A stretch of DNA of 64,000 bases from Clavibacter sepedonicus (lineage in GTDB: Bacteria > Actinomycetota > Actinomycetes > Actinomycetales > Microbacteriaceae). A program made the translations under genes and the position numbers. Shown here one piece after another: positions 1 through 64,000 of the stretch; position 1 is the stretch's first letter, and the number at the start of each line of letters is the position of its first letter. The stretch lies in the NCBI RefSeq assembly GCF_000069225.1, contig NC_010407.1, positions 1,674,001 through 1,738,000 of the forward strand, in the 5' to 3' direction. The notes under the pieces are model-generated. The model searched no databases. It saw only the letters and a list, made by a program, of their open reading frames with translations, and was not told the DNA's origin.

Positions 1-635
1 AGCCAGGAGAGCAAGGCGCCCACAGCGAAGCCGACTGCCAGTGCGAGCACCGGCTCCATCGGTGAGAAGCGCGTGAGCAAGACGAAGATCACGAGGCTAC
101 CCAAGCGGCGCAGTACTAGGTTCGTGACATTGATCCAGGAGTCGCCGTCGGCCAACACGACCCCGAGCCAAGCGTCGGCGTTGCGCTCCGCCGCCGCCCA
201 CACCGCGAACGGGAGCAGCAGCCAGTAGTCCGGGTCCACGGTCATGGCGAGCAGGATGCCCATCACGAGGAGTAAGAGCGACATCGCGAGCGAAAGCACG
301 TTGTTGAGCTTGAGCGCCCTGGTGACGATCCCGTCGCGGGCGTCGCGGGCGCGCTCGCGCACGATGAGACTGGGGAGGCCCAGATCGAGGAGGGTCTGCG
401 GGATGGTGATCACGCCGTAGGCCGCCGAGAAGAAACCGAACTCGGCGGGCGAGACCTCCCGCACGAGGAGGAGCATCGTCGCGGCTTGGATCAGCGCCGC
501 GAGGATCTTGCCGCCGGACACCCACGCGAACTGCAAGCCGATGCGGTCCCGCCGACCGCCTCCGGGGGGCGGGGCGGCTCCCTCGTCGCCGGCGATGTGC
601 GGGCCCCTGTCCTCGATCGTCTCGCTCCCGCTCAA
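1..635 (-). CDS. Wzx-like polysaccharide flippase, 3' end beyond window
   Basis: Reading the minus strand from a TTG start at 635 gives an open frame of 211 residues to the window edge. After about 34 hydrophilic residues come hydrophobic helices of the polysaccharide export/MATE type (for example LAALIQAATMLLLV, then VSPAEFGFFSAAYGVIT and DLGLPSLIVRERA). Flippases of this kind move undecaprenyl-linked sugar repeat units across the membrane. The TTG overlaps the TGA stop of the upstream glycosyltransferase by 4 nt, so the two are translationally coupled in an exopolysaccharide operon. The TTG was chosen because an in-frame stop lies just upstream. The C-terminal half is missing from the window. 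Confidence 0.75.
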   Translation of the reverse strand, partial: MSGSETIEDRGPHIAGDEGAAPPPGGGRRDRIGLQFAWVSGGKILAALIQAATMLLLVREVSPAEFGFFSAAYGVITIPQTLLDLGLPSLIVRERARDARDGIVTRALKLNNVLSLAMSLLLLVMGILLAMTVDPDYWLLLPFAVWAAAERNADAWLGVVLADGDSWINVTNLVLRRLGSLVIFVLLTRFSPMEPVLALAVGFAVGALLSW

Positions 636-2197
636 TACGCCCCCTCACGCTGCAGCACAGCCCGCGCCGTCTTCCACAGGATGACGAGATCCCCGACGAT
701 CGACCAGTTCTCCACGTAGTAGAGGTCGAGCCGCACGCTGTCCTCCCACGACAGGTTCGACCGGCCGCTCACCTGCCAGAGCCCCGTGATGCCCGGCTTC
801 ACGAGGAATCGACGGTGCACCTTCGTCTCGTAGGCCTCCACCTCGCGGGCGAGCGGCGGGCGCGGGCCCACGAGCGACATGCTGCCGTTGAGGACGTTCA
901 CGAGCTGCATCAGCTCGTCGAGGCTGTAGCGGCGGAGGAAGCGCCCGATCGGGGTGACCCGCGGGTCGTCCTTCATCTTGAAGAGCACCGAGTTGCCCGC
1001 GTCGCGCGACTGCTTCTCGAGCTCGAGCAGACGGGCTTCCGCGTCCGTGACCATCGTGCGGAACTTCAGCATCTGGAACGGGCGACCGTTGATCCCGACC
1101 CGCTCCTGCCGGAAGAGCACGGGCCCCGGCGTGCTGAGCCGGATGGTGATGGCGATGGCGAGGAACAGGGGGGAGGCGACGACGAGGATCAGCGTGCTCG
1201 CCACGATGTCGAACGCCCGCTTCGCGAAGAGCTTGGTGCCCTCGTAGCGGGGGGTCTCCACGTGGATGAGGGGCAGGCCCGCGACCGGGCGGGTGTGGAT
1301 GCGGGGACCGCCGATGTCGGTGAGGCTCGGTGCCACCACCAGGTGCTGGCGTCCGGGTTCCAGCGACCAGCTGAGCTCGCGGATCCGCTCCGGGGACAGC
1401 TCGTCGTTGCTGGCGATGACGATGGTGTCGGCGTCGACCGCGCGCATGGCGGCCTGCAGGTCGTCGAGCTTGCCGAGCACGGGGATCCCGGTGCCGGGCA
1501 GCGTGGCCGCGATGACGCCCGAGGGGATGCACGCCCCGACCACGTGGTAGCCGGCGTAGGGCTGGCGGGCGAGCTCGCGGGCAAGGAAGCCCGTGGACGC
1601 CTCGGATCCGATCAGCAGCACGCGGGACGAGTAGCGGCCCTTGGCGCGCTGCACGTTCAGCCACTGCCGCCACATCCAGCGGCTGAGCACGAGCGTCACG
1701 AGTCCGAGCGGCAGCGCGATGATGATGTAGCCGCGCGCGAAGTCGATGCGGCCGAGGAAGGCCACGATGGCCAGCAGCCCGAACAGCCGCACGGTGGCGT
1801 CGAGGATCAGCCGGTACTCCTGCGGCCCCGTGCCCAGCACGCGGTAGCCGCGGGTGCCGTACAGCCCGAGCGCGACCATCCAGCTCGCGATGATCACGAG
1901 CGAGATGAGCGAGTAGCTCACGGCGACGCCCTCGTAGTCGCCGTTGAAGGCGACGTCGGAGGTCTCGAAGCCGAACCACGCGATCTGGACGCCGAAGACG
2001 ACCCAGACGAGGACGAGGAGGTCGGTGACGACGAGGCCGATCGCGTAGGTGCGGCGCCAGTCGTGCGCCCGCAGGCCGTCCGCCTCGGTGAGCGGGCCGG
2101 CGTCCGCGCGCACCCCCTTCGCGGCCCTGTCCGTCATGCTCCGTCGCGTGCCGGTCTCCCGTGCGTCCGCGTCGTGCGTGGCCTTCTGTTCGATCAT
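632..2197 (-). CDS. Polyprenyl glycosylphosphotransferase (exopolysaccharide initiation)
   Basis: 521-residue membrane protein. The N-terminal half holds several transmembrane helices and a CoA-binding-like Rossmann segment (RVLLIGSEASTG). The C-terminal half is a bacterial sugar transferase domain: KRAFDIVASTLILVVASP, then FRQERVGINGRPFQMLKFRT, SLDELMQLVNVLNGSMSLVG and KPGITGLWQVSGRSNLSWED. It should transfer a sugar-1-phosphate to undecaprenyl phosphate, the first step of exopolysaccharide assembly. The ATG at 2197 has a purine-rich GGGGGGA just upstream and starts the conserved protein; an open frame reaching 2416 lacks a ribosome site. Coupled to the flippase at its 3' end. Confidence 0.9.
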   Translation of the reverse strand: MIEQKATHDADARETGTRRSMTDRAAKGVRADAGPLTEADGLRAHDWRRTYAIGLVVTDLLVLVWVVFGVQIAWFGFETSDVAFNGDYEGVAVSYSLISLVIIASWMVALGLYGTRGYRVLGTGPQEYRLILDATVRLFGLLAIVAFLGRIDFARGYIIIALPLGLVTLVLSRWMWRQWLNVQRAKGRYSSRVLLIGSEASTGFLARELARQPYAGYHVVGACIPSGVIAATLPGTGIPVLGKLDDLQAAMRAVDADTIVIASNDELSPERIRELSWSLEPGRQHLVVAPSLTDIGGPRIHTRPVAGLPLIHVETPRYEGTKLFAKRAFDIVASTLILVVASPLFLAIAITIRLSTPGPVLFRQERVGINGRPFQMLKFRTMVTDAEARLLELEKQSRDAGNSVLFKMKDDPRVTPIGRFLRRYSLDELMQLVNVLNGSMSLVGPRPPLAREVEAYETKVHRRFLVKPGITGLWQVSGRSNLSWEDSVRLDLYYVENWSIVGDLVILWKTARAVLQREGAY

Positions 2198-2342
2198 CGT
2201 CCCCCCAAGCCGATGGTGCATCCCCCTGAGGCGCCGTCGGCTCTTGGGATCGAGACTACAGGCGTTGCCGGCGATGCTCGGTGGCGCGTCCGTGATCGGC
2301 CCCGCAGGGCGACCGTCGGGGGACAGGAGGGGACCAGGCGGA

Positions 2343-2630
2343 TCAGATCCGCGTCCAGGTGCCCCCGTCGCGGCGGGTGATGCTGGCCCGGGGGATCTCG
2401 ACGAGCTCGGCGGCACGACCCCGGACCGCGCCCGCGATGCGCTCGGCCGCCGCGTCGTCGTCGGCGGTGAAGCGCACCGTGAGCCGGGGTTCGCCGCGGA
2501 CGACCTGGATGTCGTTCGCCTCGAGGGTGGCGATCCGGGCGGCCTCGTCGTCGGCGGCCGGGAGGACGGCGGCGGGATGGGCGCCCGGTCGGAGCGCGCC
2601 GACGGTCATGGTGATGCGATAGGAGGGCAC
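2343..2630 (-). CDS. Small conserved hypothetical protein
   Basis: 95 residues from a GTG at 2630, starting MPSYRITMTVGALRPG. There is no signal peptide or membrane segment. Predicted alternating beta-strands and an acidic patch (FTADDDAAAERIAGAV) suggest a small alpha/beta protein. It lies between the exopolysaccharide operon and the cold-shock gene on the same strand. I do not recognise the family. Coding is supported by strong third-position GC and a compact fit between neighbours. Confidence 0.6.
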   Translation of the reverse strand: MPSYRITMTVGALRPGAHPAAVLPAADDEAARIATLEANDIQVVRGEPRLTVRFTADDDAAAERIAGAVRGRAAELVEIPRASITRRDGGTWTRI

Positions 2631-2667
2631 GGTCCATGGTCTCGCACGCGGAGGCGCGCCTTAAATG

Positions 2668-2703
2668 GAGAACGGCCCCGACCACATGGTCGGAGCCGTT
2701 CTC
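2668..2703. terminator. Intrinsic terminator-like hairpin downstream of csp
   Basis: GAGAACGGC and CCGACC pair with GGTCGG and GCCGTTCTC around an ACAT loop, with a single C/A mismatch. It lies 43 nt after the cold-shock gene stop on the minus strand and is followed there by a short ATTTAA stretch, so it most likely ends csp transcripts. Confidence 0.75.
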
Positions 2704-2746
2704 GGAAGCTCAGCGTGCTGCGCTCACCAGGGGCGAGCGGGTGGCA

Positions 2747-2950
2747 TTAGAGCGGGCGGATGTTCTCAGCCTGGGGGCCCTTGGGGCCCTGGGCGACCTC
2801 GAACTCGACCTTCTGGTTCTCGTCGAGCGACTTGTAGCCGCCCGTCGCGATCGCGGAGTAGTGAGCGAACACATCCGCGGTTCCGTTGTCGGGAGCGATG
2901 AAGCCGAAGCCCTTTTCAGCGTTGAACCACTTGACGGTGCCTGTTGCCAT
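2747..2950 (-). CDS. cspA: Cold-shock protein, CspA family
   Basis: 67 residues forming one OB-fold cold-shock domain. RNP-1 (KGFGFIAP) and RNP-2 (VFAHYSAI) are intact, after the usual [14 protein letters not shown] start. Proteins of this family bind single-stranded RNA/DNA and act as RNA chaperones. The ATG at 2950 follows AAGGAAA at good spacing. The inferred leader is long (about 110 nt), as is common for csp genes. It stands alone, with its own promoter and a terminator hairpin. Confidence 0.97.
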
Positions 2951-3069
2951 GACGATATTTCCTTCAAAAAGAGATGCATCGATCCCGGGACCCGGGACCG
3001 CGGGTCGCCTACCCTCGTGACCCCTCCGGCGGACCGGGCGGATCGTGAGAACCTGACGACTTGTGTCCA

Positions 3070-3075
3070 ACCCTA
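3070..3075 (-). promoter_or_regulatory. -10 element of csp with long leader
   Basis: TAGGGT on the minus strand gives an inferred start near 3063, leaving a leader of about 113 nt before the cold-shock ATG. No clear -35 hexamer is visible. Confidence 0.45.
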
Positions 3076-3208
3076 GCGGGTGAAACCGCGTGAGCGGGGG
3101 ATGCAGGCAGATTCTCCTGCGGTGTTTCCCTCCGTGACGCCATTAGAGGGGGGCGGCGAGGAGCGCGGGCGGCGGCCGGACGTCGGACGCGCGCGCGATG
3201 ATGAGGGC

Positions 3209-4879
3209 ATGCACATCCTGGTCGCGCGGACGCCTTCCGGCGTGCGACTCGTCGACCTCGACGCGACCGGGACCGTCACGGCCACGCGCGACGTCCCCTC
3301 CGCCGAGTGGCCGGCGGTCGCCGCCGCGCGCGAGCGCACCGACCCGGCACCGCGCTGGGTCTGGGACGACACCGCCGTCTGGGCGCGCACGCTGATCGCC
3401 GCGGGTGTCCGCGTCGCCCGCTGCCACGACCTCCGGCTCAGCCACGCGATCCTCCGGCTCTCCACGCAGACGGCCGACAGCGCTCTCGCCCGGCTGCCGG
3501 CTGGCCCGTGGGACGCGGCCGCGCCGGCCGAGCGGGAGCCCTCGGCAAGCGCCACGCTCTTCGACGACCTCGACGCGTCCGATGGTCGCTCGCCGGACGA
3601 GCTGGTGGCCGAGCTCCGCCTGCAGCTCGAGGCGATCGCGGGCAGCGCCGAGTCCGGCCGGCTGCGCCTCCTGCTCGCGGCGGAGTCGGCAGGGGCCCTC
3701 GTGGCCGCGGAGATGTCCGCCGACGGGCTGCCGTGGGACACCGCCGTCCACGACGCGCTCCTGGTCGACCTGCTCGGCGGACGGCCCGCGCACAGCGGCG
3801 CGCCTCCCGCGCTCCTGCGGCTCGCGGCGCGGATCCGGGAGATCCTCGCCGCCCCCGACCTCAACGTGGACAGCCCGCCCGACGTCCTGCGCGCGCTGCG
3901 TCGCGCCGGCGTCGACGCCTCGAGCACCCGGCAGTGGGAGCTGCAGGAGATCGACCACCCCGTCATCGCGCCGCTGCTGGAGCACAAGAAGCTGTCGCGC
4001 CTCCTCACCGCCAACGGGTGGACGTGGATGGAGACGTGGATCCGCGACGGCCGCTTCCACCCCGAGTACGTGCCCGGTGGCGTCGTCACCGGACGCTGGG
4101 CCGCCAGCGGCGGCGGGGCCCTGCAGCTGCCCCGGCAGATCCGCTCCGCCGTCCGCGCGGATCCGGGCTGGAGGCTGGTCGTCGCCGACGCGGCGCAGCT
4201 CGAGCCGCGCGTGCTCGCCGCGCTGTCGGAGGACCGCGCCATGGCCGACGCGGGTCGCGGCACCGACCTCTACCAGGGCCTCGTCGACGCGGGCGTCGTG
4301 GACACCCGCGCGCACGCCAAGGTCGCGATGCTCGGCGCGATGTACGGCGCGACCTCCGGCGAGAGCGGCCGCCTGATGCCGCGTCTCGTCCGGGCGTACC
4401 CGCGGGCCACGGGCTACGTGGAGCGCGCGGCGCGGGCCGGCGAGAGCGGGGGCGTCGTGAGCACCCGGCTCGGCCGCTCCTCGCCGCCGCCCGGCGACGC
4501 GTGGGTCGACGTGCAGCAGATCGGCCGCGCGGGCGAGGCGTCCCCGTCGGACGCCGCCCGCGCCCGCACGTCCGCCCGCGACCAGGGCCGCTTCACCCGC
4601 AACTTCGTCGTCCAGGGCAGCGCCGCCGAGTGGGCGCTGTGCTGGCTCGCCGGGCTCCGGCGCCGACTGGCCGCGCTCGAGCGGCCGGGGTCACGCCCGC
4701 ACCTGGTCTTCTTCCTGCACGACGAGGTCATGGTGCACACGCCGGACGACCGCGTCGACGAGGTGCGGGCTGCGGTCGCCGACGCCGCCGCGGAGGCCGG
4801 ACGCCTGCTGTTCGGCGATGCGCCGGTCGACTTCCCCGTGACGATCGCGGTCGTCGACGACTACGCGCAGGCCAAGTGA
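3209..4879 (+). CDS. Stand-alone family A DNA polymerase with degenerate exonuclease domain
   Basis: 556 residues. The C-terminal half has the family A polymerase motifs: motif A as VVADAAQLEPRVLAAL, motif B as RAHAKVAMLGAMYGA, and motif C as FFLHDEVMVHTP with the catalytic HDE. The N-terminal 200 residues sit where the 3'-5' exonuclease domain would be, but I see no clear DxE or DEDD set, so proofreading is doubtful. There is no 5' nuclease domain, and it is about 300 residues shorter than PolA. Actinobacteria carry this as an extra polymerase beside PolA; its role is likely repair. The ATG at 3209 has GAGG upstream. Convergent with the next gene across a shared hairpin. Confidence 0.85.
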   Translation: MHILVARTPSGVRLVDLDATGTVTATRDVPSAEWPAVAAARERTDPAPRWVWDDTAVWARTLIAAGVRVARCHDLRLSHAILRLSTQTADSALARLPAGPWDAAAPAEREPSASATLFDDLDASDGRSPDELVAELRLQLEAIAGSAESGRLRLLLAAESAGALVAAEMSADGLPWDTAVHDALLVDLLGGRPAHSGAPPALLRLAARIREILAAPDLNVDSPPDVLRALRRAGVDASSTRQWELQEIDHPVIAPLLEHKKLSRLLTANGWTWMETWIRDGRFHPEYVPGGVVTGRWAASGGGALQLPRQIRSAVRADPGWRLVVADAAQLEPRVLAALSEDRAMADAGRGTDLYQGLVDAGVVDTRAHAKVAMLGAMYGATSGESGRLMPRLVRAYPRATGYVERAARAGESGGVVSTRLGRSSPPPGDAWVDVQQIGRAGEASPSDAARARTSARDQGRFTRNFVVQGSAAEWALCWLAGLRRRLAALERPGSRPHLVFFLHDEVMVHTPDDRVDEVRAAVADAAAEAGRLLFGDAPVDFPVTIAVVDDYAQAK

Positions 4880-4897
4880 GCCGCGCCCGGACATGAC

Positions 4898-4927
4898 GAC
4901 GCCCGGCCCCTCAGGGGACCGGGCGTC
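4898..4927. terminator. Bidirectional terminator hairpin
   Basis: GACGCCCGG pairs with CCGGGCGTC, and the stem extends through CCCC/GGGG. It lies 18 nt past the polymerase stop and 20 nt beyond the stop of the convergent small gene, so it can serve both. Confidence 0.8.
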
Positions 4928-4947
4928 GCGGTGTCATGGGGGAGGGA

Positions 4948-5133
4948 TCAGCCGCCGGAGGCCACGTCGCCCTTGTGGTCGTCGCCCTCGCTCGTGTTGC
5001 TGCCGGAGCCGTCGGGGGTCGACTCGTCCGAGCCGCTCTCCGTCGTGACCGAGGAGGAGGCCTCGGTGTGCTCCTCGGCGTGCGTCGTCGTGCCGTCGTC
5101 GTCGGTCGCGGTGCTCTCGTGATCTGTGCTCAT
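4948..5133 (-). CDS. Small acidic Ser/Thr-rich hypothetical protein
   Basis: 61 residues, almost wholly Asp, Glu, Ser, Thr and Gly (MSTDHESTATDDDGTTTH and so on). It is predicted to be disordered, with no cysteine and no membrane segment. A TACGGT hexamer ends 6 nt before the ATG, the arrangement of a leaderless promoter, and no Shine-Dalgarno is visible. That, with the shared terminator, supports a real gene. Function unknown; I do not recognise a family. Confidence 0.55.
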   Translation of the reverse strand: MSTDHESTATDDDGTTTHAEEHTEASSSVTTESGSDESTPDGSGSNTSEGDDHKGDVASGG

Positions 5134-5139
5134 GGTCCG

Positions 5140-5145
5140 ACCGTA
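5140..5145 (-). promoter_or_regulatory. Leaderless -10 of small acidic protein gene
   Basis: TACGGT on the minus strand, 6 nt from the ATG at 5133. This puts the transcription start at or next to the start codon. Confidence 0.5.
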
Positions 5146-5229
5146 CGCTCGCCGTGCACCACGGGGAACCCCGGTCGGCGGACACGCGGCAGACTTGGCC
5201 GGGACCCCGATGGCCGCGAGGATGGGACC

Positions 5230-6093
5230 ATGACCGATCCCGCCACCGTCGCGCCCGCTCCCGCTCCCGCTCCCACCGATCCGGCGGAGGTCCTCGCCGT
5301 CTACCGTTCGCGGCGTGAGCAGATGGTGGTCATGCCCCAGGGCAACCTGGCCCTCGTCAACACGCAGTGGATCTCCCACGACGCCGCACCGCAGCCCGTC
5401 TACGGCATACCCGGCACGTGGTCGCCCCTCGAGCCCGGCGTCTCCGGCCTCCGGGTCCAGGCGACCGCGGCGGACGGCCTCCGCGTCGACGGCGTGCTCG
5501 TCGACGGCGAGGCGATCGTGCGCGGCCGCGACGATCCGCAGCCCTCGTCCGTCGTCGCCAGCGACACCGTCTCGGCGTTCGTGATCGCGAACGAGGAGGG
5601 CACGTACGCGCTCCGCGTCTGGGACGCCGAGTCCGACGCGATCCGCGACTTCGGCGGCATCGACGCGTTCCCGTACTCCGAGGAGTGGGTCGTGAAGGCC
5701 GACTTCACGCCCATCGAGGGGGGCCGCGCGATGGGCTTCGAGCACCTCAAGGACGACGGAGCGACGAAGGACAAGGTCGTGCCCGGCGAGATCACCTTCA
5801 CGAAGGACGGCGTCGACTACGAGCTGGCCGCCTTCCGCGAGGGACGCGCCCTCCTGCTGGTCTTCTCCGACGCCACGAGCGGCGAGTCGACGTACGGCGT
5901 GGGCCGGTTCCTCATGGTCGCGCCGTCGCCCGACGGCACGATCACGCTGGACTTCAACCGCGCCTACCTGCCCCCGTGCGCCTTCAGCTACAACTTCAAC
6001 TGCCCGATGCCGCCCAAGCAGAACCGCTTCGCCGTCCCCATCGAGGCGGGGGAGAAGAACGTGCTCGCTCAGGGCGGCGGCCTGCTGCACTAG
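5230..6093 (+). CDS. DUF1684 domain protein
   Basis: 287 residues. The C-terminal signature of the DUF1684 family is present: LDFNRAYLPPCAFSYNFNCP followed by MPPKQNRFAVPIEAGEK. An N-terminal Ala/Pro linker (APAPAPAPTDPAE) precedes a predicted beta-rich domain. There is no signal peptide and no membrane helix. The family's function is not established. The ATG at 5230 is preceded by GAGGAT. Convergent with the PadR gene with a single base between the two stop codons. Confidence 0.85.
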   Translation: MTDPATVAPAPAPAPTDPAEVLAVYRSRREQMVVMPQGNLALVNTQWISHDAAPQPVYGIPGTWSPLEPGVSGLRVQATAADGLRVDGVLVDGEAIVRGRDDPQPSSVVASDTVSAFVIANEEGTYALRVWDAESDAIRDFGGIDAFPYSEEWVVKADFTPIEGGRAMGFEHLKDDGATKDKVVPGEITFTKDGVDYELAAFREGRALLLVFSDATSGESTYGVGRFLMVAPSPDGTITLDFNRAYLPPCAFSYNFNCPMPPKQNRFAVPIEAGEKNVLAQGGGLLH

Positions 6094-6094
6094 G

Positions 6095-6697
6095 TCAGTC
6101 GGCGGATCCACCGGGAGGCCGGGCGGGACGGCCGCGACGGGGCGCCGTGCCGAGACCAACGGGCCGTGCGCCCGTCGCCCGTGCCTCGCCGATCCGGCGC
6201 TCCGCCGCGTCGAGGAACGCGAGGCGGGCACGCACCTGAGCCTCCTGCGCATCCACGGCGAGGAGCCGCGCGATCACGACGTCGTCGCCGACCGCCTCCA
6301 GCTCGGACCGCGCACGCGCGAGTTCGGCCGCCGCGGCGCGCGAGCTCTCCCGGTGGATGCGCACGACCTCGGCTGCGTCGGCCCCGGGCAGCGACAGCGC
6401 GAGGGCGACCTTGACCAGCAGCTCGTCGCGCGGCCCGACGGTGCCGACGCTCGCCGCGAGCCAGGCCTCGACCTCCGCGGTACCCGCCCGGGTGATCGTG
6501 TACGGCACGTGCCCTGCGTCGTCGGTGGCGCCCTTGACAACGAGCCCGTCGCGCTCGAGCCGGTCGAGCGTGTTGTAGATCTGGCCGACGTTGAGCGGGG
6601 CAGCGGTGCCCGTGCGTCGCGAGAACTCCGTCCGCAGCTGGTAGCCGTAGCAGGTGCCCTCCGTGAGCACGGCGAGGAGCGCGTGCCGTACCGACAT
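6095..6697 (-). CDS. PadR-family transcriptional regulator
   Basis: 200 residues. The N-terminal winged helix is typical of PadR proteins: VRHALLAVLTEGTCYGYQLR, then LNVGQIYNTLDRLERDGLV. The C-terminal part is helical (residues about 90-185) and suits a dimerisation and ligand-binding domain of the longer PadR class. PadR proteins repress genes for phenolic acid or drug detoxification, but there is no obvious target beside it: the upstream gene is the divergent DUF3145. The Arg/Pro-rich tail is probably unstructured. Ligand unknown. Confidence 0.9.
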   Translation of the reverse strand: MSVRHALLAVLTEGTCYGYQLRTEFSRRTGTAAPLNVGQIYNTLDRLERDGLVVKGATDDAGHVPYTITRAGTAEVEAWLAASVGTVGPRDELLVKVALALSLPGADAAEVVRIHRESSRAAAAELARARSELEAVGDDVVIARLLAVDAQEAQVRARLAFLDAAERRIGEARATGARPVGLGTAPRRGRPARPPGGSAD

Positions 6698-6960
6698 GCC
6701 CGCCTCGCCTCCCGGCCCGGCGGGCCGACACCTGGAGCATAGGCATTCCCGGCATGCATCCCGGTCGGACCCGCCGTGGCCTCGGAAGCCGACGTCGCGA
6801 CCTGCTGCGGCGCGTCGCGACCCGCATGTTGCCCGCGCACAGGATCACCCGTCATGATGGGACCCGTCGGCGCTCGCGCCGGCCGCACCGGCAGGTGTGG
6901 AGCTCGTCCATCGCACGCAGATCGTTGGGGAAGACGCATCTGATCGGATGGAGGAGACCC

Positions 6961-7479
6961 ATGGAAGCACCCGTCGCCAACTCAAGACCGGCTCGAGGAG
7001 TGCTCTACGTGCACTCCTCCCCTCGCGCGCTCTGCCCCCATGTCGAATGGGCCGCCGGTCGTGCGCTCGGTCACGCCGTGAACTTCACGTGGGACCCGCA
7101 GCCGGTGCTGAACGGTGCCATGCGCGCCGAGTACTACTGGGAGGGCCCGGAGGGCTCGGGCGCTGCCATCGCCAGCGGGCTCCGCGGCTGGGAGCACCTC
7201 CGCTACGAGGTCACCGAGGACGCCGGCCCCGGCCGCGACGGCGGTCGTTGGATGCACACGCCCGACCTCGGCGTCTTCTTCGCGCAGACCGACACGGCCG
7301 GCAACACCGTCATCCCGGAGGACCGCATCCGGTACGCGCTCGACGTCGCCGGCTCCAACACGCTGGAGCTGCACCGCGAGCTGCGCCTCGCCATGGGCCA
7401 GGCCTGGGACGACGAGCTCGAGGCGTTCCGCCACGCGAGCGACTTCAGCCCGGTCGTCTGGCTGCACAAGGTCGGCTGA
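6961..7479 (+). CDS. DUF3145 domain protein
   Basis: 172 residues, soluble, no signal peptide. It matches the actinobacterial DUF3145 family in order and length: GVLYVHSSPRALCPHVEWAA, then VNFTWDPQPV, EYYWEGPEGSGA and RIRYALDV. Function is unknown. It often lies beside the fatty-acid synthase cluster in this group, as here (fabF is the convergent neighbour). The ATG at 6961 follows a strong GGAGGAG. The 260 bp upstream, shared with the divergent padR gene, shows no operator I can identify. Confidence 0.85.
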   Translation: MEAPVANSRPARGVLYVHSSPRALCPHVEWAAGRALGHAVNFTWDPQPVLNGAMRAEYYWEGPEGSGAAIASGLRGWEHLRYEVTEDAGPGRDGGRWMHTPDLGVFFAQTDTAGNTVIPEDRIRYALDVAGSNTLELHRELRLAMGQAWDDELEAFRHASDFSPVVWLHKVG

Positions 7480-7520
7480 CCCGGGAACGACGCCCGGCGC
7501 GCGGCTCCTCCCCGCACGCC

Positions 7521-7566
7521 GCACGACGAGAGGCCCCGACCATCATGTCGGGGCCTCTCGTCGTGC
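7521..7566. terminator. Perfect 20-bp hairpin between DUF3145 and fabF
   Basis: Two 20-nt arms (7521-7540 and 7547-7566) are exact reverse complements around a 6-nt CATCAT loop. It lies 42 nt past the DUF3145 stop and 7 nt past the fabF stop, so it is a bidirectional terminator ending the fab operon. Confidence 0.92.
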
Positions 7567-7572
7567 GTGCCG

Positions 7573-8814
7573 CTAGACGCTGCGGAACGCGATGACGGCG
7601 TTGTGCCCGCCGAAGCCGAACGAGTTGCTGATCGCGAGCAGGTCGGCGTTCCCCAGCGAGCGGGGCGACGTGACCACGTCGAGCGCGATGTCCGGGTCCT
7701 GCTCCGTGAGGTTGATCGTCGGGGGAGCGGTGCGCTCCGCCAGCGCCTTCACGGTGAAGACGGCCTCGATGGCACCCGCGCCGCCGAGGAGGTGGCCCGT
7801 GGACGCCTTCGTGGCGCTCACGGGGATGCCGTGCACGGCGGCGCCGAACACGCGCTCGAGCGCCTTGTACTCGGCGATGTCGCCGACGGGCGTGCTCGTC
7901 GCGTGCACGTTGATGTGCGAGACGTCCGAACGCGAGTAGCCGGCGCCCTCGACGCTCTGGATCATGGCGCGCGCCGCAGCCGTGCCCTCGGGGTCCGGGG
8001 CCGTGATGTGGAACGCGTCGCTGGTCACCGCGCCGCCCACGAGCTCGGCGTAGATGCGGGCACCCCGGGCCTTCGCGTGCTCCTCGGTCTCGAGGACGAG
8101 CGCCGCACCTCCCTCGCCGAGCACGAAGCCGTCGCGCGCGATGTCGTACGGGCGCGAGGCGCGCTGCGGGTCGTCGTTGCGCTTCGACAGCGCCTGCATC
8201 GCGGCGAACGACGCGATGGGGAGCGGGTGGATGGACGCCTCGGAACCGCCGGCGACGATGATGTCGGCGCGTCCCGCCTGGAGGTGCTCGTACGCGCTGG
8301 CGATGGACTCGGTGCTGGACGCGCAGGCCGAGACGACGGTCTGGATGCCGGCGCGTGCACCGAGGTCCATGCCGACCGCTGCGGCGGGCCCGTTGGGCAT
8401 GAGCATGGGGACGGTCATGGGCAGGACCCGGCGAGGGCCCTTCTCGCGGAGCGTGTCCCAGGCGTCGAGGAGCGTCCAGACGCCGCCGATGCCGGTCGCC
8501 CAGTCCACGGCGAAGCGCAGCGGGTCGACCTCGGGGGATCCGGCGTCGGCCCACGCCTCACGCGCGGCCGTGAGCGCGAACTGGCTGGACGGGTCGAGGC
8601 GCTTGGTCTCGATCCGCTGCATCACCTTGGAGGACGGCACCTTGGCCTGCCCGGCGAAGGTGACGGGGATCTCCCACTTGGCGACCCAGTCCTGCTCGAG
8701 CGTGCTGATGCCCGACTCGCCGCGGAGGAGCGCCTGCCAGGTGTCCTCGGCTGTGCCGCCGAGCGGAGACGTCGCACCGATGCCGGTGACGACGATCTTC
8801 TTGGGGGTGGTCAT
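7573..8814 (-). CDS. fabF: Beta-ketoacyl-ACP synthase II (FabF)
   Basis: 413 residues, the usual length. It condenses acyl-ACP with malonyl-ACP in fatty-acid elongation. The catalytic triad is visible: Cys164 in VVSACASSTESI, a His in NVHATSTPVGD and a His in ATKASTGHLLGGAGAIEA. Last gene of the fabD-fabH-acpP-fabF set on the minus strand, with a strong hairpin after it. Confidence 0.95.
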   Translation of the reverse strand: MTTPKKIVVTGIGATSPLGGTAEDTWQALLRGESGISTLEQDWVAKWEIPVTFAGQAKVPSSKVMQRIETKRLDPSSQFALTAAREAWADAGSPEVDPLRFAVDWATGIGGVWTLLDAWDTLREKGPRRVLPMTVPMLMPNGPAAAVGMDLGARAGIQTVVSACASSTESIASAYEHLQAGRADIIVAGGSEASIHPLPIASFAAMQALSKRNDDPQRASRPYDIARDGFVLGEGGAALVLETEEHAKARGARIYAELVGGAVTSDAFHITAPDPEGTAAARAMIQSVEGAGYSRSDVSHINVHATSTPVGDIAEYKALERVFGAAVHGIPVSATKASTGHLLGGAGAIEAVFTVKALAERTAPPTINLTEQDPDIALDVVTSPRSLGNADLLAISNSFGFGGHNAVIAFRSV

Positions 8815-8893
8815 GCGTGGCGTCTCCTCGACGTCGGGAACAGGGGAGGGAGATGGCCGGCCCCGTGAGCGGGACCGGCCATGCTCCGCGCGG

Positions 8894-9142
8894 TCAGGAC
8901 TGCGCGTTGGTGATGAAGGTGACCGCGTCGCCGACGGTCTTGAGGTTCTTGACTTCCTCGTCGGGGATCTTGACGTCGAACTTCTCCTCGGCGTTGACGA
9001 CGATCGTCATCATCGAGATCGAGTCGATGTCCAGGTCGTCGGTGAACGACTTGTCCATCTCGACGGTGTCGGTGGCGATCCCGGTCTCGTCGTTGACGAG
9101 CTCGGCCAGGCCGGCCAGGACTTCTTCGGTGGACAGTGCCAT
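8894..9142 (-). CDS. acpP: Acyl carrier protein
   Basis: 82 residues, acidic four-helix carrier. The phosphopantetheine attachment site is Ser41 in DDLDIDSISMMTIV. The canonical motif is DSL; here it is DSI, which I believe is common in related actinobacteria. Carries growing acyl chains for FabH and FabF. Lies between fabH and fabF in the same operon; the gaps of about 50-80 nt hold ribosome sites (AGGAGAT before this ATG). Confidence 0.96.
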   Translation of the reverse strand: MALSTEEVLAGLAELVNDETGIATDTVEMDKSFTDDLDIDSISMMTIVVNAEEKFDVKIPDEEVKNLKTVGDAVTFITNAQS

Positions 9143-9195
9143 GTGTATCTCCTCGTGGTTCGTGATGACCGGAACAGCTTATGGGGCGGTGGGGC

Positions 9196-10209
9196 TCAGG
9201 GCAGGACGACGACCTGCGCGCCGAAGACGAGTCCCGCGCCGAACCCGATCTGGAGGGCGAGGCCGCCGGAGAGCGACGGGTCCTCCTCGAGCAGGCGGTG
9301 GGTGGCGAGCGGGATCGACGCGGCGGAGGTGTTGCCCGTGGTGGCGATGTCGCGCGCGATGGCGACGGACTCGGGGAGGCCCAACTGCTTCGCGAACTCG
9401 TCGACGATGCGCATGTTGGCCTGGTGCGGGATGAAGGCGGCGAGCTGCTCCGGGGCGACGCCGGCACGGTCGAGCGCCTCCTTGGCGACCTTGACCATCT
9501 CCCAGACGGCCCACCGGAAGACCTTCTGACCGTCCTGGCGGAGCGTCGGCCACGCAGATCCGTCGCGCATGCTCTTCAGGGTGCCGGTCATGCCGACGGC
9601 GTCCCAGTTCGAGCCGTCGGATCCCCAGACCGTCGGCGAGATGCCGGGGGTGTCGCTCGGGCCGACGATCGCGGCGCCGGCGCCGTCGCCGAGCAGGAAC
9701 GAGATGGAGCGGTCGGTCGGATCGACGATGTCGGACAGCTTCTCGGCGCCGACCACGAGGACGTATTCCGCGAGGCCCGACCGGATGAAGGAGTCGGCCT
9801 GCGCGATGCCGTAGGTGTATCCGGCGCACGCGGCCGAGATGTCGTAGGCGGGCGCGGGGTTCGCGCCGATGCGGTCGGCGAGGAGCGCCGCCATCGACGG
9901 CGTCTGCACGGTGTTGCTCACGGTGCTGACGAGGACGATGCCGATCTGCTCCGGACGGATGCCCGCCTTCGCGATGGCCTCGAGCGACGCCGTGGTCGCG
10001 AGGTCGACCGCGTCGACGTCCGCGCCGGCGCGCTTGCGCGTGATGATGCCGGTGCGCTGGCGGATCCACTCGTCCGAGGAGTCGATCGGGCCGACGAGGT
10101 CGTCGTTCGGGACGTCGAGCTCGCCGCGCGCGGCACCGAGCCCCCAGATGCGGGTGAAGCGCTCGACCACGGGCGCGGTCTGGATGGTGGGGCGGGGCTG
10201 GTCGGTCAT
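9196..10209 (-). CDS. fabH: Beta-ketoacyl-ACP synthase III (FabH)
   Basis: 337 residues. It starts fatty-acid synthesis by condensing an acyl-CoA primer with malonyl-ACP. The Cys-His-Asn triad is present: Cys128 in AYDISAACAGYTYG, His in AAFIPHQANMRIV and Asn in ATTGNTSAASIPLATH. In a Gram-positive with branched fatty acids the primer is probably isobutyryl-, isovaleryl- or anteiso-acyl-CoA, which is inference. 30 nt downstream of fabD. Confidence 0.95.
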   Translation of the reverse strand: MTDQPRPTIQTAPVVERFTRIWGLGAARGELDVPNDDLVGPIDSSDEWIRQRTGIITRKRAGADVDAVDLATTASLEAIAKAGIRPEQIGIVLVSTVSNTVQTPSMAALLADRIGANPAPAYDISAACAGYTYGIAQADSFIRSGLAEYVLVVGAEKLSDIVDPTDRSISFLLGDGAGAAIVGPSDTPGISPTVWGSDGSNWDAVGMTGTLKSMRDGSAWPTLRQDGQKVFRWAVWEMVKVAKEALDRAGVAPEQLAAFIPHQANMRIVDEFAKQLGLPESVAIARDIATTGNTSAASIPLATHRLLEEDPSLSGGLALQIGFGAGLVFGAQVVVLP

Positions 10210-10239
10210 GGGTGCCTGTTCGGTGTCGGTGAGGCGGGA

Positions 10240-11160
10240 TCAGGCGTGCGCATCGAGCATGTCGATGGCCGCCGGGAGGTCGTCAGGGGTGGAGAGCGCG
10301 AGCGTCGGAAGGCCCTTGAGCCCGCGCTTGGCGAGGCCGGTGAGCGCGCCGGCGGGAGCCACCTCGATGAGGCCGGTGACGCCCGCGGCGGCGAACGCCT
10401 CCATGCAGAGGTCCCAGCGGACCGGGCTCGCCACCTGGCCCACGACGAGGTCGAGGTACGCGGCACCGGACTCGACGCGGCTGCCGTCGCGGTTGGTCCA
10501 GAAGGGGAAGCGCGGGTCACGGGGCGCGAGCGGGGCGACGGCCGCGCGCAGGGCGTCGACCGCGGGAGCCATGTGGTGCGTGTGGAACGCGCCCGCGACC
10601 TGGAGGGGGATGACGCGCGTGCCGCGGAGGGGCTCGGCCTGGAGCGCGGCGAGGGCCTCGGGAGCGCCGGCGACGACGATCTGGCCACCGCCGTTGAAGT
10701 TGGCCGGCTCGAGGTCCAGCTCGGCGAGGCGCGCGAGGACGGCGTCCTGGTCGCCGCCGACGACGGCGCTCATGCCCGTTCGGGTGATCGCGGCGGCCTC
10801 GGCCATCGCGTCGCCGCGGGTGCGCACGACGCGCATCGCCTCGTCGTCCGTCAGGATCCCCGCGCCAGCCGCAGCCGTGATCTCGCCGACCGAGTGGCCC
10901 GCGATGCCGGCCACGTACGCGTCCCGGCCGTCCGCGAGGAGCGCGTGCAGGGCGACGATCCCCGCCGCCACGATGAGCGGCTGCGCGACCGCGGTGTCGC
11001 GGATCGTGTCGGCGTCGGACGTGGTGCCGTGGGTGACGAGGTCGAGTCCCGCCGCCGCGCCCAGCTCGCCCAGCCGCCGCGCGTGCTCCGGGTGCTCGAG
11101 CCAGGGGGAGAGGAATCCGGGCTTCTGGGAGCCCTGGCCCGGGCAGACGACGATGATCAT
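10240..11160 (-). CDS. fabD: Malonyl-CoA:ACP transacylase (FabD)
   Basis: 306 residues. It loads malonyl groups onto ACP. The nucleophile is Ser90 in GIAGHSVGEITAAA; the oxyanion motif CPGQGSQKPG is at the N-terminus, and the catalytic His lies in VAGAFHTHHMAPAV. First gene of the fab operon. The 94-nt gap before it contains GGGAGGATG, a probable ribosome site, and a TGTAGGAG stretch that could be a -10. Confidence 0.95.
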   Translation of the reverse strand: MIIVVCPGQGSQKPGFLSPWLEHPEHARRLGELGAAAGLDLVTHGTTSDADTIRDTAVAQPLIVAAGIVALHALLADGRDAYVAGIAGHSVGEITAAAGAGILTDDEAMRVVRTRGDAMAEAAAITRTGMSAVVGGDQDAVLARLAELDLEPANFNGGGQIVVAGAPEALAALQAEPLRGTRVIPLQVAGAFHTHHMAPAVDALRAAVAPLAPRDPRFPFWTNRDGSRVESGAAYLDLVVGQVASPVRWDLCMEAFAAAGVTGLIEVAPAGALTGLAKRGLKGLPTLALSTPDDLPAAIDMLDAHA

Positions 11161-11254
11161 CCGTCCATCCTCCCGTCCTGAGGAGGGCGGGCCGGAGTCG
11201 GCCTCCTACAGAGGATCCGCCAGGACGTTGTTCCGATGCCACACGAGATGCCCG

Positions 11255-12529
11255 TCACCGCGCCGCCTGGCGCTTGGGCCGCGCGCGACCGGAGGCCTGC
11301 TGCTTGGGGACCGTGGTACCGGCCTCCGCGATGCTGCCGATGATGAGCGCGGCCTGGAGGATGAGCGCCTCGCGGGCGCCCGTCGCGTCCCAGCCGATGA
11401 CGTCGGAGACGCGCTTCAGCCGGTAGCGCACCGTGTTGGGGTGCACGAACAGCTCGCGCGCGGTCGCCTCGAGGGACCGGCCGGTGTCGAGGTAGCACCA
11501 CAGCGTGGCCAGCAGCTCGGTCGAGTGCGCCTGGAGCGGCTTGTAGATCCGGTTGATGAGCGTCGACCGGGCCAGCGGGTCGCCGGCGAGGGCGCGCTCC
11601 GGCAGGAGGTCGTCCGCGAGCGTCAGCCGCGGGGCATTGCGCCACGACCGGGCGACGGCGAACCCGGCGAGTGCCGCCCGCGCGCTGCGCGACGCCTCCA
11701 CCAGGCTCGGCACCTCGTGGCCGAGGACGAGGTGGCCCGCGCCGAACCCCGGCTCCAGCTGCGTCGCGATCTCGAGGAAGGACACGGGGGGCGCCTCCGC
11801 CGCGGCGGCCTCAGGGTCGACGACCGCGGGGGACGCCCGTCCGATGACGAGGACCAGGCGGCTGCCCTGGACCCCGATGAGCACGTCCGCCTCCAGGTGC
11901 CGCGCCGTGCGGCGCAGCTGGTCGACGTCGAGCACCGCGGGCGCCGTGCCGACGAGCACGGACACCTCACCGTGGCCGTGCCAGCCGAGCGCGGCGATCC
12001 GCGACGGCAGCTCGTCGTCGTACTCGCCGGAGAGGATGCTGTCGACGACGAGCGCCTCCAGCCGGGCGTCCCACAGGCCACGGGCCTCGGCGGCACGCGC
12101 GTAGACGTCCGCCGCGGCGAACGCGATCTCGCGGGAGTACAGCAGGATCGCGTCGCGGACCGTGCGGTGCCGGTCGCGGACGCGGTCCTCCACGACCTCC
12201 ACCGTGACGCGGATGAGCTGCAGCGTCTGCTGGAGGCTCACCGAGCGCAGGAGCTCGCGGGGCGCGGCGCCGAACACGTCGGCCGCAATCCAGGGGGTCG
12301 AGTCAGGATCGTCGTACCAGTGGATGAACGACGTGATGCCGGCCTGCGCGACGAGACCGACGGCGGACCGCCGCCCCGGCGGCATGTCGCCGTACCAGGG
12401 CAGCGTGTCCTCCAGCCGCTTGAGAGTCGCGCTCGCGAGCTCCCCCGAGAGGGACCGGAGCCACGTCAGCGTCTCCGCCTTCGTCTCCCCGGTCTCCACG
12501 TCGGTGTCGTGCCTGTCGCTCGGTGTCAC
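11255..12529 (-). CDS. PucR-type helix-turn-helix regulator of the fab operon (FasR-like)
   Basis: 424 residues. The C-terminal PucR helix-turn-helix is clear: TGRSLEATARELFVHPNTV then RYRLKRVSDVIGWD. The central 300 residues form a GGDEF-like sensory region typical of the CdaR/PucR class. In Streptomyces coelicolor a regulator at the same place, FasR, activates fabDHPF, so the same job is likely here. The start is a GTG with no strong ribosome site. It follows aceE by 16 nt and precedes fabD by 94 nt, all on the minus strand. Confidence 0.8.
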   Translation of the reverse strand: MTPSDRHDTDVETGETKAETLTWLRSLSGELASATLKRLEDTLPWYGDMPPGRRSAVGLVAQAGITSFIHWYDDPDSTPWIAADVFGAAPRELLRSVSLQQTLQLIRVTVEVVEDRVRDRHRTVRDAILLYSREIAFAAADVYARAAEARGLWDARLEALVVDSILSGEYDDELPSRIAALGWHGHGEVSVLVGTAPAVLDVDQLRRTARHLEADVLIGVQGSRLVLVIGRASPAVVDPEAAAAEAPPVSFLEIATQLEPGFGAGHLVLGHEVPSLVEASRSARAALAGFAVARSWRNAPRLTLADDLLPERALAGDPLARSTLINRIYKPLQAHSTELLATLWCYLDTGRSLEATARELFVHPNTVRYRLKRVSDVIGWDATGAREALILQAALIIGSIAEAGTTVPKQQASGRARPKRQAAR

Positions 12530-12545
12530 GTCAGGTCGGCGCAGC

Positions 12546-15272
12546 TCACGCCTCGCCGCCGGCCGATCCGGTGGTGCCGGCGTTCACGTCGAGCAGGCGG
12601 TACTTGTCGATCGCCCACTTCGGCGCGTCCTGGTCGACCTTCCCCTGCTTCGCGAGGCGCTGCAGCGTCTTCACGACCATCGACGGACCGTCGATCGCGA
12701 AGAAGCGGCGGGCCGCCGGACGCGTGTCCGAGAAGCCGAAGCCGTCGGCGCCGAGCGTCGAGTAGTCGCCGGGGACGAACTGGCGGATCTGGTCGGGCAC
12801 CGCATGCGAGAAGTCGGTGACCGCGACGAACGGGCCCTCGGCGTGGCGCAGCTTCTCCTCCAGGTACGGGACCCGGGTCTCGGAGTGCGGGTGGAGCATG
12901 TTGTGCTCCTCCGCGGCCAGGCCGTCGCGGCGCAGCTCGCCCCACGACGTGACGGACCAGACGTCGGCGGACACGCCCCAGTCGTCGGCCAGCAGCTGCT
13001 GTGCCTCGAGGGCCCACGGGACCGCGACGCCGGACGCCATGAGCTGCGCCTTCGGGCCGTCGACCCAGCCGTCCTTGAGCTTGTAGACGCCGCGGACGAT
13101 GCCGTCCACGTCGACGCCCTCGGGCTCGCTCGGGTGGATGATCGGCTCGTTGTAGACCGTCAGGTAGTACATGACGTTCGGGTCCTCGTGCTGCCCGCCG
13201 TACATGCGCTCGAGGCCAGACCGCACAACGTGGCCGATCTCGTAGGCGTACGCCGGGTCGTAGGCGACGATCGCGGGATTCGTCTGCGCGAGGACGAGCG
13301 AGTGCCCGTCCGCGTGCTGGAGGCCCTCGCCGGTGAGCGTGGTGCGTCCCGCGGTGGCGCCGATGAGGAAGCCGCGCGCCATCTGGTCGCCCGCCGCCCA
13401 GATCGCGTCGCCCGTGCGCTGGAACCCGAACATCGAGTAGAAGACGTAGATCGGGATGAGCGGCTCGCCCTGCGTCGAGTACGTGGTGCCGAGGTTGGTG
13501 AACGCCGCCAGGGCGCCCGCCTCGTTGATGCCCACGTGCACGATCTGGCCCCGCGGGCTCTCCTTGTAGGAGAGCAGCAGCTCGCGGTCGACCGACGTGT
13601 AGTGCTGGCCGTTCGGGTTGTAGATCTTCGCCGTCGGGAAGAAGGCGTCGATGCCGAACGTGCGGGCCTCGTCCGGGATGATCGGGACGACGCGGTTGCC
13701 GAAGTCCTTCGAGCGGATGAGGTCCTTCAGCAGCCGGACGAACGCCATGGTCGTGGCGATCTCCTGCGTGCCGGAGCCCTTCTTGGAGATGCGGTACGCG
13801 GAGTCGTCCGGCAGCGTGATCGCCGTGTGCTTCGTGCGGCGCTCGGGCGAGTAGCCGCCGAGCGCGCGACGGCGCTCCTGCATGTACTGGATGGCCTCGT
13901 CGTTCTGACCGGGGTGGTAGTACGGCGGCAGGTACGGGTTCTTTTCGAGCTGCGCGTCCGTGATCGGCACGCGCAGCTCGTCGCGGAACTGCTTTAGGTT
14001 GTCGAGCGTGAGCTTCTTCATCTGGTGGGTCGCGTTGCGCCCCTCGAAGCTCGGGCCGAGACCGTAGCCCTTGACGGTCTTCGCGAGGATCACCGTGGGC
14101 TGACCGGTGTGCTCGCTCGCCGCCTTGAACGCCGCGTAGACCTTGCGGTAGTCGTGGCCACCGCGCTTGAGGTTCCAGATCTGGTCGTCGGTGTAGCCCT
14201 CGACGAGCTTCGCGGTGCGCTCGTCGCGCCCGAAGAAGTTCTCGCGAATGTAGGCGCCGCTCTCGGCCTTGTAGGTCTGGTAGTCGCCGTCGGGCGTGCG
14301 GTTCATCAGGTCGAGGAGCGCCCCCTCGGTGTCGCGGGCGAGCAGGTCGTCCCACTCGCGGCCCCAGACCACCTTGATGACGTTCCAGCCGGCACCGCGG
14401 AAGAAGCTCTCGAGTTCCTGGATGATCTTGCCGTTGCCGCGGACGGGGCCGTCGAGCCGCTGCAGGTTGCAGTTGATGACGAAGTTGAGATTGTCGAGCT
14501 TCTCGTTCGCTGCGACCTGGAGCTGGCCGCGGCTCTCGACCTCGTCCATCTCGCCGTCGCCGAGGAAGGCCCAGACCTGCTGGTCTGACGCGTCCTTGAT
14601 CCCGCGGTTGGTGAGGTACTTGTTCGCCTGCGCCTGGTAGATCGCGTTGATCGGTCCGAGGCCCATCGAGACCGTGGGGAACTGCCAGAACTCCGGCATG
14701 AGCCGCGGGTGCGGGTACGAGGAGAGCCCGCCGCCCTCGTGGCTCTTCTCCTGGCGGAAGCCGTCGAGCTGGTGCTCGCTCAGGCGTCCCTCGAGGAAGG
14801 CGCGGGCGTAGGTGCCGGGGGAGGCGTGACCCTGCACGAAGACCTGGTCGCCGCCGCCCGGGTGGTCCTGGCCGCGGAAGAAGTGGTTGTAGCCGACCTC
14901 GTACAGGGCGGCCGAGGACGCGTACGTGGCGATGTGCCCGCCGACCGCGATGCCGGGGCGCTGTGCCCGGTGCACCGTGACGGCCGCGTTCCACCGGATC
15001 CACGCGCGGTAGCGGCGCTCAAGGTCCTCGTCGCCGGGGAAGTCGGGCTCGTTCTCCGGGGCGATGGTGTTGATGTAGTCCGTGGTCGGGACCATCGGCA
15101 CACCCAGGTGCAGCTCCTTCGAGCGCTTGAGGAGGCTGAGCATGACGTCGCGCGCGCGACCCCGGCCCTGCGTCTCGACGAGCCCGTCGAGGGACTCGTT
15201 CCATTCGGCGGTCTCTTCCGGATCCTGATCGGTGTGGTTCACCGAGTACGGATCCTGGTCGTTGACAGTCAC
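12546..15272 (-). CDS. aceE: Pyruvate dehydrogenase E1 component, homodimeric
   Basis: 908 residues, the normal size of homodimeric AceE. It decarboxylates pyruvate with thiamine diphosphate and reductively acetylates the lipoyl E2. Thiamine-diphosphate motif: [17 protein letters not shown] near residue 240. Other AceE markers are [20 protein letters not shown] and [15 protein letters not shown]. The GTG at 15272 is chosen because GGAAGAGG lies 8 nt upstream; the longer frame to 15368 lacks support. Placed directly before the fab regulator and operon, tying acetyl-CoA supply to lipid synthesis. Confidence 0.95.
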
Positions 15273-15511
15273 CCTCGACCTCTTCCTGTGGTGTGCAGAC
15301 ATCGTCTTCGGTGCCACGGGGCTCGAAGGGTGCGAGACCGCGCGTACGCCGAGGGCCAGCCTACCCATGCCGACCGACGGTCACGGACGACGGGCACGGT
15401 GCTCTGCGCGGGCGTCTCCCGCGTCGGCGCTGGACTTCGCGGGTGCCGGGCGTAGTGTGGCTCCTCGTGCCAGACAGGGGACATCTGTCGGCACGGAAGG
15501 ATCCGCACCCC

Positions 15512-15985
15512 ATGGCCCTGGCCAACGACACACAGGCTCCCGACTTCGAGCTCGCCAACCAGTTCGGCGAGCGGGTCCGGTTGAGCGAGTACCGCGGGCA
15601 CCGCGCGGTCGCCCTCGTCTTCTTCCCCCTGGCCTTCTCCGGTACGTGCACCGGCGAGATGTGCCAGCTGGAGGAGAACCTCGGCCTCTTCGCCGACAGC
15701 CGCGTGGAGCTCATCGGCATCAGCGTCGACAGCAAGCACACGCTGCGCGCGTGGGCCGAGCAGCAGGGCATCGACTTCCAGCTGCTCGCCGACTTCTGGC
15801 CCCACGGCCAGGTGGCAAAGGAGTACGGCGTCTTCCTGGAGGGGAAGGGCTTCGCGAACCGCGCGACCTTCCTCATCGACACGCGCGGCATCATCCGCGG
15901 CAGCTTCATCACGGCACCCGGCGAGGCGCGCGAGCTCGAGGCGTACCGCACCGCCATCCGCGACCTGGCGCTCGTCCCGGCCTGA
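15512..15985 (+). CDS. Peroxiredoxin, AhpE-like
   Basis: 157 residues, thioredoxin fold. The peroxidatic Cys is Cys46 in FFPLAFSGTCTGEMCQ, the TxxC pattern of AhpE-type peroxiredoxins. A second Cys at position 51 could act as a resolving residue, unlike the strictly 1-Cys mycobacterial AhpE. It reduces hydroperoxides at the expense of thiols. Divergent from aceE. Its stop lies in a hairpin shared with the convergent membrane-protein gene. Confidence 0.93.
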   Translation: MALANDTQAPDFELANQFGERVRLSEYRGHRAVALVFFPLAFSGTCTGEMCQLEENLGLFADSRVELIGISVDSKHTLRAWAEQQGIDFQLLADFWPHGQVAKEYGVFLEGKGFANRATFLIDTRGIIRGSFITAPGEARELEAYRTAIRDLALVPA

Positions 15986-16013
15986 TCGGCCCGGCGCCGA
16001 CCGGCCCGGTCAG
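15982..16013. terminator. Imperfect hairpin overlapping both convergent stop codons
   Basis: CTGA, CGG and CCGG pair with CCGG, CCG and TCAG around the CGCCGA loop, with one mismatch and one G/T pair. It overlaps the peroxiredoxin stop on one side and the membrane-protein stop on the other. Confidence 0.6.
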
Positions 16014-16699
16014 CTGAGGATGTTGACGGCCCGGGCGATCACGAGCGCGAGGATCACGAAGCCGGCGAACGCCTCGAGCGCCATGAGCGCCTTGGCGCGG
16101 TGGGACAGCGGCATGACGTCGGTGGGGCTGTAGGCCATCGAGTTCGTGAGCGAGAAGTACGCATAGTCGACGAAGCCCGGGACCCAGTCCGCGTGCTCCG
16201 ACGAGCGGCGCGCGACCTCGGACACGGCGCCCGAGTCCTCGTCCTGCGGGAAGCGGAAGTCGGCCGGCGCGAGCGCGGCGCGAGCGTGGGTCCGGCGCGC
16301 CACGGGCCCGCCTCGATCGAGCTCCCAGAAGACGAGCGCGAAGGCGAGCAGGTTCGTCGCCCACACCTGCAGGGCCGTGAGCAGCAGCTCCGGTCCCGCC
16401 TCGGAGGCGTCGACCAGCGCAACGACCAGCACGACGAGGCTCACCTGGTTGGCGACCACGAGCAGACCGCCGAGCGCGAGGCCCAGGCCGCGCGACCACG
16501 GGGTCTCGCGGACGAAGCGACGCGGGTTCAGCGCGAGCAGCGGCACGAGCAGGCCGACGGCGATCACCGCCACCGTGATGCGGAGGCCCGTCGGGACCGC
16601 GGTGGGCGCGATCGCGTAGAGGACGACGGCGACGACGAGCCCGACGGCGGCGGGCCACCGGGGCTCCGCGACGGTCCGGCGGGAGGGATGGATGGGCAC
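16010..16699 (-). CDS. DUF1345-like membrane protein with ion-channel-like C-terminus
   Basis: 229 residues, GTG start, with five or six hydrophobic segments. The C-terminus (VDYAYFSLTNSMAYSPTDVM, then a helix LMALEAFAGFVILALVIARA) has the layout of a two-TM potassium channel pore, but the filter TVGYGD is replaced by SMAYSPTD. I place it with DUF1345-type proteins with moderate certainty. Transport function is inference. A TAGCCT hexamer 7 nt before the start suggests a leaderless mRNA. Confidence 0.7.
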   Translation of the reverse strand: MPIHPSRRTVAEPRWPAAVGLVVAVVLYAIAPTAVPTGLRITVAVIAVGLLVPLLALNPRRFVRETPWSRGLGLALGGLLVVANQVSLVVLVVALVDASEAGPELLLTALQVWATNLLAFALVFWELDRGGPVARRTHARAALAPADFRFPQDEDSGAVSEVARRSSEHADWVPGFVDYAYFSLTNSMAYSPTDVMPLSHRAKALMALEAFAGFVILALVIARAVNILS

Positions 16700-16706
16700 G
16701 GGGGAG

Positions 16707-16712
16707 AGGCTA
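16707..16712 (-). promoter_or_regulatory. Leaderless -10 of DUF1345-like gene
   Basis: TAGCCT on the minus strand, 7 nt from the GTG at 16699. Confidence 0.5.
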
Positions 16713-16790
16713 CGGCGCGCGCCCGGGATGCGGCCGGGACGCGCCGATGCGGTCGGCTAGCATGGCCGGGCGCCCGGCGAGCGGGCGCTG

Positions 16791-16863
16791 GGGCCCTTAG
16801 CTCAGTTGGTAGAGCGCCACGTTTACACCGTGGATGTCGTCGGTTCGAGCCCGGCAGGGCCCA
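16791..16863 (+). tRNA. tRNA-Val (anticodon TAC)
   Basis: 73 nt with a full cloverleaf. Acceptor GGGCCCT pairs with AGGGCCC. The D-arm is GCTC/GAGC, the anticodon stem CCACG/CGTGG encloses loop TTTACAC with TAC at 16824-16826, and the T-arm GTCGG/CCGGC encloses TTCGAGC. It decodes GTA/GTG valine codons. The sequence continues CC after the discriminator A, without a full encoded CCA. Confidence 0.97.
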
Positions 16864-16916
16864 CCGCGAACGGGCGGTCACGTCCCGGACGATGCCGGAC
16901 GCTCTGCGGCACGGGA

Positions 16917-17510
16917 TCAGAGCCGGGTGCCGAGCCCCCGGACCAGCAGGTCGATCCCGAACGCGAAGTCGCCGGTGGGATCCTCCTCGCCGTCCCGGGC
17001 GGTCAGCAGGCCGAGGCGGTCGAGCTGGACGCGCTGCTGCTCGTGCACCACATGGCCGAGCACGAAGTGCAGGATCGCCGATGCCGCGCGAGCGCAGTCG
17101 GCCTCCCCGAGACCGCCGGCGGCGACGGCCGCGGACAGCGTGTCGCGGGCCGCCGACGCGCCGAGCCCCATCGCGGTGGTGCTGGCCACGACCTCCGCGC
17201 CGTCGCGGTGGGCGAGGAGCGCCGCCCGCAGGGTCGCCGCGGCGATCCGGACCCGCTCCCGCCAGTCCGGATGCCGAGGGGACCGACCCGTCGTCGCGGC
17301 CTGGGCCTCCGCGACGATGCGGTCGGCCAGCTCCGCGAGGAGGCTCTGCTTGTCCGGGAAGTGCCAGTAGAGGGCGCTCGGCTGCACGTCGAGGGCGGCG
17401 GCGAGGCGGCGCATCGTGAAGTCGGGGAGGCCGTGCTCGTCGAGGATCCGCAGGGCCGTGCGGGCGACGTCGTCACGCGTGTGCCGCCCCGTCGCATGCG
17501 CCCGTGCCAT
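16917..17510 (-). CDS. bioQ: TetR-family repressor of biotin uptake (BioQ-like)
   Basis: 197 residues. The N-terminal TetR helix-turn-helix is TMRRLAAALDVQPSALYWHF followed by PDKQSLLAELADRIV. The C-terminal helical domain (about 80-197) is the ligand and dimer part. It is divergent from bioY-bioM-bioN, and the gap holds three palindromes, one matching the BioQ half-site TGAAC...GTTCA described in corynebacteria and mycobacteria. Role therefore inferred as repressor of biotin transport and of itself. ATG at 17510, with TATATT 6 nt before it, so probably leaderless. The ligand could instead be another metabolite. Confidence 0.8.
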   Translation of the reverse strand: MARAHATGRHTRDDVARTALRILDEHGLPDFTMRRLAAALDVQPSALYWHFPDKQSLLAELADRIVAEAQAATTGRSPRHPDWRERVRIAAATLRAALLAHRDGAEVVASTTAMGLGASAARDTLSAAVAAGGLGEADCARAASAILHFVLGHVVHEQQRVQLDRLGLLTARDGEEDPTGDFAFGIDLLVRGLGTRL

Positions 17511-17516
17511 GCGCCC

Positions 17517-17524
17517 AATATAGT
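17517..17524. promoter_or_regulatory. Overlapping divergent -10 elements of bioQ and bioY
   Basis: On the minus strand TATATT (17517-17522) stands 6 nt from the bioQ ATG. On the plus strand TATAGT (17519-17524) gives an inferred bioY start near 17531. The two hexamers share four bases, so the two polymerases would compete for one site. Confidence 0.55.
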
Positions 17525-17566
17525 GAACGCCGTTCAGGTGGACGTCGTCCAGGTGGACGTCGTCCA
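17524..17566. promoter_or_regulatory. Three tandem 13-bp palindromic operators, 15-bp period
   Basis: TGAACGCCGTTCA at 17524-17536, TGGACGTCGTCCA at 17539-17551, and the same again at 17554-17566. Each is a perfect palindrome about its central base, and their starts are exactly 15 bp apart. They lie just downstream of the bioY -10 and upstream of the bioQ -10, the place for repression of both. Confidence 0.8.
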
Positions 17567-17601
17567 CGTCGGTGCCGGCCGCATCACGCAGAAGGAAGCC
17601 C

Positions 17602-18243
17602 ATGCCCCCCTCCCGTTCCCTGCCCCGCAGCGCCGACCGTCGCACGCCCCTCGACGCCACCGACCTCGCTCGGGTCGCCGTGCTCGCCGCGGTCGTCGCG
17701 GTCCTCGGGCTCCCCGGGAGCATCAGCGTGCTCGGGGGCGTCCCCATCACCGCCCAGACGCTCGGCGTCATGCTCGCCGGAGCCGTCCTCGGGGCCCGCC
17801 TCGGTGCGCTCGCCCTGGCCGTCCTGCTCGCGCTCGTCGCGGTGGGGCTGCCGCTCCTCTCCGGCGGGACCGGCGGTCTCGGCGTCTTCCTCGGACCCTC
17901 CGGCGGCTACCTCGTGGGCTGGGTCCTCGGGGCCGCAGCGGTCGGGTGGATCGTGCACCTCGGCGGTCGGCGGCCTACCGCCGTGCGCACCGCGGTGGCC
18001 ATGGTGGTCGGCGGGATCGTCGTCATCTACGCGGTCGGGATCCCCGTGCAGAGCCTCGTGACGCGCCTGCCGCTGACCGAGACCGCGTTCACCAGCCTCG
18101 TCTTCCTCCCGGGCGACCTCGTCAAGGCGGCCATCGCCACGGCCATCGTGATGACGCTGGTGCGCGGCTACCCCCGTGCCTTCCGTCGCGCGTCCGGCTG
18201 GAGGCCGGCACGGGAGGACGCGGTCTCGGCGCCCGTACGGTGA
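17602..18243 (+). CDS. bioY: Biotin transporter substrate-binding subunit BioY
   Basis: 213 residues with six hydrophobic segments. BioY signatures: ISVLGGVPITAQTLGVMLAG near the N-terminus, GGYLVGWVLGA in the middle, FLPGDLVKAAIA near the C-terminus. It is the S-component that binds biotin in an ECF transporter. ATG at 17602 with GAAGGAAG upstream. Its stop overlaps the bioM start (GTGA), so the three genes form an operon. Confidence 0.95.
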   Translation: MPPSRSLPRSADRRTPLDATDLARVAVLAAVVAVLGLPGSISVLGGVPITAQTLGVMLAGAVLGARLGALALAVLLALVAVGLPLLSGGTGGLGVFLGPSGGYLVGWVLGAAAVGWIVHLGGRRPTAVRTAVAMVVGGIVVIYAVGIPVQSLVTRLPLTETAFTSLVFLPGDLVKAAIATAIVMTLVRGYPRAFRRASGWRPAREDAVSAPVR

Positions 18244-18941
18244 CCGCGGCCGAGGGGATCGACCCGCACCTGCGCCTCGCCGGTGTCGACGTGCGCCTCG
18301 GGGACGTCGATGCGCTCCGGGACGTCACGCTCGACGTGGGCGCGCGCACCCTCGCCGTCATCGGCGAGAACGGCTCGGGCAAGAGCACGTTCGCCCGGTT
18401 GGTCGGGGGCCTCGTCGCGCGCACGACGGGGGAGGCGCGCGTGCTGGGCATCGATCCCGACCGCGGATCCCGCGAGCTGAGACGACGCGTGGCCCTCGTC
18501 TTCAGCAACCCGGACGCCCAGATCGTCATGCCCACCGTGGCCGAGGACGTCGCCTTCTCCCTGCGGCCGGAGCGCCTGTCCCGCGCCGAGTCGGACGCGC
18601 GGGTCGCCGAGGCCCTCCGTCGACTCGGGATCCAGCACCTCGCCGACCGCTCGTCGCACGAGCTGTCCGGCGGGCAGAAGCAGCTGCTCGCCTTGGCGGG
18701 CGCCTTCGTCCGGCGACCGGAGCTGGTCGTCGCCGACGAGCCCACGGCGTACCTCGACGCCCGGAACGCCCGCCGCGTCGCCGACCACCTGTTCGAGGAC
18801 GGCCACCGGCTCGTGCTCGTCACCCATGACCTCGCCGCCGCCGCCCGGTGCGACGCCGCCGTCCTCTTCGCCGGCGGCCGCCTGGTCCGCACGGGCGCAC
18901 CGGCCGCCGTCATCGCCGAGTACGAGGCGATGCTCGGGTGA
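18240..18941 (+). CDS. bioM: ECF transporter ATPase BioM
   Basis: 233 residues, complete ABC ATPase: Walker A GENGSGKST, Q-loop VFSNPDAQIV, signature LSGGQKQ, Walker B LVVADEPTAYLD, and H-loop VTHD. FSNPDAQIV is typical of ECF-type ATPases. It powers biotin uptake by BioY with BioN. GTG start overlaps the bioY stop, and its own stop overlaps the bioN GTG. Confidence 0.95.
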   Translation: MTAAEGIDPHLRLAGVDVRLGDVDALRDVTLDVGARTLAVIGENGSGKSTFARLVGGLVARTTGEARVLGIDPDRGSRELRRRVALVFSNPDAQIVMPTVAEDVAFSLRPERLSRAESDARVAEALRRLGIQHLADRSSHELSGGQKQLLALAGAFVRRPELVVADEPTAYLDARNARRVADHLFEDGHRLVLVTHDLAAAARCDAAVLFAGGRLVRTGAPAAVIAEYEAMLG

Positions 18942-19549
18942 CGCCCGCCGACCCGCGACGTCCCGGCCGCCTCGAGCGCATGCCGGCCGGACCCGAGCTG
19001 GTCCTGCTCATGGTCGTCGTGCTCGGCGTCTCGGTACTGCCCTCCACGTGGTGGGGCGCGGGCATCGCGGTCCCCGTGCCGGTCATCGCGTACGCGGCCG
19101 CGCAGCTCGGCGACGGCTGCATGGGCCTCCGACGCCTCGCAGGACAGGTGAGGGCCGTGCGGTGGGTGATGCTCTTCACGCTCGTCAGCCAGATCGTCCT
19201 GCTCGGGCCGGAGCCCGCGGTGGCGAACACCGCGCGCGTCACGGCGGCGATCACCGTGGCCGGCCTGCTCGTCCTCACGACCTCCATGACCGCTCTCCTC
19301 GACAGCATCGAGCGCGGGCTGGTCCCGCTGCGGCGGCTCGGCGTCGACACGGAGCGGATCGCGCTGCTCCTCACGGTCACCGCCGGCACCGTGCCGGTCC
19401 TCGGACGCCTGGCGGGGGACGTCCGGGAGGCCCAGCGGGCGCGGGGAGCACGCCCGGGCCTCCGCACCTTCGTCGTCCCCTTTCTCGTCGTCGCCCTCAA
19501 GCACGCGGACCAGCTCGGCGACGCGCTCACCGCCCGCGGGGTCAGATGA
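18938..19549 (+). CDS. bioN: ECF transporter transmembrane subunit BioN
   Basis: 203 residues with several membrane helices (LVLLMVVVLGVSVLP, IAVPVPVIAYAAAQ, VMLFTLVSQIVLL). The coupling motif of T-components appears as AQRARGARPG near residue 165. It joins BioM to BioY. GTG start overlaps the bioM stop by 4 nt, and it is the last gene of the operon. No hairpin terminator is evident in the 85 nt that follow. Confidence 0.92.
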   Translation: MTPADPRRPGRLERMPAGPELVLLMVVVLGVSVLPSTWWGAGIAVPVPVIAYAAAQLGDGCMGLRRLAGQVRAVRWVMLFTLVSQIVLLGPEPAVANTARVTAAITVAGLLVLTTSMTALLDSIERGLVPLRRLGVDTERIALLLTVTAGTVPVLGRLAGDVREAQRARGARPGLRTFVVPFLVVALKHADQLGDALTARGVR

Positions 19550-19622
19550 GAGGCCGAGCGGCAGCGGCCCGATCGCGATGTCCGCGGGCAGCGCGGGCCG
19601 GGTCGCCGCGGGCGTGTCGCGG

Positions 19623-19628
19623 TAGCAT
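19623..19628 (+). promoter_or_regulatory. Leaderless -10 of small gene at 19635
   Basis: TAGCAT, then 6 nt, then ATG. There is no ribosome site between. Confidence 0.5.
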
Positions 19629-19634
19629 CCACCC

Positions 19635-19826
19635 ATGAGCTCCGACACGGCCGACGACGCCGCCGCCTGGTCGGTCGTCGACGCCGCGACGCACGGGTCG
19701 AGCGAACGACGCGGATCGGCCCAGCGGAGCCTCTGGCCCCTCGAGCCCCTCGTCCCGTCGCCGGGCATCGCGTCCGACGTGCCGGAGGACGACGACGCCC
19801 CTCGCCGCGGCACCCGCCGACGCTGA
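19635..19826 (+). CDS. Small hypothetical protein
   Basis: 63 residues, acidic at the start (MSSDTADDAAAWSVVDAA) and ending RRGTRRR. No membrane segment or cysteine, and no recognised family. Support is a well placed leaderless-type -10 (TAGCAT 6 nt before ATG) and a fit in the gap between bioN and the NIF3 gene. Coding is likely but unproven. Confidence 0.45.
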   Translation: MSSDTADDAAAWSVVDAATHGSSERRGSAQRSLWPLEPLVPSPGIASDVPEDDDAPRRGTRRR

Positions 19827-19866
19827 TCCGCGCGCGGCCCGTGGCGGGCCGCAGTCGCCCCTTCGT

Positions 19867-19872
19867 TACGAT
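19867..19872 (+). promoter_or_regulatory. Leaderless -10 of NIF3 gene
   Basis: TACGAT, 6 nt, then GTG at 19879. Confidence 0.5.
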
Positions 19873-19878
19873 GGCCAG

Positions 19879-20706
19879 GTGATCCCCACCCTCGCCGACG
19901 TCGTCCGGGTCGTCGAGGACGCGTGGCCGCCCGCCGGCGCCTCCGAGTGGGACGCCTCCGGCCTCGTCTCAGGCGATCCGCGCCGATCGGTCCGCCGCAT
20001 CCATCTCGCCGTCGACGCCGTGCGGGCGACGGTGGACGAGGCCGTCGCCGCCGACGCCGACCTGCTCCTCGTGCACCACCCGCTGCTCCTCCGCGGCGTC
20101 ACCACCGTCGCCGAGACCGGCTACAAGGGGGCGCTCCTCGCCGACCTGATCCGGGCCGGCTGCGCCCTGCACGCATCCCACACCACGGCCGACGTCGTCG
20201 AGGACGGCACATCGGGACGTCTCGCCGCCCTCCTCGGACTCGTGCCCGGGACGATCCGACCGCTCGATCCAGCCCCGGGCGGCGTGCTGGGCATCGGCCG
20301 CGTCGGCGACCTGCCCGCGCCGACGACGCTCGGCCGACTCGCCGGGGAGCTGGCGCGGATCCTGCCGCCCACGGCGACGGGGATCCGCGTCGCCGGGCCC
20401 TACGACGCGCCGGTCACCCGCGTGGCCCTCTGCGGGGGAGCCGGGGACTCGCTGCTCGCCGCGCCCGAGGTGGTCACCGCCGACGTCTACATCACGTCCG
20501 ACCTCCGGCACCACCCGGCCAGCGAGGCGCGCGAGTCCGCCGCCCTCCACGGCGGCACGCCGTACCTCATCGACACCTCCCACTGGGCGAGCGAGTGGCT
20601 GTGGCTCGACCAGGCCGCGGACACGCTGCGATCGGCGCTGCCCGAGGTCGAGGTCACCGTCAGCGACATCCGCACCGACCCCTGGGACTTCGCCGTCATG
20701 CAGTGA
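19879..20706 (+). CDS. NIF3-like dinuclear metal-centre protein
   Basis: 275 residues from a GTG. NIF3/YbgI family markers: the metal ligands in LLLVHHPLLLRGV, then CALHASHTTADVVEDG, and the C-terminal LIDTSHWASEW. Members form hexameric toroids with two metals per subunit; some have GTP cyclohydrolase I type 2 annotations, but the cellular role is unsettled. In actinobacteria it pairs with the coiled-coil zinc-ribbon protein gene that follows here, 88 nt on. Confidence 0.9.
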   Translation: MIPTLADVVRVVEDAWPPAGASEWDASGLVSGDPRRSVRRIHLAVDAVRATVDEAVAADADLLLVHHPLLLRGVTTVAETGYKGALLADLIRAGCALHASHTTADVVEDGTSGRLAALLGLVPGTIRPLDPAPGGVLGIGRVGDLPAPTTLGRLAGELARILPPTATGIRVAGPYDAPVTRVALCGGAGDSLLAAPEVVTADVYITSDLRHHPASEARESAALHGGTPYLIDTSHWASEWLWLDQAADTLRSALPEVEVTVSDIRTDPWDFAVMQ

Positions 20707-20794
20707 CCGGCAGCCGCGCGGACCGGTCCGCGCATCCACGACACGCATCGCGTGCCCGCCTATGCAGGCGGAGCAGCACCACGAGAGGGAGAGC

Positions 20795-21529
20795 ATGAAA
20801 GCCGATCCGAGCATCCAGAAGGAGCTCCTCGACCTGCAGGAGATCGACACCCGGCTCACGCACCTCACGCGCCAGCTCGCGCAGCTCCCGCAGCTGAAGG
20901 AGGTCGACGCGCTGCAGCGGGAGATGGAGCTCGTCCGCCGTCGGCTCGGGGAGCGGACCGGCGTCGTCGAGGATGCCCGGACGGAGCTCGCCCGCATCGA
21001 GTCCGACGTCGCCGTCGTGCAGGCCCGGATGGACCGCGATCGCACGCGAATCGAGGCGGGCGGCAGCTCCAAGGACGTCCAGGCGCTGGAGCGCGAGCTG
21101 GAGTCGCTGCTGCGCCGCCGCGACACGCTCGAGGAGGTGCAGCTCGAGGTCATGCAGCGGCTCGAGGAGGCCCAGGCCGCGCAGGCCGAGGTCGTGGTCG
21201 AACGCGACGCCCTCGCCGAGCGCCTCGCCGCCGTGGAGGCGGAGCGCGACGCCGCCGCCGTGGAGCTGCGGGTCCAGGCCGAGCAGGCGAAGAAGGACCG
21301 GGACGCGCTCGCCCCGCGGTTCCCCGAGGACCTCCTCGCCCTCTACGAGAAGCAGCGTGCGCGGTACGGCGTCGGCGCCGCGATGCTGCACCGCGGCATC
21401 TCCCTCGGCAGCAACATCGCCCTGCACCAGAGCGACCTGGACGCGCTGCGCAAGCGCGCGCCCGACGACGTGGTGATCGATCCCGAGAGCAACGCGATCC
21501 TCGTGCGCACGGACGAGTCCGGCCTCTAG
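20795..21529 (+). CDS. Coiled-coil protein of the C4-zinc-ribbon family, lacking all cysteines
   Basis: 244 residues. Residues about 10-185 are a long charged coiled coil. The C-terminal 60 residues align by pattern with the C4-type zinc-ribbon end of this family (GVGAAMLHRGISLGSN ... ALHQSDLDALRKRAPDD ... AILVRTDESGL), but the positions that should hold two CxxC pairs carry other residues and the protein has no cysteine at all. It cannot bind zinc in the usual way. The ATG at 20795 follows AGAGGGAG; an earlier in-frame ATG at 20762 is less likely. Partner of NIF3 by context. Confidence 0.85.
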   Translation: MKADPSIQKELLDLQEIDTRLTHLTRQLAQLPQLKEVDALQREMELVRRRLGERTGVVEDARTELARIESDVAVVQARMDRDRTRIEAGGSSKDVQALERELESLLRRRDTLEEVQLEVMQRLEEAQAAQAEVVVERDALAERLAAVEAERDAAAVELRVQAEQAKKDRDALAPRFPEDLLALYEKQRARYGVGAAMLHRGISLGSNIALHQSDLDALRKRAPDDVVIDPESNAILVRTDESGL

Positions 21530-21557
21530 CGGGAGCGCCGGCGGGGAGCGCCTGCCC

Positions 21558-21563
21558 TAGACT
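21558..21563 (+). promoter_or_regulatory. -10 element of rnpB
   Basis: TAGACT ends 7 nt before 21571, the first base of the RNase P RNA P1 helix. This places the start site exactly at the expected 5' end. Confidence 0.6.
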
Positions 21564-21570
21564 CGTCCCC

Positions 21571-21958
21571 GCGGATGGGTCGGCAAGACGGTCGCGCCGC
21601 GGAGGATCCCGAGAGGGGGAGACCGCGTCGAGGAACGTCCGGGCTCCGCAGAGCAGGGCGGTGGGTAACACCCACCCGGGGCGACCCGCGAGACAGTGCA
21701 ACAGAGAGCAGACCGCCCGTCGCGGAAGCGGCGGGTGAGGGTGAAACGGCGGTGTAAGAGACCACCAGCGGCCCGAGTGATCGGGTCGGCTATGCAAACC
21801 TCGCCCGGAGCAAGGTCGAACAGGGGACGCACAGGCTGCTCGTCCAGTCCCCGGGTAGACCGCTGGAGGGCTGCGGTGACGCAGCTCCGAGATAGATGGC
21901 CGTCCATGGTGCCGCGAGGCACCGGGACAGAACCCGGCGTATCAGCCGGCCCATCCGC
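21571..21958 (+). ncRNA. rnpB: RNase P RNA, bacterial type A
   Basis: About 388 nt. The 5' segment GCGGATGGGTCGGC pairs with the 3' segment GCCGGCCCATCCGC to form P1. Conserved cores are present: GAGGAACGTCCGGGCTCC near the 5' third, and ACAGAACCCGGC followed by TATCAG near the 3' end. It is the catalytic RNA that matures tRNA 5' ends. Followed by a strong hairpin. Protein frames crossing it are artefacts. Confidence 0.96.
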
Positions 21959-21969
21959 ATCCCGCGCAT

Positions 21970-22016
21970 CACGACGGAGCGGCCGGATCCCTTGTGGATC
22001 CGGCCGCTCGGTCGTG
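21970..22016. terminator. Terminator hairpin between rnpB and ppgK
   Basis: CACGAC, one mismatch, then GAGCGGCCGGATCC pairs with GGATCCGGCCGCTC, one mismatch, then GTCGTG, around a CTTGT loop. It serves rnpB and the convergent ppgK gene. Confidence 0.88.
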
Positions 22017-22032
22017 CGGCGTGCGCCGCCGG

Positions 22033-22854
22033 TCAGTCCTCGGGCTTCGTCTTGTCGACGAGGTCGAACGCCGGCGCGTGCGTGACGGCGCCCGCCGCGT
22101 GCGCGGCCAGGGCCGCCGCGCCCATGATCCCGGCGTTGTTGCGCAGCTCCGCGGGCACGATGGGCGTGCGCAGGCGCAGCAGCGGCAGGAAGTGCTTGTG
22201 GTTCTTGGAGACGCCGCCGCCGACGATGAACAGCTCCGGCCACATCAGCTTCTCGAGCTGGCCGTAGTACACCTGCAGCCGCGCGGCCCAGCGCTTCCAG
22301 TTGAGGTGCGCGCGCTCCTTGGCGGCGTACGACGCGCGGCGCTCGAAGTCGCGCCGGCCCGCGACGTCCATGTGGCCGAGCTCGGCGTTCGGGATGAGGA
22401 CGCCGTCGTGGATCAGGGCCGTGCCGATGCCCGTGCCGAGCGTCGTCATGATGACGAGACCGCGCACGTCCTTGGCGGCGCCGTAGCGGGCCTCCGCGTA
22501 GCCGGCCGCATCCGCGTCGTTGACGAACGTGATCCCGAGGCCCAGGCGCTCCTCGAAGAGCTTCTCGGCCTCGAGGCCGATCCAGCTGGGGGAGACGTTG
22601 GCGGCCGACATCGTCGTCCCGTGGACGATGGCCGCGGGGAAGCACACCCCGAGCGGCGTGCCGGCGGGGACCTCGCCGAGCGCGTCGATGATCTGCTCCA
22701 CGGTCGCGACGATGTCGTCCGGCTCGCCCCCCTGGGGCGTGGGCAGCTTGACGCGCTCGCTGCACAGCTCGCCGGTCGCGACGTCCACGATGGCGCCCTT
22801 GATGCCGGTCCCGCCGATGTCGATGCCGATTGCCGTCGTCGCGTCGTCGCTCAT
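22033..22854 (-). CDS. ppgK: Polyphosphate glucokinase (ROK family)
   Basis: 273 residues. It phosphorylates glucose with polyphosphate (or ATP) and is the usual actinobacterial glucokinase. ROK phosphate-binding motif GIDIGGTGIKGAIVD at residues 9-23, catalytic Asp in FVNDADAAGYAEA, and TTLGTGIGTALIHDG. The pattern ELGHMDVAGRRDFERRASY is typical of PPGK. TAGGGT lies 7 nt before the ATG with no ribosome site, so it is probably leaderless. Confidence 0.94.
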   Translation of the reverse strand: MSDDATTAIGIDIGGTGIKGAIVDVATGELCSERVKLPTPQGGEPDDIVATVEQIIDALGEVPAGTPLGVCFPAAIVHGTTMSAANVSPSWIGLEAEKLFEERLGLGITFVNDADAAGYAEARYGAAKDVRGLVIMTTLGTGIGTALIHDGVLIPNAELGHMDVAGRRDFERRASYAAKERAHLNWKRWAARLQVYYGQLEKLMWPELFIVGGGVSKNHKHFLPLLRLRTPIVPAELRNNAGIMGAAALAAHAAGAVTHAPAFDLVDKTKPED

Positions 22855-22861
22855 GGAAGCG

Positions 22862-22867
22862 ACCCTA
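22862..22867 (-). promoter_or_regulatory. Leaderless -10 of ppgK
   Basis: TAGGGT on the minus strand, 7 nt from the ppgK ATG at 22854. Confidence 0.5.
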
Positions 22868-22915
22868 CCGGCTCGCCCGACCCGACCCGGCCTCCGGGCG
22901 CGGGGCGGACGGGCC

Positions 22916-22921
22916 TAGCAT
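22916..22921 (+). promoter_or_regulatory. Leaderless -10 of SPOR-like gene
   Basis: TAGCAT, 7 nt, then ATG at 22929. Confidence 0.5.
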
Positions 22922-22928
22922 CGGCAGC

Positions 22929-23111
22929 ATGAGCGACAGCGACGAGCAGTACTGGTACGACGACCGCACGGGCGAGGTGGAGAAGGGGATGCTGTCCCCG
23001 GCAGCCCACCGGATCGGCCCGTTCGCCACGGCGGAGGAGGCGGCGAAGGCGCCGCAGCGGCTGCGCGAGCGCGCCGAGAAGTGGGCCGCGGAGGAACGCG
23101 ACGACGACTGA
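22929..23111 (+). CDS. Small SPOR-like protein
   Basis: 60 residues: YWYDDRTGEVEKGM at the N-terminus, GPFATAEEAAKAPQRLRE in the middle. The GPFATxEEA pattern resembles the last helix of a SPOR domain, and small proteins of this type are annotated that way in related genomes. There is no membrane anchor, so peptidoglycan binding is doubtful. Leaderless-type -10 upstream. Its stop is 9 nt from the panB stop. Confidence 0.75.
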   Translation: MSDSDEQYWYDDRTGEVEKGMLSPAAHRIGPFATAEEAAKAPQRLRERAEKWAAEERDDD

Positions 23112-23120
23112 TCCTCCGGG

Positions 23121-23990
23121 TCAGTCGGAGTAGCTCTCCGCCGCTGAGGGGAAGTCGCCGGACAGGACGTCATCGCGGTAGCGGGTCGCCGCGTCCAGCA
23201 GCACGGCGCGCATGTCCGCGTAGCGACGGACGAAGCGCGGCACGCGGCCCGAGGTGAGCCCGGCGAAGTCGGTCCACACGAGGATCTGGCCGTCGGTGCC
23301 GTTCCCCGCGCCGATCCCGATGGTGGGGATGCGCAGCTCCTCGGTCACGCGCCGCGCGACCTGCTCGGGCACCATCTCGAGCACCACGGCGAAGGCGCCC
23401 GCGTCCTCGACGGCGTGCGCGTCGGCCAGAAGCGCCTCGGCGGCGTCGCCGCGTCCCTGGATGATGTGGCCGCCGAGCCCGTGCTCGCTCTGCGGCGTGA
23501 ACCCGATGTGCCCCATCACCGGGATTCCCGACGAGACGACGCGCCGGATCTGCTCGGCGCTCCGCACGCCGCCCTCGAGCTTCACGGCGTGGGCGCGGGC
23601 CTCCTTCATGAAGCGCACCGAGGTGGCGAGCGCCTGGTCCGGCCCGGACTCGTAGGAGCCGAACGGCAGGTCGGCGACCACGAGGGCCCGGGCGGCAGAC
23701 GACGCGACGGCGCGCGCGAGCGGGATCAGCTCGTCCACCGTGACGGGCACGGTCGTGTCGTAGCCGAGCACGGTGTTGCCGGCCGAGTCGCCGACGAGCA
23801 GGAAGTCGATGCCGGCCTCGTCGAAGACGCCGGCGGTGAGCATGTCGTAGCTGGTGAGCCCGGTGATCCTGATGCCCTGCTCCTTGGCCCGGGCGAAGTG
23901 CCGGATCCGCACCCGCTTGGGCGGACCGGCGGGCTCGGTCGAGAGGCGGGCGGGTTCGGGCGGGGTGACGGCAGCGTCGGGGCTCTGCAT
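23121..23990 (-). CDS. panB: Ketopantoate hydroxymethyltransferase
   Basis: 289 residues. It makes ketopantoate from 2-oxoisovalerate and methylene-tetrahydrofolate, the first committed step to pantothenate. Family motifs: [20 protein letters not shown], the Mg-binding [28 protein letters not shown], and [23 protein letters not shown] is 7 nt before the ATG, leaderless type. Divergent from glnA2, as in Mycobacterium where panB lies close to glnA2. Confidence 0.95.
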
Positions 23991-23997
23991 GCCCCGG

Positions 23998-24003
23998 AGT
24001 CTA
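23998..24003 (-). promoter_or_regulatory. Leaderless -10 of panB
   Basis: TAGACT on the minus strand, 7 nt from the panB ATG at 23990. Confidence 0.5.
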
Positions 24004-24075
24004 CGGCGGGCCCCGCGCGCGCTCGGTCCGACCCCTGGTCAGCCGGTAGGTTGGACTCCGACGAGAGGGTGGTGG

Positions 24076-25413
24076 ATGGACAAGCAGCGTGACTTCGTCC
24101 TGCGGACGATCGAGGAGCGCGGGATCAAGTTCGTGCGCCTTTGGTTCACCGACGTGACCGGCACCCTGAAGTCGGTGGCGATCGCCCCGGCCGAGGTCGA
24201 GGGCGCGTTCGCGGAGGGCCTCGGGTTCGACGGCTCGGCCATCGAGGGCCTCACCCGCTCGTACGAGGCCGACATGCTGGCCCACCCGGATCCGACGACG
24301 TTCCAGATCCTCCCGTGGCGCGGCGAGATCGACCCGACCGCGCGCATGTTCTGCGACATCTCGACGCCCGACGGGCAGCCGGCCATCGCGGATCCCCGCA
24401 ACGTCCTGAAGCGCACCCTGGAGAAGGCGGCCGACCGCGGCTTCACCTTCTACACGCACCCCGAGATCGAGTTCTACCTGCTCGAGTCCAGCGAGTTCGG
24501 CGTCGACGGTCCGGAGCCCGTGGACGCGGCCGGCTACTTCGACAACGTCCCCGGCGGCACCGCGCACGACTTCCGCCGCCGTTCCGTCCGCATGCTGGAG
24601 GACCTCGGCATCTCGGTCGAGTTCAGTCACCACGAGGCGGGCCCCGGCCAGAACGAGATCGACCTCCGGTACGCAGACGCGCTCACTACCGCGGACAACA
24701 TCATGACGTTCCGCACGGTCATCAAGGAGGTGGCCATCGAGCAGGGCGTCTACGCGACGTTCATGCCGAAGCCCCTCGCGGCGCACCCCGGCAGCGGCAT
24801 GCACACGCACATGTCGCTCTTCGAGGGCGACGTCAACGCGTTCTACGCGTCCGGCGCCGAGTACCAGCTGTCCACCATCGGCCGGCAGTTCATCGCGGGC
24901 CTGCTCCGGCACGCTCCCGAGATCACGGCCGTCACGAACCAGTTCGTGAACTCCTACAAGCGGCTCTGGGGCGGCGGCGAGGCGCCGAGCTTCGTCACCT
25001 GGGGCCACAACAACCGGTCCGCGCTCGTGCGCGTTCCGCTGTACAAGCCCAACAAGGGCAACAGCTCGCGCGTCGAATACCGCGCCATCGACTCCGCGGC
25101 CAACCCGTACCTCTCGTTCTCGCTCATGCTGGCCGCCGGGCTCAAGGGCATCGAGGAGGGCTACGAGCTCCCCGCCGAGGCCGAGGACAACGTCTGGACG
25201 CTGAGCGACGCCGAGCGACGCGCCCTCGGCTACGCCCCGCTCCCGTCGAGCCTCGACCACGCGATCCAGCTCATGGAGCGCTCCGAGCTCGTCGCCGAGA
25301 CGCTGGGGGAGCAGGTCTTCAACTACGTCCTGCTCAACAAGCGGCAGGAGTGGCGCGACTACCGGGCGCAGGTGACGCCGTACGAGCTGCGCTCCAACCT
25401 CGAGATGCTCTGA
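24076..25413 (+). CDS. glnA2: Glutamine synthetase-like enzyme GlnA2
   Basis: 445 residues, shorter than the main GlnA (474). Metal and substrate motifs are intact (GFDGSAIEGLTRSYEADM, EIEFYLLE, GSGMHTHMSLFEG, RVEYRAIDSAANPYLSFSLM). The region that holds the adenylylated Tyr in class I-beta enzymes (NLYELPPE type) reads instead LPAEAEDNVWTLSDAERRAL, so GlnE should not adenylylate it. In Streptomyces GlnA2 is a gamma-glutamylpolyamine synthetase; true glutamine synthesis here is uncertain. First gene before glnE, gap 58 nt. Confidence 0.92.
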   Translation: MDKQRDFVLRTIEERGIKFVRLWFTDVTGTLKSVAIAPAEVEGAFAEGLGFDGSAIEGLTRSYEADMLAHPDPTTFQILPWRGEIDPTARMFCDISTPDGQPAIADPRNVLKRTLEKAADRGFTFYTHPEIEFYLLESSEFGVDGPEPVDAAGYFDNVPGGTAHDFRRRSVRMLEDLGISVEFSHHEAGPGQNEIDLRYADALTTADNIMTFRTVIKEVAIEQGVYATFMPKPLAAHPGSGMHTHMSLFEGDVNAFYASGAEYQLSTIGRQFIAGLLRHAPEITAVTNQFVNSYKRLWGGGEAPSFVTWGHNNRSALVRVPLYKPNKGNSSRVEYRAIDSAANPYLSFSLMLAAGLKGIEEGYELPAEAEDNVWTLSDAERRALGYAPLPSSLDHAIQLMERSELVAETLGEQVFNYVLLNKRQEWRDYRAQVTPYELRSNLEML

Positions 25414-25471
25414 TCCGGATCCCCGGCAGGAGCACCGCGAACGACATCCGACGACGAGGCCGGGGCGAGCC

Positions 25472-28400
25472 ATGAGACGTGGGCAGACGCTGCTCGGAGC
25501 GCTGGCGCGCGCGGGCTTCGCGCGGCTGAGCGAGGTCGGCGAGGCCCTCGAGGAGGCCGCGGAGCTGTCCGGGTGGGCGGAGGCCGAACTGGTCGAGGCG
25601 CTGCACTCGAGCGCGGATCCGGACGGCGCCCTTGACGCGCTCGTGCGACTGCTGCGTGAGGATCCCGAGCGCACGCGGGCCGTGCTGGCCGACGCCGACG
25701 CCCGTCACCGGCTGGCGCGGGTCCTCGGCTCCTCACGCGGCCTCGGGGAGTTCCTCACGCGCCACACCGACGAGCTCGACGCCTTCGCGCGTCCGCTGGA
25801 GGCGACTCCCGCGCCCGCCGATGTGCGGGATCGCATGCTGGACGCGGTGCGCGCGGTCGACGGCGTGGCGGGGCTCACCGGTCCCTCCGCGCGCTCGGCC
25901 CTGCGGGTCCGCTACCGCGCCCTCGTCGCCCGCGTGGCGGCCTGGGACCTCGTGCACCCGGATCCGCTGGCGGCCGTGCGTCCCGTGACGGCCGCCCTGG
26001 CCGACCTCGCGGGCGCGGCCCTCGAGGCCTCGCTCTCCGTCGCCCGCGCCGAGCTGTCCGCCGCCGGGACCTTCGGCCGCGCGCGACCGGACGAGATCGC
26101 CGCGACGCGCCTGGCGATCATCGGCATGGGCAAGGCCGGCGCCCGCGAGCTCAACTACGTCAGCGACGTCGACGTCATCTTCGTGGCCGAGGCCGCGACC
26201 GACGCGGAGGGAGAGCCGGTCATCGAACCGGCCCGCGCGGTCGAGCTCGCGACGCGTCTCGCCGTGCTGGCCATGCGCGGCATCGACGAGCACGAGATCG
26301 AGCCGGCCCTCTGGGAGGTCGACGCCAACCTCCGCCCGGAGGGGAAGGCCGGCGCGCTTGTCCGCACGCTCGACTCGCACCTCGCGTACTACGAGCGGTG
26401 GGCCAAGGACTGGGAGTTCCAGGCGCTGCTCAAGGCGCGGCCGCTCGCGGGCGACGCGGAGCTCGGGGGGCGCTTCGCCGACGCCGTCGCCCCGCTCGTC
26501 TGGTCGAGCGCATCCCGCGAGGGCTTCGTCGGCCAGGTGCAGCGGATGCGCACGCGCGTCACCGACAACATCCCCGCCGACCAGCTGCACCAGCAGATCA
26601 AGCTCGGGCCAGGCGGGATCCGCGACATCGAGTTCACGGTGCAGCTCCTCCAGCTCGTGCACGGGCAGGGCGACGAGGCCGTCCGGGATTGCAGCACGCT
26701 GGCCGCGCTCGTTGCCCTCGCGGACGCCGGCTACATCGGCCGCACGGAAGCTGGCGAGTTCGCGAAGGACTACAGGTACCTCCGCCTCCTGGAGCACCGC
26801 CTGCAGCTCGATCAGCTGCGTCGCACGCACCTGATGCCCACCGAGGAGGAACGGCTGCGCATCCTCGCCCGCAGCACGGGCCTCGACGGGCGCGCCGAGG
26901 AGCTCACGGCGCGCTGGACCGCCACGAAGACGGCCGTCCGGACGCTGCACGAGCGCCTCTTCTACCGGCCGCTCCTCGCCGCGGTGGCGTCGCTCCCCGA
27001 GGAGTCGCTCGCGCTCACCAGCGACCAGGCCGCCGCGCGTCTCTCCGCCATCGGCTTCGTCGACGCGCGCGGCGCCCTCGCGCACATCCGGGCGCTGACA
27101 CAGGGGGTATCGCGCAGCTCCGCCATCCAGCGCCACCTGCTCCCCGTCCTGCTGCAGTGGTTCGCCGACGGCCCGGATCCCGACCACGGGCTGCTCGCGT
27201 TCCGCCGCCTCAGCGAGGCGCTGGGGCAGTCGAACTGGTTCCTCCGGATGCTCCGGGACTCGGCGGGCGCCGCGCAGCGCCTCGCGCAGGTGCTCTCGGG
27301 CTCCCGCTTCGTCTCGGAGCTGCTCGACCGCGTCCCCGAGACCGCGGCGTGGTTGGCGCGCGACGAGGACCTGCGCCCGCGCACCTGGGCGGCCCTCGAG
27401 GAGGAGGCCGTCGCCACCGTCAACCGGCACCCCACCGCCGATGCCGCAGCGGCCGCGCTGCGCACCCTCCGCCGCCGGGAGGTGCTCCGCCTCGCCATCG
27501 GCGCCATCGTGGGCGTCACGCACGTGGAGACGCTCGGGCCGTCCCTGGCCGACATCACCACGGCGACGCTCCGCGGCGTGATGCGCGCCATCCGCCGCGA
27601 GGACGGCCCCTGGCCCGAGTTCGCCGTGGTCGCCATGGGGCGCTACGGCGGTGCCGAGCTCGGCTTCGGATCCGATGCCGACGTCATGTACGTCTTCCGC
27701 CCGATCGCGGGCATGGATCCCGAGCTCGCCCAGCGGCGCGCCCAGCTCATCGTCTCCGAGCTGACGCGCCTCACGGAGGACTCACGCCTCCCGCTCGACC
27801 TCGACACCGGCCTGCGGCCCGAGGGACGCAACGGGCCCGTCGTGCGTTCGTTCGCCTCCTACCGCGCGTACTACGAGCGCTGGTCGCTCACGTGGGAGGC
27901 GCAGGCCCTGCTCCGCGCCCGTGGCGTCGTCGGCGACAGCGGCCTCATCGCCGACTTCACCTCCCTCGCCGACCGCTTCCGCTATCCGGACGGGATCGGC
28001 GATGCGGACGTGCGCGAGATCAAGCGCATCAAGGCCCGCGTCGAGAACGAGCGGCTCCCTCAGGGCGCCGATCCCACGCGGCACCTGAAGCTCGGTCGCG
28101 GTTCGCTCAGCGACGTGGAGTGGCTGGTGCAGCTCATCCAGCTGCAGCACGCGCACGAGCACCCGGCCCTGCGGACGCCGACCACGCTCGGGGCGCTGGA
28201 GGCCGCCGTCGCGTCGCACCTCGTGACGGAGGACGACGCCGCGCGCCTCCGCGACGCCTGGCTCCTCGCGTCCCGGGTCCGTTCCGCCATGACGCTCTGG
28301 ACCAACCGCACGGCCGACGTCCTCCCGGCCGATCGAGCCGCGCTCGACGCGATAGCGCGGCTCCTCGAGTACCCGCCCGGGTCCGCGTGCGTGCTCGAGG

Positions 28401-28492
28401 AGGAGTACCTCGGCGTCACGCGACGTTCGCGCGCGGTCTTCGAGCGGCTGTTCTACGGGATCGACGACCGGCCGGACCCGCGCAGCGTCTGA
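25472..28492 (+). CDS. glnE: Glutamine synthetase adenylyltransferase/deadenylase
   Basis: 1006 residues with the duplicated nucleotidyltransferase layout. The first (deadenylating) domain carries IIGMGKAGARELNYVSDVDV with the GxxE...DxD pattern; the second carries VVAMGRYGGAELGFGSDADV. It switches GlnA activity by adding or removing AMP on a Tyr, in response to nitrogen status. Placed between glnA2 and glnA as in Mycobacterium. ATG at 25472, preceded by a weak GGGGCGAG. Confidence 0.95.
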   Translation: MRRGQTLLGALARAGFARLSEVGEALEEAAELSGWAEAELVEALHSSADPDGALDALVRLLREDPERTRAVLADADARHRLARVLGSSRGLGEFLTRHTDELDAFARPLEATPAPADVRDRMLDAVRAVDGVAGLTGPSARSALRVRYRALVARVAAWDLVHPDPLAAVRPVTAALADLAGAALEASLSVARAELSAAGTFGRARPDEIAATRLAIIGMGKAGARELNYVSDVDVIFVAEAATDAEGEPVIEPARAVELATRLAVLAMRGIDEHEIEPALWEVDANLRPEGKAGALVRTLDSHLAYYERWAKDWEFQALLKARPLAGDAELGGRFADAVAPLVWSSASREGFVGQVQRMRTRVTDNIPADQLHQQIKLGPGGIRDIEFTVQLLQLVHGQGDEAVRDCSTLAALVALADAGYIGRTEAGEFAKDYRYLRLLEHRLQLDQLRRTHLMPTEEERLRILARSTGLDGRAEELTARWTATKTAVRTLHERLFYRPLLAAVASLPEESLALTSDQAAARLSAIGFVDARGALAHIRALTQGVSRSSAIQRHLLPVLLQWFADGPDPDHGLLAFRRLSEALGQSNWFLRMLRDSAGAAQRLAQVLSGSRFVSELLDRVPETAAWLARDEDLRPRTWAALEEEAVATVNRHPTADAAAAALRTLRRREVLRLAIGAIVGVTHVETLGPSLADITTATLRGVMRAIRREDGPWPEFAVVAMGRYGGAELGFGSDADVMYVFRPIAGMDPELAQRRAQLIVSELTRLTEDSRLPLDLDTGLRPEGRNGPVVRSFASYRAYYERWSLTWEAQALLRARGVVGDSGLIADFTSLADRFRYPDGIGDADVREIKRIKARVENERLPQGADPTRHLKLGRGSLSDVEWLVQLIQLQHAHEHPALRTPTTLGALEAAVASHLVTEDDAARLRDAWLLASRVRSAMTLWTNRTADVLPADRAALDAIARLLEYPPGSACVLEEEYLGVTRRSRAVFERLFYGIDDRPDPRSV

Positions 28493-28520
28493 CCCGCGGC
28501 GTCGCCCGGCTCGCACGACG

Positions 28521-28552
28521 ACGGGCCGCCCTCCCGGAGGAGGACGGCCCGT
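28521..28552. terminator. Terminator hairpin between glnE and glnA
   Basis: ACGGGCCG and CCTCC pair with GGAGG and CGGCCCGT, with one internal mismatch. It sits 29 nt from each of the convergent stop codons. Confidence 0.8.
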
Positions 28553-28580
28553 GCATCACGCCGCGAGGGCGCGGTGGCGA

Positions 28581-30005
28581 TCAGACGCCGTAGTACAGCT
28601 CGAACTCGAACGGGTGCGGACGCTGCGCGAGCGGCTTGATCTCCATCTCGCGCTTGTACTCGATCCACGTCTCGATCAGGTCGGGCGTGAACACGTTGCC
28701 CGCGGTGAGGAACTCGTGGTCGGCCTCGAGCGCCTCGAGCGCGGCCCCGAGCGACGCGGGGACCTGCGGGATGTTCTTCGCCTCCTCGGGCGGGAGCTCG
28801 TAGAGGTCCTTGTCGACGGGCTCGTGCGGCTCGATGCGGTTCTTGATGCCGTCGATGCCTGCCATGAGCTGCGCCGCGAACGCGAGGTACGGGTTGCTCG
28901 ACGCGTCGGGCGCGCGGAACTCGATGCGCTTCGCCTTCGGGTTCGTGCCCGTGATCGGGATGCGGATCGACGCCGAGCGGTTGCCCGCCGAGTAGACCAG
29001 GTTGACGGGCGCCTCGAAGCCGGGCACGAGACGGTGGTAGGAGTTCACCGTCGGGTTCGTGAAGGCCAGGATGGCGGGCGCGTGCTTGAGGATGCCGCCG
29101 ATGTACCAGCGCGCGACGTCGGACAGACCGCCGTAGCCGGCCTCGTCGTAGAACAGCGGCTTGCCGTCGTTCCAGAGCGACTGGTGCGTGTGCATGCCCG
29201 AGCCGTTGTCGCCGAAGAGCGGCTTCGGCATGAACGTGGCCGTCTTGCCCCACTGCTCGGCCGTGTTCTTGACGATGTACTTGAACTTCAGGATGTCGTC
29301 CGCCGCGTGCACCATCGTGTCGAAGCGGTAGTTGATCTCGGCCTGGCCGCCGGTGCCCACCTCGTGGTGCGCGCGCTCGAGGATGAGGCCGGCGTCGATC
29401 AGCTTGAGGCTGATGTCGTCGCGGAGGTCGGCCTGCTTGTCGACGGGGCTGACGGGGAAGTAGCCGCCCTTGTAGGGGGTCTTGTTGCCGAGGTTGCCGC
29501 CCTCCTCCTCGCGTCCCGAGTTCCAGGCGCCCTCCTCGGAGTCGACCGAGTAGAAGCTCGTGTGCTGGTTCACCTCGTAGCGGACGTCGTCGAAGATGTA
29601 GAACTCGGCCTCGGGCGCGAAGAACGCGGTGTCGGCGATGCCGGACGCGGCGAGGAACTTCTCGGCCTTCTTGGCCACCTGGCGCGGGTCGCGGGCGTAG
29701 ATCTCGCCGTTGCGGGGGTTGTAGATGTCGAAGACCATGATGAGGGTGCGCTCGATGCGGAACGGGTCGATGTACGCCGTCGTCACGTCGGGGATGAGCT
29801 GCATGTCCGACTCGTGGATGCTCGCGAAGCCGCGGATGGACGAGCCGTCGAACAGCTGGCCGACGGAGAAGAACTCCTCGTCGACCGTGGAGGCGGGGAT
29901 GTTGAAGTGCTGCTGCACCCCGGGGAGGTCGGTGAACCGGATATCGAGGAACTTGACGTCGGTGTCCTTGATGAACGCGAGCACCTCGGATGAGTCTCTG
30001 AACAT
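28581..30005 (-). CDS. glnA: Glutamine synthetase, type I
   Basis: 474 residues, class I-beta size. It makes glutamine from glutamate, ammonia and ATP as a dodecamer. Motifs: [10 protein letters not shown], the metal site [33 protein letters not shown], and the adenylylation site near residue 400, [14 protein letters not shown], with the target Tyr intact. ATG at 30005 preceded by TGGAGAC. A GlnR-like box about 95-110 nt upstream suggests nitrogen control; GlnE, just across, suggests covalent control. Confidence 0.97.
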
Positions 30006-30061
30006 GTGGTGTCTCCAAAAGGGGGCCGGAGCGGATGAGACTGACGGTTTCAGCCTCTCCG

Positions 30062-30067
30062 ACCCTA
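30062..30067 (-). promoter_or_regulatory. -10 element of glnA
   Basis: TAGGGT on the minus strand; inferred start near 30055, leaving a leader of about 50 nt. Confidence 0.45.
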
Positions 30068-30077
30068 GGGGGATGGG

Positions 30078-30115
30078 GTTACCTCGCCATAAGCGCCGTG
30101 TTTCCGCGATGTTAC
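30078..30115 (-). promoter_or_regulatory. GlnR-like operator upstream of glnA
   Basis: On the minus strand, GTAAC-N6-GAAAC occupies 30115-30100, an exact match to the actinobacterial GlnR half-box gTnAc-n6-GaAAc. A further GTAAC occurs at 30082-30078, close to the inferred -35 region. The second full box is not at the usual spacing, so this is one good site plus a half site. Confidence 0.55.
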
Positions 30116-30186
30116 GCGGGCTGTCCCGGGCGCGTCGGCGAGGCCTCCCATGGCCCGGCCATCAGGGGATCCGCGTCCGTCGCGCC

Positions 30187-30192
30187 TAGGAT
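30187..30192 (+). promoter_or_regulatory. Leaderless -10 of RDD gene
   Basis: TAGGAT, 6 nt, then GTG at 30199. Confidence 0.5.
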
Positions 30193-30198
30193 CGCAGG

Positions 30199-30627
30199 GT
30201 GTCCGCGACTCTCCCGAACCCCGACCTCGGCGATCCCGGCCGCAACAGATGGCCGGGGGAGCGCCTCGGGCTGCCGGAGCGCGGTCGCGGCTCGGTCGCC
30301 CGGGCCGGTCGCCGCATCGTGGGCGTCTGCATCGACTGGGCCCTCGCCGTGCTTGTCTCCTGGGCGTTCTTCGCCTACGACTCGACGGCCACGCTCGCGA
30401 TCTTCGCCGTCATGCAATACGTCCTCATCGTCACGCTCGGCGGGAGCGTCGGGCACGTCGTGCTCGGCATGCGGGTGCGCCCGCTCGCCGGGGGATACGT
30501 GTCACTGTGGCGGCCGGCCCTGCGCACCGTGCTGCTCTGCCTGGTGCTGCCCGCCGTCGTGTGGAACGCCGACCAGCGGGGTCTCCACGACGTCTTCTCG
30601 GGGACGGTGCTCGTCCGCACGTCCTGA
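30199..30627 (+). CDS. RDD-family membrane protein
   Basis: 142 residues from a GTG. RDD domain with three membrane segments: the Arg of the family in RAGRRIVGVCIDWALAVLVS, the second helix FAVMQYVLIVTLGGSVGHVV, and the terminal Asp motif DQRGLHDVFSGTVLVRT. Function of the family is poorly known; some members transport ions or osmolytes. It neighbours glnA in Mycobacterium too, so the order is conserved. Confidence 0.88.
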   Translation: MSATLPNPDLGDPGRNRWPGERLGLPERGRGSVARAGRRIVGVCIDWALAVLVSWAFFAYDSTATLAIFAVMQYVLIVTLGGSVGHVVLGMRVRPLAGGYVSLWRPALRTVLLCLVLPAVVWNADQRGLHDVFSGTVLVRTS

Positions 30628-30653
30628 GGCTCTCGACGACCGACGGCTCCGCC

Positions 30654-31381
30654 TCAGCCGGGTTCGCATCCGAGGTACACGAGCTCCGGGTCGACGCCGC
30701 CCAGGACCACCCGGGCGGGGGATCCCGCGCGGACGGCACCGAGCTCCCGGCTCTCGGTCTCGCGGCCGTCGTCGGACCGCCCGGTCGTGACCTCGAAGCG
30801 GACGAGGGCGGCGCTGCAGTCCTCCGGCGCGGTCATGTCCAGGAGCGTGCACGAGCTCGTGTCCACGCACTCGCTGGCTCGGGACGCGGGATCCTCGACG
30901 GGCACGACGACCGCTCCCTGGGTCAGGTCGGCTCCGACCGTGGTGAACCTCGCGCGAGTCGAGTCCTGGAAGCTGACGACGACGACCAGCACCCCGGCCA
31001 GTGCGCAGACCGCCGCGATGGAGGGCCCGAGCCCCCGGCGGGCCCGCTCGCGTCGGGAGCGTCCGTAGTGCGACAGCCGCTCGGGTTGCGGCTGCGACCG
31101 CGGCGGGTCCGACCGCATCGGCTCGCGGCGGGGAGCCGCATGGCTTGCTGCTGCGGGTCCCGGGGAGCCGTGGGGCGTGCGCTGGCGCAGGAGCAGGACG
31201 TGTCCCGTGCCAGCGTGAGCTGGACGAACCGCTCGTGCGCGGCCCGCAGCTGCGGGGGCGTGGCACCGGCCAGGCGATCAGGATGCGTCTCCCGAGCCCG
31301 CCGGACATAGGCGCGGCTGATGGTCGTGCGGTCGGCGTCCGCGGCGACGCCGAGGAGCGCCGCAGCGGAGGCTGGATCCAT
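30654..31381 (-). pseudogene. J-domain membrane protein, broken by a one-base frameshift
   Basis: From the ATG at 31381 the frame reads a J-domain-like start (MDPASAAALLGVAADADRTT, HPD in RRARETHPDRLAGA). It changes near 31197-31202 to meaningless sequence and stops at 30923. The frame one base over continues the sense LLRQRTPHGSPGPAAA then MRSDPPRSQP, a membrane helix (SIAAVCALAGVLVVVVSF) and a small extracytoplasmic domain with paired cysteines, ending at 30654. One missing base near 31200 explains it. The intact form would be about 240 residues. Real decay or a sequencing error cannot be told apart here. Confidence 0.7.
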
Positions 31382-31435
31382 GGGCTCAGTCTGCGCCGGG
31401 CACGGTGCCCGCGCAAACGCGCCGGGACGGTCGGA

Positions 31436-32146
31436 TCAGCGTGCCCGGGAGGGGCGGACCTTGAAGGGGTCCACTCCCTTGGGGATGGGCATACTGTTTT
31501 GCCCGAGCGAGGTGAGGCGGTTGTTCACGGCCAGCACCTCCGCCTTGGTGATGGTGCGCGGGAACCGCTGGAGACGACCGGCCAGCCTGTGCAGCTCGAC
31601 GGAGTCGGCGTCGGGGCCGACGAACACGAAGTGCACGGGGACGTTCGGCAGCACGCGGGCGATCTTGCGGCGCTCGTCCTCGAGCATCCGGGTAGTGCGG
31701 CTCTTCGGGCCCTCCCCGATGAGGGCGACGCCGGCGCGGCCCACGGCGCGGTACACGGCGTCCTGCGACTTGCCGTTGACGGCGACCGGCATCTCGCTGC
31801 CGACCCATCCGCGCTTCAGCGAGCTGCGGAGCACCACGCCGACGGCACCCGGCTGGCCCTTGATCTGCAGGTACGCCGCGCGCTCCGCCTTGCGTCCGAG
31901 GACGATGAGGAAGGCGAGGATGCCGGCGAATACGCCGGCGATGACGAAGAGGATGGCGGTCAGCCAGTTGCCACCGGTCGCGAAGACCGCGAGCAGGACG
32001 CCGACGACGATCGGGCCCAGCAACGCCAGGAGCATCCACCAGACCGAGCTCTTGTCGTACCGCCGGGTCATCTGGAAGACCTGCCACATCTGCTTGATGC
32101 GGCCGGGTTCCTTGGGTGCCTTCGGAGAGGCTGTCTTGCGGGCCAT
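31436..32146 (-). CDS. DUF4191 membrane protein
   Basis: 236 residues. After a basic N-terminus come two membrane helices (SVWWMLLALLGPIVVGVLLA and LTAILFVIAGVFAGILAFLI), then a cytosolic domain with the DUF4191 pattern VALIGEGPKSRTTRMLEDER and VPVHFVFVGPDADSVELHRL. Function unknown. Conserved next to lipA and glnA in many actinobacteria. TATCCT lies 7 nt before the ATG, leaderless type. Confidence 0.88.
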   Translation of the reverse strand: MARKTASPKAPKEPGRIKQMWQVFQMTRRYDKSSVWWMLLALLGPIVVGVLLAVFATGGNWLTAILFVIAGVFAGILAFLIVLGRKAERAAYLQIKGQPGAVGVVLRSSLKRGWVGSEMPVAVNGKSQDAVYRAVGRAGVALIGEGPKSRTTRMLEDERRKIARVLPNVPVHFVFVGPDADSVELHRLAGRLQRFPRTITKAEVLAVNNRLTSLGQNSMPIPKGVDPFKVRPSRAR

Positions 32147-32153
32147 GGTGCCC

Positions 32154-32159
32154 AGGATA
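32154..32159 (-). promoter_or_regulatory. Leaderless -10 of DUF4191 gene
   Basis: TATCCT on the minus strand, 7 nt from the ATG at 32146. Confidence 0.5.
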
Positions 32160-32359
32160 CCGGTGTGCGGGCGGCAGCCGGAACGGCGGCGGGTCACGTC
32201 GCCTCATCCTCTCCCCTCACACGCCCGTGATGCGTGCGGGATCCCCAGGCGCGACGCTCGTCGCGCCCATCCGCGCGCCTCCCCGCACACTGCGGGAACC
32301 GGTACCGGTCCTCGGCGACGCACGCGGATGCGGCCGGCTCGAGGAGAGGACGTGAAGCG

Positions 32360-34081
32360 ATGCATGACGGACGCGCCCAGCCGCATGTCGGTCGGCCGAC
32401 GGGGAGGAGCCGAGGGGACGGGCCCCGCACCGAGGCGGCCGTCCCCGGATCGGGTGCAGCGAGCGCCCGCGCGCGACGGAGGATCGGGAACGGGGCGGCA
32501 CCGGATGCGGCCGCGTCGGGGACGATGGTCGCCGGATACCGCCTCGTGCGGCTCATCGGGAAGGGCACGCGCTGCCAGGTGCACCTCGGCCGACCCACCC
32601 GCCCCGCGGATGCGCAGGACGGACCGACCAACGTCGCCGTGAAGATCGTGCCGGTGACGGAGCGCAGCCGCGGCGAGGCGGAGATCCTCGCGCTGCAGGC
32701 GGTCACGTCCGAGCACGTCGTCGCCCTGCACGACGTCGCGACCCTCGCCGACGGCAGCCTGTGCGTCGTGCAGTCGCTCGGCGCGCGCGGCACCGCGGCC
32801 GCCCTGCTCGGCCGACGCGGGAGCCTCACGCCGGGGGAGACCGTGACCCTCGTGGCCTCCATGCTGCGGGGGCTGGGAGACCTCCACGAGGCGGGCATCG
32901 CGCACGGGGCCGTCGACCTGACCCACGTCGTCATCGACGCCACCGGCCGTCCGCTGCTAGGTGGGTTGGGGTCCTCCCACGTCGTCGCGGGAGGTGCGGG
33001 CGGCGCAGGCGCGGACGGCCTCCGGGGCGCGGACCCCGTCGAACAGGACCTCGGGCGGGTCGCGCGGATCGTCGAGGCGCTGCGCGACCCGGGGGACGCG
33101 CGAGGACGCGCCTCCTTCGACCGGTGGGAGGCGTGGTCGGCGCTCCTCGACGCCTGCGTCCATGGGGAGTCCGACCTCGGCGCGCACGACCTCGCGGACC
33201 GGCTGCTCGACGTCGCGGACGCCACGCCGCTGGCCGATGCGGGGGGATCCCCGTCCGACGAGCACGTGGATCGCGACCTCTCCGAGGGAACGCCTTCGCT
33301 AGGCCTCGCCTCCGGCGCCGTCGGCCCACGTGCCGCGCGGACCACCGGGACACGCCGCCGGTTCCGGCTCTCCGGGCGCACGCACCAGGACGCTCGTCGC
33401 CGCCATCGTGCGGGTCGCGCTACGCGAGCGGATGCGATCGACGCGCGGCGCACCGCGGTGGGCGTCGCGGTGAGGAGCGAGCTCGCCTCGGTCAGCCCGC
33501 GCGTCTGGGCGCTCGGAGGCTCTGCGCTCCTGCTCCTGGTCGCCGGCGTCGTCGCCGTGCCCCTGCTCACCAGCCCCGCGAGCGGCGCGACGGGGACGCC
33601 GACGAGCACGCCCGCCCCCTCCGGGTCGCCGAGCGCCGTCCTGGACGGTCCCCCGTCACCGGCGCCGGCCGACGACGGCGACGCTGACGCCGACGCCGAC
33701 GCGGTGACGTCTCCTGATCCGGCCATCGCCGCGCCTGCGCTCATCCGTCTCCGCGCGTCCTGCCTGCGCAGCGCGGATGCCACGTGCGTGAGCGGCGTCG
33801 ATGAGGCCGGATCGGCCGTGGACGACGCGGATCGGAGCACCATCGCCAGGGGCGGGATCGATCCCCTCGACGTGGCCGCGCTGCACGTCGCTGACATCCT
33901 CGGCCCTGCTCAGCGGCTGGGGGACACGGCGCTCATCGAGCTGCGTCCCGAGGCCGGCCCCGGGACGGGGACCCCGGCAGCGGATGCCGGAGGGCGAGCG
34001 CCCGAACGCCGACCGGCCTCCCTCCTGATCGTCAGGGGGGAGGCCGGGTGGCGGATCAGGGACCTGATGGACGACCGGTGA
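32360..34081 (+). CDS. Membrane-anchored Ser/Thr pseudokinase
   Basis: 573 residues. A kinase-like domain spans about 57-290: glycine loop LIGKGTRCQVHLG and Lys95 in NVAVKIVPV are kept, but the catalytic loop reads HGAVDLTHVVI (182-192, no HRDxKxxN) and the DFG position reads LLGGLG (199-204). It should not transfer phosphate. One membrane helix at 382-402 (VWALGGSALLLLVAGVVAVP) is followed by a Pro/Ser/Asp-rich linker and a small external domain with two cysteines. This topology suits a sensor or scaffold. ATG at 32360 with GAGGAGAGGA upstream. Convergent with sucB. Confidence 0.82.
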   Translation: MHDGRAQPHVGRPTGRSRGDGPRTEAAVPGSGAASARARRRIGNGAAPDAAASGTMVAGYRLVRLIGKGTRCQVHLGRPTRPADAQDGPTNVAVKIVPVTERSRGEAEILALQAVTSEHVVALHDVATLADGSLCVVQSLGARGTAAALLGRRGSLTPGETVTLVASMLRGLGDLHEAGIAHGAVDLTHVVIDATGRPLLGGLGSSHVVAGGAGGAGADGLRGADPVEQDLGRVARIVEALRDPGDARGRASFDRWEAWSALLDACVHGESDLGAHDLADRLLDVADATPLADAGGSPSDEHVDRDLSEGTPSLGLASGAVGPRAARTTGTRRRFRLSGRTHQDARRRHRAGRATRADAIDARRTAVGVAVRSELASVSPRVWALGGSALLLLVAGVVAVPLLTSPASGATGTPTSTPAPSGSPSAVLDGPPSPAPADDGDADADADAVTSPDPAIAAPALIRLRASCLRSADATCVSGVDEAGSAVDDADRSTIARGGIDPLDVAALHVADILGPAQRLGDTALIELRPEAGPGTGTPAADAGGRAPERRPASLLIVRGEAGWRIRDLMDDR

Positions 34082-34106
34082 GGGTCGCCGTCGGTTCCCT
34101 CAGGCG

Positions 34107-35555
34107 TCAGATGCCGAGGTCGGCGTCGAACGCGCCCGCCTCGAGGCGGTTCTTCACGGCGACCAGGAAGCGGGACGCGTCGGCCCCGTCGACGATGCGG
34201 TGGTCGTAGGACAGCGCCAGGTAGACGGTGGAGCGGATGGCGATGGTGTCCTGCCCGTCCGCGGTGATCACCACGGGGCGCTTGGTGACGATGCCGGTGC
34301 CGAGGATCGCGGACTGCGGGAGGAACACCACGGGGGTGTCGAACAGCGCGCCACGCGAACCGGTGTTCGTCAGCGTGAAGGTGCCGCCGGCCAGCTCATC
34401 CGGCGACAGCTTGTTGTCGCGCGTGCGGGCGGCGAGGTCGGCGATCTCCGACGCGAACTGCGCCAGGTTCTTGCCCTCGGCGTTCTTCACGACGGGGGTG
34501 AGGAGACCGCGCTCGGTGTCGACCGCGATGCTGATGTTCTCGTGGTCGGGGTAGACGATGCTGTCGCCGTCGACCGTCGCGTTCACGACCGGGTAGGCCT
34601 TGAGCGCCTCCGCGGCGGCGAGGGCGAAGAAGGGCAGGAACGAGAGCTTGACGCCGGTCTTCTCGAGGAAGTCCCCCTTCACGCGATCGCGGAAGCGGGC
34701 CACCTTCGTGACGTCGACCTCGACCACCGAGGTCAGCTGCGCGGTGGACTGCATCGACACGACCGCGCGGTCGGCGATGAGCTTGCGCATGCGCGACATC
34801 TTCGCGGTGGTCCCGCGGAGGGGCGACGTCTCGAGCGGGGCGGCGGCGGGAGCGGCGGGAGCCGATGCCGTCGGGGCGCTCTTCGAGGCGGCGGCTTCCG
34901 CTGCGGCGAGCACGTCCTCCTTGCGGATGCGTCCTCCCACGCCCGTGCCGACGACGGAGCTGACGTCGACGCCGCGCTCGTTGGCGAGCTTGCGGACGAG
35001 CGGCGTCACGTAGCCCGCGTTGCCGGAGGCGGCGGGAGCCGGAGCGGCGGCGGGCGCGGGAGCTGCTGCAGCAGGTGCCGGAGCGGGGGTCGCGGCCACG
35101 GGTGCGGGAGCGGCGGGCGCGGGAGCCGGGGTCGGCTCAGGGTCGGGCTGCTCGGCGGCGGGAGCCGGCTCGGGCTCGACGGGCGCGGGGGCCTCGGCAT
35201 CGTCCTCCGCCTCGGTGGAGGGGATCACGGTGTCCTCGACGGCCTCGTCGGCCGCCGGCTCGGGCTCAGCGGCCTGCTCGGCGGCCGGCTCCTCCGCGGG
35301 AGCGTCGCCCCCACCGGAACCGTCGCCGATCCGGACCAGTACAGCGCCGACCTCGACGGTCTCGTCCTCCTGGACGAGGATCTCCTCGATCACGCCGGCG
35401 ACCGGCGACGGGATCTCGGTGTCGACCTTGTCGGTCGACACCTCGAGCAGGGGCTCGTCGACCTCGACGTGGTCGCCGACGTTCTTGAGCCAGCGGGTCA
35501 CCGTGCCCTCGGTGACGCTCTCGCCGAGTGCGGGGAGGTTGACGGATTCGCTCAT
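34107..35555 (-). CDS. sucB: 2-oxoglutarate dehydrogenase E2 (dihydrolipoamide succinyltransferase)
   Basis: 482 residues. One lipoyl domain at 2-80 (Lys in [16 protein letters not shown]), a long Ala/Pro/Glu linker (about 85-180), an E3-binding domain ([20 protein letters not shown]) and a C-terminal catalytic domain with the His-Asp motif [16 protein letters not shown]. In actinobacteria a single E2 of this type serves the pyruvate complex and, with OdhA, the oxoglutarate complex, so it probably partners AceE. Followed in the operon order by lpdA upstream (60 nt gap). Confidence 0.93.
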
Positions 35556-35615
35556 GGGGTTGTCTCCTTCAGGCCCGACTCCGGACCCGGCTTGTGTGTC
35601 GGTGATGGGAGGGTG

Positions 35616-36989
35616 CTACAGGGCGTGCAGAGGGGTGCCGGCGAGGGCCAGGTGGGCCTCGCCGAGGGCCTCGTTCTGAGTGGGGTGGGCGTGCACCAGG
35701 TTGGCGACGTCCTCGGGGTAGGCCTCCCAGTTCACGATGAGCTGGCCCTCGCCGATGAGCTCGCCGACACGGACGCCGATCATGTGGATGCCGACGACGG
35801 GGCCGTCCTGGACGCGGACGACCTTGATGGATCCTGCCGTGCCGAGGATCGAGCTCTTGCCGTTGCCACCGAGGTTGTACTCGTAGCTGGAGACCTTGTC
35901 GGCGCCGAACTTCTCGACGGCCTTCGCCTCGCTGTAGCCGACGCTCGCGACCTCCGGGTCGGAGTAGGTGACCTTGGGGATGTTGATGTCCTCGACGACG
36001 ACGGGCTTGTTGCCCGCGATCTCCTCGGCGACGAAGATGCCCTGCTGGAAGCCGCGGTGCGCGAGCTGAAGGCCGGGGACGATGTCGCCGACGGCGTAGA
36101 CGCCGGGGACGCTCGTCTGGAGCCGCTCGTCGGTCAGGACGAAGCCGCGGTCGGTCTTCACGCCCGCCTCCTCGAACCCGAGGCCCTGGGTGGCCGGGCC
36201 GCGGCCCACGGCGACGAGGAGGAGGTCGGCGTCGTACGTGGTTCCGTCCTCGAGCGCGACCTGGACGCCCTGGTCGTGCTGCATGACCGACTTGAAGCGC
36301 ACGCCGAGCGAGAACGCGATGCCGCGCTTGCGGAACGCCCGCTCGAACTGCTTGCTGATCGACTCCTCCTCGTTGGGGACGAGGTGGGGGAGGGCCTCGA
36401 CGATCTGGACCTCGACGCCGAAGGAGCGCCAGACGGAGGCGAACTCGACGCCGATGACGCCGCCGCCGAGGATCGCGACCTTCTTCGGGATGTAGTCGAG
36501 CTCGAGGGCCTGCTCGCTCGTGATGACGCAGCCGCCGATCTCGAGGCCGGGGAGCGTCCGCGAATAGGAGCCCGTCGCGAGGACGACGCTCTTCCCGGTG
36601 ATGGTCTGGTCGCCGACCTGCACGGTCGTGCCGGAGGTCAGGCGTCCCTCGCCCTCGATGACGGTGATGCCGCGGGCCTTGATGAGGCCCTGGAGGCCCT
36701 TGTACTTGCTGGCGACGATGGCCTCGCGGTACGCGTTGACCTTCGCGATGTCGACCCCGTCGAACGTGGCGATGACGCCGTACTTCTCCGACTCCCGCGA
36801 GACGTCGGCGACCTCGGCCGAGTGCAGGAGCGCCTTGGTGGGGATGCAGCCGCGGTGCAGGCACGTGCCGCCCAGCTTGCCCTTCTCCACGAGGCCCACG
36901 GTCTTACCCAGCTGCACCGCACGGAGGGCGGCCGCGTAGCCACCGCTCCCGCCGCCGAGCACCACCACGTCAAAGTTCTGTTCCGACAC
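35616..36989 (-). CDS. lpdA: Dihydrolipoyl dehydrogenase (E3)
   Basis: 457 residues. FAD motif VVVLGGGSGGYAAALRA at 8-24, redox disulfide Cys43/Cys48 in GGTCLHRGCIPTKALLH, NAD motif VAILGGGVIGVEFASVW, and the C-terminal catalytic His in HAHPTQNEAL. It reoxidises the lipoyl groups of the 2-oxoacid complexes. Upstream of sucB on the same strand, 60 nt apart. Confidence 0.96.
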   Translation of the reverse strand: MSEQNFDVVVLGGGSGGYAAALRAVQLGKTVGLVEKGKLGGTCLHRGCIPTKALLHSAEVADVSRESEKYGVIATFDGVDIAKVNAYREAIVASKYKGLQGLIKARGITVIEGEGRLTSGTTVQVGDQTITGKSVVLATGSYSRTLPGLEIGGCVITSEQALELDYIPKKVAILGGGVIGVEFASVWRSFGVEVQIVEALPHLVPNEEESISKQFERAFRKRGIAFSLGVRFKSVMQHDQGVQVALEDGTTYDADLLLVAVGRGPATQGLGFEEAGVKTDRGFVLTDERLQTSVPGVYAVGDIVPGLQLAHRGFQQGIFVAEEIAGNKPVVVEDINIPKVTYSDPEVASVGYSEAKAVEKFGADKVSSYEYNLGGNGKSSILGTAGSIKVVRVQDGPVVGIHMIGVRVGELIGEGQLIVNWEAYPEDVANLVHAHPTQNEALGEAHLALAGTPLHAL

Positions 36990-37080
36990 CCAGGATCTCC
37001 CTCGTATGCATCAAGGTCGTCTCACGCGACCGCCCGACCGGGCAGGCGCGGGACCCCCTCAGGAGGCCTCTCCGAGCCTA

Positions 37081-38589
37081 CTACGCGCGTGAAAAACCGG
37101 CGGCCAGGGCCAGGAGCGTGCGCACCGCGACGCCCGTCGGACCCTTGCCCGTGAAGCCGTGTCCGCCGCTCTTGTTGTGCGACGGGCCCGCGATGTCGAT
37201 GTGCGCCCACGGGATGCGCGGGGCGTCGTCCGCGTCGCCGGTCCGACCGACGAACTCCTTGAGGAACACGCCCGCGACGAGCATGCCGCCGGCCGGGTTC
37301 CCCGGCTTGACGTTGGCGATGTCCGCGATGTCGGAGTTGAGCAGCGCGCGCATCGCCTCCGGCAGCGGCATGCCCCACATGCTCTCGCCCTGCTCGTGGG
37401 CGGCGTCGAGGAGACGGCCGACGAGCGCGTCCTCGCCCATGACGGCGGAGTACCGCTCGCCGAGCGCCACGACCTGGGCGCCCGTCAGCGTCGCGATGTC
37501 GACGATGGCGTCCGGGTGCTCCTCGCTCGCGGCGGCGATGCCGTCCGCCATGACGAGCCGGCCCTCGGCGTCCGTGTTCAGGACCTCGACGGTCGTGCCG
37601 CCGCGCATGCGCAGGACGTCGTCCGGGCGGATGGCGGACCCGGACGGCATGTTCTCGGCGATGCAGAGCCACGCGGTGAGCCGGACGGGGAGCGCGAGGC
37701 GCGCGGCCGCGACGACGACCTCGAGGATCGTGGCGGCGCCGGTCATGTCGTACTTCATGCCGATCATGGGCACGGCGGGCTTGAGCGAGATGCCGCCGGT
37801 GTCGTAAGTGATGCCCTTGCCAACGAGCGCGAGGTGACGCGTCGCGCCGGCGGGGGAGTAGGCGACCTTGACCAGGCGGGGCGGACGAGTCGAGCCCTGG
37901 CCCACGCCGAGGATCCCGCCGAAGCCGTCGGCAGCGAGCGCCTCCTCGTCCCAGACGCGGACGTCCACGGGCAGCCCGGCGGTGCGCTCGCGCACGGCGT
38001 CGACGAACGTCGCGGGGTAGAGGTCGAGCGGCGGGGTGTTGACGAGGTCCTTGGTCCCCGCCACCGCGTCGGCGACCGCGGTGGCGCGTGCCACCGCCTC
38101 GTCGGCGTCCTGCGCGGTCCAGGAGTCCCCCTGCGCGACGACGGTGACCGCCGAGGCGCGCGGCTTCTGGCCGGCGAGCGAGTCCCGGCGGTACGAGTCG
38201 AACGAGTAGACCCCGAGGGCCGCGCCCTCCAGCACCGCGGTGAGCTCCTCGAGCGACGTCACCGGGACCGCCACGGCGACACGCTCCACGCCGCGCAGCT
38301 GACGGGTCGCGGAGCCGACGACGTAGCGGAGCGCGACCGCGTCCAGCGGTCCCGAGCCCGCGCCCACGAGCGCGATCGTCGTCGCGGCCGTGCCCGTCCC
38401 GGCGATGCGGACGACCTCGTCGCGACCTCCCGTGACGCCGATGGCGGACAGGCCGTCCACGTCGAGCTCGAGGCCCCCGGGCGCGTGCACCCGGATACCC
38501 TCCTTCCCGCTGGAGACGGCGACGACGAGCGCGTCGGCCTCCACGTCGACGGCACGGTCGGAGGACACGGAGAGAAGGGGGAGGGTCAT
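37081..38589 (-). CDS. pepA: Leucyl aminopeptidase (M17)
   Basis: 502 residues. M17 two-zinc site: LVGKGITYDTGGISLKP and VLNTDAEGRLVMADG, with the catalytic Lys and Arg in these segments. It removes N-terminal residues from peptides and is normally hexameric. ATG at 38589 was chosen because it begins the conserved domain, and TAGGCT lies 8 nt before it. 91 nt upstream of lpdA on the same strand. Confidence 0.94.
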   Translation of the reverse strand: MTLPLLSVSSDRAVDVEADALVVAVSSGKEGIRVHAPGGLELDVDGLSAIGVTGGRDEVVRIAGTGTAATTIALVGAGSGPLDAVALRYVVGSATRQLRGVERVAVAVPVTSLEELTAVLEGAALGVYSFDSYRRDSLAGQKPRASAVTVVAQGDSWTAQDADEAVARATAVADAVAGTKDLVNTPPLDLYPATFVDAVRERTAGLPVDVRVWDEEALAADGFGGILGVGQGSTRPPRLVKVAYSPAGATRHLALVGKGITYDTGGISLKPAVPMIGMKYDMTGAATILEVVVAAARLALPVRLTAWLCIAENMPSGSAIRPDDVLRMRGGTTVEVLNTDAEGRLVMADGIAAASEEHPDAIVDIATLTGAQVVALGERYSAVMGEDALVGRLLDAAHEQGESMWGMPLPEAMRALLNSDIADIANVKPGNPAGGMLVAGVFLKEFVGRTGDADDAPRIPWAHIDIAGPSHNKSGGHGFTGKGPTGVAVRTLLALAAGFSRA

Positions 38590-38705
38590 GGGCGACGAGC
38601 CTACCGATGCGCGCGTGGGCGGCTGCTCGGAGGGGCGTGCGGTCGTGTTCGCTCTCGGCGGCACGGACGGCGCCCCGTCCGGGAGGGGCCGTCGGAGGCG
38701 CGGCT

Positions 38706-38711
38706 TAGAGT
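38706..38711 (+). promoter_or_regulatory. Leaderless -10 of PAC2 gene
   Basis: TAGAGT, 6 nt, then ATG at 38718. Confidence 0.5.
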
Positions 38712-38717
38712 GGATCC

Positions 38718-39638
38718 ATGGCAGATGCGGACGGACTGTACGAGATCGACACCGACATCGGCGAGGTCCCGACCGGCCTGCCCCTGGTCGCCGGGCTCAC
38801 GGGCTTCTCCGACGCGGGATCCGGCGTGTCGCAGGTGAGCGAGTACCTGCTGAGCACCCTGAGCCACCGCGACGTCCTGCGCTTCGACACCGACACGCTG
38901 CTCGACTACCGCGCCCGTCGTCCCACCATCTACTTCGACCAGGACCACCTCGCCGACTACCGCCCCGCCCGGTTGGCCCTCTACCTCGCGCACGACGAGA
39001 TCGGGCAGCCGTTCCTCCTGCTCACCGGCTTCGAGCCGGACTTCCGCTGGGAGGCGTTCACCGCCGCGGTCCTCGGCATCGTCGACCGCTATCGGGTCTC
39101 CACGACGACGTGGGTCCACGCCATACCCATGCCGGTGCCGCACACGCGCGACATCAACGTCACCGTGAGCGGGAACCGCACCGAGCTCATCGACGCGCTC
39201 AGCGTGTGGAAGCCGCACACCCAGGTGCCGGCGAACGCGCTGCACCTATTGGAGCATCGGCTGCACGACGCCGGCCACCCCGTCGCGGGCTTCGTCCTCC
39301 TCGTCCCGCACTACCTCGCCGACACGGAGTTCCCCCTCGCCGCGGTCGCCGCGCTGGAGAGCATCAGCGCCGCCACGGGCCTCATCTTCCCGACCGACCG
39401 GCTCCGCGAGGAGGGCCGCGACTTCGTGGGCCGCATCGACGAGCAGGTCGCGGGCAACCAGGAGCTGGCGCGCCTCGTCACGACGCTCGAGGAGCGGTAC
39501 GACAGCTACATGGAGGACACGCCGCTCAAGTCTCCGCTCACCGACGAGGACGGCGCTCTGCCGACAGCGGACGAGATCGCCGCGGAGCTCGAGAAGTTCC
39601 TCGCGCGTCGCCGTCCCGGCGACGGGGACGCGGCCTGA
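38718..39638 (+). CDS. PAC2-family protein
   Basis: 306 residues. PAC2 (proteasome assembly chaperone-like) fold markers: LVAGLTGFSDAGSGVSQVSE at the start, DEIGQPFLLLTGFEPDFRWE in the middle, PHYLADTEFPLAAVAALE later. An acidic C-terminal helix (TADEIAAELEKFLARRR) follows. Actinobacterial members often lie near proteasome or nucleotide genes, but no proteasome gene is seen here and the role is unknown. Confidence 0.9.
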   Translation: MADADGLYEIDTDIGEVPTGLPLVAGLTGFSDAGSGVSQVSEYLLSTLSHRDVLRFDTDTLLDYRARRPTIYFDQDHLADYRPARLALYLAHDEIGQPFLLLTGFEPDFRWEAFTAAVLGIVDRYRVSTTTWVHAIPMPVPHTRDINVTVSGNRTELIDALSVWKPHTQVPANALHLLEHRLHDAGHPVAGFVLLVPHYLADTEFPLAAVAALESISAATGLIFPTDRLREEGRDFVGRIDEQVAGNQELARLVTTLEERYDSYMEDTPLKSPLTDEDGALPTADEIAAELEKFLARRRPGDGDAA

Positions 39639-39700
39639 CGCCATCCGGCTGATCCGCGACCGGGCCGCGACGGCCGTCCGCGGGGAACGCGCGGCGTCGG

Positions 39701-39706
39701 TATCGT
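39701..39706 (+). promoter_or_regulatory. Leaderless -10 of MFS gene
   Basis: TATCGT, 7 nt, then ATG at 39714. Confidence 0.45.
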
Positions 39707-39713
39707 CGTCCTG

Positions 39714-41036
39714 ATGAGCACCCGCCGCGCCCGCATCGTCCTCGGCGTCGCGATGCTCGCGTACCTCTCCTCCGTCCTCCAGCGCGGGTCGCTCGGCATC
39801 GCCTCCGTCGAGGCGGGCGAGCGCTTCCACGTCTCGGCGTCGCTGCTCTCGACCCTCGCGGTCACTCAGCTCGTCGTGTACGCGGCGCTGCAGATCCCGG
39901 TCGGCGTCCTCATCGACCGGATCGGGCCGCGCGCCCTGCTCGCGACCGGGGCGCTGCTCATGGTCGCCGGCCAGGTCACGCTGGCGCTCTCCACGTCGCT
40001 CGAGGTCGCGATCCTGGGGCGCATGCTCGTGGGTGCCGGCGACGCGATGACGTTCGTGTCGGGTCTGCGCCTCATCAACTCCTGGTTCTCGGGCCCGCGC
40101 GTGCCGGTGCTCTCGCAATGGTTCGCCAACGTGGGCCAGCTGGGGCAGGTGCTCTCCGCGATCCCGCTCTCGCTCGTGCTGCACACGGCGGGGTGGACGC
40201 CCGCATTCCTGGGGTCGGCCAGCGTCGCGGTCGTCGCCCTCATCGCGGTTGTCGTGGCCGTGCGCGACCGGCCCGCAGGGCACGTGCCGCCTCCCCGGGT
40301 GCCGTGGGGCGACTCGATGCGCGAGCTCGGCCGGAGCCTGCGTCGCCCGGGGACGCAGCTCGGGTTCTGGTCCCACTTCGTCACGCAGTCGTCGGGCATG
40401 GTGTTCAGCCTGCTCTGGGGCTTCCCGTTCCTCGTGGGCGGCCTGGGGTACAGCCCTGCGCTCGCATCTGCCCTCCTCATCGTGATCGTGGCGTCCGGCA
40501 TGGTCGTGGGACCCGTGATCGGAATCCTCACGGGGCGCTTCCCGTTCCGACGCTCCAACCTCGTCCTCGGCGTCGTCGCCATGATGGGCGTCGCGTGGGC
40601 CGTCCTGCTCCTCTGGCCCGGGGTGCCCCCGCTCGCCGTCGTGGTGCTCGTGGTGATGGCCATCGGCATCGGCGGGCCCGGCGGGCAGATCGGGCTGGAC
40701 TTCGCGCGCACGTTCAACCCGCCGCGGAGCCTGGGGGCGGCGTCCGGCATCGTGAACGTCGCCGGCTTCACCGCGAGCTTCACGATGATGCTGCTCATCG
40801 GCATCGCCCTCGACGTGCTGGACGGCATCCGGGTCGCGGGCGGGTCGCGGAGCGACCTCTACGCGTTCGACTCCTTCCGCGTCGCCTTCGCCGTCCAGTA
40901 CCTGGTGGTGGGCTTCGGCGCGCTGATGCTGGTGCGGACCCGGCGGCTGACGCGTCGCCTGCTGGCGGACGAGGGAATACGGGTGGGGCCCATCTGGGTT
41001 GCCTACCTCGACAGGCGACGCCGACGCCGCGCGTGA
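39714..41036 (+). CDS. MFS transporter
   Basis: 440 residues with about twelve membrane helices. Major facilitator signs include IPVGVLIDRIGPRALLATGA between helices 2 and 3 and a basic cytosolic loop between helices 6 and 7. The N-terminus (IVLGVAMLAYLSSVLQRGSL) resembles nitrate/sugar-phosphate-type facilitators more than drug pumps. Substrate unknown. Stand-alone, between PAC2 and sigA; the start is of the leaderless type. Confidence 0.88.
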   Translation: MSTRRARIVLGVAMLAYLSSVLQRGSLGIASVEAGERFHVSASLLSTLAVTQLVVYAALQIPVGVLIDRIGPRALLATGALLMVAGQVTLALSTSLEVAILGRMLVGAGDAMTFVSGLRLINSWFSGPRVPVLSQWFANVGQLGQVLSAIPLSLVLHTAGWTPAFLGSASVAVVALIAVVVAVRDRPAGHVPPPRVPWGDSMRELGRSLRRPGTQLGFWSHFVTQSSGMVFSLLWGFPFLVGGLGYSPALASALLIVIVASGMVVGPVIGILTGRFPFRRSNLVLGVVAMMGVAWAVLLLWPGVPPLAVVVLVVMAIGIGGPGGQIGLDFARTFNPPRSLGAASGIVNVAGFTASFTMMLLIGIALDVLDGIRVAGGSRSDLYAFDSFRVAFAVQYLVVGFGALMLVRTRRLTRRLLADEGIRVGPIWVAYLDRRRRRRA

Positions 41037-41267
41037 CGCCGGCCCGCACAGGGGCGCATTGGCTCGCCCTCGCGCCCATCCGTGCAATAATCAGGTACGG
41101 ACCCGTTCATGTCCTGCATCTCGCATCACCTAGGTGGTTCACGAGCAGCGGACTTGACATGGGTCCTAGCAATGTCCGAAAACAACCCCGACCCACCTCC
41201 GGCAGGTCACCCCGCAGCGTCACCGCGGAGCGCGCGACCGGTCGTCGTGGGGACGAAAGGTGTTCGC

Positions 41268-42731
41268 ATGGCCACCCCCTCCACCCCGTCCGCCACCCTG
41301 GACGCGGCAGCCGCGACCAGCACGGCCGACGACGCCGCGACGGGTGAGCCGAAGGCACCCGCGAAGCGCGCCCCGGCCCGCAGGACCGCGGCCGCCAAGG
41401 CACCCGCGACCAAGACCGCCGCTGCCGCCAAGGCCCCCACGAAGGCGGCGGCCGCGAAGGCAGCAGCAGCAGAGGCCGACGAGCCCGTCGCCGCGGACGA
41501 ATCCGCGGCACCCGCGAAGGCGCCCACCGCCCGGGCGAAGGCGGCGGCCGCCAAGAAGGCCGCCGCCGCGTCGGGTGACGCCGCTCCCGCCAAGGCCCCG
41601 CGCAAGGCCGCCGCGAAGAAGACCGCGGGCACCGAGGCCCCCGACGACGACGCCGAGGAGGTCGTGGTCCCCGTCGCCGAGGACGACGCCGATGACGAGG
41701 TCGTCGAGGACGGCGCGGCCAAGCCGCCCGTCGTGCTCGAGCCGCTCCCCACCGGCGCCATGGTGCTGTCGAACAAGGAGGAGGACGAGGACGTCCCCGT
41801 CTACTCCACGACCATCACCGGCGCCACGGCCGACCCGGTCAAGGACTACCTCAAGCAGATCGGCAAGGTCGCGCTGCTCAACGCCGCGGAGGAGGTCGAG
41901 CTCGCCATGCGCATCGAGGCGGGCCTGTTCGCGGAGGACAAGCTCGCGAACACCCCCGGCATCTCCCGCGAGCTCGAGCGCGAGCTGCGCTGGGTCGCGC
42001 GCGACGGCCAGCGGGCGAAGAGCCACCTGCTCGGCGCGAACCTCCGCCTCGTCGTGAGCCTCGCCAAGCGCTACACGGGTCGCGGGATGCAGTTCCTCGA
42101 CCTCATCCAGGAGGGCAACCTCGGCCTCATCCGCGCGGTCGAGAAGTTCGACTACACCAAGGGCTTCAAGTTCTCCACGTACGCGACGTGGTGGATCCGC
42201 CAGGCCATCACGCGCGCCATGGCGGACCAGGCGCGCACCATCCGCATCCCGGTGCACATGGTCGAGGTCATCAACAAGCTCGCCCGCGTGCAGCGCCAGA
42301 TGCTGCAGGACCTGGGCCGCGAGCCCACGCCCGAGGAGCTCTCCCGCGAGCTCGACATGACGCCCGAGAAGGTCATCGAGGTCCAGAAGTACGGCCGCGA
42401 GCCCATCTCCCTGCACACGCCCCTCGGCGAGGACGGCGACAGCGAGTTCGGCGACCTCATCGAGGACACCGAGGCAGTGGTCCCCGCGGACGCGGTGGGC
42501 TTCACCATGCTGCAGAAGCAGCTGGAGTCGCTCCTCGACTCGCTCTCCGAGCGCGAGGCGGGCGTGATCCGCATGCGCTTCGGCCTCGGCGACGGCATGC
42601 CGAAGACGCTCGACCAGATCGGCGACACGTTCGGCGTCACGCGCGAGCGGATCCGCCAGATCGAGTCGAAGACCATGGCCAAGCTCCGCCACCCGTCGCG
42701 CTCGCAGTCGCTGCGCGACTACCTCGAGTAG
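41268..42731 (+). CDS. sigA: Primary RNA polymerase sigma factor
   Basis: 487 residues. The N-terminal 150 are Ala/Lys/Pro-rich and low complexity, then acidic, as in other actinobacterial SigA/HrdB. Region 1.2: [20 protein letters not shown]; region 2: [20 protein letters not shown] and [20 protein letters not shown]; region 4 helix-turn-helix: [23 protein letters not shown] at 41268 has GAAAGG upstream; an in-frame ATG at 41172 would add 32 residues. A TTGACA lies at 41154, within the leader. Confidence 0.96.
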
Positions 42732-42734
42732 GCC

Positions 42735-44051
42735 GTGCCCCTGCCCCTGCCCCTGCCCCTGCCCCTGCCCCTGCCCCTGCGCCTCGCCGTCGCCGCGGGA
42801 CGGGCCGCCCGCTGGGCCGCCCGTCTCCGCGGGGGCGGCTCCGCCGTGCCCGGCGTCGTCGCCCTCCGCCTCGATCCCCGCTTCCTGGAGCGGACGATCG
42901 CCGACCTGCCGCACGGCGTGGTCGCGGTCACCGGCTCGAACGGCAAGTCGACGACCACCCACATGCTCACCGCCGTGCTGCGCGCCCACGGGCTCCGCGT
43001 GTTCACGAACCCCTCGGGCGGCAACCTGCCGCAGGGCATCGCGTCCGCCGTGCTGGCGGACGCCGACGCATCCGGTCGCCTCGACGCCGACGTCGCCGTG
43101 CTGGAGATCGACGAGGCCTACGGCGTCGCGCTCTCCGCGCTGCTGACGCCGCGCACGGTCCTGCTCCTCAACATCCAGATCGACCAGCTCAACCGGTTCC
43201 ACGAGCCGGACCGCGTGGTCGGCATGCTCGAGCGGATCGCCGCCACGGCTACCGAGGCCGTCGTCGCCAACCGCGACGACGCGCACGTCAACGCCATCGC
43301 CGCGCACACCGCGCGGACCGGTCGCGCCGCCGTGGACTGGTTCGGCGTGTCCGAGGAGCTCCTCGGCGACAGCAAGCACGGGCTGGCATCCGCCCCGCGG
43401 TTCGGCTCCGAGGACCCCGACCCGGTGCACGTCGACGCGGGCGTCGAGGCCGTGGCGCTCGCGGGCCGCGACGCCGTGTTCCGCCTGGCGTCCGGCGACC
43501 TCCCGGTGACGCTCCCGTCGCGCGGCCTGCACTACGCCGTCGACGCCGCGGGCGCCCTCGCGACCGCTCGCCGGGTCCTCGGCGACCGCTTCGACCCGGC
43601 TCGCGCCGCGGAGGGGCTCGGCTCGGTCGCCGCCGTCTACGGGCGCGGCGAGATGCTGCGCGCGGGCGACGAGGACATCGAGATCATCATGATGAAGAAC
43701 CCCGCGTCCCTGCAGATGAACCTCGACGCGCTGGGCGATCCCCCGGAGCAGGTGCTGCTCGCAGTCGACGACGGCACCCCCGACCCCTCGTGGATCTACG
43801 ACACCGACCTCTCCGCGCTCACCCACGCCGACGTCGTCTCCGGCACGAAGGGCTACCAGCTCGCCGTGCGCTTCGGCTACGAGGGCCTCGAGGTCGGCCG
43901 GGTCGAGCCCGACCTGCGCCGCGCCGTGCAGGCGTTCCTCGCCATGGAGAAGCCGTCCCGCGGGGTCAAGACCATGATCGTCAACTACGAGCAGATGATG
44001 GCGATCCGCCGCATCCTCGGCTACACGGACCTCGAGGGAGGACCCGCGTGA
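42735..44051 (+). CDS. murT: MurT-like Mur ligase without the Cys4 zinc ribbon
   Basis: 438 residues from a GTG 3 nt after sigA. Mur ligase ATP loop VTGSNGKSTTT at 65-75, central domain to about 290, C-terminal DUF1727-type domain ending KTMIVNYEQMMAIRRILGY. The Asp of DPSWIYDTD, thought to complete the GatD triad, is present. Unlike Staphylococcus MurT it has no cysteine at all, so the Cys4 ribbon is missing. The protein begins with seven Pro-Leu pairs coded by a (CCCCTG)7 repeat. Overlaps gatD by 4 nt. Known partners amidate D-Glu of lipid II; that reaction is doubtful here. Confidence 0.88.
   Translation: MPLPLPLPLPLPLPLRLAVAAGRAARWAARLRGGGSAVPGVVALRLDPRFLERTIADLPHGVVAVTGSNGKSTTTHMLTAVLRAHGLRVFTNPSGGNLPQGIASAVLADADASGRLDADVAVLEIDEAYGVALSALLTPRTVLLLNIQIDQLNRFHEPDRVVGMLERIAATATEAVVANRDDAHVNAIAAHTARTGRAAVDWFGVSEELLGDSKHGLASAPRFGSEDPDPVHVDAGVEAVALAGRDAVFRLASGDLPVTLPSRGLHYAVDAAGALATARRVLGDRFDPARAAEGLGSVAAVYGRGEMLRAGDEDIEIIMMKNPASLQMNLDALGDPPEQVLLAVDDGTPDPSWIYDTDLSALTHADVVSGTKGYQLAVRFGYEGLEVGRVEPDLRRAVQAFLAMEKPSRGVKTMIVNYEQMMAIRRILGYTDLEGGPA
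42738..42779 (+). repeat. (CCCCTG)7 hexanucleotide repeat coding Pro-Leu repeats
   Basis: Seven exact copies of CCCCTG directly after the murT GTG, reading (Pro-Leu)7. Changes in copy number would keep the frame and alter only the N-terminal length. Confidence 0.95.
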
Positions 44052-44782
44052 GCGACGCCCTGCGCATCCTGCACCTCTACCCCGACGAGCTCGGCATCAA
44101 CGGCGACCGCGGCAACGTGACCGTGCTCGTCGAGCGTGCGCGCATCCGGGGGATCCGCACCGAGGTCGTGCGTCATGCTCCCGGTGGCGGGGATCCGGGC
44201 GACGCCGACCTCGTGGTCATCGGCTCCGGGCCGCTCACGGCGCAGCGCGCCGTCCTGCCCGATCTCGTCGCGCACGCCCCGCGCCTGGTCGCCCTCCGGG
44301 AGGCCGGGGTCCCGTTCCTCGCGGTGGGCGGCGGCCTGCAGCTCCTGGGGGAGTCCGTGCGCCTGATCGACGGCGGCGAGCTCGTGGGCGCGGCCGTGCT
44401 ACCGGTGCGCACCACCCTGACGGCCGAGCGACGTGTGGGCGACCTCGTGCTCGACACGCCGGACGGCGAGCTCGTCGGCTACGAGAACCACGGATCCACC
44501 CTGGAGATCGGCGAGCACGCGCCCCTCGGGATGGTGCGCGCCGGCTTCGGCAACGCGGGCCAGGGCGGCGGTGAGGGCGTGCGCGTCGGCGCGTCGGTCG
44601 GCACGCACCTCGGCGGTCCCGTCCTCGCGCTCAACCCGCGGCTGGCGGACGATCTGCTCTCCGCGGCCCTCGCCCGGCACGGCCTCGAGCTGCCCGCCGA
44701 CATCTCGGGGACGCTCGACCGGCTCGACGGCTGGGCGCAGGAGGCACGCGCCACCGTGATGGCGCGACCCGCGCACTACTGA
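44048..44782 (+). CDS. gatD: GatD-like amidotransferase with catalytic Cys and His lost
   Basis: 244 residues, GTG overlapping the murT stop. The fold markers of GatD are kept: LYPDELGINGDRGNV at the N-terminus, GVPFLAVGGGLQLLGESV, LVGYENHGSTLEIG and GTHLGGPVLALNPRLADDLL. The nucleophile position, normally CGGYQ, is GGGLQ (Gly94), and the triad His, normally LHGP, is LGGP (Gly189). There is no cysteine anywhere in the protein. It cannot work as a glutaminase by the known mechanism. The pair may use another amine, or GatD may be a structural partner. Confidence 0.87.
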   Translation: MSDALRILHLYPDELGINGDRGNVTVLVERARIRGIRTEVVRHAPGGGDPGDADLVVIGSGPLTAQRAVLPDLVAHAPRLVALREAGVPFLAVGGGLQLLGESVRLIDGGELVGAAVLPVRTTLTAERRVGDLVLDTPDGELVGYENHGSTLEIGEHAPLGMVRAGFGNAGQGGGEGVRVGASVGTHLGGPVLALNPRLADDLLSAALARHGLELPADISGTLDRLDGWAQEARATVMARPAHY

Positions 44783-44822
44783 CGGCTCCCGGCGCGGAGG
44801 CATCGCGCACACGCCCCCAGGT

Positions 44823-44864
44823 ACGACGAAGGGCGCATCCCCGCGGGGATGCGCCCTTCGTCGT
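44823..44864. terminator. Perfect long hairpin after gatD
   Basis: Arms 44823-44842 and 44845-44864 are exact reverse complements with only GC between them. It ends the sigA-murT-gatD unit and can also serve the convergent DUF7455 gene. Confidence 0.9.
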
Positions 44865-44892
44865 GCGACGGCCGGAGCCGCCGCGGGTCGTC

Positions 44893-45120
44893 CTAGGCGC
44901 GCTCGTCGAGCAGGCGGCTCGACTCGTCGTGCCAGCTCGTGGCGATTGCCGACAGCTTCTCCTGGTACTTCTTGCCGTGGTGGGCGCAGAAGAGGAGCTC
45001 GCTGCTGTTCACCTCGACGCGGATGTACGCCTGCGCGCCGCAGCTGTCGCAGCGGTCGTTGGCGGTGAGCTGGTGGTTGTCGAGCTCGTCCACGGGACGC
45101 TCGGTCGCGGTCGGTGTCAT
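44893..45120 (-). CDS. DUF7455 small zinc-binding protein
   Basis: 75 residues. Likely zinc site CxxC...CxxH in NDRCDSCGAQAYIRVEV and LLFCAHHGKKYQEKL. A conserved small actinobacterial protein usually found near sigA and the second topoisomerase genes, as here. Function unknown. ATG at 45120 with GGAGGGGAGC upstream, so it is a leadered gene. Confidence 0.87.
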   Translation of the reverse strand: MTPTATERPVDELDNHQLTANDRCDSCGAQAYIRVEVNSSELLFCAHHGKKYQEKLSAIATSWHDESSRLLDERA

Positions 45121-45334
45121 GTGATGCTCCCCTCCGGGTCGGGTCTGGGTCGAGCCGAATGGATCAAGTAGACCACGTGCTCCCGGCAGTCCACCCGACC
45201 GCGTCCGCCTGTTTCGCTCTGCGCGTAGGGCGCGGGGCGGGGGACGGCGATTCGCGAGGGGAGGCGGCGGGCGACGGTTAAGATCGATGTCGGCTCGCGT
45301 CCGGCGAATGCCGGACGTACATGGAGGACAGCAC

Positions 45335-47413
45335 GTGGCAGCATCCGATTATTCCGCCCGCCACCTCTCCGTCCTCGAGGGCCTCGAGGCGGTGCGCAAG
45401 CGGCCCGGCATGTACATCGGATCCACCGACTCGCGCGGCCTCATGCACTGCCTCTGGGAGATCATCGACAACAGCGTCGACGAGGCGCTCGGCGGGCACG
45501 GCGACCTGATCGACGTGCGGCTCCACCCCGACGGCAGCGTCGAGGTGCGCGACACCGCGCGCGGCGTCCCGGTCGACATCGAGCCCAAGACCGGGCTGTC
45601 CGGCGTCGAGGTCGTCTTCACCAAGCTGCACGCCGGCGGCAAGTTCGGATCCGGCTCGTACGCGTCCTCGGGCGGCCTGCACGGCGTGGGCGCGTCCGTC
45701 GTGAACGCCCTGTCGGAGCGCCTCGACGTCGAGGTGGACCGCGGCGGCAAGACGTACGCCATGTCCTTCCGACGCGGCGAGCCGGGCATCTTCGAGGACC
45801 AGGGGGAGGCGAGCCCCGACGCGCCGTTCCGCCCCTTCACGTCCGGCAGCGAGCTGCGGGTCGTGGGCAAGGTGCGCAAGGGCGTCACCGGCACGCGGAT
45901 CCGCTACTGGGCCGACCGGCAGATCTTCACCCGCGGCGCGTCCTTCCTCACCGAGGAGCTCCTCGGCCGCGCGCGCCAGACCGCGTTCCTCGTGCCCGGG
46001 CTCAGCATCGACATCAAGGACCTGCGCGGCGAGCAGCCCGTGCGCGAGTCCTTCCGGTTCGACGGCGGGATCGCGGAGTTCGTCGACCACCTGGCCGTCG
46101 ACGCGCCGCTGACGGACACCTGGCGGCTCGAGGGATCCGGCACGTTCACCGAGACGGTGCCCGTCCTCACGGACGGCGGGGCCATGGTGCCGACCGAGCT
46201 CACCCGAGAGTGCGCCGTCGACATCGCGCTCCGCTGGGGCACGGGGTACGACACCCGGTTCAAGTCGTTCGTCAACATCATCGCCACGCCCAAGGGCGGC
46301 ACCCACCAGGCAGGCTTCGAGGCGGGCCTGCTCAAGTTCGTGCGCGCGCAGGTCGAGGCCAACGCGCGGAAGCTCAAGGTCGGCACCGACAAGCTCGAGA
46401 AGGACGACGTGCTCGCGGGCCTCACCGCCGTGCTCACGGTGCGCTTCCCCGAGCCGCAGTTCGAGGGCCAGACCAAGGAGGTGCTCGGCACGCCGGCCGT
46501 CCGCGCCATCGTGTCGCAGGTCGTGCAGAAGGCCATGGCCGACCGCTTCGCGTCGCCGCGCCGCGAGGACAAGGCGCAGACCGCCGTGCTCCTCGAGAAG
46601 GTCGTGGGGGAGATGAAGTCGCGCATCTCGGCCCGGACCCACAAGGAGACCCAGCGGCGGAAGAACGCCCTCGAGAGCTCGTCGCTCCCGGCGAAGCTCG
46701 TGGACTGCCGCTCGAACGACGTCGCCAACAGCGAGCTCTTCATCGTCGAGGGCGACTCGGCGCTCGGCACGGCGAAGCTCGCGCGCGACAGCGAGTACCA
46801 GGCGCTGCTGCCCATCCGCGGCAAGATCCTGAACGTGCAGAAGGCGTCGCTGCCCGACATGCTCTCCAACACCGAGTGCGCGTCGATCATCCAGGTGCTG
46901 GGCGCGGGATCCGGCCGCACGTTCGACCTGTCGGCGGCGCGCTACGGGAAGATCATCATCATGAGCGACGCCGATGTCGACGGCGCCCACATCCGCACGC
47001 TGCTGCTCACGCTCTTCTTCCGCTACATGCGGCCGATGATCGACGAGGGCCGCGTGTTCGCCGCGGTGCCGCCGCTGCACCGCGTCGTGGTCATGAACCC
47101 CGGCTCGAAGCCCAATGACGTGATCTACACCTACTCGGAGCGCGAGCTGGCGGCCGTGCTCGCCCAGGCGAAGCGGCAGGGCAAGCGCTACCAGGACCCG
47201 ATCCAGCGGTACAAGGGCCTGGGGGAGATGGGCGCCGACCAGCTGGCGACGACCACCATGGACCGGCGCAACCGCACGCTCCGGCGCGTGCGGGTCGATG
47301 ACGCCGAGGCCGCCACGCGCATGTTCGAGCTGCTGATGGGCAACGACGTCGCACCCCGCAAGGAGTTCATCATCGACGGCGCCGGATCCGTGCGGGACCG
47401 CATCGACGTGTGA
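45335..47413 (+). CDS. parE: Type IIA topoisomerase B subunit (ParE/GyrB-like)
   Basis: 692 residues. GHKL ATPase: EIIDNSVDEALGGHGD, GGLHGVGASVVNALSE; transducer Lys in the KGGTHQAGF region; TOPRIM: ELFIVEGDSALGTAKLARD and IIMSDADVDGAHIRTLLL. It works with the A subunit coded convergently downstream. Actinobacteria of this family also have gyrAB near dnaA, so this is probably the decatenating pair, though GyrB cannot be excluded from sequence alone. GTG at 45335 with GGAGGA 7 nt upstream. Confidence 0.92.
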   Translation: MAASDYSARHLSVLEGLEAVRKRPGMYIGSTDSRGLMHCLWEIIDNSVDEALGGHGDLIDVRLHPDGSVEVRDTARGVPVDIEPKTGLSGVEVVFTKLHAGGKFGSGSYASSGGLHGVGASVVNALSERLDVEVDRGGKTYAMSFRRGEPGIFEDQGEASPDAPFRPFTSGSELRVVGKVRKGVTGTRIRYWADRQIFTRGASFLTEELLGRARQTAFLVPGLSIDIKDLRGEQPVRESFRFDGGIAEFVDHLAVDAPLTDTWRLEGSGTFTETVPVLTDGGAMVPTELTRECAVDIALRWGTGYDTRFKSFVNIIATPKGGTHQAGFEAGLLKFVRAQVEANARKLKVGTDKLEKDDVLAGLTAVLTVRFPEPQFEGQTKEVLGTPAVRAIVSQVVQKAMADRFASPRREDKAQTAVLLEKVVGEMKSRISARTHKETQRRKNALESSSLPAKLVDCRSNDVANSELFIVEGDSALGTAKLARDSEYQALLPIRGKILNVQKASLPDMLSNTECASIIQVLGAGSGRTFDLSAARYGKIIIMSDADVDGAHIRTLLLTLFFRYMRPMIDEGRVFAAVPPLHRVVVMNPGSKPNDVIYTYSERELAAVLAQAKRQGKRYQDPIQRYKGLGEMGADQLATTTMDRRNRTLRRVRVDDAEAATRMFELLMGNDVAPRKEFIIDGAGSVRDRIDV

Positions 47414-47435
47414 GCCGCCGGCCGCGTGCCGGATG

Positions 47436-47476
47436 CGGCGACGGCCACGGACCCTCGTGGTCCGCGGCCGTCGCCG
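47436..47476. terminator. Terminator hairpin between parE and parC
   Basis: CGGCGACGGCC and GGACC pair with GGTCC and GGCCGTCGCCG around CTCGT, with a 2-nt internal loop. Lies between the convergent topoisomerase genes. Confidence 0.85.
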
Positions 47477-47494
47477 TGCGTGCTGCCGACGCGC

Positions 47495-50041
47495 CTAGGT
47501 CTCCAGCGGCGCGGAGCCGTCCTCGGCCGACGGCTCGACGACGCCGACGGCGGCGCCGGACGCGGCATCCGGCGCCTCGGCCGGGGTGACCGCCTGGCCG
47601 ACGCTGCCGATCGGCTTCTCCAGCGGGATGCCCGAGCCGTCGCGCTTCATGCCCGTGGGCGGCAGCTGGCGGACCTCTCCCGCCGGCCCCACGGCGAGCG
47701 CGGGGCCGGGGCCCACCCAGGCCAGGGCGAGGTGGTCCTCGCCCTTCAGGTACGCGTGCGCGCGGACCCCGCCCGTGGCGCGGCCCTTGCGCGGGAAGTC
47801 GCCGAACGCGGACACCTTGGCGCGTCCCGGATCCACGCCGGCGATGGTGGCGGACGACGCCGAGACGGTGACGACCTCCGCGCCCTCGGGAGCGACGGAG
47901 GAGAAGAACAGCACGTGCGCGCCCGCGCCGAGGTTGACACCCGCGATTCCGCCCGCCTGCACGCCCTGCGGCCGCACCGAGACCGCGGGGAAGTGCAGCA
48001 GCTGCGCCTCGCTGGTGACGAAGACGAGCTCGTCGGTCTCCGCGCCCTGCCGCGCCCCGACGACCTCGTCGCCCTTCTTCAGCGCGATGACCTCGTACTC
48101 GGGCTTCGCGGGCAGGGCGGACGGGGCGACGCGCTTCACGACGCCCTGGCGCGTGCCGAGGGCGATGGCCTCATCGGTGCCGAGCGCCACGAGCGCGACG
48201 ACGCGCTCCTTCCGGTCCGTGAGGCCGAGGTAGTCGCGGATCCGCACGCCGGCGCCCAGCTGCACGCTCGCGACCGGCACGACGGGGAGGTCGACGGGCG
48301 TCATGGTGATGAGGCGGCCGGTGTTCGTGATCGCGCCGATGCGGGTGCGGCTCGTGGTCTCGATCGCCGTGAGGACGGCGTCGTGCGAGCTGCGGCGGAC
48401 CGTCTGCAGGGGCGTCCCCGGTGCATCCGTCGGCAGGTCGACGCGGACGGCGCGGCCCGTCGTCGACAGCAGCACCCGGCAGGGCACGTCGGCGATCTCG
48501 AGGACGGGCGCCGCCCGGCGGCTCGACGCCCCGGCCACGCTGGGTGCGGCCTCGGTGAGCAGCGTGCGGCGCGGCGTCCCGAACCGGTCGGCGACCTCCT
48601 GCAGCTCGGTCGAGACGAGGGCGCGCAGCCGGCGCGGGTCGGCGAGGATCGCCTCGAGCTCCGCGATCTCGGCCTGCAGCCTGTCGCGCTCCTCCTCCAG
48701 CTCGATGCGGCTGAACCGTGTGAGCCGACGGAGGCGGAGCTCGAGGATGTAGTCGGCCTGCAGCGTCGAGAGGTCGAAGACGTCCATGAGGCGGGCGCGC
48801 GCCTGCTCGGTGTCGTCGCTGCCGCGGATGACTTGGATCACCTCGTCGATGTCGAGGATCGCGATGAGCAGGCCGAGCACGAGGTGCAGCCGCTCCTGCC
48901 GCCGGGCGAGGCGGTACCGCGTGCGGCGCGTGACCACGTCGAGCCGGTGCGCCACGTAGACCTGCAGCAGCTCCTTCAGTCCCAGCGTCTGCGGGCTGCC
49001 GTCGACGAGCGCGACGTTGTTGATGCTGAACCCGTCCTCGAGCGGGGTGTAGCGGTACAGCTGCTCGAGCACGGCCTCGGGGTTGAAGCCCGTCTTGATC
49101 TCGATGACTAGCCGCAGCCCGTGCGTGCGGTCGGTGAGGTCGGTGACGTTGGTGATCCCGGACAGCTTCTTGTTCTGGACGCCGTCCTTGATCTTCTCGA
49201 TGACCTTCTCGGGCCCGACGAGGTACGGCAGCTCGGTGACGACCAGCCCCGACTTCCGGGGGGTGAGGCTCTCGACGGAGACGCGCGCGCGGGTCTTGAA
49301 GCTGCCGCGGCCGGTGAGGTACGCGTCCTTGACCCCCGACAGACCGATGATCGTGCCGCCCGTGGGCAGGTCGGGCCCCGGGACGAACGCCATGAGGTCG
49401 TCGAGGGTCGCGTCGGGGTGGTCGATGAGGTGCCGCGCGGCGCCGACGACCTCGATGAGGTTGTGCGGCACCATGTTCGTCGCCATGCCGACCGCGATGC
49501 CGCTCGCGCCGTTGACGAGCAGGTTCGGGAAGGCGGCGGGGAGCACGGCCGGCTGCATGAAGGCGTTGTCGTAGTTCGGGACGAAGTCGACGACGTCCTC
49601 GTCGAGCCCCTCGACCATCGCGAGCGCGGACGCGGCGAGCCGGGCCTCCGTGTAGCGGGGCGCGGCCGGCCCGTCGTCGAGCGAACCGAAGTTGCCGTGC
49701 CCGTCGATGAGCGGCACCCGGAGCGTGAACGGCTGCGCCATGCGCACCATCGCGTCGTAGATGGCGGAGTCGCCGTGGGGGTGGAGCTTCCCCATCACCT
49801 CGCCCGTGACGCGCGCGCTCTTCACGTGCCCGCGGTCGGGGCGCAGGCCCATCTCGCTCATCTGGTAGAGGATGCGGCGCTGCACGGGCTTGAGCCCGTC
49901 GCGCGCGTCGGGCAGGGCGCGCGAGTAGATGACCGAGTACGCGTACTCGAGGAACGAGTTCTCCATCTCGGTGGAGACGTCGACGTCCTCGATGCGCTCG
50001 GAGGGCTCGTCGGGCGTGGTGTGCGTGGTGGAGGGACTCAT
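47495..50041 (-). CDS. parC: Type IIA topoisomerase A subunit (ParC/GyrA-like)
   Basis: 848 residues. The catalytic Tyr130 is in APRYTEARL; the quinolone-determining region is [18 protein letters not shown] with Ser92. A coiled-coil gate and a beta-pinwheel C-terminal domain follow (blades such as [16 protein letters not shown]). The strict GyrA box is not obvious, favouring ParC. Ends tail to tail with parE across a hairpin. ATG at 50041, weak AGAGAG upstream. Confidence 0.92.
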
Positions 50042-50126
50042 GGACTCTCTGGGTCGGGATCGGCGCTGCGCCTGATCGGCGTCGTGACGCGGATGCGGGC
50101 CGGGCTGCTGTGCCAGACTGGGCCGG

Positions 50127-51266
50127 ATGGCCCCCATGCTACCGGCGCCCGGATCCAGCCGGATGAGCCTCACCGCGGTCATGCCCGGCTGCCTCGCCGC
50201 CCTCGCGGGGGAGGAGTCGGAAGCCGGCCTCCCGCCCGTCGACCGTGCGGTCGTCGTGCTCGTCGACGGGCTCGGATCCGCCGCCCTCCGAGCCCGCGCC
50301 GGACACGCCCGCCACCTCGTGCAGGGCTGGCGGAAGAAGGACGTCGTCGACGTCGGGTTCCCCACCACGACGGCGGCCAGCATCACCTCCCTCACCACCG
50401 GCGTGCGCGCGGGCGAGCACGGGCTCGTCGGCTACAGCGCGCTGGATCCCGCGCACGACCGCGTCCTCAAGCTGCTGTCCGGATGGGACGCGCGCAGCGT
50501 CCCGGACCAGTGGCAGCCGGTGCCGACCGCCTTCGAGCGAGCGGTCGCCGCGGGCATCCCCGCGTTCGTCGTCGGCTCGGCCCGCTACGCCGGATCCGGG
50601 TTCTCGCGCGCCGCGCTGCGCGGCGCGACCTACGTCGCCGCCGAGTCGATCGCGGACCGCTTCGCGACCACGCGCGAGCTCATGGACCGGGAGCCGCGCG
50701 CGCTCGTCTACCTCTACGTCCCCGAGCTCGACCAGGCCGCCCATTCGCACGGCTGGGAGTCCGACCGCTGGCTCCGCGGCCTCGAGGAGCTCGACCAGGC
50801 GGCGGGCCCCTTCCTCGACCGCCTCGGCCCGCGCGAGGGTGCGCTGATCACCGCCGACCACGGCATCGTCGACGTGCCCGCTGGATCCCAGATCCTGTTC
50901 GACCGCGTGCCCGAGCTGGTCGCGGGCGTCCGGCACGTCGCGGGGGAGCCGCGCTGCCTGCACCTGCACCTCGAACCGGGCGCGGACGCCGACGGCCTGG
51001 CCGACGCCTGGCGCGCCTCGGAGGGGACGCGCGCCCACGTCGCGACGCGCGCCGAGGCGATCGCCGCCGACTGGTACGGGCCGGTCCGGGAAGGTGTCGC
51101 CGCGCGCATCGGCGACGTGATCGTCGCGACGCGCTCGCTCATCGCGTACTACGACGGCCGCCCGCGAGACCAGGGCGCCCGTCGGATGATCGGTCAGCAC
51201 GGGGCGTTCTCGGACGAGGAGCGCCTGGTGCCGCTCATCCGCGCCGGCGCCTTCGCCCGCGGCTGA
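50127..51266 (+). CDS. Alkaline phosphatase-superfamily phosphodiesterase
   Basis: 379 residues. Nucleotide pyrophosphatase/phosphodiesterase type: metal Asp in [16 protein letters not shown], nucleophile Thr in [17 protein letters not shown], second metal group in [16 protein letters not shown], and [11 protein letters not shown]. It hydrolyses a phosphodiester or pyrophosphate; the substrate is unknown. No signal peptide, so cytosolic. CAGACT lies 7 nt before the ATG, a possible leaderless start. Divergent from parC and convergent with sepH. Confidence 0.87.
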
Positions 51267-51277
51267 CCTGCGGGACG

Positions 51278-51315
51278 ACGACGGCCGGACCGCCCGCGGG
51301 GCGGCCGGAGGTCGT
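51278..51315. terminator. Terminator hairpin before sepH
   Basis: ACGAC, CCGG and CCGCC pair with GGCGG, CCGG and GTCGT, with small internal loops. Between the phosphodiesterase and sepH stops. Confidence 0.75.
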
Positions 51316-51321
51316 GCGGGG

Positions 51322-52512
51322 TCAGGCCAGGTGGTCGTCGTCGCTGCGGGCGCCGAACACGATCTCGTCCCAGCTCGGCATCGCCGTGCGCCCGCGGCGG
51401 CCGGACGGCTTCGCGGAACCGCGGCCCTCGCCGGTCCCGGGCGTGCGCAAGCCCTCGTCGTCGGACTCGTCGCGCGGGCGGTCGCGGCCGGTGTCGACAC
51501 GGCCGACGCCGGGGATCACCGCGGACCGCAGCGGCGGCGCGGAGCGCTGCCCGCCGCGAGGGCGAGAGAGGGGCTCGTCGCGCCGGGCGGCAGGAGCGGG
51601 CGCCTCCTCGACCGGGTCGTCGCCCTCGTCCTCGCGCGGCACGGACTCCCGCTCACCCCGGCGACGGCGGAGCGCCTCGAGCAGGTCGGCGGTCTCGTTC
51701 AGCTCGACTTGCGCCACGCGCGCCGGCTGCTGTGTTCCCGCGGGGTGGTTGCCCTGCCGTCCGAGGTGCGACACGGACGCGCCCTCGTCACGGCGGTGCG
51801 CCTCCCAGGGCTGGGGAGCGGTGTCCTGCGTGCTCGACGCCGTCGGCTCGGGCAGGCGGAAGGCGCCGCTGTCGAAGCGCGTGACGCCGTCCTCCTGGTG
51901 CGTGTCCGGGGCCTCGGGCGGCAGCGCGCGGAGGCGGGGGATGAGCGCGCCGCGGATCTCGCCCTGCTGCGAGAGGGTGATCGCCTCGTTGTTGGCGGGG
52001 GAGAGCGCGTGCTTCTTCGGGTCGTAGGACCAGCGCGCGTCGTGCTCGATCTCCTCGCTGGTGAAGGCGGCCTTCACGACCCAGCCGCCGAGCTGCTCCT
52101 TCCAGCTGCTCCAGCGCACCTCCTGCGCACCGAGCGACTCGAGGCGCTCCTCGATGACCTGGCCGAAGAGCGTGCCCTGCCCCATCGGGTCGACCTCGAT
52201 GGCGGTGTGCACGGGGACCTTCATGGCGCTGCGCACGACGTGCTCGCGCTCGGCGACGACGGGGCCCTCGAACTTGCGCACGTACTCCACGGACGCCCCG
52301 GTCTCCCGTGCGACGTCCTCGGCGCTCATGCCCTGCCGGATGAACGACTGGATGATGCGCGGGGCGGCCTTCCGCGGCGGGCCGCCGTCGGCGGACTGGC
52401 GACGGAGCGCCGAGCGGAAGGAGTCGTCCATCACGAGACGGTGCCGTTCACCGCCCGGGGTCTCCACGACGAGGGCGCCGTCCTCGACTCCGACGATTTT
52501 CAGATCCTGCAT
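51322..52512 (-). CDS. sepH: Septation protein SepH (DUF3071)
   Basis: 396 residues. N-terminal DUF3071 with a helix-turn-helix-like part: MQDLKIVGVEDGALVVETPG, RIIQSFIRQGMSAEDVARET and VREHVV-type helices around residue 90. The C-terminal half is long, charged and disordered (RDEPLSRPRGGQRS, ending MPSWDEIVFGARSDD). SepH in Streptomyces and Mycobacterium binds FtsZ and promotes Z-ring assembly. ATG at 52512; divergent from the DUF4193 gene. Confidence 0.92.
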   Translation of the reverse strand: MQDLKIVGVEDGALVVETPGGERHRLVMDDSFRSALRRQSADGGPPRKAAPRIIQSFIRQGMSAEDVARETGASVEYVRKFEGPVVAEREHVVRSAMKVPVHTAIEVDPMGQGTLFGQVIEERLESLGAQEVRWSSWKEQLGGWVVKAAFTSEEIEHDARWSYDPKKHALSPANNEAITLSQQGEIRGALIPRLRALPPEAPDTHQEDGVTRFDSGAFRLPEPTASSTQDTAPQPWEAHRRDEGASVSHLGRQGNHPAGTQQPARVAQVELNETADLLEALRRRRGERESVPREDEGDDPVEEAPAPAARRDEPLSRPRGGQRSAPPLRSAVIPGVGRVDTGRDRPRDESDDEGLRTPGTGEGRGSAKPSGRRGRTAMPSWDEIVFGARSDDDHLA

Positions 52513-52838
52513 GGGTTCCACGCCTCTCGCGCTCACTGGACGATTCACGATCGCACGAGTCGGCCCCTCTTCCGGGGAATACGCGTGGCGCGCCGCGACT
52601 TGAGTCCGACGAGAGCGCCGGAGGGCGGGATCGCAGGCCCCGCAGGCAGGTTGTTCGTGCGCGAACGGTGTACCGTGTGAGTCCGCATCCGCGGCCCGGG
52701 CACGGGCCGGCTCCCCGCATCCAAACCGCCGATCAGGAGCCCCGAGAGGGGCCCGGAGGACGGTTTGCTATCCGGATGCGATTCATGCAAACTGTGCCCG
52801 CCGATTCCGTTCGGCGGTTATTCGAGAAGTGGACAGGA
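52513..52838. other. 326-bp intergenic region with structured leader
   Basis: Between divergent sepH and DUF4193 genes. It holds a possible -10 (TACCGT near 52671), a 63-nt three-tier hairpin (52717-52779), and a 7-bp hairpin with a 6-nt loop (CCGCCGA 52798-52804, TCGGCGG 52811-52817) 21 nt before the DUF4193 ATG. I see no gene in it. Confidence 0.6.
52717..52779 (+). promoter_or_regulatory. Three-tier RNA hairpin, candidate cis-regulatory leader
   Basis: Outer GCATCC/GGATGC, middle AAACCG/CGGTTT, inner GCCCC/GGGGC capped by a GAGA (GNRA) tetraloop. A GGAGGA sequence lies inside the 3' side. The layered pairing suggests a folded leader RNA rather than a simple terminator. No known riboswitch class is recognised. 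Confidence 0.5.
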
Positions 52839-53132
52839 ATGGCAACTGATTACGACGCCCCGCGCAAGACGGAGGACGACTCCGACTCGATCGAGGCTCT
52901 GAAGGAGCGCGTCCCGGACCGCATGTCCGGGGTCGTGGACGTCGACGATGCCGACAACCCCGGGAGCTTCGACCTCGCCGGAGCCGACCTCTCCGACCTC
53001 GAGCTCGAGACGGTGGTGCTCCCGCCCCAGGCGGACGAGTTCACCTGCGTGAGCTGCTTCCTCGTGAAGCACCGCTCGCAGATCGACCACCAGGAGAAGC
53101 TCGGGCCCATCTGCCAGGAGTGCGCCGCCTAG
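52839..53132 (+). CDS. DUF4193 zinc-ribbon protein
   Basis: 97 residues. Acidic middle (VVDVDDADNPGSFDLAGADL) and a C-terminal zinc ribbon with two CxxC pairs, FTCVSCFLVKHRSQI and GPICQECAA. Highly conserved in actinobacteria; function unknown. ATG at 52839 preceded by GGACAGGA. The TAG stop is part of the 6-bp target duplication of the insertion sequence that follows, so the protein remains intact. Confidence 0.92.
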   Translation: MATDYDAPRKTEDDSDSIEALKERVPDRMSGVVDVDDADNPGSFDLAGADLSDLELETVVLPPQADEFTCVSCFLVKHRSQIDHQEKLGPICQECAA

Positions 53133-53133
53133 A
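53128..53133 (+). repeat. Target-site duplication, left copy
   Basis: CCTAGA immediately outside the left inverted repeat; the same 6 bp follow the right one. It includes the TAG stop of the DUF4193 gene. Confidence 0.85.
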
Positions 53134-53161
53134 TGTACTGGGTCATGACGTTGGTGACACT
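53134..53161 (+). repeat. Left terminal inverted repeat of the IS
   Basis: Starts TGTACTGGGTCATGACG. Differs from the right end (read inward) at two positions. Confidence 0.9.
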
Positions 53162-54105
53162 CGGGCCGCGGGCGTGAGCCCGTGGCTTGAGTGGATTCGT
53201 TCAGTGTTGTAGTGCTCGATGAAGGGGTCAAGCGCGTCGGCCCGGTGTTGGTTGCCGGTGAAGGGTTGCCGGTAGGCCCACTCGGTCGCGAGGGTCCGGT
53301 TGAAGCGCTCGACCTTGCCGTTCTGCCAGGGGCAGTGCGGGCGGATGAACTTCTGCCGCGCGCCCAGGTCCTGGACGGCGTTCTTGAACACGGTCGAGTG
53401 CCGGTAGGCGAACGCGTTGTCCGTGATGACCCGCTCGATCCGGGTGATCCCATGCCCGGCGAAGTACGCCGCTGCGCGGGTCAGGAACCCGGCCGCGGTC
53501 GCGCCTTTCTCATCGGGATGGATCTCCGCGTAGGCGAGACGGGTGTGGTCATCGACCGCGGCATGGACGTAATCGAACCCGATCCCGCGGCCGCGGACCT
53601 GCTCGCTGCGCCCGTGGACCCGCCAGCCGCCTCCGTCCGGGATCCTCCCGAGCTTCTTCACGTCCACGTGGATCAGATCACCCGGATGCTCGTGCTCATA
53701 CCGGTGCGCCGTTGACCGGGATGCCCGGATCACGGCCCCGGTGACGGGGTCCAACCATGCCAACGGCGGCGCCCCGTGCCGGCGCAGGATGCGGGAGATC
53801 GTACGGGATGGAACACCTGTCACCGGCGCCAGCCGCGCAGGACCCGCCCGCAACTGGGCCCGCGCTTCCAGCACGGCCCGTTCCCGCTCCGGGCTCGTTC
53901 GCCTCGGTACTGACCGGGGCCGCGATGACCGATCCGTCAGCCCTCGCAGCCCCTCGGCACGGAACCGGTTCACCCATCGATGCGCGCACTGCCGCGACAC
54001 CCCCAGCTCCCGCGCGACGTGCGCGACCGGCCGACGATCCTCCACCACCCGCCGCACGAGGAGAACCCTCCCGTGAACCGTCAGACGAGCATTACCGTGG
54101 GACAT
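53143..54105 (-). CDS. IS481-family transposase
   Basis: 320 residues. N-terminal helix-turn-helix (VAHVARELGVSRQCAHRWVN), a second helix-turn-helix region near 95-112, and a DDE integrase core with Asp148 (GDLIHVDVKKLG), Asp229 (RVITDNAFAYRH) and Glu266 (WQNGKVERFNRTL). It appears complete and active. The gene fills nearly the whole element and stops inside the left inverted repeat. Confidence 0.96.
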   Translation of the reverse strand: MSHGNARLTVHGRVLLVRRVVEDRRPVAHVARELGVSRQCAHRWVNRFRAEGLRGLTDRSSRPRSVPRRTSPERERAVLEARAQLRAGPARLAPVTGVPSRTISRILRRHGAPPLAWLDPVTGAVIRASRSTAHRYEHEHPGDLIHVDVKKLGRIPDGGGWRVHGRSEQVRGRGIGFDYVHAAVDDHTRLAYAEIHPDEKGATAAGFLTRAAAYFAGHGITRIERVITDNAFAYRHSTVFKNAVQDLGARQKFIRPHCPWQNGKVERFNRTLATEWAYRQPFTGNQHRADALDPFIEHYNTERIHSSHGLTPAARVSPTS

Positions 54106-54173
54106 CGAGGCCTCCTGGCGATGGTTGAACTGAACAGCTCCATCAAGCCAGGAGGCCTCTTCACACGCCCCGA

Positions 54174-54201
54174 AGTGTCACCAACGTCATGGCCGAGTAC
54201 A
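54174..54201 (-). repeat. Right terminal inverted repeat of the IS
   Basis: Read inward it begins TGTACTCGGCCATGACG, matching the left end but for two bases. Confidence 0.9.
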
Positions 54202-54207
54202 CCTAGA
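54202..54207 (+). repeat. Target-site duplication, right copy
   Basis: CCTAGA directly after the right inverted repeat. Confidence 0.85.
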
Positions 54208-54226
54208 GCGTCGCCGGGCGAGAGCC

Positions 54227-54258
54227 CCCCCTGAGGACAGAATCCCCCTGAGGACAGA
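54227..54258 (+). repeat. Two 15-bp direct repeats, 17-bp period
   Basis: CCCCCTGAGGACAGA at 54227-54241 and again at 54244-54258. Lies in the short gap between the IS and the DUF3093 gene. No function evident. Confidence 0.8.
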
Positions 54259-54273
54259 GCGCCTCACCGCACG

Positions 54274-54723
54274 TCATGATCGCCGCGATCCCCGGATCGC
54301 GGCGATCAGTCGTTCCGGGGTGCGCGTGGAGAGCAGCCAGTACGGAGCAGGGTCGGCCGCGTCCAGCAGCGGCACCTTGACCACCGGGTCCACCCAGCCG
54401 CGGATCACCAGGTACGCCCGGGCATGGAGGCGCGTGCCGCGCTCCGCCGTCGCCTGCGCGCCCCGGAACCCCTCGGGCTCGCCGAGCTGGTCGACGTCGA
54501 TGGATGCGCGGCCCGCGCGCAGCCGCCCGTCGACCACCTGGATGACCGGGCTCGTGAGCACGAGCGTGGCCACGACGCCCGCGTAGAGCACGATCGCGAC
54601 GACGACCCCGGCGATGACGCTGATGGGGAGGAACACGAGCAGGCTCGCGGGGATGACGAGAGCGGTGGCGACGAAGAGCCAGGGAGCAGGCCACAGCCGC
54701 TCGCTGTAGGGGGATGCGGGCAT
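54274..54723 (-). CDS. DUF3093 membrane protein
   Basis: 149 residues with two membrane helices near the N-terminus (WLFVATALVIPASLLVFLPI and VIAGVVVAIVLYAGVVATLV). The cytosolic domain shows the family pattern VVDGRLRAGRASIDVDQLGE, ARAYLVIRGWVDPVVKVPL and DPAPYWLLSTRTPERLIAAI. Function unknown. Conserved divergent from dut in actinobacteria. A terminator-like palindrome overlaps its last codons. Confidence 0.88.
   Translation of the reverse strand: MPASPYSERLWPAPWLFVATALVIPASLLVFLPISVIAGVVVAIVLYAGVVATLVLTSPVIQVVDGRLRAGRASIDVDQLGEPEGFRGAQATAERGTRLHARAYLVIRGWVDPVVKVPLLDAADPAPYWLLSTRTPERLIAAIRGSRRS
54278..54307. terminator. 14-bp hairpin inside the 3' end of the DUF3093 gene
   Basis: GATCGCCGCGATCC pairs perfectly with GGATCGCGGCGATC with a 2-nt gap. 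It encodes the last residues of the protein, so the terminator (if it acts as one) lies mostly before the stop codon. Confidence 0.6.
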
Positions 54724-54749
54724 GCGCCTATTCGATCAGATTCCTGCAC

Positions 54750-54755
54750 TAGCCT
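54750..54755 (+). promoter_or_regulatory. Leaderless -10 of dut
   Basis: TAGCCT, 6 nt, then GTG at 54762. Confidence 0.5.
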
Positions 54756-54761
54756 CGGACC

Positions 54762-55232
54762 GTGCCCGATCCCGTCGACGTCCTCATCGCGGGCGACGCC
54801 CCGATCCCGACCTACGCGCATCCCGGCGACGCCGGCGCCGACCTCACGGCCGCCGAGGCCGTCCGCCTCGAGCCGGGCCGACGGGCCACCGTCGGCACGG
54901 GCGTCAGCATCGCCCTCCCGGACGGGTACGCCGCGTTCGTCCTGCCCCGCAGCGGCCTGGCCGCGCGTCACGGCATCACGATCGTCAACGCGCCCGGCAC
55001 CGTCGACGCGGGCTACCGCGGCGAGATCCGGGTCACCCTCCTCAACACCGATGCCGAGGCCGCGTACGATGTCGCGGTCGGCGACCGCATCGCGCAGGTC
55101 GTCGTCATGCCGGTCAGCCGGGTGCGCTTCGTGCCCGTCGAGAAGCTGCCCGGGAGCCACCGCGGCACGGGGGGCTTCGGCTCCACGGGCACCGGCGCCC
55201 TCCCCGCCCGAGATCCAGGAGACCGAACATGA
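54762..55232 (+). CDS. dut: dUTP diphosphatase
   Basis: 156 residues from a GTG. Trimeric dUTPase motifs in order: HPGDAGADLTAAE (1), LPRSGLAARHGI (2), NAPGTVDAGYRGEIRV (3), GDRIAQVVVMPV (4), and the glycine-rich RGTGGFGSTG (5). It hydrolyses dUTP to dUMP. Its stop overlaps the next ATG by 4 nt, so dut-DUF3710-DUF3159 form an operon, an order common in actinobacteria. Confidence 0.96.
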   Translation: MPDPVDVLIAGDAPIPTYAHPGDAGADLTAAEAVRLEPGRRATVGTGVSIALPDGYAAFVLPRSGLAARHGITIVNAPGTVDAGYRGEIRVTLLNTDAEAAYDVAVGDRIAQVVVMPVSRVRFVPVEKLPGSHRGTGGFGSTGTGALPARDPGDRT

Positions 55233-55921
55233 CCGACGAGAACGCGAACCAGCCGGATGACGCCGCCGTCGCGGACGACGCCGAGCACGTCCTGGACGCC
55301 AAGTCCGCGCCCGACGACCGGGCCGACGAGGGTCCGCTCGACGAGACCGAGGCGAACCCCGTCCGCCCGTACGTCGACCTCGGCGGGATCAAGATCCTGC
55401 CGCGCGAGGGCCTCCACCTCCGCCTCGAGGTCGCAGAGGGCACCCAGCAGGTCGTCGCGATCGGCCTCGACTTCGCCGAGTCCAGCCTCCAGGTGCAGCC
55501 GTTCGCGGCCCCGCGCTCGAGCGGGCTGTGGCACGAGATCCGCACGACCATCGGGGAGCAGATCCAGAAGCAGGGCGGGACCACGCGTCTCGCCGACGGT
55601 CCGTTCGGGCCGGAGCTGCACGCCGTGATCCCCGTGGTGCAGCAGCCCGGCCAGCCCGCGGCCAGCACACGCGAGGCCCGCTTCATCGGCGTCGACGGAC
55701 CGCGCTGGTTCCTGCGCGGCGTCATCACCGGCCGCGCCGTGTCGGACCCCGAGGCGGCCGCCGCCGTCGAGGACCTGTTCCGCTGCGTCGTCGTGGTGCG
55801 CGGCTCGTCGCCCATGCCCCCGCGCGACCTCATCCCGCTCAAGATGCCCGCCGCGCAGGTCGGCACCACCCCGGGCGCGGCTCCGGCCGGCGAGAGCCCG
55901 GCCTCCGCGCTGGGCTCCTGA
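55229..55921 (+). CDS. DUF3710 protein
   Basis: 230 residues, soluble. Acidic disordered start (to about 50), then the DUF3710 core: VDLGGIKILPREGLHLRLEV, FAAPRSSGLWHEIRTTIGEQ, REARFIGVDGPRWFLRGVIT, VVVVRGSSPMPPRDLIPLKM. Function unknown. Coupled to dut by ATGA overlap and followed by the DUF3159 gene after 2 nt. Confidence 0.92.
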   Translation: MTDENANQPDDAAVADDAEHVLDAKSAPDDRADEGPLDETEANPVRPYVDLGGIKILPREGLHLRLEVAEGTQQVVAIGLDFAESSLQVQPFAAPRSSGLWHEIRTTIGEQIQKQGGTTRLADGPFGPELHAVIPVVQQPGQPAASTREARFIGVDGPRWFLRGVITGRAVSDPEAAAAVEDLFRCVVVVRGSSPMPPRDLIPLKMPAAQVGTTPGAAPAGESPASALGS

Positions 55922-55923
55922 AC

Positions 55924-56730
55924 GTGTCGGGGGAGGATCCGCGCGAGCGGGATCCCCGGGGCCAGCCCCCCCCCGCGGACGAGGCGGCCGCGACCGACGG
56001 CATCCCCGGCGAGCCCGCGTCCGTGTCCGCGTCCGCCCCCGGTGAGGCGCTCGGCGCGAGCATGGCACAGGCCGCCGAGCGCGCAGGTCTGGGTCAGGCG
56101 GCGCGCGGCGAGACGATGACGGCGGCGGCGCTCCTCACCGCCATGGGCGGCGTCCGCGGCGTGCTCGAGGCGATCGTGCCCGGGCTCCTGTTCCTGGTCG
56201 CGTTCACCCTGACGCGCGACATCGTGCTCTCCGTCGCGGTGCCGGTCACCGTCGCGGTCGTGGCCGTCGTGGCCCGGCTGGTGCAGCGCTCGGCCTTCGC
56301 GCCCGCGGTGGGCGGCCTCGTCGGCATCGTGATCTCCGCGGTCCTGGCGCTCCGGTCGGGGGAGGGCCGCGACTTCTACGCCCTCGGGCTGTGGACCAAC
56401 GGCGCCTACTTCGCCGTCCTCCTCGTGTCGGTGGTCGTGGGGTGGCCGCTCGTCGGCGTCGCCGTGGGCTTCCTCATGGGCGACGGGACGGCCTGGCGGC
56501 AGGACCGCAGGAAGGCCAGGGCGCTCCGCCTCCTCACCCTCGTCTGGGTCGGTTTCTTCGCGCTCCGCCTCGCGGTGCAGCTCCCTCTCTACCTCGCCGA
56601 CTCGATCGACGCGCTCGGGGTCGCGCGCCTGGTGATGGGCACGCCCCTCTACGGCGTCCTCCTCGTGCTGTCGTGGTTGTTCGTGCGCGCCGTGTACGCG
56701 AAGGAGCCGGCTGCCCCCGCGGCCGGCTGA
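55924..56730 (+). CDS. DUF3159 membrane protein
   Basis: 268 residues from a GTG 2 nt after the DUF3710 stop. The first 80 residues are polar and disordered; then five or six membrane helices with the DUF3159 pattern [40 protein letters not shown] and [20 protein letters not shown]. Function unknown. A run of nine C near 55965, in the disordered part, is a possible slippage site. Confidence 0.9.
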
Positions 56731-56803
56731 CCCGCGGTCCTCCCGCTCCTCGTCGGCAGGGCAGGCACCGCGCGCCGCGGCGTCGGGCGCGGTGGCGCGA
56801 TGG

Positions 56804-56809
56804 TAGATT
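56804..56809 (+). promoter_or_regulatory. -10 element of acnA
   Basis: TAGATT; inferred start near 56816, inside the palindrome that follows. Leader of about 145 nt to the GTG. Confidence 0.5.
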
Positions 56810-56810
56810 C

Positions 56811-56826
56811 ATCTCGACGTCGAGAT
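56811..56826. promoter_or_regulatory. Perfect 16-bp palindrome at the acnA start site
   Basis: ATCTCGACGTCGAGAT is its own reverse complement and covers the inferred transcription start of aconitase. The form suits a MarR- or TetR-type repressor; in Streptomyces the MarR-family TamR controls an aconitase gene, which makes that family a candidate. Confidence 0.65.
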
Positions 56827-56960
56827 ACATCGGCGCCGTCCCGCCTCGCGCCGGGTGCCCGATCAGGGTCGCCTTACTGGACCCGGTCGCGGCGGGCGAC
56901 CAAGATCGGATGACGGGCGGAATCGACTTCCGCGCCCATCCAGCGAGGGAAGAGGGCCAC

Positions 56961-59774
<2,814 letters not shown>

Positions 59775-59783
59775 CAGGAACCT

Positions 59784-59817
59784 GAAGGGGGCCGGGCGGC
59801 GACGCCCGGCCTCCTTC
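59784..59817. terminator. Terminator hairpin after acnA
   Basis: GAAGG, one G/T pair, GGCCGGGC pair with GCCCGGCC and CCTTC around GGCGAC; a 14-bp stem 10 nt past the acnA stop. Confidence 0.85.
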
Positions 59818-59889
59818 CTGCGTGCGGCCCCTGCGTAGACTCGACAGGGCGGGCGTCGCGACATGGCACCCCAGGGAAAGGCGGTCAGC

Positions 59890-61842
59890 ATGGGAATCCT
59901 CGAGACGATCACAGGACCCCGGGACCTCGACCGGCTGAGCCGCGAGCAGATGGTCGAGCTCGCCGCGGAGATCCGGCAGTTCCTCGTCGCGGAGGTCTCC
60001 AAGACCGGAGGCCACCTCGGGCCGAACCTCGGCGTCGTGGAGACGACGCTCGCGATCCACCGCGTGTTCGACTCCCCGCGGGACGCGATCGTGTTCGACA
60101 CCGGGCACCAGTCGTACGTGCACAAGCTGGTCACGGGTCGCCAGGACTTCTCGAGGCTCCGCGAAGCGGGCGGGCTCGCCGGCTACCCGCAGCGGTCGGA
60201 GTCGGAGCACGACATCGTCGAGAGCTCGCACGCGTCGAGCTCGCTGAGCTGGGCCGACGGGATCTCGCGGGCCTTCGGGATCACGGGCCAGACCGACCGG
60301 CACGTGGTCGCGGTGGTGGGCGACGGCGCCCTCACCGGCGGCATGACGTGGGAGGCGCTCAACAACATCTCCGACGACAACACGCGGAAGCTCATCATCG
60401 TCGTCAACGACAACGGCCGCTCCTACGCGCCGACGATCGGCGGCATGGCCCGCTTCCTCAACACCGTGCGCACCCGCCGCACCTACCGCGGCCTCTACGA
60501 GACGAGCCAGCGCGTGTTCGGCGTGTTCGGGGCCCCGGGCGACAGCCTCTACCGCGGCCTCCGCGGCGGCCTGCACGGCTTCCTCACGCGCGTCACGGAC
60601 AACGAGGCGCTGTACTCCAACCTCGACATTAAGTACCTGGGGCCCATCGACGGGCACGACCAGCAGGCGATGGAGGAGGCGCTCGAGCAGGCCCGCGACT
60701 ACGGCGCCCCGGTGATCGTGCACGCCATCACCGAGAAGGGCCGCGGCTACGAGCCCGCCCGCCGCGACGTGGCGGACCAGTTCCACGCCGTCGGGCAGAT
60801 CGATCCGGAGACGGGCGAGCCCATCGACCCGTCGCACGCTGTGAGCTGGACCAGCGTCTTCGCGGACGAGATCCTCGCGCTGGCCGATGAGGATCCGCGC
60901 ATCGTCGGCATCACCGCCGCGATGCTCCGCCCCGTGGGCCTCCACAAGTTCGCCGAGAAGCACCCGGATCGCGTGCACGACGTGGGCATCGCCGAGCAGC
61001 ACGCAGTGACGAGCGCCGCGGGCCTCGCCTACGGCGGCCTGCACCCGGTCGTCGCGCTGTACGCGACCTTCGTCAATCGCGCGTTCGACCAGGTCCTCAT
61101 GGACGTGGCCCTGCACCGCGCCGGCGTCACCTTCGTGCTCGACCGCGCGGGCGTCACCGGTCCCGACGGGCCGAGCCATCACGGCATGTGGGATCTCGCG
61201 CTGCTGCAGATCGTGCCGCACATCCGCCTCAGCGCCCCGCGTGACGCGACGCGCCTCCGCGAGGAGCTGGGCGAGGCCGTCAAGGTCGATGACGCGCCCA
61301 CCGTCGTGCGCTTCTCCAAGGGCAGCGTCGGGGACGAGATCGAGGCCGTGCGCCGCCTCGACGACGGCGTGGACGTGCTGCACGAGTCGGCGTCGAAGGA
61401 CGTGCTGATCGTCACGGTCGGGCCCATGGCGACCATGGGCATCGAGGTCGCGGAGCGGCTCGCCGCGCAGGGCATCGGCGCGACCGTCGTGGACCCGCGC
61501 TGGGTCGTGCCCGTGCCGCGCAGCGTCGTCGAGCTCGGCGGCACCCACCGTCTCGTCGTCACCATCGAGGACGGCGTCGTCGTCGGGGGCATCGGCACGC
61601 GGATCCGGCAGGACCTCCGCGAGGCCGGCATCGACACGGGCGTGACGGAGCTGGGCCTGCCCGACGAGTTCCTCGACCACGGCACGCGGTCGCAGATCCT
61701 CGAGCGCGTCGGGCTCACTCCCCAGCACATCGCGCGCGACGTCGTCGCCCAGGTGCTCGGGAGCCGCGTGCCGTCGGCCCGGCCGCTGCCGGAGGACGCC
61801 GAGCGCGTCCCCATGCGCGCGGAGGACGACGAGCAGGCCTGA
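59890..61842 (+). CDS. dxs: 1-deoxy-D-xylulose-5-phosphate synthase
   Basis: 650 residues. It condenses pyruvate and glyceraldehyde-3-phosphate with thiamine diphosphate, the first step of the MEP isoprenoid pathway. Motifs: FDTGHQSYVHKLVTGR, the ThDP/Mg loop VVGDGALTGGMTWEALNN, and the transketolase part AEQHAVTSAAGLAYGG. ATG at 59890 has AAAGGCGG upstream; an in-frame ATG at 59863 lacks it. TAGACT near 59837 may be its -10. Confidence 0.96.
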   Translation: MGILETITGPRDLDRLSREQMVELAAEIRQFLVAEVSKTGGHLGPNLGVVETTLAIHRVFDSPRDAIVFDTGHQSYVHKLVTGRQDFSRLREAGGLAGYPQRSESEHDIVESSHASSSLSWADGISRAFGITGQTDRHVVAVVGDGALTGGMTWEALNNISDDNTRKLIIVVNDNGRSYAPTIGGMARFLNTVRTRRTYRGLYETSQRVFGVFGAPGDSLYRGLRGGLHGFLTRVTDNEALYSNLDIKYLGPIDGHDQQAMEEALEQARDYGAPVIVHAITEKGRGYEPARRDVADQFHAVGQIDPETGEPIDPSHAVSWTSVFADEILALADEDPRIVGITAAMLRPVGLHKFAEKHPDRVHDVGIAEQHAVTSAAGLAYGGLHPVVALYATFVNRAFDQVLMDVALHRAGVTFVLDRAGVTGPDGPSHHGMWDLALLQIVPHIRLSAPRDATRLREELGEAVKVDDAPTVVRFSKGSVGDEIEAVRRLDDGVDVLHESASKDVLIVTVGPMATMGIEVAERLAAQGIGATVVDPRWVVPVPRSVVELGGTHRLVVTIEDGVVVGGIGTRIRQDLREAGIDTGVTELGLPDEFLDHGTRSQILERVGLTPQHIARDVVAQVLGSRVPSARPLPEDAERVPMRAEDDEQA

Positions 61843-61855
61843 TCGCCTGTCGCAC

Positions 61856-61892
61856 GCAGCAGGGCCCGGCCGATGCGGCCTGGCCCTGCTGC
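61856..61892. terminator. Terminator hairpin after dxs
   Basis: GCAGCAGGGCC and GGCC pair with GGCC and GGCCCTGCTGC around GATGC, with one C/T mismatch. Shared with the convergent fatty-acid oxidation gene. Confidence 0.88.
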
Positions 61893-61905
61893 GTTCCCCC
61901 TGGCG

Positions 61906-64000
61906 CTACGCCACGCCGCGGATGGGCGGGTGGTGGAACGTGTCGCCGAACGCCCGGTTGCTCGCGCCGACGCGGTCGAGGTACGGCGTGAGCCCGCCCA
62001 TCTGGAACGGGTAGCCGGCGCCGAGGATGAGGCAGAGGTCGATGTCCTCCGCCGCGTGCACGACGTCGTCCTCGAGCATGCGGTGCACCTCGTCCGCGAG
62101 GCCCGTCTCCACGCGCTCGCGGATCTGCTCGGCCGTCTGCGGGTCGGTGCCGCCCTTCACGATGCGCACGGCCTCCTTGTCGAAGCCCGTGGGGCGGCCC
62201 TTGGCGTCGCGGGCGTAGATGCGCCCGAGGTCCGCGAGGCGGTGCAGGTTCGGGCTCTCGAAGAACCGGTCCGGGAATGCGGCGTGGTGCGTGTCGAGCA
62301 CGTGCGCGCCGACCTTGAGGCCCACGAGCTCGAGCAGCTCGAAGGGCGTCATCGGCAGGCCGAACGGCGCGAGCGAGCGGTCGACGACCTCGAAGGGCGT
62401 TCCCGTGTCCACCGCGTGCATGGCCTCCCCGAGGACCTTCGCGAGGATGCTGTTCACCACGAAGCCCGGGGTGTCGCGGGTGATGACGGCGTGCTTCTTC
62501 AGCGTCCTCGCGACCTGCATCGCGGTCGACAGCGTCTCGTCCGTGGTCTGCGGCGTCCGCACGACCTCGATGAGCGGCATCACCGCGACGGGGTTGAAGA
62601 AGTGGAAGCCCACGACGCGCTCCGGGTGCGCGAGCCGCTCGGCGATGCGCTCGACCGAGAGGCTCGACGTGTTCGTCGCGAGGATCGCGGTCTCGGAGAC
62701 GTGCTGCTCGATCTCCGCGAAGACCGCCTGCTTCACGCCGAGCTCCTCGAACACGGCCTCGATGACCCAGTCCGCGTCGGCGAAGTCGGCCTTGTCCGTG
62801 GTGCCCGTGACGAGCGCCGTGAGCCGGTTGGCCTCGTCGGGGGAGATGCGCCCCTTCTCGGCGAGCTTCCGGATCTCGCCGTGGATGCCGGCGACGCCCG
62901 CGTCGACGCGCGCCCGGTCGAGGTCCGTGATGACCACGGGAACCTGGAGGCGGCGCACGAACAGCAGCGCGAACTGCGATGCCATGAGGCCGGCGCCGAC
63001 GACGCCGACCTTGGTGACCTTGCGGGCCAGCGCCTTGTCAGGCGCCCCCGCGGGCCGCTTGGCGCGCTTCTGCACCAGGTCGAACGCGTAGATGGTGGCG
63101 CGGAACTGGTCGCCGGAGATGAGGTCCGCGAGAGCCTCGTCCTCGGCGGCGAAGCCCTCCTCGCGCGTCGTGTTCCTGGCCGCCTTGAGCAGGTCGAGCG
63201 CGCGGTACGGCGACTGGGCGACCGTGCCGATGCGCTGCTCGAGCGACTTCCGGGCGATCCCGATGGCGATGTCCCACTTGGCGATGCGCTCGAGGCGGCC
63301 CGGCGCGTTCGGCCGCTTGACCTCGACGGCGCCGGAGATGACGCCGTCGGCCCAGCGGATGGACTGCTCGAGGAAGGACGCGGACGGGAACGACGCGTCG
63401 GCGATGCCGAGCTCCACCACGTCCGCCGCCTTCAGCGTGCGGTTGTTCTTGAGCGGGTTCTCGATGATCACCTTGAGGGCGTTCTCGATGCCGATGAGGT
63501 TCGGCAGCAGCCACGCGCCGCCCCAGCCGGGGATGATGCCGAGGAAGACCTCGGGCAGCGCCACGGCGGGCACGGACTCGTCGACCGTGCGGTAGTCGGA
63601 GTTCAGTCCGATCTCGAGCCCGCCGCCGAGCGCGAGGCCGTTGATGAAGGTGAAGGACGGCACGCCCAGACGATGCAGGCGGCCCAGGGTGTCGTGTCCG
63701 AGCTGCGCCATCTGGCGCCCGACCTCGCGGCTGGGGATCTCGCCGACCTTGCTGAGATCGGCGCCCGCGGCGAGGATGAACGGCTTGCCCGTGATCGCGA
63801 CGCCGCGGATCTCGCCCGCGGCCGCCCGGGCGGCCAGGCCGTCGAGCGCGTCCGCGAGCTCCAGCAGGGTGGCCGGGCCGAGCGTGGACGGCCGCGTGTG
63901 GTCGCGCCCGTTGTCGAGCGTGACGAGCGCGAGCACGCCGCCCGAGGGCAGCGGCACGTCGCGGACGTACGAGTGGGTGACGACCTCGTCGGGGTCGAGC
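61906..64000 (-). CDS. Fatty-acid oxidation multienzyme (enoyl-CoA hydratase/3-hydroxyacyl-CoA dehydrogenase), 5' end beyond window
   Basis: At least 697 residues, open to the window edge. N-terminal crotonase domain: VAITGKPFILAAGADLSKVG and FTFINGLALGGGLEIGLNSD. NAD-binding dehydrogenase domain: KVGVVGAGLMASQFALLFV, ILATNTSSLSVERIAERL, VGFHFFNPVAVMPLIEVV; then the C-terminal dehydrogenase domain. It hydrates enoyl-CoA and oxidises 3-hydroxyacyl-CoA in beta-oxidation; a thiolase gene is probably next, outside the window. Confidence 0.93.
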   Translation of the reverse strand, partial: LDPDEVVTHSYVRDVPLPSGGVLALVTLDNGRDHTRPSTLGPATLLELADALDGLAARAAAGEIRGVAITGKPFILAAGADLSKVGEIPSREVGRQMAQLGHDTLGRLHRLGVPSFTFINGLALGGGLEIGLNSDYRTVDESVPAVALPEVFLGIIPGWGGAWLLPNLIGIENALKVIIENPLKNNRTLKAADVVELGIADASFPSASFLEQSIRWADGVISGAVEVKRPNAPGRLERIAKWDIAIGIARKSLEQRIGTVAQSPYRALDLLKAARNTTREEGFAAEDEALADLISGDQFRATIYAFDLVQKRAKRPAGAPDKALARKVTKVGVVGAGLMASQFALLFVRRLQVPVVITDLDRARVDAGVAGIHGEIRKLAEKGRISPDEANRLTALVTGTTDKADFADADWVIEAVFEELGVKQAVFAEIEQHVSETAILATNTSSLSVERIAERLAHPERVVGFHFFNPVAVMPLIEVVRTPQTTDETLSTAMQVARTLKKHAVITRDTPGFVVNSILAKVLGEAMHAVDTGTPFEVVDRSLAPFGLPMTPFELLELVGLKVGAHVLDTHHAAFPDRFFESPNLHRLADLGRIYARDAKGRPTGFDKEAVRIVKGGTDPQTAEQIRERVETGLADEVHRMLEDDVVHAAEDIDLCLILGAGYPFQMGGLTPYLDRVGASNRAFGDTFHHPPIRGVA

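What the first reader, a model, noticed from the sequence alone, without database searches (positions are those of the whole stretch)
42735..44782. MurT/GatD pair stripped of its catalytic Cys, His and zinc-ribbon cysteines
Seen: GatD has Gly94 where the nucleophile Cys should be (GGGLQ for CGGYQ) and Gly189 for the triad His (LGGP for LHGP); neither protein contains a single cysteine, so MurT also lacks the Cys4 ribbon. Yet ATP loop, GatD fold motifs, gene overlap and reading frames are intact, so the pair is kept by selection. Known: MurT-GatD amidates the D-Glu alpha-carboxyl of lipid II using glutamine. Known: Microbacteriaceae have B-type peptidoglycan, where that same carboxyl carries the cross-bridge amino acid and so must not be amidated. 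Inference: the complex may have been reused, with MurT activating D-Glu and attaching a bridge diamino acid (diaminobutyrate in Clavibacter) or free ammonia, and GatD acting as a scaffold. I know of no description of this.
Basis: partly seen in the sequence, partly recalled or inferred. Interest (0 to 1): 0.85.

Follow-up and report, generated by a model that had tools for sequence, protein, structure and literature searches.

The report
Cell-wall amidase pair repurposed without glutaminase
A gene pair that normally puts ammonia on the bacterial cell wall has lost its ammonia-making chemistry in a large group of related bacteria, and its place in the chromosome is repeatedly taken by a different kind of joining enzyme, so it probably now helps build that group's unusual wall cross-links.

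Summary
The window's MurT (42735-44051) and GatD (44048-44782) contain no cysteine; GatD has Gly94 and Gly189 for the catalytic Cys and His. This is an ancient clade feature within Microbacteriaceae, not decay: 0 of 139 derived GatD rows (131 distinct) keep the nucleophile Cys, against 59 of 59 canonical and outgroup rows. The missing zinc ribbon means little; those 59 lack it too.

The derived pair sits in a fixed slot, sigA-[murT gatD]-parE. In 62 of 398 family genomes a strong CofE-like ligase hit is found, and none of the 62 has a MurT hit (42.5 expected). In all 19 such loci inspected it lies just after sigA, usually with an ATP-grasp gene, often an alanine-racemase-like gene, sometimes a diaminobutyrate transaminase. 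The racemase also neighbours gatD* in 16 of 60 derived loci.

Best reading: MurT* activates the D-Glu alpha-carboxyl and joins a bridge amino acid, with GatD* as a glutaminase-dead partner; CofE-like is an unrelated substitute. Substrate and product are untested.

The parts
42735..44051 (+). murT* (derived MurT, 438 aa, no Cys)
   Evidence: ORF; Pfam; derived clade in tree
42933..42956 (+). MurT* P-loop GSNGKSTT (canonical relatives GTNGKTTT)
   Evidence: sequence; counts
43782..43784 (+). MurT* Asp equivalent to S. aureus MurT Asp349, retained
   Evidence: alignment; (59 of 59 and 80 of 80 derived rows)
43989..43991 (+). MurT* Glu in NYEQMM where canonical MurT has Thr of TYTAM; acidic in 58 of 59 and 80 of 80 derived rows
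44048..44782 (+). gatD* (glutaminase-dead GatD, no Cys)
   Evidence: ORF; Pfam
44327..44329 (+). GatD* Gly94 codon, position of the catalytic Cys
44429..44431 (+). GatD* Arg128 codon, equivalent of the glutamine-sequestering Arg, retained
   Evidence: PMC5871853 passages
44612..44614 (+). GatD* Gly189 codon, position of the catalytic His
41109..42731 (+). sigA (sigma-70), left border of the conserved slot
   Evidence: Pfam; synteny
45287..47413 (+). parE / gyrB-type gene, right border of the conserved slot
   Evidence: Pfam; synteny

Best explanation
MurT*/GatD* is a reused lipid II amidotransferase. MurT* still binds ATP and activates the alpha-carboxyl of the stem-peptide D-Glu (inferred from family and kept motifs). 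The nucleophile is no longer ammonia made by GatD but the amine of an amino acid, most likely the first residue (a diamino acid) of the B-type bridge (inferred). GatD* has lost glutamine hydrolysis (shown at sequence level, and equal to a known inactive mutant) but stays as an obligatory partner; it may bind the incoming amino acid through the kept Arg128 (speculative). In about a sixth of the family genomes sampled the job is done instead by an unrelated CofE-like ligase in the same slot.
For: Nucleophile Cys in 0 of 139 derived rows (131 distinct) against 59 of 59 canonical/outgroup rows, while Arg128 is kept in 56 of 60 and 79 of 79 and MurT Asp349 in 59 of 59 and 80 of 80. The engineered S. 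aureus GatD C94G loses glutamine use, keeps ammonia-dependent MurT activity at pH 8.5, and MurT alone is inactive (PMC3266927, passages). Fixed slot: sigA upstream in 79 of 80 and parE downstream in 79 of 80 named loci. Strong CofE-like hits in 62 of 398 genomes, MurT_C in 273, overlap 0, expected 42.5; 12 genera hold both kinds (read); at least 9 changes on a parE tree. In all 19 CofE loci read, the gene lies just downstream of sigA, in one with the transaminase between; of 18 uncut loci 16 have an ATP-grasp gene, 12 an alanine-racemase-like gene, 3 an EctB-type transaminase. The racemase lies near gatD* in 16 of 60 derived loci. MurT* gains a clade-wide acidic residue.
Against: No substrate, product or wall type was measured. 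Leucobacter, with a species reported B-type, has only the canonical pair, and 6 of 100 genomes have none of the enzymes, so B-type bridging must have other solutions. One member of the Leucobacter-like genus g15 (G351) has CofE-like instead of the canonical pair, so CofE-like might replace an amidating pair. Outside the family the CofE domain is fused to an AsnB-like amidotransferase, in three of seven fetched with the AsnB Cys start intact, so CofE domains may work with ammonia. The racemase is absent from the slot in the window and in 80 of 80 named loci. One named MurT* locus (L179, Naasia) has no gatD or parE within 5 kb downstream. The exclusion p-value ignores kinship; the kinship-aware test has only 5 supported pairs (p 0.0625). 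No structure model could be made.
Confidence: 0.58

Rival explanations
1. The pair still amidates D-Glu but with free ammonia: only the nitrogen source changed, GatD* being a scaffold.
For: S. aureus MurT/GatD C94G works with ammonia at pH 8.5 (PMC3266927, passages). AsnB-CofE fusions elsewhere in the order suggest CofE domains may work with ammonia.
Against: The same paper reports no ammonia use at pH 7.5. Two of the slot's neighbours, racemase and EctB-type transaminase, make amino acids, not ammonia. G054 and G066 keep a canonical pair beside the derived one.
Confidence: 0.14
2. MurT*/GatD* acts on the wall precursor in another way (another substrate, or control of wall synthesis), and CofE-like is a replacement for that unknown role.
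For: The slot's neighbours differ between species; several MurT* substrate-side motifs changed; no activity is known.
Against: ATP-site and Asp349 residues are kept in all derived rows counted, and both exchangeable enzymes belong to families that join amines to activated carboxyls (family knowledge).
Confidence: 0.2
3. The ATP-grasp protein of the slot is the true bridge ligase, and MurT*/CofE do an accessory step.
For: An ATP-grasp gene is in 16 of 18 uncut CofE loci and beside some divergent MurT-GatD pairs (G009, G018, G032).
Against: No A7 match at E <= 1e-20 in the window's genome and most of the 100 genomes searched (19 of 100 match), including most MurT* genomes.
Confidence: 0.06
4. 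Plain degeneration: the pair is on its way out.
For: Both catalytic residues of GatD are gone in the window.
Against: Open frames and dN/dS well below 1 in the genus, and retention in 273 of 398 family genomes counting all MurT types.
Confidence: 0.02

Closest known systems
MurT/GatD lipid II isoglutaminyl synthase (S. aureus, S. pneumoniae)
   Same: Homologous subunits, gene order and overlap, ATP-site motifs, Asp349 and Arg128 equivalents
   Different: No nucleophile Cys in GatD, changed capping Tyr and oxyanion Gly, new acidic residue in MurT, far below the equivalog scores
Mur ligases MurC-MurF
   Same: Mur_ligase_M ATP-binding domain; these add amino acids to activated carboxyls (family knowledge), which is the chemistry proposed here
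   Different: MurT lacks their N-terminal UDP-binding domain (PMC6113224, passages) and is paired with a GatD-like subunit
CofE, F420-0:glutamate ligase (the replacement protein)
   Same: PF01996 domain, 46-48 bits over a cut-off of 25
   Different: 29-30 bits against an equivalog cut-off of 180.65; sits in the sigA-parE slot, not shown in an F420 cluster

Membership tests
Glutamine-dependent MurT/GatD isoglutaminyl synthase | GatD nucleophile Cys94 | tested here: not met
   Gly94 in the window; 0 of 139 derived rows
Glutamine-dependent MurT/GatD isoglutaminyl synthase | GatD catalytic His189 | tested here: not met
   Gly189 in the window; kept in most other derived rows
Glutamine-dependent MurT/GatD isoglutaminyl synthase | Glutamine-binding Arg128 and MurT Asp349 | tested here: met
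Glutamine-dependent MurT/GatD isoglutaminyl synthase | NCBIfam equivalog scores (800 and 450 bits) | tested here: not met
   108.5 and 114 bits
Glutamine-dependent MurT/GatD isoglutaminyl synthase | Amidates lipid II with glutamine | not testable with these tools
   needs enzyme assay
MurT/GatD superfamily by descent | MurT_C and GATase_3 domains, paired genes | tested here: met
Amino-acid-adding ligase (functional class) | Forms an amide with an amino acid on an activated carboxyl | not testable with these tools
   inferred from replacement and neighbours
CofE (for the replacement protein) | TIGR01916 equivalog score | tested here: not met
   29.1 and 29.9 bits, cut-off 180.65

The most novel reading that the evidence does not exclude
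The sigA-parE slot of Microbacteriaceae encodes the enzyme that starts the B-type peptidoglycan bridge on the D-Glu alpha-carboxyl, in two unrelated, mutually exclusive versions: a MurT with a pseudo-glutaminase GatD turned amino-acid ligase, and a CofE-like ligase.
Probability: 0.48. Interest if true: 0.9.

Novelty: new variant of a known kind. Interest (0 to 1): 0.78.

Why it matters
Group B peptidoglycan, cross-linked through the alpha-carboxyl of D-Glu, has long been a taxonomic marker (recalled). In the open-licence searches made here no listed title or abstract names the enzyme that attaches its bridge. One chromosomal slot with two interchangeable candidates would make that question directly testable in harmless strains. 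It would also be a case of a glutamine amidotransferase that lost its glutaminase and became an amino-acid ligase while keeping the dead subunit.

Tried and rejected
Zinc-ribbon loss as part of the stripping: rejected, canonical relatives of the order lack it.

Strict 'loss tracks B-type wall': rejected on Leucobacter.

Plain decay: rejected.

Equating the new acidic MurT residue with the MurE glutamate that binds the diamino acid: the profile alignment stops before the C-terminus, so inconclusive.

Link between ligase type and the MurE motif: of 299 genomes 105 had only the GPGHQ form and 96 only the GPGHE form; strong CofE-like in 21 of 105 and 5 of 96, a trend uncorrected for kinship, not a rule; 18 of 45 CofE genomes matched neither pattern.

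Weak ATP-grasp hits in G014 (genus g15) and G051: region read, no family scan made, not pursued.

Structure prediction: the machine was busy at every try; no model supports this report.

Rows dropped before counts. From the 60 derived G rows: L072 and L083 (repeat loci), L082, L088, L091 (outlying canonical types), L093, L096, L098 (third class, counted apart), L097 and L100 (very divergent); L002 (outlying, Cys4-bearing) was left out of the 29 canonical rows. Eight GatD sequences occur twice among the 139. From the 158 derived protein hits I left out P0044-P0046, P0049-P0051 and P0053-P0056, of which P0044, P0049, P0053 and P0055 show Cys in the alignment and look canonical; of the 158, P0043 has Cys. 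L085, L098, L080, L067 and L062 (repeat rows) were left out of the tree. The three weak CofE hits G053, G123 and G147 (129-165 bits), all in genomes with a MurT_C hit, were set apart; with them the overlap is 3 of 65.

Full report
What is there. Around the finding the window reads lap-, pac2, mfs, sigA, murT, gatD, a DUF7455 gene on the minus strand, parE, parC- (lap, mfs and parC are named by eye). MurT runs from 42735 to 44051 and GatD from 44048 to 44782, overlapping by 4 bases. Neither has a cysteine. GatD has Gly94 and Gly189 where S. aureus GatD has its catalytic Cys and His. The window's genome has one MurT_C match. Protein hits point to Clavibacter; the contig length 3,258,645 fits the recalled length of C. 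sepedonicus.

Yardsticks from papers. In S. aureus, GatD C94A, H189A and R128A do not deamidate glutamine (PMC5871853, abstract and passages). GatD C94S and C94G abolish amidation in vitro and MurT D349N severely reduces or abolishes it (PMC6113224, passages). GatD C94G loses glutamine use but keeps ammonia-dependent activity at pH 8.5, none at pH 7.5, and neither protein works alone (PMC3266927, passages). The zinc ribbon is reported from only some bacteria (PMC6113224 and PMC6085368, passages). So the window's GatD carries naturally the change known to kill glutamine use without killing MurT.

How old and how wide. A derived-GatD profile finds 76 of 100. In a tree of 97 MurT rows a canonical group of 29 and a derived group of 59 (SH-aLRT 99) stand apart, with nine outlying rows. 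At the nucleophile column Cys is found in 29 of 29 canonical Microbacteriaceae rows, 30 of 30 rows of other families of the order, 0 of 60 derived rows and 0 of 79 named derived rows; 131 of these 139 sequences are distinct. Of stored protein hits, 120 of 120 from the canonical query have Cys, His and Arg, and 157 of 158 chosen from the derived queries lack Cys. Named derived genera: Clavibacter, Planctomonas, Leifsonia, Subtercola, Pseudoclavibacter, Diaminobutyricibacter, Conyzicola, Salinibacterium, Okibacterium and Cryobacterium, Agromyces, Plantibacter, Glaciihabitans, Amnibacterium and others (462 relatives, best 80 kept, so biased to the query's branch). Named canonical genera: Leucobacter, Lysinibacter, Canibacter.

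What changed and what did not. Kept in derived rows: Arg128 in 56 of 60 and 79 of 79, His189 in 43 of 60 and 78 of 79, the MurT Asp349 equivalent in 59 of 59 and 80 of 80. Changed: the capping Tyr (Tyr in 59 of 59 canonical and outgroup rows) is Asn in 48 of 60 and 79 of 79; oxyanion Gly60 is Ser in 38 of 60 and 77 of 79; the Thr of TYTAM in MurT (59 of 59) is acidic in 58 of 59 and 80 of 80. That these lie on the amine-donor side and mean a change of nucleophile is inference.

The slot. In the 80 named loci sigA lies upstream in 79 and parE downstream in 79; in the 78 that show sigA, murT, gatD and parE the sigA-murT gap is under 90 bases. One locus (L179, Naasia) has murT* about 1 kb after sigA and no gatD or parE in the next 5 kb. 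A third, very divergent class (nucleophile column His in 3 of 3) lies at the same place. The canonical pair is elsewhere: in six canonical genomes looked at, no murT or gatD match lies between sigA and parE.

The replacement. Of 15 genomes without MurT, 13 have five Mur_ligase_M matches, against six in each of four MurT genomes in the same call. Twelve of them show a long sigA-parE interval, and 11 of these 12 hold a CofE-like gene there; the twelfth (G049) seems by eye to hold transporter genes. G019 and G051 have sigA and parE close together, and G062 was not resolved. Eight further CofE genomes read also have the gene next to sigA, so 19 of 19, in one (L253) with the transaminase between. 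The protein matches PF01996 at 46-48 bits in three tested, but only 29-30 bits of the CofE equivalog model in two tested. In the 18 uncut loci an ATP-grasp gene is present in 16, an alanine-racemase-like gene in 12 and an EctB-type transaminase in 3.

Mutual exclusion. Over the same 398 genomes strong CofE-like hits occur in 62, MurT_C in 273, both in none; expected 42.5, Fisher p 9e-38, not corrected for kinship. Three weak CofE hits lie in MurT_C genomes. Twelve genera hold members of both kinds by profile hit (g7, g9, g13, g48, g58, g74, g75, g76, g79, g80, g84, g85; read; not each locus was read). On a parE tree of 67 rows, partly chosen for being CofE-bearing, at least nine changes are needed; of five independent pairs on supported branches four or five go opposite ways and none the same way (p 0.0625). 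Of 100 genomes drawn over the family 79 have MurT or GatD, 16 CofE-like, one both (G053, weak hit) and six neither.

The racemase. An alanine-racemase-like gene is held near gatD* in 16 of 60 derived loci, half of the 60 being held to only 1.5 kb: ten lie tail to tail within about 112 bases, one tail to tail at 771, five on the same strand at 140-1273. None is seen in the 80 named loci. In G106 the order is sigA-murT*-gatD*-alr-parE, where G215 of the same genus has sigA-cofE-ATP-grasp-alr-parE. The window's genome has two racemase-like genes side by side outside the window. Whether any acts on diaminobutyrate is untested.

Outside the family. Of 139 genomes of other families of the order 47 have MurT_C, 11 a CofE-profile match (158-199 bits) and none both (3.7 expected, p 0.009). 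These matches lie in frames of 842-1016 aa; the three scanned are AsnB-like amidotransferases with the match at the C-terminus, and Pfam itself names the CofE domain in one of the three, just under its cut-off. Of seven fetched, two start MSGISG, three MCGI, two matched neither pattern. This may be a second case of a lost glutaminase Cys; it also leaves open that CofE domains work with ammonia.

Wall chemistry. Passages give B2gamma with diaminobutyrate for Subtercola (PMC5945732), B2beta for Rhodoluna (PMC4156110), B-type for Leucobacter chironomi (PMC4511665) and diaminobutyrate with gamma-aminobutyrate for L. salsicius (PMC4148977); the listing of PMC5882085 links Clavibacter to B2gamma. 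That Microbacteriaceae as a whole are B-type is recalled. Leucobacter speaks against a simple rule.

Mechanism. Shown: the pair is intact, selected, old, without glutaminase residues, and replaced in its slot by another ligase family. Inferred: MurT* activates the D-Glu alpha-carboxyl, the nucleophile is an amino acid, and the product is the first bridge bond. Speculative: GatD* binds that amino acid through Arg128.

Novelty. MurT with GatD and Microbacteriaceae: 0 papers. MurT with plant-associated genera: the five listed of 356 have no MurT. CofE with peptidoglycan and B-type terms with Mur ligase: nothing of this kind in the titles and abstract starts listed. Only an open-licence library was searched.

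Noticed in passing
window 42736-42784: Hexanucleotide repeat TGCCCC, 8.2 copies, at the start of murT; it adds a Leu-Pro run, and relatives of the genus have a 427-aa frame against 438 aa here.
   Followed up: partly
window 44893-45120, minus strand: 75-aa DUF7455 protein with a CxxC...CAHH motif between gatD and parE.
   Followed up: no
L282, L288 (another family of the order): AsnB-CofE-profile fusion proteins whose AsnB start reads MSGISG, so the class II glutaminase Cys may be replaced by Ser; the genomes have no MurT_C hit.
   Followed up: partly
L093, L096, L098, L292-L295: A third, very divergent MurT-GatD class in the same sigA slot, GatD nucleophile column His in the three counted, some with the ATP-grasp gene.
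   Followed up: partly
G019, G022, G038, G049, G051, G062: Six of 100 family genomes without MurT, GatD or CofE-like hits; their solution is unknown (G022 and G038 are incomplete or fragmented).
   Followed up: partly
L097 (G053), also G123: A separate divergent cluster with MurT-, GatD- and weak CofE-like genes close together, not seen next to sigA.
   Followed up: no
L179 (Naasia lichenicola): murT* without gatD or parE within 5 kb downstream.
   Followed up: partly
L314-L322 (murE genes): MurE C-terminal motif reads GPGHE or GPGHQ in different genomes, perhaps marking the residue at position 3 of the stem; loosely related to ligase type.
   Followed up: partly
L089 (G015): A 927,303-base genome, by recalled length Tropheryma whipplei, keeps a derived MurT-GatD pair without the Cys, with a racemase-like gene overlapping tail to tail.
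   Followed up: partly
window 21576-21957 and 16791-16863: Class A RNase P RNA and a tRNA gene.
   Followed up: no
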